A stretch of DNA of 42,087 nt. It comes from Flexilinea sp. GTDB lineage: Bacteria; Chloroflexota; Anaerolineae; Anaerolineales; Anaerolineaceae. The stretch lies in assembly GCA_026645735.1 (NCBI GenBank), contig JAPKMT010000030.1:1-42087 (forward strand), read 5' to 3'. Below, one piece after another: positions 1-42,087 of the stretch (positions are counted from its first letter, which is position 1; each line of letters begins with the position of its first letter). The notes beneath the pieces are model-generated. The model saw only the letters and a program-made list of their open reading frames with translations, did not search any database and was not told where the DNA came from. The translations under genes were made by a program, and so were the position numbers.

Positions 1-40
1 ACATCAGAATTGTTTTCCCGAACCAGTCAAATTTTTTCAA
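1..40 (-). CDS. murD: Start of murD (UDP-N-acetylmuramoylalanine--D-glutamate ligase), partial
   Basis: Thirteen codons run off the left edge of the window on the minus strand. The reading starts at a TTG (40-38) placed 5 nt after an AAGGAGAG ribosome site (53-46). The peptide begins MKKFDWFGKTILM, which fits the N-terminus of MurD, where a W-x-G-K-x-[IV]-L stretch leads into the first nucleotide-binding loop. Position also supports it: murD usually follows mraY in division/cell-wall clusters, and only 53 nt separate it from the mraY stop. MurD would add D-glutamate to UDP-MurNAc-L-Ala in the cytoplasm. FtsW is the main alternative, since it also often starts with a short F-D-W stretch. The call rests on 13 residues and on context. 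Confidence 0.55.
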   Translation of the reverse strand, partial: MKKFDWFGKTILM

Positions 41-93
41 AAAATCTCTCCTTACCAGAAATTCACCGAACGTAGAGGTCTATTACGAAATGC

Positions 94-1086
94 CTACAGC
101 ATGGCTATGGCAAATCCGAGCATTAGAAATAACAAACTGACCAGCCAAAAACGCTGCACGACCTGAACTTCGCTCCATCCCAGCAATTCAAAGTGGTGAT
201 GGAGCGGCGCCATTCGAAAGAGGCGCCTGCCATGTGTGTACTTGAAATAACCCACTTGAAGAATGTCTGATAACGCTTCGCTGACCGGAATGATGGCGAT
301 GATTGGGAGAACAAGAATGTGACCGGTCAGCAGCGCGACAACTGCTAATGTTGCGCCTAATGCCAGTGATCCGCAATCTCCCATAAACAGTTCTGCCGGA
401 TTCACATTGAACCAAAGGAATCCAAATAAGGCTCCAACCAGAATAAAGCAAAACCTTCCGACATAAGTTTGTCCCACCATGAGTGCAATAGCCCCATATC
501 CGGCAAAAGCAGTCGCAGAAATTAATCCGGCCAGTCCATCCAATCCATCGGTTAGATTGACTGCGTTGGACATACCAACGATAAAAAAGACTGCTATCGG
601 AATGAACCAGTTCCCCAAATCGATTGGAAATTGGTAATTAGGCCAAAAAATATAGGAGACATTCAGATAATGTTTCATAATCCAGGCGAGAAAAACAGCA
701 ATAATGATTTGGATCAAAAATTTCGTTTTTGCGCGCATTCCCAATCCTCGCCGTGGTCCGCGAATTCCTTCCCAGTCATCGATAGATCCAAGTAACGCGT
801 ACAGAATCAGCGTAATCATCGGTAATACAAACGTCTGTCCCATAATGTTCACTCCTAAGAGTGATGCTGCGTTCAACATTGCATTGACCATCAATGTGGG
901 GATGATAAACATGATGCCACCCATTGTAGGCGTTCCCATCTTCAGCATATGCGTATCTGGTCCATCGATGCGGATCATCTTCCCGATTTTTAATACATGG
1001 AGCAGCCGCACAAATGGTCCACCCCAAATCACTGTCATCATGAAGCCCAAAATGGATAAGGCGAGGGTCAGGGGAGTCTCTTTCAT
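94..1086 (-). CDS. mraY: MraY, phospho-N-acetylmuramoyl-pentapeptide transferase
   Basis: Integral membrane enzyme that moves phospho-MurNAc-pentapeptide onto undecaprenyl phosphate to make lipid I. The 330-residue protein has the family's length and about ten hydrophobic segments. Diagnostic motifs are present: the acidic pair in LGSIDDWEG, the loop NAVNLTDGLDGLA, the Asp of FMGDCGSLALG, and the histidine cluster LHHHFE near the C-terminus. The start codon overlaps the murF stop by 4 nt (ATGA), so the two are probably translationally coupled. It is the sixth gene of the mraZ-led minus-strand operon, with the murD start downstream. Confidence 0.97.
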   Translation of the reverse strand: MKETPLTLALSILGFMMTVIWGGPFVRLLHVLKIGKMIRIDGPDTHMLKMGTPTMGGIMFIIPTLMVNAMLNAASLLGVNIMGQTFVLPMITLILYALLGSIDDWEGIRGPRRGLGMRAKTKFLIQIIIAVFLAWIMKHYLNVSYIFWPNYQFPIDLGNWFIPIAVFFIVGMSNAVNLTDGLDGLAGLISATAFAGYGAIALMVGQTYVGRFCFILVGALFGFLWFNVNPAELFMGDCGSLALGATLAVVALLTGHILVLPIIAIIPVSEALSDILQVGYFKYTHGRRLFRMAPLHHHFELLGWSEVQVVQRFWLVSLLFLMLGFAIAML

Positions 1087-2507
1087 TGTTTTGTCTCCAT
1101 TACATCAACGATTCGTTCCATCTGCAGCCCTCTGGATCCTTTAATTAAGACAACTTCACCTTCTTTGAGTTTTCGAACCTTCAGGAAATCAATCACTTCC
1201 TGGACGGATTCAAACCAATGAATTTTTGATGAATCCAATCCGGTTTTATAGGCACTTTCAGCCAAAATTCTCGCTTTGATGCCCACAGTGATGAGTTCAT
1301 CACAGACTTGTGCAGCTCGGGCACCCACAATGGTATGTCCGTGTACTTCATATTGCCCGAGTTCACGCATTTCTCCCAGAATTGCCAGTTTATAACCACT
1401 CATCTCATGCAACAGATTCAGAGCTGCCATCGTGGAATCGGGGGAAGCATTATAGGTGTCATCAATAATCAAGGCGCCATCTTCAGAATGTATAACTGCC
1501 ATACGAAGCTGTGACTGGGCATGATTTAATCCTTTGAATATTTCGCTCCAGTTGAGCCCTTCTACTCTGCCAACGGCTGCAGCCCGCAGAGCCGTATGAA
1601 CCGAATGGCGGCCGATCAGCGGGATACGTAAAAAATAGCTCTCATTTTTGTAATGAAGACAGAAACGAATGCCTTCCAAACCAAATGATTCAATTTGATC
1701 TGCCCATATCGCTGCATCCGGGTCCAAACCGTAAAAAAAGGATTTTGCATTTGTCAGCTCAGCCATCGGTCTGACCAGAAGATCATCGTAATTCAGGATT
1801 GCATATCCATGCTGAGGCAATGCCCGGATCAATTCGCTTTTGCCTTTTGCTATGATATCAATGGATCCTGCTCGCTCAGCATGAACAGTCCCGATGTTGG
1901 TAATGACACCAATTTCAGGTTTGGCAATTTGACACAGCAGATCAATTTCACCAGGGACATAAAACCCCATTTCCAAAACAGCGCGCTGATGCCCTTTCCC
2001 TGCCCGCAGCAGCGTAAGCGGCAGTCCAATTTCGTTATTCAAATTGCCAGTATTTTTTAATGTATGATAGCGTTGGCTGAGAACTTCAGCGACCAGTTCT
2101 TTCGTAGTCGATTTGCCCACGGTTCCTGTGATGCCAATTACTTTCAGATCAATCTGATTTCGGTGGTACGCTGCGATGTCCTGCAATGCCTTGAGCGTAT
2201 TATCAACCCGGATGCAAAATGGAAAAGACGGAATTTGATCCGGCTGAAAAGCATCTGCAGATTCTTTTCGCAAATCGATAGAAGTAAATTGTTCTGCACA
2301 ATCTTTTTGAACCAAGGCAATCAACGCCCCTTTTTTGAATGCCTGTGGAATAAATTGATGGCCATCTACATTTTCCCCTTCCATAGCGACAAACATGGCG
2401 CCGCGTATTGCCTGACGGCTGTCAACAGTCGCTTCACTGAAAAAGCGATCCTGCGTGTTGATTTGTTGACCGGTAATCGCCCGGAGGACTTCATTTAATG
2501 TGAACAC
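1083..2507 (-). CDS. murF: MurF, UDP-MurNAc-tripeptide--D-alanyl-D-alanine ligase
   Basis: ATP-dependent cytoplasmic ligase that adds D-Ala-D-Ala to the UDP-MurNAc tripeptide. Visible motifs are the Mur N-terminal signature (ATVDSRQAIRGAMFVAMEG), the P-loop GITGTVGKSTTKEL, GNLNNEIGLPLTLL, and the C-terminal region with DDTYNASPDS. The frame is open upstream to a TTG at 2570 that overlaps ftsI, but the GTG at 2507-2505 is preferred. It follows an AAGAAAGGA ribosome site and gives a normal MurF N-terminus (MFTLNEVLRAITG). This makes about 474 residues. The stop overlaps the mraY start. Ddl, which makes its substrate, is encoded far away at 40767-41807. Confidence 0.94.
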   Translation of the reverse strand: MFTLNEVLRAITGQQINTQDRFFSEATVDSRQAIRGAMFVAMEGENVDGHQFIPQAFKKGALIALVQKDCAEQFTSIDLRKESADAFQPDQIPSFPFCIRVDNTLKALQDIAAYHRNQIDLKVIGITGTVGKSTTKELVAEVLSQRYHTLKNTGNLNNEIGLPLTLLRAGKGHQRAVLEMGFYVPGEIDLLCQIAKPEIGVITNIGTVHAERAGSIDIIAKGKSELIRALPQHGYAILNYDDLLVRPMAELTNAKSFFYGLDPDAAIWADQIESFGLEGIRFCLHYKNESYFLRIPLIGRHSVHTALRAAAVGRVEGLNWSEIFKGLNHAQSQLRMAVIHSEDGALIIDDTYNASPDSTMAALNLLHEMSGYKLAILGEMRELGQYEVHGHTIVGARAAQVCDELITVGIKARILAESAYKTGLDSSKIHWFESVQEVIDFLKVRKLKEGEVVLIKGSRGLQMERIVDVMETKQ

Positions 2508-2563
2508 TGCATTTCCTTTCTTCCATATTTTGACTGCGCAGATGACGGTTTCTTCATGAGAAT

Positions 2564-4390
2564 TTACCAATAATGATATTCATCAGAATCTTTTGAGGGG
2601 CAATTCTCGGTATAAATGCAAGCTAACTGACGATCTGTCGGAAGATGCAAGTACAGTTGTACTTCTGTCATCACTTCGCTGAACAGAGGTGCTGAAACTT
2701 CAGATCCCCAGATATTCACCAGCGGTTCCTGAAGCCACACATAAGCTACGAATTGCGGATCATCTGCAGGACCCCATCCAACGAAAGATGCATTCGTAAC
2801 ACTTAAAACATAACCAACACCTTCTTTCGCAATTTCTCCCGTTCCTGTTTTTCCAGCGATACGGGTGTATTCCATTAAAGAATCTGATGCTTCCACTTCC
2901 AGAGAAGTGGCAAGCATTTCTGTGACGGTCTTTGCAGTTTCAGCGCTGATGGGTTGTCCGATCATTTCAGGTTGCGTTATTTCCGCATGATCATCAAAGT
3001 AAATTCCCTTAACGATGTAAGGTTTCATCATTTTCCCGCCGTTAGCAAGCGCATTTACGGCTGTAATCATCTGAATTGGTGTGGTCATGATCCCTTGTCC
3101 AAAGGAGTTCGTTGGAAGACTGATTGGCGTCCAATAGTTGTCGCCGGGTTTTGAAATTGGATAGTATTCCTCATGAGCAAGCTGAATTCCAGTCGGTTGA
3201 TTCAATCCAAAAGCATCCAGGTATTTGTAGAATCTGTCCACGCCGATTTGTTCTGCAATCCAGGATAAACATGTATTTAATGAATGCTGCATACAGCCAA
3301 TCATTGTTTGCGGTCCCCATGCACCACGATCCCAGTTATAAATACTGACTCCCATAATGTCATAGGTTCCTGTGTCATTAAAGACGGTCTCCGGTTTAAT
3401 CGCTCCGGAATCAATGCCTGCTGCTAAGGTGATTACTTTGAAAACTGAACCCACTTCATAAGGCTGCATAACTGCCGGATTGAAGCGGTTGTCTTTTGTG
3501 AAAACTTCTGAAGATTTCCAATATTCATTTGGATCGATTCTTGGATAGGTGGCCATTGCCATAATTTCACCGGTTTTCGGATTAGAAATAATAATCGTCC
3601 CGCTCTTTGCTTTATTATTTACAACGGCTTCTTTGATCGAGTCTTCAACAATACTTTGTACTTTACGATCAATCGTTAAAACAACGGATGCACCTTTGGG
3701 CATATCGGGAATGGTATCCGGGACATTGGGATCTAGTGAAAAACGATGTTCAATGGAATGCCCTGACAGAATTTCATCATAAAATTGTTCAATACCATAG
3801 GATGCGCCCGCAGATGGATTGAGGAAGGGAAAGAATCCGATGACATTCGATGCCAGATCTTTATTAGGATAGTAACGATGGATATTTGGATAATACACAA
3901 CCGAATCCAAATTTTCGAGAGTTTTTGTTTTACTTTCAAAACTGGATAGCTCTCTTTGGTCCAAAAACTTCTTTACTTGCTCAATTTTTTCGATCTGTTC
4001 TTTAGTAGCAAAATTTGTCAATGGCATTTCAACTGCTTTTTTTTCATCGAATTTTATTTCGGCTGATTTCTTAATTACCTCATGATCCATATTTAGAATA
4101 GGAGCGAGATAATTTGCAATAAATTCGCCGTGAGTATTCGATGTCTGCAGTTTCAGTGAGACAGTATACGATACTGAGTTTCCGGCTAAAAGATACCCCT
4201 GACGATCATAGATATTGCCGCGTTCAGAATTAATCTCCAAAGTCATATATTCAAAAGACTCACCAATTGATTCTTTCAGCGCGATTGCTGAAGCATTGGT
4301 CTGCAGGTAGAGAATCCGAAGAAAAACTCCTCCAAAAAAAATGCTCAAAGCGATTACTAGAAATTTCAAGCGGGAATCAATTCGGTTCAT
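2564..4390 (-). CDS. ftsI: FtsI-type penicillin-binding protein (class B PBP, septal transpeptidase)
   Basis: Class B transpeptidase that cross-links septal peptidoglycan on the outside of the membrane. Residues about 9-29 form a single N-terminal membrane anchor. The dimerisation/pedestal signature RGNIYDRQGYLLA follows at about 57-69. The transpeptidase triad is complete: SVFK (S-x-x-K nucleophile) in YEVGSVFKVITL, SLN (S-x-N) in MQHSLNTCLSW, and KTG in IAGKTGTGEI. At 608 residues it has the usual length, with no PASTA repeats at the C-terminus. The ATG overlaps the stop of the FtsL-like gene by 4 nt. Its position between ftsL and murF matches canonical dcw clusters. Confidence 0.96.
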   Translation of the reverse strand: MNRIDSRLKFLVIALSIFFGGVFLRILYLQTNASAIALKESIGESFEYMTLEINSERGNIYDRQGYLLAGNSVSYTVSLKLQTSNTHGEFIANYLAPILNMDHEVIKKSAEIKFDEKKAVEMPLTNFATKEQIEKIEQVKKFLDQRELSSFESKTKTLENLDSVVYYPNIHRYYPNKDLASNVIGFFPFLNPSAGASYGIEQFYDEILSGHSIEHRFSLDPNVPDTIPDMPKGASVVLTIDRKVQSIVEDSIKEAVVNNKAKSGTIIISNPKTGEIMAMATYPRIDPNEYWKSSEVFTKDNRFNPAVMQPYEVGSVFKVITLAAGIDSGAIKPETVFNDTGTYDIMGVSIYNWDRGAWGPQTMIGCMQHSLNTCLSWIAEQIGVDRFYKYLDAFGLNQPTGIQLAHEEYYPISKPGDNYWTPISLPTNSFGQGIMTTPIQMITAVNALANGGKMMKPYIVKGIYFDDHAEITQPEMIGQPISAETAKTVTEMLATSLEVEASDSLMEYTRIAGKTGTGEIAKEGVGYVLSVTNASFVGWGPADDPQFVAYVWLQEPLVNIWGSEVSAPLFSEVMTEVQLYLHLPTDRQLACIYTENCPSKDSDEYHYW

Positions 4391-4854
4391 TGGTCACCAC
4401 TTTTCTTAATGGACACATTTTCTTTTAACCATCGTTGAAGGCTTTCGGTGTATTCTGGCTTTACGATGGAAACCGGTATGGAATTGATTTGAGAGACTCC
4501 GTTTAAACTGCTGAAACTTTCATCTTGAAATCCGGCAACTGGAAGATAGGTATAAACTTCTTCATCGTACATGTCGATCGGAATATATCCCGCTTGCCGG
4601 GCTCTTTTTTCCATCTCAAAAAAGGAAGTGATCTGTCCCTCTTGGGTTAAATTATCTGCAATCATTCTGGTCAGACTGCTTCTTTCATCATGCAGAACCT
4701 GAATTTCCAGTTTCATCTTTGTCATTTGTGCTGAACAATAAAGATAGATCATCGTGATGGATGCAATGAATATCAACGCAATGAGAACATTTAAAATATT
4801 CTGAATCTGTTTTCGCCATGGAGCTAATCGATAGGCACTTTGACTGGTTTTCAT
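4387..4854 (-). CDS. ftsL: FtsL/DivIC-like small bitopic division protein
   Basis: This 155-residue protein has a short basic cytoplasmic tail, one transmembrane helix at about 23-43, then a periplasmic coiled-coil-like stretch (about 45-75, MTKMKLEIQVLHDERSSLTRMI). FtsL proteins diverge strongly, so the call rests on topology and position between rsmH and ftsI rather than on motifs. In other bacteria FtsL forms a complex with FtsB and FtsQ that activates FtsW/FtsI. A conserved-looking follow-on (EMEKRARQAGYIP) resembles the A-R-x-x-G-[YF] segment seen after the coiled coil in FtsL/DivIC proteins. It overlaps both neighbours by 4 nt. Confidence 0.78.
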   Translation of the reverse strand: MKTSQSAYRLAPWRKQIQNILNVLIALIFIASITMIYLYCSAQMTKMKLEIQVLHDERSSLTRMIADNLTQEGQITSFFEMEKRARQAGYIPIDMYDEEVYTYLPVAGFQDESFSSLNGVSQINSIPVSIVKPEYTESLQRWLKENVSIKKSGDQ

Positions 4855-5795
4855 CCATTGACTCCAATTTTTTCTGCAACTCGAAGTTTTGCACTTCTTG
4901 AACGAATATTGTTTTCAATCTCGTCCTGATTCGCAGTTTGCGGATGCTGTGTGATCACTTTTATTGAGGCTGTATGTCCGCAAGTACAGACGGGTTGGCT
5001 GGGTGGACAGATGCAATTGCGGCTCTCTGATTGGAAAAAATGTTTAACGATTCGATCTTCCAGCGAATGAAATGAAATGACTGCAAGCCTTCCTCCGGGT
5101 TTTAAATAATTAACTGCCATTGGTAAAACCTGTTCAATCGCGTCCAGCTCACCGTTGACAGCAATTCGGATAGCCTGAAAACTTTTTGTGGCTGGATGGA
5201 TCTTTTGATGCGGTTGTTTGATTGCTTCAGCGATAATCGATGCCAGTTCTGTTGTAGTCCGAATCGGTTTGTTCTTTCGGATAAAACAAATTCTGGCTGC
5301 AATTTGACGGCTTTTTCGTTCTTCTCCATAAACATATAGAATACGTGCCAGTTCCTCTTCCGGATATTGGTTAACAATCTCGTAGGCTGATATAGGTTGA
5401 TTTGGATTAAATCGCATGTCCAGAGGTCCCTCTTTTTGGAATGAAAAACCTCTTTCCGGATTATCGATCTGCATGGATGAAACACCGAGATCGAGCAAAA
5501 TACCATCCACTGGCTCCTCTTCTGCTAAATAATTGGGCAATGAACAATAAGAATCACGGATGATTTTTAAACGGCCACTGAAAGATTGTAATCTTTCAGT
5601 GGCTATTTGAATCGCTTGCGGATCAATTTCGAAGGCTATTACTTTCCCATCCGGTACTGATGTAGACAAAATCGCTTCTGTATGCCCTCCTGCGCCCAAT
5701 GTTCCGTCAACATAGACACCTCCTGAACGAGGCAGTATTGCATCGATTACAACTTGTTGCATCACTGAAAAGTGGGGTTTGGAATTGGGCATCAT
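4851..5795 (-). CDS. rsmH: RsmH (MraW), 16S rRNA m4C1402 methyltransferase
   Basis: SAM-dependent methyltransferase that modifies C1402 (N4) in 16S rRNA. The 314-residue protein has the SAM-binding loop DGTLGAGGHTEAIL near the N-terminus, the family motif GILLDLGVSSMQID followed by RGFSF and GPLDMR, and the C-terminal ISFHSLEDRIVK and cysteine-containing CICPPSQPVCTCG segments. Two ATGs occur in tandem at the start (MMPNSK). The first overlaps the mraZ stop by one nucleotide (TGATG). This is the standard second gene of the cluster, after mraZ. Confidence 0.97.
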   Translation of the reverse strand: MMPNSKPHFSVMQQVVIDAILPRSGGVYVDGTLGAGGHTEAILSTSVPDGKVIAFEIDPQAIQIATERLQSFSGRLKIIRDSYCSLPNYLAEEEPVDGILLDLGVSSMQIDNPERGFSFQKEGPLDMRFNPNQPISAYEIVNQYPEEELARILYVYGEERKSRQIAARICFIRKNKPIRTTTELASIIAEAIKQPHQKIHPATKSFQAIRIAVNGELDAIEQVLPMAVNYLKPGGRLAVISFHSLEDRIVKHFFQSESRNCICPPSQPVCTCGHTASIKVITQHPQTANQDEIENNIRSRSAKLRVAEKIGVNG

Positions 5796-6235
5796 CAGTG
5801 ATTACTCAAAAGATTGGCAAAATCTTCGGAGATTTTCTCATCATGGAAAGCTTCTATTTCTGCATTTTTCCATTCTTCTTCAGTCCAAATTTCGATATAG
5901 TCAGAAGAACCCGCAAAAATTATTTTGTCGCCATCCTGAAAATTAAATTCATCACGAAGATATGTTGGAAGCAGAAATCGACCATTTGCATCAAATTCAA
6001 TCAATTCCGCTTTGTTGAACATCCGGCGCCGGTATTTTCTTGCAACCGGATCGGCAAGACTAAATCCAGATACATCGTTCGCCATTTTCTCGAAGAAAGG
6101 AATAGAATATATGATCAGGTTTTTATCAAGACCAACCGAAATGTAGGCACCTTCTGCCAGCAAACTGCGAAAACGCGCTGGAAGCGATGTTCGGCCTTTT
6201 TTATCGATGGTGTGTTCGTATATACCGGTGAACAT
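5795..6235 (-). CDS. mraZ: MraZ, transcriptional regulator of the division/cell-wall operon
   Basis: DNA-binding protein of the AbrB-like MraZ family that typically represses its own operon. Both tandem SpoVT/AbrB-type modules are visible: MFTGIYEHTIDKKGRTSLPARFR at the N-terminus and a second about 75 residues later (AELIEFDANGRFLLPTYLR). The length of 146 residues is normal. An AAAGGA ribosome site lies about 12 nt upstream of the ATG. It is the first gene of the minus-strand operon, and its promoter and probable self-binding sites lie in 6282-6348. Confidence 0.97.
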   Translation of the reverse strand: MFTGIYEHTIDKKGRTSLPARFRSLLAEGAYISVGLDKNLIIYSIPFFEKMANDVSGFSLADPVARKYRRRMFNKAELIEFDANGRFLLPTYLRDEFNFQDGDKIIFAGSSDYIEIWTEEEWKNAEIEAFHDEKISEDFANLLSNH

Positions 6236-6281
6236 ATTTTCTATAATGTCCTTTAAAAAACAGAAGACTGGCTGGCCAGTC

Positions 6282-6308
6282 TACCACTTTGTGGGAATCT
6301 TTACCACT
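6282..6308 (-). promoter_or_regulatory. Candidate MraZ boxes
   Basis: Two exact copies of AGTGGTA (plus-strand TACCACT at 6282-6288 and 6302-6308) lie exactly 20 bp, about two helical turns, apart, with an inverted GTGGG between them. They sit immediately downstream of the mraZ -10 box, around or just after the expected transcription start. Known MraZ operators are tandem TGGGN-type repeats at 10-bp steps near the mraZ start. The position and TGG core fit, but the 20-bp period and the missing middle repeat do not fully match, so this is tentative. Confidence 0.42.
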
Positions 6309-6319
6309 TCAATGACCTT

Positions 6320-6348
6320 ATTATAGCAAGTTGGCTTGAAAATTGCAA
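6320..6348 (-). promoter_or_regulatory. Sigma-70-type promoter of the mraZ operon
   Basis: Read on the minus strand, TTGCAA (6348-6343) is followed after exactly 17 nt by a perfect TATAAT (6325-6320). The expected start is near 6313, giving a leader of about 78 nt. It is the only good promoter seen ahead of the tightly packed division cluster. Confidence 0.72.
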
Positions 6349-6451
6349 GAGCAAATATCCATTTTTCGTAAATTCGTTTTATAATAGTCTGCGATATTCA
6401 ATGTCCCACTCAAGATGAGGTAAAAAATCTCTTTTTTCTTAAAAGGCAAAT

Positions 6452-6502
6452 TCGAATTACTGGCTTGTCAAGGCAATTAAATGTCCTCGAATTACTGGCT
6501 TG
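6452..6502 (+). repeat. Two 16-bp direct repeats from decayed MITE ends next to the nusA promoter
   Basis: The sequence TCGAATTACTGGCTTG occurs exactly at 6452-6467 and at 6487-6502. Both copies end like the right terminus of the palindromic element family found elsewhere in the window (CGAATTACTG). Between them, GGCAATTAAATGTCC resembles the left terminus. This looks like a nearly deleted element. The -35 box of the nusA promoter begins inside the second copy. Confidence 0.45.
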
Positions 6503-6528
6503 CAAGTGATAAAAATTTATGTTAGAAT
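6500..6528 (+). promoter_or_regulatory. Promoter of the nusA-infB operon
   Basis: TTGCAA (6500-6505), a 17-nt spacer and TAGAAT (6523-6528) form a good sigma-70-type promoter. The expected start is near 6535, so the nusA leader is about 85 nt and contains a strong hairpin. The promoter is divergent from that of mraZ; the two -35 boxes lie about 150 bp apart. Confidence 0.66.
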
Positions 6529-6557
6529 ATATGTACACAAAAGTTGTATCAACAACG

Positions 6558-6581
6558 AAAAGTGGGGATTTCCCCACTTTT
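6558..6581 (+). terminator. Terminator-like hairpin in the nusA leader (possible attenuator)
   Basis: A perfect 11-bp inverted repeat (AAAAGTGGGGA / TCCCCACTTTT) with a 2-nt loop lies between the nusA promoter and the nusA start. The T run that closes the stem continues into TTTTCTGTTTAT, so the RNA would look like an intrinsic terminator. A smaller hairpin, GTTGT/ACAAC, precedes it at 6543-6556. Because it lies inside the transcribed leader, it could attenuate the operon, possibly in response to NusA itself; that role is inference. Confidence 0.5.
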
Positions 6582-6618
6582 CTGTTTATAAGTAAAAATG
6601 TGGGAGATGTGATCAAGG

Positions 6619-8598
6619 ATGAAGAACGAATTTGTCCTGGCTTTTAATGAAATGTTGGACGAGAAACAGTTGCCTCGTGATACGGTTATCAAGGCTTTGG
6701 AATCCGCTATGGTTTCAGCGTATCGAAAAGCTGTTGTGGCTTCGGCGGCACAGCATGTTGAAGCAAAACTCGATCCGGAAACCGGTAATTTTCTGATCTA
6801 TGCAGAAAAAGAAGTTGTCGATGATGTTGTCGATGAACGGACTGAAGTATTATTGGCGGAAGCACGAAAAGTAACGCCAGAAGCAGAAATCGGTGACATG
6901 GTTGTGGTGGAAAGCACACCGCGGGATTTCGGCCGTGTAGCTGCTCAAACTGCTCGTCAGGTGATTCAGCAACGTCTTCGTGATGCTGAACGTATCGATC
7001 AGATTGAGTTTTACGATAAGAAAGTTGGCGAGATCGTCAGCGGAGTCGTGCAATCGATCAGCAATGAAGGGTATACCATCGGTCTGGATAAAAAGGCGGA
7101 AGGAACCCTCTTACGCAAGGATGTTATTAAAGGAGAACGTTTTCGGCTCCATGAACATGTCCGTGCATTGATTGTGGAGGTGAAAGACACCGCAAGAAGC
7201 CCCCAGATATTGTTATCCAGAACAGATCGCAAATTTCTGTTCCGGCTTCTTGAAATTGACGTTCCAGAAATTTTCCATGGAATCGTCGAAGTTCGTTCCA
7301 TTGCTCGTGAGCCAGGAGCGAGAGCAAAAATTGCAGTCTCGGCTACTCAGCAAGGGATTGATCCGGTTGGTGCCTGTGTTGGTATCCAGGGAAAACGTAT
7401 TCAGCCGATTGTCAAAGAACTGCATGACGAAAAGATCGATGTGATCGAATGGAATCCGGACCCGGCTTTATTTATATCCAAAGCCATCAGCCCTGCGAAA
7501 GTGGTTGGTGTGTATTTGGGAAATGGAAAGACAGCAACCGTTGTCGTTCCGGAAGATCAGCTTTCTTTGGCGATTGGGCGAGATGGACAGAATGCACGCC
7601 TGGCTGCCAAATTGACGAGCTGGCGAATTGATATCAAGAGTGTTACAGAAGCTGCTGCAGATATTATCGGAATCTTTGAATCGAAACGTGACATTATCGA
7701 TCATAACGAAGAAACTGGTGAAAGAACAACCATCGTCACACATAAAGAATTATTCGATGGTGAAGAAAAAAGCATTGATGCGATTCGTCTGATTCTTTCC
7801 AAGAGAAATGAAGGACGCAACCTTTCCGCTGATGAGAGCGAAACATTAAATCGCTTTGTCGATCGTATTGAGAAACGAAAAGTGGCCGGATTTAATGAGA
7901 GCAATGTCTCCGAAGTAATCCGTGCTCTCATAAACAGTTCTCTTTCAAAAGATGAGATCATCAAGAAACACATCAATGAAAGTGGCCTTCCGAAACATGT
8001 CGCAGCCATTCTGCAGAATATCGGGTTATCCACATTCGGTGATTTATACGAGCGAATGAAAAATGATCCGGATGGAATCTTTAAGCTTCAAGGGATTTCG
8101 ACAAAATCGATGAATGAAATTGCCTCGCTGGTTAAGTTTATTGGTGTCAGCAGCAATGTTGAACCAACGATGGAAACTTCGAAGGCCGAGACTATTCTGG
8201 AATCTGAAGTATCGTCTGAAAACACTGCTTTGGCCGAAGAGGCGGAAATCGAAAAACCTGCGGAAACAGCACCAGAGAATCTGGATATGGAAATGGTGGA
8301 CTTGACGCAGATTCAAATGGAACCTGCAGCGATAGAAACTAATTCCGAAAAAGATGTTGAACAAGAAGAAACGGAAGAAATATCTTTTGATGAGCTGTTT
8401 AATACGCTCCGGACTGATGGAGTTCCACATGTCGATTTCACTGACGATGAGGATGAAGATCATGTTGATATCAACTCTAAGAAGGATAAAAAGAAGAAAA
8501 AGAAGAAAAATGTCCAGGTTGAGTATGATCCAGAAAGCGACATGACATTAGTTCATAAGAAACATAAACGAACCGATGATGAGGACTGGGGCTGGTAA
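6619..8598 (+). CDS. nusA: NusA, transcription elongation/termination factor with a long charged tail
   Basis: NusA binds RNA polymerase and nascent RNA and modulates pausing, termination and antitermination. Domain order is visible: an N-terminal RNAP-binding domain (about 1-125), an S1 domain (about 130-205, [20 protein letters not shown]), then two KH domains including [18 protein letters not shown] and [20 protein letters not shown] helix-hairpin-helix-like stretch lies at about 455-510 ([20 protein letters not shown]). The remaining 140 or so residues are a low-complexity acidic segment and a lysine run ending in DDEDWGW. At 659 residues it is longer than most NusA proteins. It is the first gene of its operon; no rimP lies upstream, unlike in many bacteria. 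Confidence 0.97.
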
Positions 8599-8599
8599 A

Positions 8600-8905
8600 G
8601 TGGCAAAAATTATCGTTAAACGTGCAAAACATGTACCGCAGCGGACTTGTATTGCCTGCCGGGAAACGTTGGGAAAACGATTGTTAATGCGTTTGGTAAA
8701 AACGTCAGATGGGTTGATGATTGACACAACAGGAAAGATTCCAGGCAGAGGTGCTTATCTGCATAACAAACGGGAATGTTGGGAAAAAGCGCTCTCCAGA
8801 GGATTGTTAGCCAAGAGTCTGAAAGCTGAGTTAAGCACGTTGGATATCGAAAATATGAGAAAGTGGATGGAGGAATTTCCTGATTTGATTGATTCTTCAA
8901 CATAA
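8600..8905 (+). CDS. rnpM: YlxR/DUF448 RNA-binding protein (RnpM family)
   Basis: Small basic protein of the YlxR family, almost always encoded between nusA and infB and recently connected to RNase P modulation. The family signature is complete: VPQRTCIACRE, then R-L-V, then GKIPGRGAYLH and the following A-x-x-R-G-L. The frame is open back to ATGATG at 8576, overlapping nusA. The GTG at 8600, directly after the nusA stop, gives MAKIIVKRAKHVPQRTC and about 101 residues, which is more typical and suggests coupled translation. Confidence 0.9.
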   Translation: MAKIIVKRAKHVPQRTCIACRETLGKRLLMRLVKTSDGLMIDTTGKIPGRGAYLHNKRECWEKALSRGLLAKSLKAELSTLDIENMRKWMEEFPDLIDSST

Positions 8906-8942
8906 TCAGGAATCCACCTCGTTTTCGGAAAGTGAGCAGGTT

Positions 8943-10727
8943 ATGGGTGAAAACACAAAAAAAATTGAAATCCCTTACGCAATTACAGTTCGTGATTTAG
9001 CGAAACTGTTACAAAGCAACAGCATCCAGGTTATCAAGGTTTTGATGTCAAATGGTGTCATGGCAAATATTAACCAGATGATCGATTTTGACACTGCAGC
9101 CATTGTTGCGAATGAAATTGGTTTTGAGGCAGTACCGGAATCAGAAAATGAAGTTGAAAATGAAAAAGATTTAGGCGAAGTTCCTTTGTGGCGCCAAATT
9201 ATTGAACGCGAAGATCCAAAAAATTTAATTCCAAGACCTCCTGTAGTGACGATCTTAGGTCATGTGGATCATGGGAAAACATCACTTTTGGATGCCATTC
9301 GGCATACCAATGTCACAGCCGAAGAGGCCGGGGGTATTACTCAGCATATTGGTGCTTATCAAATCGAAAGCCATGGAAAAGCGATTACTTTCCTGGATAC
9401 ACCAGGACATGCTGCATTCAGTGCAATGCGTGCTCGTGGAGCGCAGGGGGCAGATATCGTCATTCTGGTTGTAGCAGCCAATGACGGTGTGATGCCTCAA
9501 ACGAAAGAAGCGATTTCGCATGCAAAAGCAGCTCGTGTCCCGATCATAGTTGCTTTAAATAAAATTGATCGGTCGGATGCGAATCAGGAACTTGTAAAGA
9601 AGCAATTATCAGAACAAGGACTTATGGCAGATACCTGGGGCGGCAATACCATGGTCGTTCCTGTCTCTGCGAAACAAAAAATTGGCATTGAAGATCTGAT
9701 GGAAGCGATCTTGATGACCGCTGAAGAAACAAAAATCATGGCCAATCCGAAAGGAAAAGTTTTCGGAACGGTTGTTGAAGCGTCCGTTGATACGAAAAAG
9801 GGCGTTATGGCTACATTGCTTGTCCAGAATGGCACACTAAAAATGGGAGATGTCGTTTTGGCTGGGAATTCATATGGAAAAATCCGGGCAATGTTTGATT
9901 TCCGCGGGAAGAAAATTCAAAAAGCAGGACCTTCTACACCAGTTCAAATCATGGGACTGACTGACGTCCCAACAGCCGGTGATATTTTTCAGGTTTATTT
10001 ATCGGAAAAAGAAGCCAGATCTGTTGTCAGTGCAGCAAAAGCCGATGCAGCTTTAAGCCGGAATCTACCGAAAGCGACACTCGAAGAATTATTTGCAAAA
10101 TTTAAAGCAGGCGAAACGAAAGAGTTATGCCTGATTATCAAAACTGATGTCAACGGATCTCTTGAACCAATCATTAATTCACTGAATGAATTAAGCAAAG
10201 AAGGCGAAATTAATGTCAATATTCTTCATGCAGAAGCTGGAAATATCAGTGAAAATGATGTAATGCTGGCTGCCGCTTCTCATGGTGTTGTAATTGGATT
10301 CAATGTCCAGGCTGATCCTGTCGCCAGGAAAAAAGCTGAAAATGAAGGCGTGTCCATTCGGACGTACGATATCATTTACCGACTTACGGAAGACATTGAA
10401 AAAGCATTGAAGGGTATGCTGGAGCCTGAATTTAAAGAAGTAACGAATGGAAAAGCAGAAGTCCTGGCTGTATTCAAAATCTCCAAACTTGGTTCCATCG
10501 CGGGCAGCCGCGTTCGTGAAGGCGAATTACGCAAGAATTCAAAAATTCGAGTGGTTCGAAAAGGTGAGACCGTCTTTACCGGAGAAATAGCCACATTAAA
10601 GCATGAAAAAGATGATGTTAAAGAAGTGAAAAATGGCCTGGAATGTGGAATTTCAATCAAAGGTTTTGACGCTTTTGAAGTCGGAGATATGTTGGAAACC
10701 TTCACATTAGAGCGATCTGGTTCCTGA
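8943..10727 (+). CDS. infB: Translation initiation factor IF-2
   Basis: GTPase that delivers initiator tRNA to the 30S ribosome. G1 is [16 protein letters not shown]3 DTPGHAAF, G4 NKID and G5 VSAK, followed by the beta-barrel and C-terminal initiator-tRNA-binding domains. An IF2-N type domain ([20 protein letters not shown]) starts almost at residue 10, so this is a short form (about 594 residues) without the long repetitive N-terminus found in many bacteria. The frame is open back to a TTG at 8889. ATG 8943 is chosen because the fold starts directly after it and a purine-rich site (GAGCAGG) precedes it. Confidence 0.97.
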
Positions 10728-10739
10728 AGGGAGTAAAAA

Positions 10740-11141
10740 ATGCCATCACAAATACGTCTGCAAAAAATCGCAGACAGAATTCGCGAAGACCTTTCCGAGC
10801 TGCTGATTTTTCAGGTGGATGATCCTCGTCTGGGCGGAGTTATGGTGACCGATGTCAAAGTTGATCGCGAGCTATATTATGCAAATATTTATGTATCCGC
10901 AATTGAAGGAAAAGAACGAAGCAGTGAAATTATTGCCGGTTTGGAGAGTGCCAGCAGTTTCTTAAGGCGGTCACTTTCACAGACAATCGAGCTAAGGACT
11001 TTTCCCAGGTTGAGGTTTTTTTGGGATCCAACACCGGAAAATGCTGATCGCGTTGAGTTCTTGTTGAAACAAATTCAAAAAGAGCGCGAAGAAAATGGTG
11101 AAACAACACCACAATCTGGTGCAGACCACGAAGAGCAATAA
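10740..11141 (+). CDS. rbfA: RbfA, 30S ribosome-binding factor A
   Basis: Late 30S maturation factor with a single KH-like domain. The 133-residue protein shows RLQKIADRIREDLSELL at the N-terminus, then DDPRLGGVMVTDVKVDREL, YANIYVSAIEG and the terminal RLRFFWDPTPENADRVEFLL region (family pattern P-x-L-x-F-x-x-D). A GAAGGGAG ribosome site precedes the ATG, 12 nt after infB. The 181 nt that follow, up to nrnA, hold only a left-end fragment of the local repeat (about 11152-11170) and a short unrecognised open frame. Confidence 0.95.
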   Translation: MPSQIRLQKIADRIREDLSELLIFQVDDPRLGGVMVTDVKVDRELYYANIYVSAIEGKERSSEIIAGLESASSFLRRSLSQTIELRTFPRLRFFWDPTPENADRVEFLLKQIQKEREENGETTPQSGADHEEQ

Positions 11142-11322
11142 GACAAAAAGTGAGGAATTCGAAATATGGATTTCTCACTTTTACTCTTACTAAACAGCTT
11201 TTAATAAATTATCCAGAAATGGATACCAAAATGATTCAACAGTTACAGGATTCGTCCTATGACTGTTCCCATTCATGAAATCCATCCCTGTGGAAAATTG
11301 TTATTGGTGGAAAGAAAAACAG

Positions 11323-12300
11323 ATGAAATATGAGATTCAGGACGAAACGCTGTCAGCGATTCGTCAGTGTATTCAGAAATCAGCCAGAATTGCATTTTTT
11401 TGTCACATCCGGCCTGACGGCGATACAATTGGCTCCGTGCTCGGATTTGGGTGGGCGCTGCAGTCAACCGGAAAAAAAGTTCAATTTATTTCACAGGATG
11501 ATATTCCCTCCCAGGATCGTTTGCGGTTTGAGGATTATGTTGAAAATTCTCCTTTTCAAAAAACGCCTGATCCCTTTGACTGCTCCATTTTGTTGGATGT
11601 CAGTGATATTCAGCGTGCAGGGGATTTCTTTTCGAAAAATGGAAATCGCATCCCGGATATTTGTATCGACCATCATCCATCCAATTCTGGACTTGCGCGG
11701 ATTAATTGGATTGATTCTGAAAAATCTGCCACAGCGATTATCGTTGCGAAGCTGATTCCTTTGCTTGGTCTGTCGTTTGACAAGAAAGTCTCCTCTGCCT
11801 TATTGTCAGGGATTCTTACGGATACGCAGGGTTTCACAACTCGAAATACCGATGCAGAAACACTTCAGATTGCATCAAAAATGATCGAATACGAGGCTGA
11901 TTTGTATGAGATAACACAAAGTGTTATGATGTCGCATTCGTATGAAGCCGGAAAATATTGGAGTTTTGGATTATCAAAAATGCAACAGGATGGGAAGCTG
12001 TTATGGAGTACTTTAACCTCCGAGGATAAAGAAAAATCAGGTTATCCCGGTACTGATGATGCCAATTTGATCAATTATCTATCAACTACTGAAACAATAA
12101 AAATTGCCTTACTATTTGTTGAACAGACTCCTCAAAGCGTGAAAATATCGTGGAGAGGCAAACCGGGTGTGGATGTCTCTATGGTTGCAAAAAAATTTGG
12201 CGGGGGCGGACATGTTTTGGCTGCAGGGGCAACGATCAATCAGCCTTTAGCGAATGTGATACAGGAAGTCCTTGCTGAAACAAAAAAAGCAATTCAATAA
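11323..12300 (+). CDS. nrnA: NrnA-type DHH/DHHA1 phosphoesterase (oligoribonuclease / pAp phosphatase)
   Basis: Member of the bacterial DHH family that degrades nano-RNAs and dephosphorylates 3',5'-bisphosphate adenosine. The metal-binding motifs are visible: CHIRPDGDTIGS, the Asp of LLDVSDI, and IDHHPSN. The C-terminal DHHA1 domain carries the GGGGHVLAAGA substrate loop. ATG 11323 is preferred over ATG 11275 because it is preceded by a purine-rich GGTGGAAAG and yields a standard N-terminus (MKYEIQDETLSAIRQCI) and length of about 325 residues. A position between rbfA and truB is common for this gene. Confidence 0.88.
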   Translation: MKYEIQDETLSAIRQCIQKSARIAFFCHIRPDGDTIGSVLGFGWALQSTGKKVQFISQDDIPSQDRLRFEDYVENSPFQKTPDPFDCSILLDVSDIQRAGDFFSKNGNRIPDICIDHHPSNSGLARINWIDSEKSATAIIVAKLIPLLGLSFDKKVSSALLSGILTDTQGFTTRNTDAETLQIASKMIEYEADLYEITQSVMMSHSYEAGKYWSFGLSKMQQDGKLLWSTLTSEDKEKSGYPGTDDANLINYLSTTETIKIALLFVEQTPQSVKISWRGKPGVDVSMVAKKFGGGGHVLAAGATINQPLANVIQEVLAETKKAIQ

Positions 12301-12372
12301 TCAGGTTAAATATTTATCGATCATCGGATATGATTGGAAAGTTTCAATTCGTCATCCGATTATAATGTAATA

Positions 12373-12446
12373 CAGCAATTCGAAATGAGGATTGGTTTTT
12401 CGAATAAAGAAACAACAAGGAAATCCTTTCATATTTCAAATTACTG
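12373..12446. mobile_element. Short hairpin-less MITE (74 bp) with 9-bp target duplication
   Basis: Termini CAGCAATTCGAAAT and ATTTCAAATTACTG are near-perfect inverted repeats of the family also found at 16713, 23473 and elsewhere. Flanks are AATGTAATA (12364-12372) and AATGTAACA (12447-12455), matching at 8 of 9 positions, as expected for a target duplication. The central palindrome is absent. The interior (TTTTTCGAATAAAGAAA) resembles the right half of the full-length copies in inverted orientation. It lies in the nrnA-truB gap and creates a spurious N-terminal extension of the truB frame. Confidence 0.76.
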
Positions 12447-12472
12447 AATGTAACAGTTGCAGGATTTATAAA

Positions 12473-13387
12473 ATGCGTGATGAAGAGTCCAGAAAATTTA
12501 AAAGTGCAATTTCAGGTGTCATGGTGGTCGACAAGCCTGTCGGTAAAACTTCTCATGATGTTGTTCAGATTATAAGAAAAGGGACCGGTTTAAGGAGAAT
12601 TGGACACACAGGAACGCTGGATCCTCGTGCATCCGGAGTCTTGGTGATATTGATTGGCCCGGCTGTTCGATTAAGTGAATATTTGTTGACTGATCGCAAG
12701 CGATATGAAGCCACAATTCGATTTGGTGCAGTTTCCGATACCTATGATGGTGATGGCTTAATTCAACCCACAGGTGTTGATGTCCATTTAACCGAGGATC
12801 AGATTCTGGAAGCGATGAAGGCATTTACCGGTGAATTTGATCAAGTACCGCCAGCGTATTCTGCTATCAAATTGCAGGGACGAAAGGCTTATGAGTTGGC
12901 AAGACAAGGTCAAAAAGTAGTCCTGCCCAGCCGAAAAGTGAATGTTTTTTCTTTTGATCTCGTTGAATTCAATCTACCGGAAATATCTGTAGATATTTAT
13001 TGTTCTTCAGGAACTTATATTCGTTCCATCGCTCATGAGTTAGGGGAAAAATTAGGTTGTGGGGCATATCTTAATGGTCTGCGTCGAACGGTCAGCGGTC
13101 ATTTTTCTCTCAGAGATGCGATCACCATACCTGACCTGCAGGCATGTTTTGAAGAGGGAACCTGGTACCAGCATCTCATACCTGCAGCGGATTCTTTGGG
13201 AGGAATGCAGGAGGTATTGCTTGATATGGAAATGGAAGCAGAGATTCGCCATGGGAGAAAAATTCCCGCGAAATTTGATGACGCGGCCATTGCCAAGGCA
13301 GTTTCTGAACAGGGGGAGCTGGTTGCGATTTTAGAAAAATCTTCTGATGCGATGACCTGGCAGCCCAAAAAAGTCTTCTTTTCTTAA
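12473..13387 (+). CDS. truB: TruB, tRNA pseudouridine-55 synthase
   Basis: Isomerises U55 in the T-loop of tRNAs. Characteristic segments are GVMVVDKPVGKTSHDVV, the catalytic-Asp motif GHTGTLDPRASGVL, YEATIRFGAVSDTYDGDG, and YCSSGTYIRSIAHELG. The 304-residue length is normal. The frame continues upstream to 12392, but that part lies inside a mobile element. ATG 12473, preceded by AGGA at a suitable distance, is the likely start. It ends 3 nt before ribF, so the two genes are surely cotranscribed. Confidence 0.95.
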   Translation: MRDEESRKFKSAISGVMVVDKPVGKTSHDVVQIIRKGTGLRRIGHTGTLDPRASGVLVILIGPAVRLSEYLLTDRKRYEATIRFGAVSDTYDGDGLIQPTGVDVHLTEDQILEAMKAFTGEFDQVPPAYSAIKLQGRKAYELARQGQKVVLPSRKVNVFSFDLVEFNLPEISVDIYCSSGTYIRSIAHELGEKLGCGAYLNGLRRTVSGHFSLRDAITIPDLQACFEEGTWYQHLIPAADSLGGMQEVLLDMEMEAEIRHGRKIPAKFDDAAIAKAVSEQGELVAILEKSSDAMTWQPKKVFFS

Positions 13388-13390
13388 CCT

Positions 13391-14314
13391 ATGCTGTCAG
13401 AATTTCATTCATTTTCTTCTTTGCATCTGGAAAAGACTTGTGTAACCATCGGCGCTTTTGATGGGATACATATCGGTCATCGGTCATTATTGGATCCATT
13501 TATCAGTCATGCTGAACGGATTGGACTCCCAACGGCTGTTGTAACATTTGATCCGCTTCCTGCAATCTTTTTTCATCGCAATGGGACCCAGAAAAATATC
13601 ATCCTTCCTACAGAACGGGCTTCCCTGCTGGAACCTCTGGGAATCCGTTATTTGATTACCTTAAAATTTGATCAGAAACTTGCCGATCAATCACCGTATG
13701 AATTCATTTCAGAAATGAAGCATTCTCTTAACATGGAATCTATTTGGGTCGGTATGAATTTCTTCCTGGGAAAGAATCAATCCGGAACATCGGATGTCCT
13801 TCGCGGATTAATGCAAGAATTTGATTTTTCATTGCATGAAGTACCGCAATTGACCCTGGATGGTGATGTGGTCTCTTCCACAAGAATTCGTAGATTGCTT
13901 TCAACAGGAAAAATACGGGAAGCCAATCATTTGCTGGGTTATTCGTTTTTTATCAATAACGAAATTATTCACGGGGAAGCAAGAGGCCGGAAACTTGGAA
14001 TTCCAACGATCAACATGGTTTACCCGGAAAAAAAGGTGATGGTGGAAAAAGGTGTATATGCATCCCGAATTACCATTCAGGAAAATGAGTATTCTGCAGT
14101 AACCAATGTCGGAACTCGACCGACTTTTCATGACGATGAACAAGTGGTTGTAGAGTCTTTTCTGCTGGAAAGTGCCTTCGATGATTTATATGGAAAAGCA
14201 GCCAGAATTGAATTTATCGAATATTTGCGACCCGAAAAGAAATTCCCCTCGGCTAAAGATTTGGTTGATCAGATTCACCAGGATATCGGTGAAGCAAAAG
14301 AAATCCTTAGCTAA
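13391..14314 (+). CDS. ribF: RibF, bifunctional riboflavin kinase / FAD synthetase
   Basis: Makes FMN and then FAD from riboflavin. The N-terminal nucleotidyltransferase domain shows TIGAFDGIHIGHRSLLDP and later DGDVVSSTRIRRLL. The C-terminal flavokinase domain shows GEARGRKLGIPTINM, GVYASRI, TNVGTRPTF and YLRPEKKFPS. The 307-residue length is normal. It starts 3 nt after the truB stop. It ends the nusA operon; rpsO, a frequent next gene, is not present. A short palindrome (GGTTCGAACGAACC, 14323-14336) lies between its stop and that of the convergent esterase and may form a weak terminator. Confidence 0.95.
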   Translation: MLSEFHSFSSLHLEKTCVTIGAFDGIHIGHRSLLDPFISHAERIGLPTAVVTFDPLPAIFFHRNGTQKNIILPTERASLLEPLGIRYLITLKFDQKLADQSPYEFISEMKHSLNMESIWVGMNFFLGKNQSGTSDVLRGLMQEFDFSLHEVPQLTLDGDVVSSTRIRRLLSTGKIREANHLLGYSFFINNEIIHGEARGRKLGIPTINMVYPEKKVMVEKGVYASRITIQENEYSAVTNVGTRPTFHDDEQVVVESFLLESAFDDLYGKAARIEFIEYLRPEKKFPSAKDLVDQIHQDIGEAKEILS

Positions 14315-14342
14315 TCTTGGCTGGTTCGAACGAACCTGGAAT

Positions 14343-15152
14343 TTAATGCACTTTCCATTTTTCTGAATACCAGATCATGTAATTTAGCAGTTGTGAACTC
14401 CAGTAATTCTCATCATGGCCGCCCGGGTTTACGATGCGAATGTTACTGTACCCGTAAAAATTCAATTGATCGCTGAAAATTCGGCCATCATGACGATAAT
14501 TATCTTCACTTCCGACATCAATATAGACTCTCAACAATAATTTGTTCTGAATCTGTTTTTTTATCAATACTTGCAAGGACTGGTCGTCAAAATAAGTTCC
14601 GGGAATACTGTGTAATCCCACTGATCCAAAAACTTCCGGATATGTAAATGCAATTTTTTCTGCCCACAATGCTCCGCGGGATATTCCCCCGATCGCTCTG
14701 CAGGTTCTGTCTGTACAGGTGTTGAAGTTTTCATCGATCCAGGGAATGATGGTATCAAGAATTGCTTTATCCAGCATCGACAAATAAATATCCTGGAGAT
14801 CATTATCTTCCTGTATCGTTACCACCAAAAAATGTGGCAGAATCATTTGTCCAAACCCGTCCTGTAAAATGTTCTGTAATCCCATTTTTGACCACACTGA
14901 ATTATCCATATTCTGACCATGCAATAAATAAATTACCGGATATCCATCGGAAATTCTTTCATCGTAACAGGGCGGGATGTAAATTGATAACCGGACTGGA
15001 TCAATCATGAGAGGTGAGGTCATCATCACATTCTGAATTTTTAGCGGCATATCAGAACAGGATGAAAATCCCGGCGCATAATTACATAAAACCAGGAAGA
15101 TACAGAAAACGAGAAGAATCATTCGGAGAGAACAAGAGACTGCTTTTGTCAT
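14343..15152 (-). CDS. Secreted esterase of the esterase-D / enterochelin-esterase-like family
   Basis: Alpha/beta-hydrolase of the putative esterase family (PF00756-like). The triad can be read: nucleophile Ser in GGISRGALW, Asp in the DVGSEDNYRHD segment and His in NPGGHDENYW. YPVIYLLHGQ is the family's oxyanion-region strand. A hydrophobic N-terminal segment (MILLVFCIFLVLC) suggests export or membrane anchoring. The frame is open to 15224, but that part lies inside a short mobile element. ATG 15152 after TTAGGA is preferred, and ATG 15122 is also possible. It is a single gene, convergent with ribF. The substrate is unknown. Confidence 0.82.
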   Translation of the reverse strand: MTKAVSCSLRMILLVFCIFLVLCNYAPGFSSCSDMPLKIQNVMMTSPLMIDPVRLSIYIPPCYDERISDGYPVIYLLHGQNMDNSVWSKMGLQNILQDGFGQMILPHFLVVTIQEDNDLQDIYLSMLDKAILDTIIPWIDENFNTCTDRTCRAIGGISRGALWAEKIAFTYPEVFGSVGLHSIPGTYFDDQSLQVLIKKQIQNKLLLRVYIDVGSEDNYRHDGRIFSDQLNFYGYSNIRIVNPGGHDENYWSSQLLNYMIWYSEKWKVH

Positions 15153-15187
15153 CGTCCTAATTATAATCAAAGCGTTTAGATTCTTGA

Positions 15188-15251
15188 CGGCTATTTGAAA
15201 TATAGGTTTTCTCTTTTTTCGCAAATGACTTTTCCAAAATTCGAATTACTG
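15188..15251. mobile_element. Short hairpin-less MITE (64 bp)
   Basis: Left end CGGCTATTTGAAATATAGG and right end TTCGAATTACTG match the terminal inverted repeats of the local element family. Flanks GATTCTTGA (15179-15187) and GATTCCTCA (15252-15260) agree at 7 of 9 positions, consistent with an old target duplication. It lies between the divergent esterase and DUF493 genes. Confidence 0.6.
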
Positions 15252-15268
15252 GATTCCTCATGATCTGG

Positions 15269-15296
15269 TTCAAACATCGGGAAATTACGTTATAAA
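15269..15296 (+). promoter_or_regulatory. Candidate promoter of the DUF493-transpeptidase pair
   Basis: TTCAAA (15269-15274), a 16-nt spacer and TATAAA (15291-15296) give a plausible sigma-70-type promoter about 45 nt upstream of the start codon. The -35 box matches the consensus at only 4 of 6 positions. Confidence 0.42.
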
Positions 15297-15347
15297 TAAA
15301 CAGATAGATTATTTTTTATTATTAAGAATGAACGAGAGAATGAAAAT

Positions 15348-15638
15348 ATGGAAGATAAACCCCAGATAAATAGGGTCCAAAAAGGATTAGAACTGACTTT
15401 TCCATGCGATATGCCGATGAAAGTGATTGGTCTGAATATAATCGAATTTGAAGAAGCGATTATGATGATCATTGAGCGTCAAGCACTTCGTATAGCAAAA
15501 GAAGATATTACTTCAGTTTTGAGCCGAAATGAAACTTATCGCTCGATGTCTTTCCATTTTCTTGCTGAATCTCGTGAACAGGTTGATGATTTCTATCGGG
15601 AACTGACATCAAATCCATATGTGAAATGGGTATTATAA
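15348..15638 (+). CDS. DUF493 / YbeD-like small protein
   Basis: This 96-residue protein shows the DUF493 pattern: LTFPCDMPMKVIGLN near residue 24, then a conserved Phe, a middle helix, and FHFLAESREQVDDFYRELTSNPYVKWVL forming the C-terminal ferredoxin-like half with the typical V-x-x-V-L end. YbeD-family proteins are small ACT-like domains of uncertain, probably regulatory function. The stop is 2 nt before the start of the L,D-transpeptidase gene, so the pair is probably cotranscribed and translationally coupled. That association is not explained by any known role of the family. Confidence 0.82.
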   Translation: MEDKPQINRVQKGLELTFPCDMPMKVIGLNIIEFEEAIMMIIERQALRIAKEDITSVLSRNETYRSMSFHFLAESREQVDDFYRELTSNPYVKWVL

Positions 15639-15640
15639 AA

Positions 15641-16711
15641 ATGACGAATTCAATTGACCGAAAACCAGATCGTCGTGATTTCCTGAAAATGGTTGGAGCA
15701 GGTGCCGGAGCATATGCTTTTCAGCCTTTCTTCAGTCAAAATGATTTAATGGCGCGAGGCGGAAAAACTGCCCGTGTTGCAATAAAGAATGTCAGTGTCT
15801 ATAAAGAACCGTGGGATGAAAGTCAGATTCTCTATCAAAAATTTCGAGATGAATTGGTAAATATCTATTATCAGGTTAAATCAGAATACGGACCGGGATA
15901 CAATCCGATCTGGTATCGTGTCTGGGGCGGTTATATTCATTCGGGAAACCTTCAATTGGTTGAGACTCGCCTTAACGAAGTCGATTTTTCTGTGATCGGA
16001 GCCGCTCCTCCCGGCAAACTGGCTGAAGTAACGGTTCCCTTTACACAGGCGCGGCTGCATAATTCTGACGGATCATGGCGGGATGTTTTTCGCCTATACT
16101 ACCAATCTGTTCATTGGGTAGTTGGACTGGTAGATGGACCGGATGGCAGGCCATGGTACCGAATCAAGGATGAAATTTTCGATTTTGATCGACTGGATTA
16201 TTATGTACCCGCTGAACATATTCGCATTATTTCACTGCCTGAATTATTGCCACTTTCTCCCGATGTCCCCTGGGTTGAAAAGCGGATTGAAGTATCCATC
16301 GCAATGCAGGAATTGACTGCTTTTGAATATGGCAACGCTGTAATGAAAACCAAAGTATCCACCGGAATTCCTAGTGCAAAAGTGGAAGGAAAGATACCAA
16401 CTTCCACACCAACCGGTACTTTTAATATCCAGAATAAAATGCCATCGAAACATATGGGAGATGGCCAGATGACTGATGATCTGGAAGCGTATGAGCTTCC
16501 GGGTGTTCCCTGGGTTTGTTTTTTTGAGCCGAAAAATGGGGTGGCGACGCATGGTACATATTGGCACACCAATTATGGGATGACGATGAGCCATGGATGT
16601 GTGAATATGCCGAATGACAAGGCGAAATGGCTGTATCGCTGGGCGTTGCCTGCTGCTTCCGAATTCAAGCTCGAAACGATTGGTTATGGAACTACTGTTA
16701 TCGTTTCATAA
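15641..16711 (+). CDS. Tat-exported L,D-transpeptidase (YkuD domain)
   Basis: Cell-wall enzyme predicted to make 3-3 peptidoglycan cross-links or attach proteins to the wall. The N-terminus carries a twin-arginine signal (DRRDFLKMVGAGAGAYAF). The C-terminal YkuD domain has HGTYWHTNYG and the catalytic SHGCVNM motif (His and Cys). A region rich in W, Y and V (about 45-200) may be SH3-like. ATG 15641 is chosen because the twin-arginine motif then falls near residue 20. A hairpin element begins 2 nt after the stop codon and may affect the 3' end of the transcript. Confidence 0.9.
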   Translation: MTNSIDRKPDRRDFLKMVGAGAGAYAFQPFFSQNDLMARGGKTARVAIKNVSVYKEPWDESQILYQKFRDELVNIYYQVKSEYGPGYNPIWYRVWGGYIHSGNLQLVETRLNEVDFSVIGAAPPGKLAEVTVPFTQARLHNSDGSWRDVFRLYYQSVHWVVGLVDGPDGRPWYRIKDEIFDFDRLDYYVPAEHIRIISLPELLPLSPDVPWVEKRIEVSIAMQELTAFEYGNAVMKTKVSTGIPSAKVEGKIPTSTPTGTFNIQNKMPSKHMGDGQMTDDLEAYELPGVPWVCFFEPKNGVATHGTYWHTNYGMTMSHGCVNMPNDKAKWLYRWALPAASEFKLETIGYGTTVIVS

Positions 16712-16712
16712 C

Positions 16713-16835
16713 CAGTAATCCGAAATATGAACCAACTTTTTGAATCGATCGAGAAAACTTGTTAGTGTGTTGTTTTTGCGCTACGCACAAAAACAACACA
16801 CTAACATATACTTTTTCGCATATTTCGAATTGCTG
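16713..16835. mobile_element. Full-length palindromic MITE, copy A (123 bp)
   Basis: Ends CAGTAATCCGAAATATG and CATATTTCGAATTGCTG are inverted repeats. The centre folds into a 21-bp stem (16761-16781 with 16785-16805, loop TAC) with one mismatch beside the loop. Flanking TTTCATAAC (16704-16712) and TTTGATAAC (16836-16844) agree at 8 of 9 positions. The stem contains AGTGTGTTG mirrored by CAACACACT, a variable segment unique to this copy. The rest of the gap to hemW (16836-16952) shows nothing else recognisable. Confidence 0.86.
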
Positions 16836-16952
16836 TTTGATAACATTTCAATAAAATCAAAATGGCAGCGAATCAATAAACACCAGGATGAATCGATGAC
16901 TTTTCATCCGTGAATCCGTATTTCATGAATGGAATCTGTTTACTTTTTATGT

Positions 16953-18131
16953 CTAAACAGAGACAAATTCCATAAAAACCTGGTTTGCCACCAACACGGT
17001 TTCATTTTTTAAGCGCAACCGTCTGTCCGATGTAACTTCGATCAGGTTTTTATGCAATAGCCTTTCAATTTCATAATGAAATACATCGTCTAATTCAATT
17101 CCGAAACGATGTTTAAAATTGGCGGGATCCACACCGGTCTGAAGCATTCGAAATCTAAGCATAACAAAATCCTGCATTTCCATCATTTCCGTTTGTGAAA
17201 TAATCTCCCGGGATGCAGGAAAGACCAGACGGTTTTTCTGAGCGAGTTTCATACTTTCGAGGTATTCATCGATGGTTGATACATTAACTGTCCGGACATG
17301 ATCAATGTTACCGTGTGCACCCGTGCCGAAACCCAGATAGGGTTGTGTCAGCCAGTACTGCATATTATGACGACTTTGCAGTTTTGAATCTTTGGCCCAA
17401 TTTGCAATCTCATAATGGATAAAACCGCTATTTCTCAAGAGTTCTTCTGCGTAATCATACATGTCCGCGCTGATATCCTCATCAATTGGTTGGAGTTTAC
17501 CTTCAAAAATTCGCTTCTGAAGCAGCGTCCCCTCTTCGATACTCAACGCATAAAGCGAAATGTGAGCAGGATTTAGGGATATTGCTGAATGGATGGAATT
17601 CTGCCAGCTTTGCATGGTTTGTGTAGGAAATCCATAGATGAGATCAACACTGAAATTTTCCAGTCCTGACTCTTTTAAAAGTCTGACCGCTTCGAAAGTC
17701 TGTTCTAGAGAGTGGCGCCTTCCCATAATTTCCAGCTCATCCGGGTTGCTTGATTGCATACCAAGGCTGATCCGATTGATTCCGATGTGATGTAATTCTT
17801 GTACATAATTCTTATTTGCATCCCCGGGATTCATTTCAAGCGTGATTTCAGCATCCGCCTGAACTTGAAAATTGCTGCGGATTGTGTGAAGGATGGATTC
17901 CAGATCTTCTATTCTAATCAAGGACGGAGTTCCGCCTCCAAAATAAATACTGTGAACCGGATTTTGCAGACAGAGCAGATCAGAATTCATTTCGATTTCC
18001 AGTTTTAATGCTTCGATATATTCAGGGACCAGTTCAAGCTTTCCTGCAAATGTTGTAAAATCACAATAACTGCAACGGGTAACACAAAAGGGTATATGGA
18101 TATACAGGGAGAGTGGATCGTTGATGCTCAT
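16953..18131 (-). CDS. hemW: HemW, radical SAM heme chaperone
   Basis: Radical SAM protein related to HemN that acts in heme insertion or trafficking. Near the N-terminus is YIHIPFCVTRCSYCDF with the CxxxCxxC iron-sulfur motif plus the adjoining F. It is followed by SIYFGGGTPSLI, EITLEMNPGD, GINRISLGMQS and GFGTGAHG. It lacks an extra N-terminal domain, as expected for HemW rather than coproporphyrinogen dehydrogenase HemN. ATG 18131 is used (MSINDPLSLYIHIPFC); an in-frame ATG lies 12 nt upstream. Neither has a clear ribosome site, and TATAAC precedes the upstream ATG, so the transcript may have almost no leader. Confidence 0.93.
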   Translation of the reverse strand: MSINDPLSLYIHIPFCVTRCSYCDFTTFAGKLELVPEYIEALKLEIEMNSDLLCLQNPVHSIYFGGGTPSLIRIEDLESILHTIRSNFQVQADAEITLEMNPGDANKNYVQELHHIGINRISLGMQSSNPDELEIMGRRHSLEQTFEAVRLLKESGLENFSVDLIYGFPTQTMQSWQNSIHSAISLNPAHISLYALSIEEGTLLQKRIFEGKLQPIDEDISADMYDYAEELLRNSGFIHYEIANWAKDSKLQSRHNMQYWLTQPYLGFGTGAHGNIDHVRTVNVSTIDEYLESMKLAQKNRLVFPASREIISQTEMMEMQDFVMLRFRMLQTGVDPANFKHRFGIELDDVFHYEIERLLHKNLIEVTSDRRLRLKNETVLVANQVFMEFVSV

Positions 18132-18143
18132 AAGATATACCAT

Positions 18144-18498
18144 GTTATAATTCGATCAGCAATTTGTCATTCATGCCAGTTTTTTGAGTTAAGAGAGGTG
18201 CCTCCCACTAATTCGAAATACCGGAGTAAGATTTATAAAATTCAGGCAGCGTTATGAAGGAGAAAATTGACTTCTTGCTGTGGAACAGACACAAATTTGC
18301 TGTCATTGCCAAAGGATTTTCTTTTTTCTGCCTTTTTTTGAATTTTATATTCATTCCTTTTTGAATGAATATCTGCGAAATGTTAGAAATGAACATTCAA
18401 ATAATCAAAAATCGTTGCAGAAATTATCATTCATTTTGTTAAAATTTATTTTAATATAAAAATTACAAACAGATTTATTCAATTAATAGCGTGGTCTC
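18144..18498. other. Non-coding gap between hemW and the LysM gene, with a 10-bp hairpin
   Basis: This 355-nt AT-rich gap separates two divergent genes. It contains a left-end fragment of the mobile element family near 18206 (CACTAATTCGAAATACCGG) and a perfect 10-bp inverted repeat ATATTCATTC / GAATGAATAT (18347-18356 and 18363-18372, 6-nt loop). AT-rich sequence just before 18498 includes AATATAAAAA, which may be a -10 region, but no convincing -35 box was found. The short open frame on the minus strand here has no coding character. Confidence 0.35.
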
Positions 18499-19659
18499 AT
18501 GAGTCCAGAAAATTTAAGTGCACCGAAAACAAAAATTTGCCCAACCTGCGGAACCCGCATGAATGAAACAGCTACACGCTGTCTGGTTTGTGGAAGAACT
18601 TTTTCAGGATCCCCCGATGAATATGGGGCTCCGAAGAAAAGCGCCTCCAAAAAGGAAAATCCACTTCAAAAGAAACCGCGATTACCGGAAATCACTCTGA
18701 GCCTGCCGATAGCCATCGGGCTGGCGATCCTGATTTTGGGTGCCGGTGCTGCCGTTGTCTTTTTTATGTTGCAGAGTTCAGGCAGAGTGGTAGAACCGAC
18801 TGCTACAGCTACAAATACATTTACCCCGACGATTACATTTACACCGACAACAACGTATACACCAACAATGGAGATGACCTCCACCCCGCTTGCACCGATC
18901 GAATATACAGTCAAGGAAGGCGATTTATGCGCCTCTATCGCAGCTTTATTTGGTATTTCAGTGCCCAGTATTGTACTGGAGAATAACCTGTCATCTGATT
19001 GTTATCTGAATCCTGGGATGGTATTGAAAATTCCGCAGCCAACTCCAACCGTTACGCCGCTTCCAACGAATACATTGACCGGATCTGAAGCGACACTTGC
19101 CGCTTGTGGATCGTATGATTATGTTGTCACCAATACGGATACCTTGTTCGGAATTGCTTTGAATTTTGGCGTATCCACAGATATCATACGAGAATACAAT
19201 GGTCTGGCCAATGATATTGTTGTCGCCGGTTCAACACTTCATATTCCACTATGCGAGCGCGTTACTCCAGGCCCGACTTCGACGCCCACGAATCCGCCTC
19301 CCTATGAATCGCCGAACCTGTTGCTTCCTGCCGATGGAGCCTCTTATAATACGAGCGGTGAAACAATTTCTCTTCAATGGGCTGGCGTCGGAACTTTGTT
19401 GGATAATGAAGCCTATGAAATCAATATTGAAGATATTACGGAAGGGTCAGGGCGCAAACTGATCGATTATGTAAAAGATACCAAATACATCGTGCCCATA
19501 TCATTCCGACCAAGTGATCCTGCTCCTCATGCGATCAAGTGGTATGTGCAGACGGTTCGACAGACTGGAAGCCAGGAAGATGGATCACCGATTTACAGTT
19601 CGGCAGGTGCCAGAAGCGACAGCCGTACCTTTATCTGGTCTGGCGTTGCAGTTCAATAA
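18499..19659 (+). CDS. Membrane-anchored zinc-ribbon protein with two LysM domains
   Basis: Domain order in 386 residues: a cytoplasmic zinc ribbon (CPTCGTRM...CLVCGRTF, two CxxC pairs, about 13-35), a basic linker, one transmembrane helix (about 70-92), a Thr/Pro-rich linker, two LysM domains (about 133-178, YTVKEGDLCASIAALFGIS; about 200-250, YDYVVTNTDTLFGIALNFG), then a second Thr/Pro linker and a C-terminal beta-sandwich-like domain (about 272-386). LysM domains bind peptidoglycan or chitin-like glycans. The protein therefore probably spans from cytoplasm to wall. The start follows a weak ribosome site (GCGTGGTCTC). No enzymatic motif is visible. Confidence 0.85.
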   Translation: MSPENLSAPKTKICPTCGTRMNETATRCLVCGRTFSGSPDEYGAPKKSASKKENPLQKKPRLPEITLSLPIAIGLAILILGAGAAVVFFMLQSSGRVVEPTATATNTFTPTITFTPTTTYTPTMEMTSTPLAPIEYTVKEGDLCASIAALFGISVPSIVLENNLSSDCYLNPGMVLKIPQPTPTVTPLPTNTLTGSEATLAACGSYDYVVTNTDTLFGIALNFGVSTDIIREYNGLANDIVVAGSTLHIPLCERVTPGPTSTPTNPPPYESPNLLLPADGASYNTSGETISLQWAGVGTLLDNEAYEINIEDITEGSGRKLIDYVKDTKYIVPISFRPSDPAPHAIKWYVQTVRQTGSQEDGSPIYSSAGARSDSRTFIWSGVAVQ

Positions 19660-19715
19660 TGAGGCCAAAAATTTATAAGTTGCTCAGATTAACAATATCT
19701 ATTCTAAAGATTTAA

Positions 19716-19857
19716 CAGCGATTCGAAATATGGGGAGAATTATTTGTTGTAGTGTTGTTTTTGCGCTCCGCGCAAAAACAACACTACAACAAGTTTTCTC
19801 TTTTTTCTCAAAAGGCATTTCTTTATTCGATAAGCCAACCCATATTTCAAATTGCTG
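19716..19857. mobile_element. Full-length palindromic MITE, copy B (142 bp)
   Basis: Ends CAGCGATTCGAAATATGG and CCATATTTCAAATTGCTG are inverted repeats. The central 23-bp perfect stem (19744-19766 with 19770-19792, loop TCC) carries the variable segment TAGTGTTG mirrored by CAACACTA. It is longer than the 123-bp standard through extra sequence in the right half. No convincing 9-bp flanking duplication was found. It lies between the convergent LysM and PolB genes. Confidence 0.84.
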
Positions 19858-19863
19858 CTTCCA

Positions 19864-22104
19864 TTAATATATTCTTTCCACTTTGGAATTCAGATAAGAA
19901 AATTCCGTTTGCAATCCACCTTGTGCATAGTCGGAAATTTGTTTTGCGTTAATCCCGAATGGGTATAGTATGGTACCGGCAGCCCGGGCTAAAAGTTCAC
20001 GGTATTTGGCTTTATCGATTTGCTCACTCTGAATTGGCCCGGGAATTTCCCAGGCAAAGACATCCGGCGTTCCAATGGTATACAGGTAGCGTATTTTTTG
20101 TCCGGGAGCAGTATTTTTCCCGGTAGTCTCCAATAATTGCCGGGCAGCCCGTACGGCTGCAGTTGGTGCTTTATATTCGCTTAATTTCCGGCTGATTCTG
20201 TTTGTAATGACCAGCTTTTCCGGAGGTATTTTGTCTGCATTGATAGCTTCCAGCGCGTCATGAAAGATTCGAAAAGCTTTGGGCAAATAATCCGGCAGCT
20301 TTCGTGCATCCGCAGCTTTGGACAGACAATTCAGCATTTCAAGTTGGGTTTCAATAATCCAGGCTGGTATGTCCCTGCGCCTTGCCTCGATACCGCGAAT
20401 TTTCAAACTCCCGTCTTCGAAAATCCCGAAATAACGATTTGGAACCGGCTGGTCATCATTGGAACGGGATGGAAGAAAAGCAATCCATCGGTAAATGCCA
20501 TCCATGGAAATGATCATTCCGGTTCGACGGGAAATTTCATCCAGCACCGGTTGAAAATCGGACACTTTTTTGCATCCGGATTTTTGAATCCAGAGTGCAT
20601 CGACAAACATATGCAGCACTTCAAAATCCATCTCCTCTGAGGTCTCTTTGGCAATCAGCAACGCTTCCCGGCCTCCACGAGTAACCGCTTCATGTGCTTC
20701 GATCCGTCCGAACCGTGCATTTTTGTACCCTAAAAAACCGAAGCAGACAACCAGCAGCCATTTCAATGCTGAAGCCCGTGCGGTATAACTTTTTGCAAGC
20801 GGAATGTTTTTATCCGGAAAATGCAGCAATTTTTCTTTGATAAGAACCCGTTTTTCATAAAGCGGTTTGAGAGTCAGCGGGACTACCCCGAGAATATTGC
20901 TGGCAGGTTTCAAACCATCCGGGAGCGGCACTTCGGGCGATATGTTCCCATTGATGATTACAGCCGGATACATGGATGTAAAATCGATTTCCGCTACATT
21001 GCAGTGGAGACCGGTTCGCGGCTGGTATATCAGACCGCCGCGATCAAATTGGATTAGATCCAACGCGGATTTGGAGGCTTCAATCTGCTGCTTCTGTTCC
21101 GGAACCAGAACATCCTGTTCCAGCGCAGTGATCATCTGCATGGCAGAGATGCCGGATCCCGGAGAAACACGGGCAGCCTGTTCTATCGGCAGGGTGGTAA
21201 CACGAGCGGATTCCAATGCGCCATCCAGGTGGTAATCACTCCACATCACCGCATTTTTCGTATCAATATGACAGCGCCCGAACAGATGCGCCTCGCGTCC
21301 GCGAAATACAATCTGACCATAGGAGTAATACGTGATTTCTTTCTTCCAGAATAACTTCCGTTCTTCATCCCGATTGATCTTCAGCGGAATGCCGGTGGCG
21401 TTTTCCATTTCCAATAATTCCGGAAAGAGCCAATCGTCGCCCCATTTTGTCTGAATCATATCCGGATCGATTTTCTCAATCAACTGATTGATATGATTCA
21501 GCGCATTGGCCGGATCCCTCATCCCGATTTGCTGTGCATGATGCTGATAGCTGAGCCTTAAGGAGTCCGGTTTTTTCTTGTTCGGATCACAAGACGGCTC
21601 TATTTCCAATATGCGCAGGACCGGATGCAGCGGCGTCACATCCCAGCGGCTGTTCAACACTTCCAGATTCAGAATTTCCTGATTTTCTGAATTGCAGGTA
21701 ACGGAACAAAATGCCAGAGGAAAAGTATGATAACGGGCAGCATGATGGATGTGGACGGCAAGGTCAGCATTGTAATATGTGAGATCCGGGAAATCTTTTT
21801 TCAGACGCTGGAAACAAATGCGCTGGCGAACTGGATTGTCCATTTCAATTTGCAGGACGCAAACCGGCTCGGGTTTAAACACATCGCGTTTATTCTCACG
21901 GCTTAGATTCATCAGTCCCGGCATCCCTTGCATTGCCAGACAATACTGATGAAGGCGTTCCCGTGGTCCTGCTGCATAAAAGCGGACAGGCAGGTACTGT
22001 CTCAGGCAAATTCGCTGATAGTCTTCGGTAATGAACCAGATTCGGACGCCGTCTGTTTCATCCTCATAAATATCTAAAATCCATCCTTTCAGGAGTGTTT
22101 TCAT
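19864..22104 (-). CDS. Family B (PolB-like) DNA polymerase with altered catalytic motifs
   Basis: A 746-residue PolB homologue with recognisable palm and thumb. Motif A is IDFTSMYPAV (Asp about 374). Motif B is KWLLVVCFGFLGYKNARFG, where the canonical N-S of KxxxNSxYG is V-V. Motif C is MFVDALW instead of YGDTDS: one Asp (about 502) remains, aligned with the second Asp. KIRGIEARRRDIP matches the thumb. The exonuclease motifs look degenerate (LEIE for FDIE; KWGDDWL for YNxxxFD), so proofreading is probably lost. The frame extends upstream to 22242 through a mobile element; ATG 22104 (MKTLLKGWILDIY) is preferred. It is the third gene of a cassette with a RecA-like protein. Polymerase activity and a translesion role are inferences. 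Confidence 0.9.
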   Translation of the reverse strand: MKTLLKGWILDIYEDETDGVRIWFITEDYQRICLRQYLPVRFYAAGPRERLHQYCLAMQGMPGLMNLSRENKRDVFKPEPVCVLQIEMDNPVRQRICFQRLKKDFPDLTYYNADLAVHIHHAARYHTFPLAFCSVTCNSENQEILNLEVLNSRWDVTPLHPVLRILEIEPSCDPNKKKPDSLRLSYQHHAQQIGMRDPANALNHINQLIEKIDPDMIQTKWGDDWLFPELLEMENATGIPLKINRDEERKLFWKKEITYYSYGQIVFRGREAHLFGRCHIDTKNAVMWSDYHLDGALESARVTTLPIEQAARVSPGSGISAMQMITALEQDVLVPEQKQQIEASKSALDLIQFDRGGLIYQPRTGLHCNVAEIDFTSMYPAVIINGNISPEVPLPDGLKPASNILGVVPLTLKPLYEKRVLIKEKLLHFPDKNIPLAKSYTARASALKWLLVVCFGFLGYKNARFGRIEAHEAVTRGGREALLIAKETSEEMDFEVLHMFVDALWIQKSGCKKVSDFQPVLDEISRRTGMIISMDGIYRWIAFLPSRSNDDQPVPNRYFGIFEDGSLKIRGIEARRRDIPAWIIETQLEMLNCLSKAADARKLPDYLPKAFRIFHDALEAINADKIPPEKLVITNRISRKLSEYKAPTAAVRAARQLLETTGKNTAPGQKIRYLYTIGTPDVFAWEIPGPIQSEQIDKAKYRELLARAAGTILYPFGINAKQISDYAQGGLQTEFSYLNSKVERIY

Positions 22105-22153
22105 CGGAAGCGGCGTTTTCTTTAAATAGCGTATGGGTGACACTGCAAATAAA

Positions 22154-22223
22154 AAGCAATTCGAAATTGAAACCTTCTTTTCAAATAAAGAGAGAAGAAT
22201 CCTCCTTATATTTCGAAAAACTG
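22154..22223. mobile_element. Short hairpin-less MITE (70 bp) upstream of the PolB gene
   Basis: Ends AAGCAATTCGAAATT and ATATTTCGAAAAACTG resemble the family's terminal inverted repeats. The interior CTTCTTTTCAAATAAAGAGAG resembles that of the short copy at 12373. No clear target duplication was found. It lies in the 150-nt gap between the small helical gene and the polymerase gene, and accounts for the spurious upstream extension of the polymerase frame. Confidence 0.5.
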
Positions 22224-22254
22224 ATGCGTTAAGCAGCTGCATGTAAAAAACAAT

Positions 22255-22596
22255 TTACAGTTCGTTATCCAGATCCTCAATCAGTTCTGTCAGGCTAGGC
22301 AAATTGGGTATTTCAGACTCAGGCGGAGGCTCAATTCCCTGCAGCTTGCAGAGCTGAGCAACTTTGTCTTCTGCGCGTCTCAGTTTTTTGTAAGTTTCAA
22401 GCAGCATGCTGATCAGGTAGATATCCATCGGATACAAATTGCTGGCATAAGACGCCTCCGCAATATGAAGACGCGACAGATTGGTTAATTCCTGCAGCAA
22501 TTGCTGATCATCTTTTCGCAGTGCGCGTGTGAAACGCGAGAGCGCTTTTTCCTCTTCAATCCAGGTTTGTGTTGCAGAACGAATTGTCCTTCCCAT
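22255..22596 (-). CDS. Small predicted all-helical protein of the PolB cassette
   Basis: A 113-residue protein with no family I can name. It is rich in charged and leucine residues and predicted mostly helical (WIEEEKALSRFTRALRKDD, LISMLLETYKKLRRAEDKV), with a proline break and an acidic C-terminus (LTELIEDLDNEL). There is no signal peptide or membrane segment. The ATG has a strong GGAGG site 6 nt upstream, inside sequence that appears to have been the end of the preceding gene before mobile elements inserted. By position it is probably a partner or bridging subunit for the polymerase and the RecA-like protein, which is inference. Confidence 0.78.
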   Translation of the reverse strand: MGRTIRSATQTWIEEEKALSRFTRALRKDDQQLLQELTNLSRLHIAEASYASNLYPMDIYLISMLLETYKKLRRAEDKVAQLCKLQGIEPPPESEIPNLPSLTELIEDLDNEL

Positions 22597-22626
22597 ACTC
22601 AGCCTCCCCTGCTTCTATCAAATAAT

Positions 22627-22696
22627 CAGTAATTCATAATTCCGAATGACCTTTTATAAATAAAGCGATTAATCTTGCTAACATTTCGCGTTGCTA
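22627..22696. mobile_element. Short hairpin-less MITE (70 bp) in tandem with copy C
   Basis: Ends CAGTAATTCATAATTCCG and AACATTTCGCGTTGCTA are degraded terminal repeats of the family. It is flanked by TCAAATAAT (22618-22626) and TCGAATAAT (22697-22705), 8 of 9 identical. The latter is also the left target duplication of the adjacent full-length copy C, so the two elements share a target site inside the PolB operon. Confidence 0.66.
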
Positions 22697-22705
22697 TCGA
22701 ATAAT

Positions 22706-22828
22706 CAGTGATTCGAAATATAGGAGGGATTATTTGTTGTTGTGTTGTTTTTGCGCTCCGCGCAAAAACAACACAACAACAAGTTTTCTCTCTTTTTTCA
22801 AAATGCTTTTCCAAACTTTCAATTGCTG
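22706..22828. mobile_element. Full-length palindromic MITE, copy C (123 bp), inside the PolB operon
   Basis: The left end is CAGTGATTCGAAATATAGG and the right end CTTTCAATTGCTG. A perfect 23-bp stem spans 22734-22756 and 22760-22782, loop TCC. It is flanked by identical 9-bp TCGAATAAT (22697-22705 and 22829-22837). The right terminus supplies the last two codons and the stop of the RecA-like gene. A transcript of the operon would carry the hairpin between the first two cistrons. Confidence 0.9.
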
Positions 22829-23421
22829 TCGAATAATGGTAATTGTTGATTCTTATCATCTTCAGTGATCAGAGGCGTATTTTGAAGCTGTTGAAACTGG
22901 TCCGCCGCTTCTTTCAGTTGATAAATCAGATCAATGCGACTTACGGCGAGTTCAGGAATGGGTTTAACGCCAACCAATACAGGATTTTTACGGCTTATTT
23001 TTCGGATATGGTCCAGCACATTTCCGAACAACCGCTCCGCTTCTTTTTTTTGCACACTTTCATCGAAAAACGTGGTTAACAGATCCAATATCAGGACCGG
23101 CATATTTTCAAGAGAACGGCTTTCTGACAACAGCGCTTCGGTCTGATAGCAGGTAAAGGCTCGGGAAAGATGGATATTCAGCATGGCAGCTGCCGGATCA
23201 CGTGTGATTCCTCTCAATTCACGTGCGACGAGATGCATGTCAGAACGATTGCCGCAATCCAGAATTCTGACTGCATTATTCAATGCCAGATTTGCGCACA
23301 GCTGCAGTAATTGTGGCGTGGCAGCCTGTGGACCGTACAGAACCAAGAATCCACAGGAGAGCGGCTGCTGCAAAGCAATGGCTGTTTTATCGGATGCATA
23401 AAGTTCAATAGTTGTTTCCAT
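22819..23421 (-). CDS. Degenerate RecA-like protein with putative sliding-clamp motif (first gene of the PolB cassette)
   Basis: A 200-residue protein with the layout of a RecA/ImuA-like ATPase core. A beta-strand and loop VLYGPQAATPQLLQ occupies the Walker A place but lacks G-K-[ST]. A hydrophobic strand MPVLILDLLTTFFDE (about 107-121) resembles Walker B. ATP hydrolysis is therefore doubtful. The C-terminus QQLPLFDSN (192-200) contains QLPLF, which fits the bacterial beta-clamp-binding consensus QL[SD]LF closely. Transcription starts from a consensus promoter so close to the ATG that the mRNA is probably leaderless. The last residues and the stop come from a mobile-element end; before insertion the protein probably ended FDRSRGG. 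The role is inferred: a clamp-linked recombinase-like accessory factor for the polymerase. Confidence 0.82.
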   Translation of the reverse strand: METTIELYASDKTAIALQQPLSCGFLVLYGPQAATPQLLQLCANLALNNAVRILDCGNRSDMHLVARELRGITRDPAAAMLNIHLSRAFTCYQTEALLSESRSLENMPVLILDLLTTFFDESVQKKEAERLFGNVLDHIRKISRKNPVLVGVKPIPELAVSRIDLIYQLKEAADQFQQLQNTPLITEDDKNQQLPLFDSN

Positions 23422-23427
23422 ATTTCA

Positions 23428-23455
23428 ATTATAGAACAATTATTCTATTTGTCAA
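23428..23455 (-). promoter_or_regulatory. Consensus promoter with overlapping LexA-like palindrome
   Basis: On the minus strand TTGACA (23455-23450), a 16-nt spacer and TATAAT (23433-23428) form a perfect-consensus promoter. Only 6 nt separate the -10 box from the ATG, so transcription should start at or next to the start codon. The 16-bp palindrome TAGAACAATTATTCTA (23432-23447; one mismatched pair) fills the spacer and touches the -10 box. It is one mismatch from the GAAC-N4-GTTC operator of Gram-positive-type LexA. Binding there would block RNA polymerase. Regulation by LexA is inference. Confidence 0.72.
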
Positions 23456-23472
23456 TGAAACTAATGATTCGA

Positions 23473-23595
23473 CAGCAATTCGAAGTATGGAGAAAAATAA
23501 TTGTTGTTGTGGTGGTTTTGCGCTTTGCGCAAAACCACCACAACAACATATTTTCTCTTGCTATTCGAAAAGTATGTCCATATTTTTGAATTGCT
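23473..23595. mobile_element. Full-length palindromic MITE, copy D (123 bp), with perfect target duplication
   Basis: The left end is CAGCAATTCGAAGTATGG and the right end CCATATTTTTGAATTGCT. The element is flanked by an exact repeat CTAATGATTCGACAG (23461-23475 and 23594-23608), which gives a 9-bp target duplication ATGATTCGA after removing the terminal CAG/CTA trinucleotides. A perfect 22-bp central stem spans 23502-23523 and 23527-23548, loop TTT, with the variable segment TGTGGTGG mirrored by CCACCACA. It sits about 20 bp upstream of the PolB-cassette promoter and is probably among the youngest insertions here. Confidence 0.92.
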
Positions 23596-23670
23596 AATGA
23601 TTCGACAGGTTGGTTTTTATTTCGAAATGCAGCAAGGATCGAAATTCGTTGTTCCATTCAACTACAGCGT

Positions 23671-23716
23671 AAAAAAAAGCTTGTGCTGTTTTTGTATAAA
23701 GAACAGCACAAGCTTT
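23671..23716 (-). terminator. Rho-independent terminator of the secreted-protein operon
   Basis: A perfect 15-bp stem (AAAGCTTGTGCTGTT at 23676-23690 with AACAGCACAAGCTTT at 23702-23716, 11-nt loop) is followed on the minus strand by a T run (A run at 23671-23678). It lies 40 nt after the stop of the 23756-26482 gene and isolates it from the PolB cassette. Confidence 0.86.
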
Positions 23717-23755
23717 GAAATTCAAAGAATCCAGCAGTATTATGATTCTGGAATT

Positions 23756-26482
23756 TTAATAAGATCCGGCAGATTTATTGACACGGATTTCAAAGTTGCT
23801 GAAAGCACAATCGACATATTGCGTATTTTTCTCGATATAAGTTCCCAGAAACATGGTGACATGGCTGGTGATTCCATCTTCCACTTCACCAATGAAGACA
23901 CCATCGATAAAAACATTGGCGGTTCCATCGATTCGGATGATGTCGATTCTGTAAGTTCTGCCGACTTCTCCATAATTACTGAGATCAATGAATTCCACAC
24001 TTTCCTTTTCCGGATATGCGTATGTGCTAATTGCGTATCCCGGTTCAACATCAAACCATTTGAATCGGTTTTCTCCAGCAATTTCTTTGTCTGTATACGA
24101 AACATAGCAGTTGCCATAGCCATCGGAAGGTTGGACTTCTGTAATCGTGACATCCGCATGAAGTGCAAAATTGCGAAATGATCCTAATTGCGTGTTTAAA
24201 TAATGTCCATAGCTGTCTTCTTCTGTTGTGCCTCCCGGTGCATCCAGTATGGTGTGGTATGTCCCATTTACCAATCGCGAATGGTATATTACACCCTCAC
24301 TGACAGTCTCATCGTTTTCTGAAATCCCCCAATTGTTTGGATTAACTGCAATATTCGGGAAAAGCGTTTGTACCTGGCCCAGCAGATTTTGTTTTTCCGG
24401 ATTGACCTGAGGAGAAGGATTTTGGATGGGACTCTGGATGGTTTGAATATTCTGTGTGGTTCGAATTTCAAAATTATTGAATGCACAATCGGTATAGGTA
24501 CCCCCGCTTCCTGTGTATGAGCCAAACCACCAATTGATATTTCCCTCCATTTCATCCCATATTTCTTCGACTAAAACGCCATCGATGAAAATACTGGTCG
24601 TTCCATTCATCCGGATAATATTAATGCTGTAATTTCGACCGATTTCTCCAAAGGCGCTTAAATCAATTCCTTCCTGGTATGCCCCGCCATTATCCTGGGA
24701 ATAGCCAAAGGATTCATCTCCAAGAAAAAGATGAACAGATCGGTACAGTTCATCTTGTATCGTTTTCCCGTTGGTATATGCCAGTACGCAATTTCCTGTG
24801 CTTCCGGCAGGAAGGACTTCAGAAAGCGTTACATCCGCATGAAAAACGAAGTCGCTGATGGAGACAGTATTTTGCCGGAAATACTCTCCATAGCTGAATC
24901 CTTCTGTCAGAGGGACTGGTGAACTGAAAATGGTATGGTAGATTCCATTTTTAAAGAGGGTTGTGTAATTTTTCCCGTCTCCGAGATTTGTCTGTAAGTT
25001 TTCCAATCCCGAATTATTTTTGTCAAGTATGATGGTTGGAAACAGAGATTCAATTTGTTCCAGTTGTATTGGCTGATTCTCAACGGCTTGATTGCCAGGC
25101 TCGGAAATCAGGCTTACCGGACTGGTATCTCCTGGCGACGTTTGTAGATTATCACGAGTGCGAACCTGAAAATTCTTAAATGAACAATCAACGGTTTGTC
25201 CTGCTTCACCCAGCATGGTACCAATATTCAGCGAAACATCTTCGATAGCGTTATCATTCACTTCACCGATGAAGACCTGATTAAAGTAAATATTTGCAAC
25301 ACCGTTTACTCGGATAATATCAATACTGTCTTCTGTTCCGATTTGCCCGTAGGATTCCAGGCTGAACCAGTCCTGATATTGTGAAGAGGATGGGTTCGCG
25401 CTGTTTCCTGTATAGATCGTGAATCCCGGTTCGATAACCAACCGTTGATAATAATCCAAATTGGTCCGGTCGGGATATAAATTGGAATAGGATAAGTAAC
25501 ATCGGCCTATATTATCCACAGGCAGCATTTCACCTTTGGTGATATCCACATGAAGATGGAAATCATGCAGGAGGCCGGATTCAGCAGTGACAGCTCGGAT
25601 TAAATAAGTTATCTCTTTCAACGGAGATTGTGTTTTTATCCCTAAGTGATAGTCTCCGTTTTCCGCTTTCCCTTCAAAAATAATTCCTTCGCCTTTATCC
25701 TGTTGAAAATCGTTTTGTCCCCAGTTGTTTTGGTCAATTGCAACTTTTGGAAATATTGTCGGAACAAGAGACAGCAATAGTTGTTTATCGATACCATTGA
25801 TAAAAACTTCAGAGATCGCCGGTTCTGAATCGGATTTTTCGATCTGAATGTCTTCAATTTGGGATGGGGGGGAAGTAGGATTCGGTTTGATCAGCCTGTC
25901 AAAAATCGAACCGGAAGCTGGTTCATCCATTGCAGAAGCATTCGATTGGTTGTTGTCTTCTTCAGTTTCATCAGCAAGCAATGATTCATTTTGATTGATT
26001 TGCGTAATTTCATTTTCATCGGATGCAGTTTCAACATCTGCTCCTTCGACTATGTTATCGATTTGCCAAACCATATCATCTGTTGAGGGTCCCCAACCAG
26101 GCTGGTAATATATTTTATAAGGTCCGGGTTCCTGCATCTTAAAACAGACTAATCCAGTTAATTCTGAGTTAGGGAGAATTGTCCCATCGATCGTCGCACC
26201 ACTGCAGCTAAATGAGTCATTGGTCAGGCTCTGTCCGGCAGCGTTTTCTAACCGAAAACTGAGAAATGATGATACTTTGATGTCGGAAGTACCGGTATTT
26301 TGAATCAAAAAGTTGATTTCAATTCGGTCACCATCGATCACAGCTGTCTTGAGTGTAATATTTCGATCATTCTTGCTGATGGTCTCTCTTATCTGAGGTA
26401 TTTTCCAAAATGCTGCAACAGTGAAAGAGGGGATCGCCAGTAGAACCAGGATCAATACGAGGATATTTCGATAGCGTTTCAA
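23756..26482 (-). CDS. Secreted protein with DUF4352-like domain and three LamG/lectin-like repeats
   Basis: A 908-residue exported protein. A signal peptide (about 1-24, ending near FTVAA) is followed by a DUF4352-like immunoglobulin fold (about 30-150, with DRIEINFLIQNTGTSDIKV and a Cys pair), an acidic Asn/Glu/Ser-rich linker, and three homologous domains of about 200 residues (about 235-455, 475-690, 710-905). Each repeat runs from an LFP-x-[IV]-x-x-[DN]-x-N-N segment through D-[IV]-I-R-x-[ND]-G to DCAFNNFEIR and has one Cys pair. The fold resembles LamG/concanavalin-type glycan-binding modules; no catalytic residues are apparent. The start is a TTG behind a strong AAGGAGG. It is the last gene of a three-paralogue group. 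Confidence 0.84.
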   Translation of the reverse strand: MKRYRNILVLILVLLAIPSFTVAAFWKIPQIRETISKNDRNITLKTAVIDGDRIEINFLIQNTGTSDIKVSSFLSFRLENAAGQSLTNDSFSCSGATIDGTILPNSELTGLVCFKMQEPGPYKIYYQPGWGPSTDDMVWQIDNIVEGADVETASDENEITQINQNESLLADETEEDNNQSNASAMDEPASGSIFDRLIKPNPTSPPSQIEDIQIEKSDSEPAISEVFINGIDKQLLLSLVPTIFPKVAIDQNNWGQNDFQQDKGEGIIFEGKAENGDYHLGIKTQSPLKEITYLIRAVTAESGLLHDFHLHVDITKGEMLPVDNIGRCYLSYSNLYPDRTNLDYYQRLVIEPGFTIYTGNSANPSSSQYQDWFSLESYGQIGTEDSIDIIRVNGVANIYFNQVFIGEVNDNAIEDVSLNIGTMLGEAGQTVDCSFKNFQVRTRDNLQTSPGDTSPVSLISEPGNQAVENQPIQLEQIESLFPTIILDKNNSGLENLQTNLGDGKNYTTLFKNGIYHTIFSSPVPLTEGFSYGEYFRQNTVSISDFVFHADVTLSEVLPAGSTGNCVLAYTNGKTIQDELYRSVHLFLGDESFGYSQDNGGAYQEGIDLSAFGEIGRNYSINIIRMNGTTSIFIDGVLVEEIWDEMEGNINWWFGSYTGSGGTYTDCAFNNFEIRTTQNIQTIQSPIQNPSPQVNPEKQNLLGQVQTLFPNIAVNPNNWGISENDETVSEGVIYHSRLVNGTYHTILDAPGGTTEEDSYGHYLNTQLGSFRNFALHADVTITEVQPSDGYGNCYVSYTDKEIAGENRFKWFDVEPGYAISTYAYPEKESVEFIDLSNYGEVGRTYRIDIIRIDGTANVFIDGVFIGEVEDGITSHVTMFLGTYIEKNTQYVDCAFSNFEIRVNKSAGSY

Positions 26483-26544
26483 ATTTCCCTCCTTATTACC
26501 AGCGACTACTGGTTTTTTTTGATTCGATCAACATTAAGGTCAGT

Positions 26545-28755
26545 TCATCTCGGTTTTTTGATAATTTTGTCAAAAAACGAACCTGAATTTTGCGGATTTT
26601 CTTTCGATTCATTCAAAGGTCGTTCGATTTCTTCCTGTTCTGTTATCGTTTCTTCGATGGTACGAATTTCAAAATTATCAAAGGTACAATCAGCGTATTG
26701 GCTGCCTTCGATAAGATCGGTGCCAAGTAACAAGAATACATTCTCACCGATTTCATCTTTAATTTCGCTGACAAATTGTCCGTCGACGAAAAAGGATGCA
26801 ATTCCATCTTTGCGGATGACATCGATACCGTAACTCTGCCCGATCATCTGATAATTTTTCAAATCCATCAAATCTCGAGATTCTCGTCCTTTTGATTCTG
26901 AAGATGAGAATAAGAATGCTTTATGTCCAGGAATGAAATATAAGTTTTTAAAATCTTTAGTCCCTGTCAGTCCACTGTTCGAATAAGCAATCCAACAATA
27001 GCCGCCATTTTTTTCCGGCTGGGCTTCAAGTGCTTTAACATCCATATGAAGGGCAAAATTATTGAAAGTGCCTAAATCTTTACTGATTTGCTCTGCATTT
27101 CCCCAACGATTGACAGCAGGAGTCTGTGCACTCAAAATGATGTGATGGACTCCTCCTTCATTTTTTGTCGTAAATGAATTGCCACTGCCCAGATCGGTTT
27201 GAGAGTCAGTTACTCCCCAATTTTCCTCATTCAAGGACACTTTTGAAAAATTCACGGGCGCATCTTGCAGCATCTGTTGTTTCAACAAAATGGTATCCTG
27301 ATTCAGGCAGTTGGCCCTTAATCCCGATACAACGCCATCCATCGGCTTTGGAGCAGGCATCGCATTTTTCAGATAACACTTGGCTTCCTCTCCCAATATT
27401 CCTGGAGAAACATAGGTAAATGCGATACAGCTGACATCCTCCACACAGGCAACAGAACATTCCAGCGGATCAGGGGAGGTCAGTTTAACGCTGCGATAGT
27501 CCAATCCCGGACGATCCACATTCTGTTCCAGGCAGGTTGATGGGATGATTTCGCTCGAATCGGCTGGTTTAATTTCAGGTCCATCGAGAACAGTCTGTTT
27601 TTGAGTGGTACGGATTTCGATATTGTCAAAACTGCAGGCAGCATTCTGTCCGCCGGTCATTAAAGTCATACCCAGAAAACCGGAAACATCCCCATCGATT
27701 CCATCACTGACTTCACCGACAAAATTGCCATCGATAAATGCATTGGCTACACCATTTTGGCGGATCACATCCAGATGATATTTTCTTCCAGGATCACCAT
27801 AACTGCTCAGATCAACCAGGGTATCGCTTTTTCCGCCCTCTGCTTCGGTGTAAGTGTAGGTATAGATTCCATAGCCGAGTTTGAAAACGAGCTCTTTAAA
27901 GTCACTCCCTTGCACGAGATTATGGTTTGTGTAGACGAAAAAGCAATAGCCATCGCTGCCGTCTGGCTGAACTTCAGATAATGTAATATCTGAGCGAAAA
28001 GCAAAATCGCCAAAGGATCCTAAGTCCGGATTAATATAATTTCCTGAAGTGTTACTTTTTGCAAGCGGAGCGGGTGCATTGATTCGTTCTGTGTAAATTT
28101 CATCGGTATAATCCGTCTTGAAAGTTTTGCCGTCACCCAAATCGCGGGATTCCAAAGGCAAAGCCATATTGCTTTCATCAACTGAAACCTGGGGAAACAC
28201 CATTTCCAAATTATTCAACAGCTGCAATTTTTGAGGATCGACTGTCGGAATTGCTGTCGGAATTGCCAGTGGTACCGCGGTCGAGGCGGGGATGGGAGTT
28301 GCCGTTGGAACCGGCGTTGGTGGGATAGGCATCGGGATTGCTGTCCACATTAGATCTTCGGGTGAAGCTCCCCATCCAAGCTGGTAGAAGATCTTATACG
28401 GGGATGGTTCTCTGGTTTTGAAACAGACAGAACCTGTTTTACTGTCCCCGGGTATGATTTTTCCGTCGATAGTGGCGTTTTTGCAACTGAATGAATCATT
28501 GGCTAAAGACACTCCACCATTATTTTCAGCCCGAAAACTCAGAAAAGAATCGATTTTTATATCTTCAATTCCTGTATTTTGGACAGTGAAATTCAGCTCA
28601 ACCAAATTTTCCGAAATTTCTGCTGCATTAAGAGTCACTTTCCTTCCATTACGCTCGATCGTTGATCCAATATAATATGCTTCGGATTGTGCTGCGACAT
28701 TGGAAGGAAAAAGAAAAATGAGAAAAAGTGTAAAGATCGACATTCTTTTTTTCAT
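26545..28755 (-). CDS. Secreted paralogue with DUF4352-like, two LamG-like and one PAN/Apple-like domain
   Basis: A 736-residue exported protein. A signal peptide (to about residue 22, VAAQ) is followed by a DUF4352-like domain (about 28-140), a Pro/Thr/Val linker (PTPVPTATPIPASTAVPL), a first LamG-like repeat (about 180-385), a cysteine-rich PAN/Apple-like module (about 405-485: CLEQNV, CSVACVEDVSCIAFTY, CYLKN, LRANC), and a second LamG-like repeat (about 495-710). PAN modules bind proteins or carbohydrates. The domain set suggests adhesion to glycans or other cells rather than catalysis. It lies 62 nt upstream of its longer paralogue and is probably cotranscribed with it. Confidence 0.85.
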   Translation of the reverse strand: MKKRMSIFTLFLIFLFPSNVAAQSEAYYIGSTIERNGRKVTLNAAEISENLVELNFTVQNTGIEDIKIDSFLSFRAENNGGVSLANDSFSCKNATIDGKIIPGDSKTGSVCFKTREPSPYKIFYQLGWGASPEDLMWTAIPMPIPPTPVPTATPIPASTAVPLAIPTAIPTVDPQKLQLLNNLEMVFPQVSVDESNMALPLESRDLGDGKTFKTDYTDEIYTERINAPAPLAKSNTSGNYINPDLGSFGDFAFRSDITLSEVQPDGSDGYCFFVYTNHNLVQGSDFKELVFKLGYGIYTYTYTEAEGGKSDTLVDLSSYGDPGRKYHLDVIRQNGVANAFIDGNFVGEVSDGIDGDVSGFLGMTLMTGGQNAACSFDNIEIRTTQKQTVLDGPEIKPADSSEIIPSTCLEQNVDRPGLDYRSVKLTSPDPLECSVACVEDVSCIAFTYVSPGILGEEAKCYLKNAMPAPKPMDGVVSGLRANCLNQDTILLKQQMLQDAPVNFSKVSLNEENWGVTDSQTDLGSGNSFTTKNEGGVHHIILSAQTPAVNRWGNAEQISKDLGTFNNFALHMDVKALEAQPEKNGGYCWIAYSNSGLTGTKDFKNLYFIPGHKAFLFSSSESKGRESRDLMDLKNYQMIGQSYGIDVIRKDGIASFFVDGQFVSEIKDEIGENVFLLLGTDLIEGSQYADCTFDNFEIRTIEETITEQEEIERPLNESKENPQNSGSFFDKIIKKPR

Positions 28756-28961
28756 GAGATTTTGCCTTTTAAATTGGTTTTATAATCAATAGAGCAAGAA
28801 AATGATTCCTGTTCTAAAGAAAGTGAAAAAGGTTCGTGTTGCTGATTCTTGCATCCTTATTTTGGAAACCACAAACCTTTTTCAATAATAAGTTGTATAA
28901 AAATTATCATCTATCAAGCTCTTGCTTGATTGGAAAAAACGTCAAGTGAGTAGGTGGCAGG

Positions 28962-29846
28962 TTATTTTGTCCGAATTTCAAAATTATCATAGGAACAGTC
29001 AACATATTGGCTGCCCTTATCCACGAAAGTACCAAACCATACTGTAACTTCTCCGGATATTCCATCTTCCGCTTCACCGATATATTCACCATCAATATAA
29101 ATATCGGTAAAACCATTTTGGCGGATGATGTCTACACCGAATGTTCTGCCGATCTCCCAATATTTACTTAGGTCATACCAAAATGTATTTTTCTGACTGG
29201 ATGAATTATAGGCATCAATGTTGTATCCCAATTCCACGTCAAACCAATTGCTGGTTCCTTCATCTACGAATCTTGAATTAGTATAAGACAGGATACAATC
29301 CCCATATCCGTCAGCAGGGCGAATTTCGGAAAGCGTAATGTCTGCATGTAGAGCAAAATCGGTAAATGGACCTATATCGGATTGAAAAAATTCGCCATAG
29401 GAATCACCCTCAGTAAAAGGTGCTGATGCACTGAAAATGGTATGGTAAGCACCTTTTTGAAAACGGGTTAAATATTTTTTTCCATCTTCTAGATCATCCT
29501 GCCAGCCATACAAGCCCAGACTTTTTTCATCATAAGCAATGTTTGGAAAAAGATTCTTGATTTCTTCCATGATTGAGATATTTTCAACAGGGACTTCCGT
29601 TGTGATATTTTGTTCCGGTGTTTGTGTAGCAGGTACTTTGGGGAGCAGTTTATCAAAAACTGATCCGGATTGTGAGTTTGATGGTGTGGCTTTAATGGGT
29701 TCTATCGTGATGACCACTGGTTCCGCAGTATCTTCAACTGTGGGATGGATTACATCCTGAGAAAAGACAAATCCAGATTGGGCACCAGCACTACTGAATG
29801 AAATCAGAATGACAACAATAATCAGGAAAAAACTCTTCTTTTTCAT
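28962..29846 (-). CDS. Secreted paralogue with a single LamG/lectin-like domain
   Basis: A 294-residue exported protein. A signal peptide (MKKKSFFLIIVVILISFSSAGA, cleavage before QSG) is followed by a linker with a SGSVFDKLLPK stretch also found in the two paralogues, and one LamG-like domain (about 92-294) ending in YVDCSYDNFEIRTK. It keeps the repeat's Cys pair (GDCILSY and VDCSY) and lacks the DUF4352-like domain. It is the simplest version of the repeat and the promoter-proximal gene. The 206-nt gap to the next paralogue contains a small hairpin (ATCAAGC / GCTTGAT, 28913-28930) that may reduce read-through. Confidence 0.84.
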   Translation of the reverse strand: MKKKSFFLIIVVILISFSSAGAQSGFVFSQDVIHPTVEDTAEPVVITIEPIKATPSNSQSGSVFDKLLPKVPATQTPEQNITTEVPVENISIMEEIKNLFPNIAYDEKSLGLYGWQDDLEDGKKYLTRFQKGAYHTIFSASAPFTEGDSYGEFFQSDIGPFTDFALHADITLSEIRPADGYGDCILSYTNSRFVDEGTSNWFDVELGYNIDAYNSSSQKNTFWYDLSKYWEIGRTFGVDIIRQNGFTDIYIDGEYIGEAEDGISGEVTVWFGTFVDKGSQYVDCSYDNFEIRTK

Positions 29847-29949
29847 AATACTACCTGTCCTTTTGGATCAAACCGATACATATTAAACTGGGGTAAATGC
29901 GTTCTATCGATATCATTTTGTCGGGACGAACTCAATGATTCTATTTTGA

Positions 29950-29978
29950 ATTATATTGAAAAAATGGTGATATTTCAA
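29950..29978 (-). promoter_or_regulatory. Promoter of the secreted-protein gene group
   Basis: On the minus strand TTGAAA (29978-29973), 17 nt and TATAAT (29955-29950) form a strong sigma-70-type promoter about 100 nt upstream of the 29846 start codon. The palindromic element copy E begins 10 bp upstream of the -35 box. Confidence 0.63.
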
Positions 29979-29987
29979 CATGGATCC

Positions 29988-30110
29988 CAGCAATTCGAAT
30001 TATGAGAGGGATTTTTTGTTGTCGTGTTGTTTTTGCGCTTCGCGCAAAAACAACACGACAACAAATTTCCTCTTTTTATTTGAAAGGTTAATCCATATTT
30101 CGAATCGCTG
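29988..30110. mobile_element. Full-length palindromic MITE, copy E (123 bp)
   Basis: Ends CAGCAATTCGAATTATG and CCATATTTCGAATCGCTG are inverted repeats. A perfect 24-bp stem spans 30015-30038 and 30042-30065, loop TTC, with the variable segment TCGTGTTG mirrored by CAACACGA. No convincing target duplication was found. It lies between the divergent secreted-protein promoter and der. The remaining 130 nt before der hold no clear feature beyond a purine-rich ribosome site. Confidence 0.86.
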
Positions 30111-30241
30111 GCTAAAATCACCGAGTTTTTCCATCAGCGCTGTAAAATGGTAAAATCATAGATCGTCAGTTAACCAAATGAATTATTTTGATAGAAATAA
30201 GTTTCATATAAAAGATGGCTGAGCAAGGAAGGTAATAAAAC

Positions 30242-31606
30242 ATGAAAAAACCGATCGTGGCGCTGGTTGGGCGCCCTAATGTAGGAAAGAGTACATTGTT
30301 CAATCGCATGTCTGGAACACAGGATGCGATCGTCGATGATGTACCCGGCACGACGCGCGATCGCCTGTTCGGCCATGCTGAATGGAGTGGAGTAGAATTT
30401 GATATTGTAGATACGGGTGGGATTGATCCGAGTTTTTCGAAACAGACCGCACCGTTATCCATCGGATCTTCCGATTTTATCTCAGAAATTCGATCACAGG
30501 CGTTATTGGCTGTAAAAGAAGCGGACGTAGTTCTATTTCTGGTTGATGCGATATCTGGTGTTACGCTTGCGGATCGTGAAATTGCTGAGATTTTGCGTAA
30601 AAGTCAAAAAGTCGTTGATGGTGTGGAAAAACCACCTGTGCTGTTAGTCGTTAATAAAGCTGATTCTTCCAGACAAAGAAATACAATTACCGAATTTTAT
30701 GAATTGGGAATGGGAGAACCATTTCCAATATCTGCGATTCATGGAACTGAAACTGGCGATATGCTGGATGAATTAATCCGTTTATTTCCTGAACAGGAAA
30801 ATGAACCAGAGGATGATTCGGTAAAAATTGCAATCGTTGGAAAACCAAATGTTGGAAAATCCAGCTTGTTAAACCGTCTGGTAGGTGAAGAACGCGCTAT
30901 CGTCAGTGACATTGCCGGTACAACTCGTGATGCGATCGATACAAAAATGATGTTTGATGGCATACCAGTGACGCTGATTGACACTGCTGGCATTCGTCGC
31001 CGAGGGAAAATAGAACCGGGCGTTGAAAAATTTTCAGTGATTCGCTCCATGCGTGCGATTGAACAGGCGGATGTTTCCTTATTGGTCATTGATGCGACAC
31101 AGGGTATTTCCGTTCAGGATGCCCATATTGCCGGCTATATATTGGATGAGTGGAAAAGCGTGGTGGTCGTCGTCAATAAATGGGATGCTATCGAAAAAGA
31201 CACCTACACAATGCAGACCTATACGGAAAAAATCCGGAATGAGTTGAATTTTATGCCCTATGTTCCGATTCTTTTTGTTTCTGCGCTGACAAAATTACGT
31301 GTCAACCAGATCATGCCGATGGCTTTACAGGTGCAGGAAGAACGCTTAGTCCGAATAAAAACTTCGGCTCTGAATGAAGTTATTCATGATGCTCAGGACA
31401 AACACCATGCAACATCAAAAACCGGCCGATCTTTAAGTATGTATTACGCCACACAGGTTCGCAGCGATCCACCGACATTCCTGATTTATGTTAACGATCC
31501 GGAACTGGCGCATTTCAGCTACAAAAGGTATCTTGAAAACCAGATTCGGGAACGTTTCAGTTTTATCGGTACTCCGATACGGATTGCTTTTAAGGCGAGA
31601 AGGTAA
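30242..31606 (+). CDS. der: Der (EngA), double-GTPase ribosome assembly factor
   Basis: GTPase needed for 50S subunit assembly. There are two tandem G domains: the first with GRPNVGKSTLFNR, DVPGTTRDR, DTGG and NKAD; the second with GKPNVGKSSLLNR, DIAGTTRDAID, DTAG and NKWD. A C-terminal KH-like domain ends in FIGTPIRIAFKARR. The 454-residue length is typical. AAGGAAGG lies 9 nt before the ATG. It is followed by a decayed mobile element and then lepB on the same strand. Confidence 0.97.
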   Translation: MKKPIVALVGRPNVGKSTLFNRMSGTQDAIVDDVPGTTRDRLFGHAEWSGVEFDIVDTGGIDPSFSKQTAPLSIGSSDFISEIRSQALLAVKEADVVLFLVDAISGVTLADREIAEILRKSQKVVDGVEKPPVLLVVNKADSSRQRNTITEFYELGMGEPFPISAIHGTETGDMLDELIRLFPEQENEPEDDSVKIAIVGKPNVGKSSLLNRLVGEERAIVSDIAGTTRDAIDTKMMFDGIPVTLIDTAGIRRRGKIEPGVEKFSVIRSMRAIEQADVSLLVIDATQGISVQDAHIAGYILDEWKSVVVVVNKWDAIEKDTYTMQTYTEKIRNELNFMPYVPILFVSALTKLRVNQIMPMALQVQEERLVRIKTSALNEVIHDAQDKHHATSKTGRSLSMYYATQVRSDPPTFLIYVNDPELAHFSYKRYLENQIRERFSFIGTPIRIAFKARR

Positions 31607-31625
31607 TCTAAGGTAATCTGAGAAA

Positions 31626-31742
31626 CAACGATTCGAATTATGAGGACAATCATTCGTTGTTGTGACGTTGCACTTCGCGTTACATTACAACCATAAGTTT
31701 TATCTCTTCGTTCAAAAGGAAAGTCCAAGTAATAAATTGCTG
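31626..31742. mobile_element. Decayed palindromic MITE, copy G (117 bp)
   Basis: The left end is CAACGATTCGAATTATGAGG and the right end AATAAATTGCTG. The central palindrome is recognisable (GTTGTTGTGACGTTGCACTT and CGCGTTACATTACAAC) but has lost much pairing. Flanks TCTGAGAAA (31617-31625) and TCTGATTAA (31743-31751) agree at 7 of 9 positions. It serves as the decayed contrast to copies with intact stems. The remaining 206 nt before lepB are AT-rich with no clear promoter. Confidence 0.7.
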
Positions 31743-31948
31743 TCTGATTAAAAAGATGTTTAGAACTGCACAGGGAATAAATTGGTTTAGGAATAATGAT
31801 GCCCCGCAATGTTAAGAAAAATTTAATGTAAAGCCTGTTCAGTTTATGAAAGAAGGAATTTAATTTGAAGTGGGTTCTTATAAAAACAGGTGTATGATTA
31901 TAAAAATGTTGAAAATTTCTGATTTGAATGGAGTGAAATCAGCAGACA

Positions 31949-32602
31949 ATGTCAAAGCAACAACCCGTAAAAAGAGAATCAATGAATAAACGGCCGCTAG
32001 AAAAAAAAGAGCCGGAGAAGAAAAAAACGACAATTGGGATGATTTGGGAAATTGTTCAAACATTATTAATGGCCGCAGTCTTATATTTTGCGATAGATTT
32101 TTGTATTGCCAGAGTTCGCGTTGAAAATATCAGTATGGAGACTACGTTTACAGAAGGTGAATTGCTGATGGTGAACAAACTGAATTATAAATTCAGTGAA
32201 CCGAAACGCGGTGATGTGGTTATTTTTGAAGCTCCGAAAACTCCCGGCGAAGATTATATTAAAAGAATGATCGGGCTTCCTGGCGATCATATTGAAGTGA
32301 AAGAAGGAAAACTGTTTATTAATGGGAATGAAATCACTGAAGAATGGATTCACGAACCCATGATCTATTCCGGTTCGTGGGACGTACCGGAGAACTCCTA
32401 CTTCGTTTTGGGTGACAATCGGAATCATTCTTCGGATTCTCATAGCTGGGGTTTTGTACCCCGGGATAACCTGGTCGGCAATGCATTTTTCCGTTATTGG
32501 CCGATAAATCATATTCGGATTATCAATAACGCGATTGTGCTGCCCGGTGAGGAAGAGATCGCTGCAGTCAAGGAGGAAAAGAATGGAACAGGAACGAATT
32601 AA
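31949..32602 (+). CDS. lepB: LepB, signal peptidase I
   Basis: Membrane serine protease that cleaves Sec and Tat signal peptides, including those of the secreted proteins and transpeptidase encoded nearby. The 217-residue protein has a charged cytoplasmic start, one transmembrane helix (about 33-53), the Ser motif ENISMETTF (usually S-M-x-P-T; here Thr replaces Pro), the Lys motif YIKRMIGLPGD, and the C-terminal box YFVLGDNRNHSSDSHSWGFVP. The ATG has only a weak ribosome site. The end overlaps the zinc-finger gene by 20 nt. Confidence 0.94.
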   Translation: MSKQQPVKRESMNKRPLEKKEPEKKKTTIGMIWEIVQTLLMAAVLYFAIDFCIARVRVENISMETTFTEGELLMVNKLNYKFSEPKRGDVVIFEAPKTPGEDYIKRMIGLPGDHIEVKEGKLFINGNEITEEWIHEPMIYSGSWDVPENSYFVLGDNRNHSSDSHSWGFVPRDNLVGNAFFRYWPINHIRIINNAIVLPGEEEIAAVKEEKNGTGTN

Positions 32603-32867
32603 GTATTGCCCTGAATGTCAGGTCGGAATACCACATTTCGGATTTGCCACCTATTTTACCTGGATTGAAGATGAGCTGATCACAGTGCCGGATTTCCCCT
32701 GCTGGATTTGCGACGTTTGTGGACGCAGAGAATGGGATTCTCATTCATTAATGCAGCTAAATCTCTTATTGAGCCCGAATGCCGGGAAACTTTTACAGAA
32801 GAGACGTCCGATTACAAGCGACAGAGATCTTCCGATCCGCAAAACCACACGGAAAACACTGCATTGA
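32583..32867 (+). CDS. YgiT-type zinc-finger protein
   Basis: A 94-residue protein with two CxxC pairs (YCPEC and CWICDVC) followed by GRREWD, matching the YgiT/MqsA N-terminal zinc finger, but without a helix-turn-helix antitoxin domain or a partner toxin. ATG 32583 has a strong AAGGAGG inside the lepB end, so the gene is coupled to lepB by a 20-nt overlap. The C-terminus is short and basic (KRRPITSDRDLPIRKTTRK). It may bind nucleic acid; the function is unknown. An 8-bp inverted repeat (TGATGGAT / ATCCATCA, 32865-32889) follows the stop. Confidence 0.8.
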   Translation: MEQERIKYCPECQVGIPHFGFATYFTWIEDELITVPDFPCWICDVCGRREWDSHSLMQLNLLLSPNAGKLLQKRRPITSDRDLPIRKTTRKTLH

Positions 32868-32905
32868 TGGATGGATTCTATATCCATCATATCAAAAGTA
32901 AACTT

Positions 32906-34222
32906 TTACTCGACCGGCGAAACGTCAGTATCCTCGTTTTCGCCGGTTTCATTTAATGCTGCGTCTGTTTCCGAGGTCGTTTGAGATTCTATCGTTAGAA
33001 CAATATCGAATTCTCCAGATTTACAAACATCCGTCATATAGGTTGCATTTTCAACTGCGATTGTATCTTCCGGGATGCCCTGCGTTATCGCCCGTACAAT
33101 GTCTGCCGCTTCTTGACACTCGCCGGATCGGGCAAGGATCAAACCATACATATAATACAATTCCGGAACACGATTATCATAGCTCAACGGTATACCCTCA
33201 ATGATTTCTCCATCCGGGGTAATGCCTCCCTGAATTGCCAGCTTGAAATACTTCAAAGCATCTGAGAATTTGTCAGAACGATAATATTGTGTTGCCAGGT
33301 TCCAATAAAATGTTGTCTCTGTTGGATCCAAATTGATGGCATCTTCGGCTTGTTGAATCGCTTTCGCATATTCACCATTTCCGCTGTACGTTCTTGAAAT
33401 ATAATATGGAGCCCATGGATCATATGGATTCAGTGAGCGGGCTCTTTCAAAAGCTGTGATTGCATCTGAATCCTTACCTGCGGCACGCAAATTTCTTCCG
33501 AGTGCCAGATACAAATCTGCGATGTTAGGATTCATGGAAATGGCGATCTGGAATTCATTGATGGCATCTTCATAATTACCAGTGATTTCGAGTAACAATC
33601 CCCTTGCTCTGTGTGTTTCCATCAAATTATTGCCATTCGTGACACCCAGCCGTGAATACTCTGTGGCTTTTTCCAGTGTATTGAGACTGTCCGCCCCGCT
33701 ATTAATCTGTTCCACTAAAATTTCTGTCTGATAAGCGTAGGTTAGTGCATTGTTCGGATCGATTTCCAATGCCCGATTGAAGGCAGTCTCAGCATCCAGA
33801 TAATTCCCCTGTTTCCCAAGCGCCCAACCGCGGATTGCATGCGCAACTGCATTATTGCTGTTCAATAAAATGGCATTTTCTGCGTTTTTCAAGGCATCTT
33901 CATAATCAGTTTCGAAGATTTGCAATTTGGCAACGTTGATGTAAGTGGATGAATTCTTGGGATCTGAATCAATCGCTTTTTGGTACAACTCAATCGCACG
34001 GGACAGTTTGCCTTCCTGTTCCAACTGTTCCGCTTCATGAATATAGGATTCCGGAGGAGTTGTTGGTGTGCTGGTGGGGATAAAAAGAGGCTGTGTCTCA
34101 GGGACAATCACGATACTGAAATACAGCCCGGCTGCTGCCAATACCATTAATAGGAACAATCGCCAGGGGCTGGATCGTCTCCTTCGATTGTTATAACTGT
34201 ATTTTGAGCCTTTCAGATACAC
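32906..34222 (-). CDS. Membrane-anchored TPR-repeat protein
   Basis: About 438 residues: a short basic cytoplasmic tail with an R-R-R-R run, one transmembrane helix (about 22-42), a Thr/Pro linker, then about eight tetratricopeptide repeats (YIHEAEQLEQEGKLSRAIEL, AVAHAIRGWALGKQGNYLDA, DLYLALGRNLRAAGKDSDA and others), and an acidic C-terminus. TPR proteins act as scaffolds, so the role is unspecified. The frame is open to a TTG at 34282. The GTG at 34222, preceded by GAGGAATGT, is the preferred start. TATAAT (minus strand, 34287-34282) is a possible -10 box without a good -35. Confidence 0.85.
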   Translation of the reverse strand: MYLKGSKYSYNNRRRRSSPWRLFLLMVLAAAGLYFSIVIVPETQPLFIPTSTPTTPPESYIHEAEQLEQEGKLSRAIELYQKAIDSDPKNSSTYINVAKLQIFETDYEDALKNAENAILLNSNNAVAHAIRGWALGKQGNYLDAETAFNRALEIDPNNALTYAYQTEILVEQINSGADSLNTLEKATEYSRLGVTNGNNLMETHRARGLLLEITGNYEDAINEFQIAISMNPNIADLYLALGRNLRAAGKDSDAITAFERARSLNPYDPWAPYYISRTYSGNGEYAKAIQQAEDAINLDPTETTFYWNLATQYYRSDKFSDALKYFKLAIQGGITPDGEIIEGIPLSYDNRVPELYYMYGLILARSGECQEAADIVRAITQGIPEDTIAVENATYMTDVCKSGEFDIVLTIESQTTSETDAALNETGENEDTDVSPVE

Positions 34223-34322
34223 ACATTCCTCAATTCTTTCAGCAGCGCGCTGTCCGATAACTGAACAAAAACACCTATCCAATTATAAACGATTCCATTT
34301 TGCTCGATACGCAGCGTCCATC

Positions 34323-34427
34323 CAGTAATTCGAATTTTGGAGAAGCCATTTGAGAAAAAGGAGAAAACTTGTTGTTGTGTTGTTTATTCGAATGATTCAA
34401 AATATAAGTCTTCATTTCGAATTGAAG
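34323..34427. mobile_element. Internally deleted palindromic MITE (about 105 bp)
   Basis: The left end is CAGTAATTCGAATTTTGGAG and the right end TTCATTTCGAATTG. The left arm of the usual palindrome is present (CTTGTTGTTGTGTTGTTT), but the right arm is missing. Imperfect flanks share CCATC. It lies between the divergent TPR and BMP genes and falls inside the spurious 5' extension of the BMP reading frame. Confidence 0.52.
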
Positions 34428-34554
34428 GCCATCAGAAATTTTGAATTTCAGGAAATCTTGTTTTGGGTAAAAACAGGACTGTCAAAAAAAAAAGAATTTG
34501 TATTTTTTTCAAATTTCGTTGAGGAGATTCAGAAAAAAATGAACGAAATTAAAC

Positions 34555-34583
34555 TGGATATTTTTTGTGTTCGCTTGTATAAT
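34555..34583 (+). promoter_or_regulatory. Candidate promoter of the BMP-ABC transporter locus
   Basis: TGGATA (34555-34560), a 17-nt spacer and a perfect TATAAT (34578-34583) lie about 50 nt upstream of the BMP start codon. The -35 box matches the consensus at 4 of 6 positions. Confidence 0.5.
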
Positions 34584-34631
34584 AATTTTACGAGAATGGA
34601 AACATTTATTCACCCAAATAAGGAGAGAAGA

Positions 34632-35660
34632 ATGAAGAAAATCAGTTTGATTCTTGCAATAATGGTTGTATTGGCCTTTTGTATGCCGGTGATGGCTGCT
34701 GATCCAATTAAGATTTGCCAAGTTACCGATACGGGCGGCGTTGATGATAAATCCTTCAATGAGACAGCCTGGAACGGCGTTTTGCAGGCAGAAAAAGAAT
34801 TTGGTGTAGAGGGAGTCGTCCTGGAATCCACTTCGGATGCAGACTATGCTCCCAATATTGAACAGTTCATCGATGATGAATGTGACCTGATTATCACTGT
34901 CGGATACATGCTGACAGATGCGACCATTGCCGCCTCTGATGATTATCCGGATTTCAAATTCAGCACAATCGATTCCAGCATTTCAAAACCGAATACAGTT
35001 GATCAGGTTTTCCAGACTGATGAAGCTGCATTCCTGGCTGGTTATGTTGCTGCGGCTGTCACGAAAACAGGTGTGATCGGTACGTATGGCGGTATGTGTA
35101 TTCCAACCGTTACGATTTTCATGGATGGATATGCCCGCGGAGCTGCATATTACAATGAGACGCACAATACCGATGTAAAAGTGTTAGGTTGGGATCTTGA
35201 AAAACAAGAAGGAACTTGTGTCGACTCGTTCGGCGATCTGGAAAAAGGCAAGCAAGTTACAATCACGATGATGGATCAGGGTGCTGACATCATTATGCCA
35301 GTGGCCGGACCAGTTGGTGGAGGTACGATTGCTGCAATGGAAGATCGCGGAACCGGTTATGTGATCGGTGTTGATTCAGACTGGTATTATGCATATCCGG
35401 AAAACACAGACTTGATTCTGACCTCTGTTGTGAAAAAGATGGATTCAACCACAATGGAAGTGATTAAATCAGTTGTTGATGGTACCTTTAAGGGTGGCAT
35501 AATTGTTGGAACCCTGGCGACCAAAGGTGTTGATCTGGCTCCGTTCCATGATTTGGAATCGGTTGTCCCAGCGGATGTTGTTGCAGACTTGGACCCCATT
35601 CGCGAAAAAATCATCAATGGTGAAATCGAACTGAATCCTGTTTTCAAACAGGTAAAGTAA
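34632..35660 (+). CDS. BMP/PnrA-family substrate-binding protein of a nucleoside ABC importer
   Basis: A 342-residue periplasmic-type binding protein. A signal peptide (MKKISLILAIMVVLAFCMPVMA) is followed by the family start IKICQVTDTGGVDDKSFNETAWNG. Further signatures are LIITVGYML, FQTDEAAFLAGYVAA, GTYGGMCIPTVTIFMDGYARG and VIGVDSDWY. The family binds purine nucleosides, and the adjacent NupO/P/Q-like genes support that. The ATG at 34632 follows AAGGAGAG. The frame is open 94 codons further upstream, but that part includes a mobile element. No typical lipobox is visible, although Cys17 lies near. The terminator that follows suggests the binding protein is expressed above the membrane parts. 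Confidence 0.93.
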   Translation: MKKISLILAIMVVLAFCMPVMAADPIKICQVTDTGGVDDKSFNETAWNGVLQAEKEFGVEGVVLESTSDADYAPNIEQFIDDECDLIITVGYMLTDATIAASDDYPDFKFSTIDSSISKPNTVDQVFQTDEAAFLAGYVAAAVTKTGVIGTYGGMCIPTVTIFMDGYARGAAYYNETHNTDVKVLGWDLEKQEGTCVDSFGDLEKGKQVTITMMDQGADIIMPVAGPVGGGTIAAMEDRGTGYVIGVDSDWYYAYPENTDLILTSVVKKMDSTTMEVIKSVVDGTFKGGIIVGTLATKGVDLAPFHDLESVVPADVVADLDPIREKIINGEIELNPVFKQVK

Positions 35661-35680
35661 TATCAAATTCAGTGACAATA

Positions 35681-35714
35681 AAAAAGGAGGCGGTATTTAT
35701 CCGTCTCTTTTTTT
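35681..35714 (+). terminator. Rho-independent terminator after the BMP gene
   Basis: Arm AAAAAGGAGGCGG (35681-35693) pairs with CCGTCTCTTTTTT (35701-35713) with two G-U wobbles and a 7-nt loop, followed by T residues. It lies 20 nt after the BMP stop. Partial read-through would explain unequal expression of binding protein and transporter. Confidence 0.8.
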
Positions 35715-35764
35715 ATATCTGCAAAGCATGATTGGTTCCATTTCGGAAAGCTTTTGAAACAAAA

Positions 35765-35866
35765 TCAAATCTTCAACATTATGGAGAATTTTCTGTTCTG
35801 TTTTTCTTAAACGTAGTGCAAAAACAACAGAAAAGCAACTCACTCTCCCCAGATTTCAACTCGCCG
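35765..35866. mobile_element. Heavily decayed palindromic MITE next to copy F
   Basis: TCAACATTATGGAGAA resembles the left end, and CCAGATTTCAACTCGCCG the right end. The centre TTTTCTGTTCTGTTTTT pairs with AAAAACAACAGAAAA apart from one bulge. The boundaries are approximate and no target duplication could be assigned. It ends 10 bp before copy F, a second case of two elements side by side. Confidence 0.42.
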
Positions 35867-35876
35867 GGTGAAAATT

Positions 35877-35999
35877 CATTAATTCGAAAGATGGAAAGAA
35901 TTCATTGTTGTTCTTATGGTTTTACGCTTCGCGCAAAACCATAAGAACAACAAATTTTCTTTCTTTGTTCGGAAGGTTAATCCATATTTCGAATTACTG
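35877..35999. mobile_element. Full-length palindromic MITE, copy F (123 bp)
   Basis: The left end is CATTAATTCGAAAGATGG and the right end CCATATTTCGAATTACTG. A 23-bp stem spans 35905-35927 and 35931-35953, loop TTC, with one A/C mismatch beside the loop. The variable segment TTCTTATGG is mirrored by CCATAAGAA and differs strongly from other copies. Flanks GTGAAAATT (35868-35876) and GTGGAAATT (36000-36008) agree at 8 of 9 positions. Confidence 0.89.
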
Positions 36000-36008
36000 G
36001 TGGAAATT

Positions 36009-36217
36009 TGCTGGATAGATGCTTTTTGGGGATGATGATAAAATTATTTGAAGTTTGAAAAAAATCAGTCACATTATAAATTTTTCAATAGAAATATTTA
36101 ATATAATTTTTTTGACATTCTTAGTTTGAAAATCGCAAAAACGGGTTAAAGAATATACCATTATCAATCTCCACCCGTGTTTCTTTTCCAAAAAAATTTC
36201 CATAAGAGGAGAAGAAG
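36009..36217 (+). other. AT-rich leader region of the ABC transporter genes
   Basis: This 209-nt stretch before the ABC gene contains TATAAT at 36102-36107 and TTGACA at 36112-36117, but these are not in promoter order and no well-spaced -35/-10 pair was found. A purine-rich AAGAGGAGAAG ribosome site ends the region. A promoter here is likely but not located. Confidence 0.3.
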
Positions 36218-37783
36218 ATGACTCCAGTACTTGAATTAACAGGAATTACAAAACAGTTTCCCGGAGTTCTGGCTAACGATCATATCGATTTAAAGCTGGA
36301 AAAGGGGGAAATTCTGGCGCTACTGGGTGAAAACGGCGCCGGAAAATCCACATTAATGAATATCTTGTATGGATTATATCAACCGGACAGTGGAACAATT
36401 TTCGTCAATGGAAAGCAAATTGATGTTCATTCTTCGATAGATGCGATTCGAGCCGGAATCGGAATGGTGCATCAGCATTTTATGCTGATTCCTGTTTTTA
36501 CAGTGACGGATAATGTCATGTTAGGCGAGGAATCACTTGTATTGGGTGATTTTCTGGACCGAAAAACAGCGGCTGCCAGGATCAGGAAAATTTCCGAACA
36601 ATACAATCTGGACGTGGATCCCAATGCAATGGTAGGTGATTTACCTGTAGGGGTCCAACAGCGCGTAGAAATTATTAAATTGTTGTATCGTGATGCAAGC
36701 ATCCTTATATTTGATGAACCCACAGCAGTACTAACCCCTCAGGAAGCAGATGAACTTTTTAAAATTATGCGATCGCTGTCTGAACAAGGAAAATCGATTA
36801 TTTTTATTACGCATAAACTTCGTGAAGTATTGGAGTATTCCGATCGAATCATGGTAATTCGGCGCGGTAAGGTGATCGGGGAGACAACTCCTTCTGATGC
36901 GGATCAGGAAAAACTGGCTGAGATGATGGTAGGACGGGCAGTCAATCTGAATCAGGATAAAAAGAAAGCACAAAAAGGCGAAATTGTCCTGCAGGCGAAA
37001 GACCTTGTCGTTGCTGATTCTACAAAAAAAATTACGGTACATAGCATAACTTTTACGCTCTACAGCGGAGAAATACTCGGAATTGCCGGGGTTCAGGGCA
37101 ACGGTCAGACTGAATTGGAAGAAGCCGTAACTGGTATGCGTGACTTCGAAAGCGGCGAAATCCAGATTTCCGGTAAAGTAATTCGTAAAATCAAACCACG
37201 GGAATTTGTTGAAGCAGGTGGGGCTCATGTACCGGAGGATCGTCAGCGTGACGGGTTGATTCTCAGTTTTCCGGTTGAAGATAACCTGATGCTCTGCACG
37301 TATTATAAGCCGCCGTTTTCGATTAACGGCATTTTAGACCGCAAAGAAATTCGCAGAAATGCTCAAACCCTGATTTCTGAATTTGATGTGCGAACTCCCA
37401 GTCCGCTGACTGATGTCGGAACCTTGTCAGGTGGAAATCAGCAGAAAGTGATTGTTGCCCGTGAGTTAAGCAGAAACAACCGATTGATTGTTGCTTCTCA
37501 ACCAACCCGGGGTTTGGATGTCGGCTCTATCGAATACATTCATGGACAATTATTGAAAAAAAGGGATGAAGGATGCGGAATCCTGTTGATTTCTTCAGAA
37601 CTGGATGAGATCATGGAATTGTCAGACCGGATCCTTGTTATGTACAAAGGGGAAGCCATTGTGACAGTCGATGCAGATGCAGTTTCAAAATCAGAAATCG
37701 GACTGTATATGGCCGGCATCAGCCAGCAGAGAATTCCCGGATCTTCTGAAACCGCAGCTGAGAAATCTTCAATGGGGGAATGA
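36218..37783 (+). CDS. ABC transporter ATP-binding protein, sugar/nucleoside type (NupO-like)
   Basis: A 521-residue double ATPase. The first nucleotide-binding domain has Walker A GENGAGKST, a signature-like LPVGVQQRVEI and Walker B ILIFDEPTAVLTPQE. The second has a modified P-loop (GVQGNGQTEL, no K-[ST]), signature LSGGNQQKV and RLIVASQPTRGLD in place of a standard Walker B. This asymmetry is normal for CUT2/BMP-type importers. The C-terminus is rich in Ser and Glu. It overlaps the next gene by 4 nt (ATGA) and is part of a canonical ATPase-permease-permease operon. Confidence 0.95.
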   Translation: MTPVLELTGITKQFPGVLANDHIDLKLEKGEILALLGENGAGKSTLMNILYGLYQPDSGTIFVNGKQIDVHSSIDAIRAGIGMVHQHFMLIPVFTVTDNVMLGEESLVLGDFLDRKTAAARIRKISEQYNLDVDPNAMVGDLPVGVQQRVEIIKLLYRDASILIFDEPTAVLTPQEADELFKIMRSLSEQGKSIIFITHKLREVLEYSDRIMVIRRGKVIGETTPSDADQEKLAEMMVGRAVNLNQDKKKAQKGEIVLQAKDLVVADSTKKITVHSITFTLYSGEILGIAGVQGNGQTELEEAVTGMRDFESGEIQISGKVIRKIKPREFVEAGGAHVPEDRQRDGLILSFPVEDNLMLCTYYKPPFSINGILDRKEIRRNAQTLISEFDVRTPSPLTDVGTLSGGNQQKVIVARELSRNNRLIVASQPTRGLDVGSIEYIHGQLLKKRDEGCGILLISSELDEIMELSDRILVMYKGEAIVTVDADAVSKSEIGLYMAGISQQRIPGSSETAAEKSSMGE

Positions 37784-39087
37784 CTATGAGCGCATTGAAT
37801 AATGATACTGAACAGAAAAAGAATGAAGCGAAACAAGCCGGTGAAATTTTTCTCCAGGAATTGTCACGAAAACCATCCAATAATAATAGTTTCTTTTCAA
37901 AATTGTGGTCTGCCATCCAGATCCCGTTTCTGGCCATCCTATCCGGTTTGTTTCTGGGAGCGCTAATTATCATCTTTACTTCACCGGATGTTTACGAAGC
38001 TTTTGGTAAAGGACTGGGGACAGGATTTAAAGCGGTTTTTTCCGTTGTGGGGAATGCATATGGTGCCTTATTTGCAGGTGCTTTCGGCAGCCCGTCAAAA
38101 ATCATGGAGGCTTTGCGGACCGGTGAAAAAATTGACCGTGTGTTCAAACCGATTAGCCAGAGCCTGGTTGAAACCACTCCGTATCTTCTGTCCGGTCTGG
38201 CTTTGGCACTTGGTTTTCGTGCCGGTATTTTTAATGTTGGCGGCGAAGGGCAGATTTATGTGGGCGGGACTGCAGCGGCCTTTGTCGGATTTGCTTTTGC
38301 CGATTTACCGAGAGCCATTCATTTGCCGTTATCGGTGCTGGTGGGAATTATCGCCGGAGGTATCTGGGGTTTTATTCCAGGCTGGTTGAAAGCAAAAACG
38401 GGTTCACATGAGGTGATTAACACCATCATGCTGAATTATATAGCGCTGCGTCTGGTAGAATTTTTGCTGACCGGACCGATGACCAAAATTGGCAGCGGTG
38501 GAATGCCCATTTCCAATCCCGTTCAGGAATCAGCAAGAATTCCGCTGATTTTTAAAAAACCATTGACGCTGCATTATGGTTTTTTCTTTGCACTGATCAT
38601 GGCGGTGCTAATCTGGTTTTTCCTTTTCAAAACCAAATGGGGATTTAATCTTCAAATGGCTGGAGCCAACAAACATGCAGCCAAATATGCCGGATTGAAT
38701 ATTGGAATTTGGACTGTATTGGGAATGACGATTTCGGGTGCATTGAATGGCTTGTGCGGTGCCAATCAAGTGTTAGGCGTGACCTATACGATGGGCCTGG
38801 GTGTCTCCGCGGGATACGGTTTTGATTCCATCGCGCTGGCTTTATTGGCGAACAATAATCCGTTGGGATGCATCCTTTCCGCTCTTTTGTTCGGACTGCT
38901 GAGAACGGGATCGCGAAATATGATGTCGAATACAGGTATCCCGCTGGATATCGTTTCCATCGTTCAGGCTTTTATCCTGATGTTTATTGCAGCACCGGCA
39001 ATTATCCGAACGGTCTATCATCTGCGAGCGAAGAAAGTGCAGGCGCCAACTGCAGTCAATGTTTCCGGCTGGGGAGGGAATCGATGA
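37780..39087 (+). CDS. ABC transporter permease (NupP-like)
   Basis: A 435-residue membrane protein of the BPD_transp_2 (branched-chain/sugar/nucleoside) family. A long polar N-terminus of about 45 residues precedes about nine hydrophobic segments. Family motifs are LALGFRAGIFNVGGEGQIYVGG, the EAA-like GWLKAKTGSHEVINTIMLNYIA and AGANKHAAKYAGLNI. It overlaps the ATPase gene and the second permease by 4 nt each (ATGA), implying tight coupling. An alternative ATG lies 6 nt downstream. It should pair with the 39084-40349 product to form the translocation channel. Confidence 0.94.
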   Translation: MTMSALNNDTEQKKNEAKQAGEIFLQELSRKPSNNNSFFSKLWSAIQIPFLAILSGLFLGALIIIFTSPDVYEAFGKGLGTGFKAVFSVVGNAYGALFAGAFGSPSKIMEALRTGEKIDRVFKPISQSLVETTPYLLSGLALALGFRAGIFNVGGEGQIYVGGTAAAFVGFAFADLPRAIHLPLSVLVGIIAGGIWGFIPGWLKAKTGSHEVINTIMLNYIALRLVEFLLTGPMTKIGSGGMPISNPVQESARIPLIFKKPLTLHYGFFFALIMAVLIWFFLFKTKWGFNLQMAGANKHAAKYAGLNIGIWTVLGMTISGALNGLCGANQVLGVTYTMGLGVSAGYGFDSIALALLANNNPLGCILSALLFGLLRTGSRNMMSNTGIPLDIVSIVQAFILMFIAAPAIIRTVYHLRAKKVQAPTAVNVSGWGGNR

Positions 39088-40349
39088 TGAAAACGAAACC
39101 TGTTTATCTGAAACATGCAGTCAGCCCGCGGGATCGTATTATGGGATTTGTTTTTCTCATTTTGGGGCTTTTTGTGCTGCTGGTCTTTAATAAAAATTTT
39201 TCTTCAGAGACGATCACAACATTTGCGATGACACCTGGCGGTATTTCCCGCGGTGTGATGACCGACTGGCTGATCCAGACGAATCGTACGCTGTGGATTT
39301 GCGGTATTCTGCTTTTTCTGATTGGTATATACCAATTTATTTTTGGTTTTGGACATCGATCGAATCTGATTCTGGTTTTAGTTTCTCTGATATTTGTCTT
39401 TTCATTTATCGTCTATGTCGCAGCCAATAAAATGCTGAATTTGGCAGGATTACTGGCATCTGCGTTGGCAATGGCGGTTCCAATTATTTTGGGCGGCTTT
39501 TGTGGAATTCTGTGCGAACGGGCAGGAGTTGTTAATATTGCGATAGAAGGCATGATGTTGATGGGCGCAATGCTGGGTTCAGTTGTAGGTTCTGCGACGA
39601 AAAATATCTGGTTTGGTCTGGCAGCAGCCATGCTGGGCGGAGGTATTCTGGCATTGGTTCATGCCTGGCTGTCGATCAAATACAAAATTAACCAGATAGT
39701 GTCCGGTACGGTCATTAATATCTTTTCAACTGGCATGACCAGTTACATATCCTCAATGTATTTGCAGGATTTCCCAAATCTTAATAAAACACCACGCTTT
39801 CCAAGCGTTGCTATTCCCGGATTGGCGGATATACCGTTTATCGGGCCGATCATATTCGATAACAGCTTGTTCGTATATGGAATGTTTCTTTTATTGATCC
39901 TGCTGCAGTTCGGTTTGTTTAAGACTCGCTGGGGTTTGCGTCTGCGGGCAGTTGGCGAACATCCGAAAGCGGCTGACACCCTGGGCATTAACGTCTTCAA
40001 AACGCGTTATATGGCTGTCATTCTGGGCGGATTGCTGGCAGGATTTGCCGGTGCATATTTTTCACTCGGATCAGTCGGCCGGTTTGATGAGGGTATGACC
40101 TCCGGCAAAGGCTTTATTGGCCTGGCTGCGATGATCTTTGGAAACTGGATTCCCTTTCGCACGATGTTAGCCGGAATATTATTCGGTTTTGCCGATTCAC
40201 TGTCCTCTTCCGTCTCAATCCTCGGATCTTCCATCCCAGGGCAGTTCATTAATATGCTGCCTTATCTGGTAACGATTATTGTATTGGCCGGAGTTGTCGG
40301 AAGCAGTTCAGGTCCGGCAGCCAGTGGCACCCCATACGAAAAAGAGTAA
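39084..40349 (+). CDS. ABC transporter permease (NupQ-like)
   Basis: About 421 residues with about ten hydrophobic segments and the BPD_transp_2 pattern: GGFCGILCERAGVVNIAIEGMML, then HAWLSIKYKINQIVSGTVINIF and LRAVGEHPKAADTLGINVFKTRY. It has two or three extra N-terminal helices compared with many NupQ proteins. The reading frame is open upstream to 38868, but ATG 39084 behind GGGGAGGG gives the family N-terminus and a 4-nt overlap with the first permease. It ends the importer operon. Confidence 0.94.
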   Translation: MMKTKPVYLKHAVSPRDRIMGFVFLILGLFVLLVFNKNFSSETITTFAMTPGGISRGVMTDWLIQTNRTLWICGILLFLIGIYQFIFGFGHRSNLILVLVSLIFVFSFIVYVAANKMLNLAGLLASALAMAVPIILGGFCGILCERAGVVNIAIEGMMLMGAMLGSVVGSATKNIWFGLAAAMLGGGILALVHAWLSIKYKINQIVSGTVINIFSTGMTSYISSMYLQDFPNLNKTPRFPSVAIPGLADIPFIGPIIFDNSLFVYGMFLLLILLQFGLFKTRWGLRLRAVGEHPKAADTLGINVFKTRYMAVILGGLLAGFAGAYFSLGSVGRFDEGMTSGKGFIGLAAMIFGNWIPFRTMLAGILFGFADSLSSSVSILGSSIPGQFINMLPYLVTIIVLAGVVGSSSGPAASGTPYEKE

Positions 40350-40365
40350 ACCGGTTTTCAACATA

Positions 40366-40399
40366 CAAAAAGAACTCTGAATTTTTGGAGTTCTTTTTG
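40366..40399. terminator. Bidirectional terminator between the permease and cupin genes
   Basis: A perfect 12-bp inverted repeat (CAAAAAGAACTC / GAGTTCTTTTTG; loop 40378-40387) lies between convergent stop codons, with A/T-rich stem ends that give a T run in both directions. Confidence 0.82.
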
Positions 40400-40403
40400 C
40401 GTG

Positions 40404-40745
40404 CTACTTTCGTCCGAAGTCGTCTTCGATGCGGACGATGTCATCTTCCGGACAGATCCCGATTTGCGTTTCAATGAGTACAAGCATTGTGTCTGAATCG
40501 TTTTCGACGCGATGAGGCTGTTCTTTATCAATTTGGATGACATCTCCAGCTTTAATCGGAAAAGTTTTTTCTCCCAGCGTCATTTTTCCGGTTCCTTCAA
40601 CAATGACCCAGACCTCTGAGCGCATGCGGTGGAATTGTAACGATAAGCGTTTCTGTGGAAAGACCATAATGCGTTTTACGCGGTAACCGGATTCAAAAAG
40701 ATATTCTTCCCATCGACCCCAGGGGCGATTATCGAAATCGATCAT
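40404..40745 (-). CDS. Cupin protein like the C-terminal domain of mannose-6-phosphate isomerase / ManC
   Basis: A 113-residue single cupin. The segments RPWGRWEEYLFESGYRVKRI, SLQFHRMRSEVWVIVEGTG and VIQIDKEQPHRVEN match the type II mannose-6-phosphate isomerase domain found at the C-terminus of bifunctional ManC proteins, with metal ligands His, Glu and a C-terminal His. Here it stands alone, without the guanylyltransferase part. AAAGGAAA precedes the ATG. It lies 21 nt after ddl, so it is probably cotranscribed with it. Whether it isomerises a sugar phosphate or is a regulatory cupin cannot be told from sequence. Confidence 0.85.
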   Translation of the reverse strand: MIDFDNRPWGRWEEYLFESGYRVKRIMVFPQKRLSLQFHRMRSEVWVIVEGTGKMTLGEKTFPIKAGDVIQIDKEQPHRVENDSDTMLVLIETQIGICPEDDIVRIEDDFGRK

Positions 40746-40766
40746 AACGAGTTTCCTTTCTTTTAC

Positions 40767-41807
40767 TTAATTGCAGTGATTAATAATTTGATTGCATAAA
40801 TCCGCATAAGGAATGTGGCTTGCAGCGGCTTCTTTGGGAAGCAGACTATTGGGTGTCATTCCAGGAAGCGTGTTCGCTTCCAGACAGTAGAAATCTCCGC
40901 TGGAATCCGTCTTGAAATCGATTCTCGAATAATAACCGAGTTTCAGTACGTTATGAATTTTTACAGCGGCCAGCTGCATGGCTTCTGATAGTTCCCAGGA
41001 AATTTCTGCCGGACATATTTCAGCGGTTAATCCAGGCTGATATTTTTTTTCGTAATCGAACCAGCCATCTTTGGGAATGATTTCGATGACTGGCAACGGC
41101 TTTTGATCGAGGATCCCGACACAAAATTCACGACCATCTAAATACTTCTCAATAATAATTTCTTTGTCACAGGCGGCAGCTTTTTGGATGCCTGATAATA
41201 ATTCATCCATACTTGAAGCAATGCTGACACCAATGCTGGATCCTCCATTGACCGGTTTGATGACACAGGGAAGTCCGATTTTACCGATCTTTTCAAAATT
41301 CGGTTGATGCGTGTCGCGTAAATATATCCATGGGGAAGTCGGCAGGCCATTCGCATATAGGATCTGTTTGGTCAGATTTTTATCCATGGCCAGAACACAA
41401 CCTGGAAAACTGGACCCGCTGTAATGAATATTCAGCAGGTCAAACGTAGCCTGAATCTGACCATTTTCGCCTGCATTTCCATGCAGACCGAGGAAAACTG
41501 CGTCCGCCAGGCGGCATATTTCCAATACATTTTTACCAAAGAACATTCCAGTATCCGGATTCCGTTCGACCCACATTTTTTTAAGATCCGGTGGTACAGT
41601 AGGTATTGGATAATGACATGGGACATAGTCTGGATTTTTTTTGAACAACGACAACAGCCCGGCGGCAGGTTCTTTTATTCCGAGGAATGCATCTACCAGG
41701 ACAACAGCATGTCCATTTTCGGCTAATGCATTACTGATCATACATCCTGATGAGAGCGATACGTCTCTTTCAGGCGAATAACCTCCTGCAAGTACGACTA
41801 CTTTCAT
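40767..41807 (-). CDS. ddl: D-alanine--D-alanine ligase
   Basis: ATP-grasp ligase making D-Ala-D-Ala, the substrate of MurF encoded at 1083-2507. Motifs: LAGGYSPERDVSLSSG at the N-terminus, VFLGLHGNAGENGQIQATFDLL, YSGSSFPGCVLAMDK, CVIKPVNGGSSIGVS, REFCVGIL and RIDFKTDSSGDFYCLEANTLPGMT (metal-binding E-x-N). The 346-residue length is normal. AGGGAA lies 7 nt before the ATG. TCCGGA repeats (41833-41838 and 41841-41846) upstream could be an operator, but this is untested. Confidence 0.95.
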   Translation of the reverse strand: MKVVVLAGGYSPERDVSLSSGCMISNALAENGHAVVLVDAFLGIKEPAAGLLSLFKKNPDYVPCHYPIPTVPPDLKKMWVERNPDTGMFFGKNVLEICRLADAVFLGLHGNAGENGQIQATFDLLNIHYSGSSFPGCVLAMDKNLTKQILYANGLPTSPWIYLRDTHQPNFEKIGKIGLPCVIKPVNGGSSIGVSIASSMDELLSGIQKAAACDKEIIIEKYLDGREFCVGILDQKPLPVIEIIPKDGWFDYEKKYQPGLTAEICPAEISWELSEAMQLAAVKIHNVLKLGYYSRIDFKTDSSGDFYCLEANTLPGMTPNSLLPKEAAASHIPYADLCNQIINHCN

Positions 41808-41891
41808 ATATATTCCCTATAAAAAATAAATTTCCGGAGATCCGGATATTCCAATTTTCATTGAAAATTTTATCATGATCCTGAACAAACC

Positions 41892-42013
41892 CAGCAATTC
41901 GAACTATGGAAAAAATAATTGTTGTTGTGGAGTTTTTACGCTTCGCGCAAAAACTCCACAACAACATATTTTCTCTCGCTATTCGAAAAGCATGTTCATA
42001 TTTCGTACTGCTA
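41892..42013. mobile_element. Full-length palindromic MITE, copy H (122 bp)
   Basis: The left end is CAGCAATTCGAACTATGG and the right end CATATTTCGTACTGCTA. A 22-bp stem spans 41920-41941 and 41945-41966, loop TTC, with one A/C mismatch beside the loop. The variable segment TGTGGAGT is mirrored by ACTCCACA. Flanks TGAACAAAC (41882-41890) and TGACCAAAT (42014-42022) agree at 7 of 9 positions, allowing one extra C at the left edge. Confidence 0.85.
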
Positions 42014-42087
42014 TGACCAAATTCAAAAATTCAAAATGGAGGATTGTCGCCGCAGCCTGTTCCAATGAATCAAATTTGGTATCTTTG
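41979..42087 (-). CDS. Possible C-terminal end of an unknown gene running off the right edge
   Basis: On the minus strand a frame enters from the right edge (KDTKFDSLEQAAATILHFEF and following) and stops at 41981-41979 inside copy H. If real, its last dozen codons and its stop are contributed by the mobile element, as in the RecA-like gene at 22819. Only about 24 residues precede the element, so it may be chance. No family is recognised. Confidence 0.25.
   Translation of the reverse strand, partial: KDTKFDSLEQAAATILHFEFLNLVIAVRNMNMLFE

Follow-up and report, generated by a model that had tools for sequence, protein, structure and literature searches.

In bacteria, ImuA, ImuB and DnaE2 are encoded in an SOS-controlled operon that joins a protein of the RecA fold and a clamp-binding component to a polymerase outside replication; the polymerase belongs to family C, and the clamp motif resides in ImuB. 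The Pol V mutasome (UmuD'2C-RecA), like the cassette described here, combines a polymerase, a RecA-fold subunit and small accessory subunits (PMC11791011), but its polymerase is of the Y family and its RecA is an active recombinase, whereas the RecA-fold protein of the cassette is an inactivated paralogue. Closest to our locus is the bacterial PolB2 operon with the order iRadA-PPB2-PolB2, for which two reports give a predicted mutasome, an MGRT N-terminus of PPB2 and a clamp motif in iRadA (Timinskas 2025, PMC11791011; Makarova 2014, PMC4104785). The published bacterial PolB2 (G2) complex is modelled as a heteropentamer, PolB2:iRadA:PPB2(3), and, as far as the literature found says, bacterial PolB2 mutasomes are known from sequence and models only. 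The archaeal PolB2/Dpo2 operon of Sulfolobales contains the same three gene families and is reported in PMC11791011 to be damage-inducible; its neighbourhood is enriched in orc1/cdc6, not lexA, and its clamp motifs are of the PCNA type.

The host of the present locus is a relative of Flexilinea flocculi. In the window, by which we mean the whole 42,087-nucleotide stretch that was analysed, the three consecutive minus-strand genes described by a first-pass annotation are present as open frames at the place and in the order given there (iRadA, 22819-23421; PPB2, 22255-22596; PolB2, 19864-22104), and this order agrees with that of published bacterial PolB2 operons. The features of the locus are as follows.

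23461..23578, unstranded: hairpin repeat copy, next to the promoter on its upstream side
23450..23455, minus strand: -35 element TTGACA of the operon promoter (TTGAC in box loci)
23434..23445, minus strand: LexA-type box GAATAATTGTTC (GAACN4GTTC with one mismatch), between the -35 and -10 elements
23428..23433, minus strand: -10 element TATAAT, its end 6 nt away from the iRadA ATG (23421)
22819..23421, minus strand: iRadA, 200 aa, predicted RadA/Rad51-like core fold
23311..23334, minus strand: degenerate P-loop GPQAATPQ within iRadA, no GKT/S
22831..22845, minus strand: QLPLF, beta-clamp-binding-type motif at the iRadA C-terminus
22694..22811, unstranded: hairpin repeat copy between iRadA and PPB2
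22255..22596, minus strand: PPB2, 113-aa helical partner, preceded by GGGGAGG (Shine-Dalgarno-like)
22585..22596, minus strand: MGRT N-terminal arm motif of PPB2
19864..22104, minus strand: PolB2, 746-aa family-B DNA polymerase (PF00136), frame open to 22242
20956..20991, minus strand: motif A of PolB2, EIDFTSMYPAVI, catalytic Asp kept
20725..20766, minus strand: motif B of PolB2, LKWLLVVCFGFLGY, Lys kept, NSxYG altered
20590..20610, minus strand: motif C of PolB2, MFVDALW, in which DxD has only its second Asp left
19704..19821, unstranded: hairpin repeat copy downstream of PolB2

Since the mutasome, the MGRT arm and the iRadA clamp motif have already been described, the cassette belongs to a known kind. 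It shares with the bacterial PolB2 (G2) mutasome the gene order, the single strand, the MGRT arm, the degenerate P-loop, the loss of the first DxD aspartate and the location of the clamp motif in iRadA rather than PolB2; in some bacteria lexA adjoins that operon, whereas in the host genome it lies on another contig than the cassette. Of the three-gene arrangement, the clamp motif and the operator, whose joint description the first-pass annotation could not check, the first two are in print (PMC11791011). LexA boxes, a leaderless promoter and a front LuxR/GerE-type gene were not found, by term, in the main texts of PMC11791011 and PMC4104785, and no LexA box, leaderless promoter or LuxR gene at a PolB2 operon is named among the literature matches listed.

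The first gene of the cassette does encode a degenerate RecA-like protein, as had been proposed, and structure matching refines the assignment, the best matches being RadA and Rad51. Its P-loop is degenerate by the standard of the RecA P-loop, and the ATPase site and the N-terminal domain are both absent, as in the published bacterial PolB2 (G2) mutasome. That this protein carries a clamp motif of its own, another claim of the first-pass annotation, is borne out by QLPLF at 22845-22831 and by Qxx[LM][FL] in 67 of 73 iRadA tails, a count that excludes locus L049, where iRadA is split over two open frames. The small helical protein reported next to it is the 113-aa PPB2, which had no significant Pfam match (PF26485 is listed for its relatives in a protein database) and only weak matches in the fold search; MGR[TS] is present in 72/73 PPB2 matches.

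The three genes keep together among relatives, and the earlier proposal passes this check. Matches to iRadA and PPB2 accompany PolB2 in 74/80 and 73/80 loci, respectively, and in all 73 loci with the three genes these lie on a single strand, with both gaps at most 500 nt in 72 of them. Within the family, iRadA was found in 88 and PPB2 in 89 of 121 genomes; 88 genomes have both, and in 87 of these PPB2 lies at most 700 nt downstream of iRadA. An iRadA match is absent from 33 of the 121 genomes, some of the assemblies being incomplete, and from six of the 80 loci, which were excluded from promoter counts. Four of the six lie at contig ends; the other two (L065 and L066) gave no iRadA or PPB2 match even though the flanks upstream of PolB2 are full, and at L070 no PPB2 match was found.

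From sequence comparison we hypothesize, with considerable confidence, that the cassette is a PolB2 operon held off by LexA and induced by DNA damage, which would yield one predicted lesion-bypass polymerase complex. A LexA-type box recurs in many relatives, and the cell would therefore likely switch on the predicted error-prone complex after damage. In the mechanism that we envisage, damage would activate RecA and lead to cleavage of LexA; RNA polymerase would initiate at the ATG of iRadA or right beside it and so make a leaderless iRadA mRNA, and PPB2 would be translated from its own Shine-Dalgarno-like site. In the published model, the MGRT arm of one subunit of the PPB2 trimer would insert between PolB2 and iRadA, whose mutual contact would resemble that of a RadA subunit with the next RadA subunit. 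The complex would be tethered to the clamp by the QLPLF tail of iRadA, not by PolB2, and PolB2, in which the first DxD aspartate is lost and the exonuclease motifs are degenerate, would elongate primers with mispaired or damaged ends and would not proofread. The front LexA box in many Anaerolineae links PolB2 mutasomes, at the level of sequence, to the SOS response and predicts when they would be made; if this is true, bacteria own an archaea-derived route of SOS mutagenesis alongside Pol V and ImuA-ImuB-DnaE2.

It is possible, though unlikely, that the LexA box governs iRadA only, and that PPB2 and PolB2 are uncoupled from it and served by another promoter. The 222-nt gap between iRadA and PPB2 holds a hairpin repeat, absent from the first-pass annotation, that could weaken read-through, and the F. 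flocculi gap is also long and contains a hairpin; however, no T run follows the hairpin on the coding strand, and many relatives combine short gaps with a front box promoter. The repeats were considered as part of the system and rejected, as they belong to a genome-wide family found at 40 sites or more (scoring covered 40 of the 491 first-look candidates) and the one upstream of the promoter is missing at that place in F. flocculi. By eye, sequence resembling the hairpin repeat is also seen beside the lexA, recA and dinB promoters.

The third gene was rightly assigned to a family B-like polymerase (PF00136 match), with a start that has to be corrected: in place of 22242, translation probably begins at 22104, because in F. 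flocculi, as in almost every relative in the alignment, the protein starts near MKT/FLKGW, and because the 46-aa extension sits on repeat-like sequence. Motif A (DFxS[ML]YP) is found in 80/80 loci. The FVD of motif C aligns with the DTD of the P. abyssi enzyme, and its first aspartate is lost in 79/80 loci, the motif not being found in the remaining one; the motif C histidine is kept in the window (VLHMFVD) and in 70 of 79 loci scored. ExoI, canonically D-I-E, is not conserved, with LRILEIEP at the corresponding stretch; the ExoII stretch is also degenerate, and no ExoIII was seen in a by-eye look at the alignment. The window has HIDTK where 56/79 relatives have D-R or D-K after HI, a pair that may correspond to the published D(K/R) motif; some PolB2 tails (L032, L073 and L101) are cut at contig ends. 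The loss in motif C, the altered motif B and the degenerate ExoI and ExoII could mean that PolB2 is catalytically dead and that the role of the complex is structural or regulatory, at stalled forks for instance; Makarova 2014 (PMC4104785) reads the group as inactivated. We consider this distinctly improbable, as the motif A aspartate is present in every locus, the motif B lysine and the second motif C aspartate are conserved, and archaeal PolB2 that lacks this residue too is reported to be an active, mutagenic polymerase (cited in PMC11791011 and PMC7544198).

Returning to LexA control, the promoter with a LexA-like palindrome that had been described before the cassette has its -35 element, box and -10 element in place; the palindrome by itself is weak evidence, as the window has 19 sites matching GAACN4GTTC at one mismatch or fewer and shuffles have 16.3 (sd 3.9). 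Genome-wide, 26 sites of GAACN4GTTC stand against 22 in the control, so that counts alone are uninformative (genes were inspected at eight of the 26 sites, plus the lexA site). The box is credible because of its position and its conservation in relatives. Boxes occupy this position in the lexA and recA promoters of the host too, and the window box is identical in F. flocculi (L022). A box promoter directly precedes iRadA in 38 of 72 related loci compared with 22 of 2676 control windows, the loci not being independent samples. By mixed criteria applied to sequence only, an operon-front box is present in 63/72 loci, in line with the conserved operator that had been anticipated; five gut-derived relatives (L024, L025, L026, L028 and L029) have a two-mismatch box, and no box was seen in eight of the 72 (L034, L068, L073, L080, L094, L099, L100 and L101). 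The 72 include L095, whose locus runs past the contig end, and leave out L027 and L064, which have less than 120 nt upstream and both carry a box. An exact box also lies upstream of lexA in 29 of 30 lexA loci fetched from relatives; L137, the sole lexA promoter fetched from the gut-derived group, has no exact box. SOS control is a prediction well supported by sequence, and it is very improbable that a strong promoter of an operon outside SOS control happens to contain a near-palindrome here: in the window, one-mismatch boxes are no more frequent than in shuffles, but position and sequence class are conserved, the box is enriched over controls, and the lexA and recA promoters match.

In 38/40 box loci the -10 element ends 6-8 nt before the start codon, and the mRNA is therefore predicted to be leaderless; the script took the start codon nearest to the -10, which biases this count, and that for the LuxR-first loci below, toward short distances. 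In the control, every start codon among the first 60 codons of a mechanical frame was admissible, provided that the frame had at least 150 aa. A LuxR/GerE-type gene precedes iRadA in 25 loci from distant relatives, the Flexilinea side being without it, and a box lies before this gene in 24/25. The distance from -10 to start is 5-9 nt in 15 of these 24; in the other nine no such -10 was found, or it was located elsewhere. A regulator swap in deeper lineages, with the LuxR gene replacing LexA control, was dropped once a LexA box proved to precede the LuxR gene, and loss of LexA in the genomes of these lineages was rejected, with lexA found in 40/41 genomes (43 loci of 80 submitted); the genome of L067, which has a LuxR-front operon, gave no lexA match. 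On a joint reading we are evenly divided: the Anaerolineae PolB2 mutasome would be made from a LexA-gated leaderless mRNA, with box, core promoter and start codon fused in one conserved stretch of about 37 nt, and with a LuxR/GerE-type fourth operon member in deeper lineages that would regulate or accompany the mutasome in a way not reported before. Such fusion implies that derepression alone would yield an mRNA beginning directly with the start codon, and the translation of this leaderless message may favour stressed ribosomes. Two points thus extend the known system in concrete ways that can be checked: the leaderless start that is predicted and the fourth gene of LuxR type.

That the cassette belongs, as a divergent member, to the ImuA-ImuB-DnaE2 family, whose design it shares (RecA-fold protein, accessory protein, polymerase and SOS box), is barely conceivable and is ruled out by a polymerase of family B (PF00136), not C; no Y-family domain was found in the cassette either, the sole PF00817 match of the genome being on another contig, and its RecA-fold protein is closest to RadA/Rad51. 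Beyond the RecA fold the two have no common family, and of the earlier proposal of an ImuA-ImuB-DnaE2 analogue built around a PolB-like enzyme we retain a putative functional analogy and the polymerase family, not shared membership. The host genome, which is 92% complete, shows a single Y-family gene.

The three minus-strand genes of the cassette encode the three components of an already described system, the PolB2 mutasome, a predicted lesion-bypass complex set out by Timinskas, Timinskas and Venclovas (2025; PMC11791011); a link between its components goes back to Makarova, Krupovic and Koonin (2014; PMC4104785), and the prediction is restated in a 2026 survey of bacterial polymerases (PMC12926913). 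The first-pass annotation had read the cassette as an SOS-induced functional analogue of ImuA-ImuB-DnaE2, made up of a RecA-like protein, a small helical protein and a family-B polymerase. To the extent that sequence can tell, that reading stands, except that the RecA-like protein is corrected to a RadA/Rad51-like one (iRadA, which lacks the ATP-binding loop). The three-gene arrangement is already in the literature; what we add is evidence, at the sequence level, for direct SOS control, a predicted leaderless promoter geometry and a putative fourth gene, of LuxR/GerE type, in deeper lineages. The open frames are:

23421-22819, minus strand, iRadA (200 aa)
22596-22255, minus strand, PPB2, the small helical partner (113 aa)
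22242-19864, minus strand, PolB2, the family-B DNA polymerase (792 aa)

Because relatives align from approximately the methionine at 22104, and the extra 46 residues fall on repeat-like sequence, a PolB2 start at 22104 is more likely than one at 22242. GGGGAGG precedes the PPB2 start. The window is an entire contig of a 3.35 Mb assembly (92% complete), and Flexilinea flocculi is the best named relative for iRadA (88% identity) and PPB2 (96% identity); its PolB2 is 93% identical. As characterized by Kazlauskas (2020; PMC7544198), polymerases of bacterial group G2 have a non-conserved ExoI, lack ExoIII, and carry a single Asp and a conserved His in motif C; this His is present in the PolB2 of the window (VLHMFVD) and in 70 of 79 loci scored.

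A PolB2 alignment was scanned against one genome per species, and the best 80 of 123 confirmed matches were kept; judged by record title these are from Chloroflexota, mainly Anaerolineaceae and other Anaerolineae. Among these 80 loci, iRadA is found in 74 and PPB2 in 73; four of the six loci without iRadA sit at contig ends, while L065 and L066 do not, and neither iRadA nor PPB2 was found in those two. The proposed adjacency proved to be conserved: the genes share one strand in all 73 loci that have the three, with both intergenic gaps at most 500 nt in 72, and in the window's own family, where 121 genomes were scanned (iRadA in 88, PPB2 in 89), PPB2 lies within 700 nt downstream of iRadA in 87 of the 88 having both. 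More than 1 kb breaks up the operon between PPB2 and PolB2 in L053, and between iRadA and PPB2 in genome G030. Genes split across two open frames, PolB2 in L030 (6012-8185) and iRadA in L049 (5019-5550), may reflect decay or assembly error.

The distribution of the clamp motif agrees with that published for the PolB2 mutasome, being present in iRadA and absent from PolB2. Within the C-terminal 30 residues, Qxx[LM][FL] occurs in iRadA at 67/73 loci (6.4 expected when tails are shuffled) and in PolB2 at 0/73 (2.6 expected), some PolB2 tails being cut by contig ends; the stricter Q[LIMV]x[LMI][FLW] gives 26/74 (2.0 expected) and 0/74, respectively.

On the coding strand, the iRadA promoter reads TTGACA-AATA-GAATAATTGTTC-TATAAT-TGAAAT-ATG, with a LexA-type box (consensus GAACN4GTTC) between the -35 and -10 elements that would not stand out judged on the window alone. 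Seventy-two related loci (from the best 80 of 123) have at least 120 nt upstream of iRadA. Between -220 and +20 of iRadA, an exact box is found in 24 of them (0.17 expected); allowing up to one mismatch raises the count to 38 (4.5 expected), which takes in a few stray matches, for example to tRNA sequence in L024 and L025. When -35 and -10 elements are required around a box of up to two mismatches, the count is likewise 38 loci, only partly the same ones, versus 22 of 2676 random windows of the same loci. In 25 further loci of the 72, a gene for a GerE (LuxR-type) HTH protein (Pfam 4e-11 to 2e-14 in four proteins tested) lies at most 900 nt before iRadA, and in 24 of the 25 (L085 among them) it is preceded by a box that is exact (20 loci) or has one mismatch, so that the LexA-box operon begins with this gene in those 24; the remaining locus, L095, runs off its contig. 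The protein is small, with a C-terminal HTH (for example in L081, L088, L092 and L098).

By mixed criteria (the 38 promoter-framed loci, the 24 with a LuxR-type gene, and L072, which has an exact box without TTGAC), the box stands at the operon front in 63/72 loci, bearing out a conserved operator upstream of the cassette; when only an exact box at most 1000 nt upstream of iRadA is counted, the figure is 44/72. These counts are not independent, because relatives share descent. Outside these positions the loci contain few exact boxes (9 in 796,999 bp). The boxes track the PolB2 tree, on which the loci with a box before iRadA need three changes, versus 24.6 with shuffled labels. Five loci (L037, L041, L047, L048 and L061) have a second, one-mismatch LexA-type box (GTAC/GCAC...GTTC) just upstream of the promoter box, ~86 nt ahead of where the iRadA domain begins, which gives the appearance of a doubled operator.

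A single lexA match was found in the window's genome, with the promoter TTGACT-GC-GAACACTTGTTC-TGT-TATAGT, and its recA promoter reads TTGACG...GAACAAATGTAC-TATAAT. TTGACN1-6GAAYN4RTTC has seven matches across this genome (control, 1): five within open frames, and two promoters, those of lexA and the cassette. LexA was found in 40 of 41 genomes tested, covering both operon types, with no match in that of L067. An exact box lies on the upstream side (set by the strand of the LexA match) in 29 of 30 lexA loci fetched; the sole exception, L137, is a member of the gut-derived group; there the PolB2 boxes depart from the consensus at two positions, and the operator may be different or weaker. At the cleavage-site position, which is Ala-Gly in E. 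coli LexA, the LexA of the window's genome (L020, 1480-2175) reads VASAP, i.e. Ala-Ser; both residues of the peptidase dyad, Ser and Lys, appear to be in place.

Among 40 box-before-iRadA loci, the distance from the end of the -10 element to the start codon is 6 nt in 31, 7 nt in two and 8 nt in five, with single outliers at 0 and 29 nt. Strictly defined, a promoter so close precedes 35/38 iRadA frames versus 4/520 other mechanical frames of at least 150 aa in the same loci, and TTGACN16-19TATAATN5-8ATG matches five places in the window's whole genome (control, 1), the cassette among them. From this spacing we predict that the first codon of iRadA is the 5' end of the message, i.e. a leaderless start. 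The Y-family (dinB-like) polymerase gene of the same genome (L109), where TATAAT ends 7 nt before an ATG, is a second candidate for a repair gene with a leaderless message; a clear LexA box is absent there.

Copies of a hairpin repeat of ~118 nt, and a hairpin with the same core, lie in the window at:

19704-19821, repeat copy
22694-22811, repeat copy
23461-23578, repeat copy
30033, hairpin with the same core

The repeat forms a perfect hairpin of 22-23 bp, whose arms vary among copies in a compensating way, and is spread through the genome: scoring 40 of 491 initial candidates puts it in at least 40 places. The lexA (L020), recA (L021) and dinB (L109) promoters of this genome also have, by eye, a similar hairpin or repeat flank next to them. 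Adjoining the cassette, the minus strand at 23756-26482 encodes a secreted-looking protein of 908 aa in which a domain of ~200 aa appears, by eye, three times.
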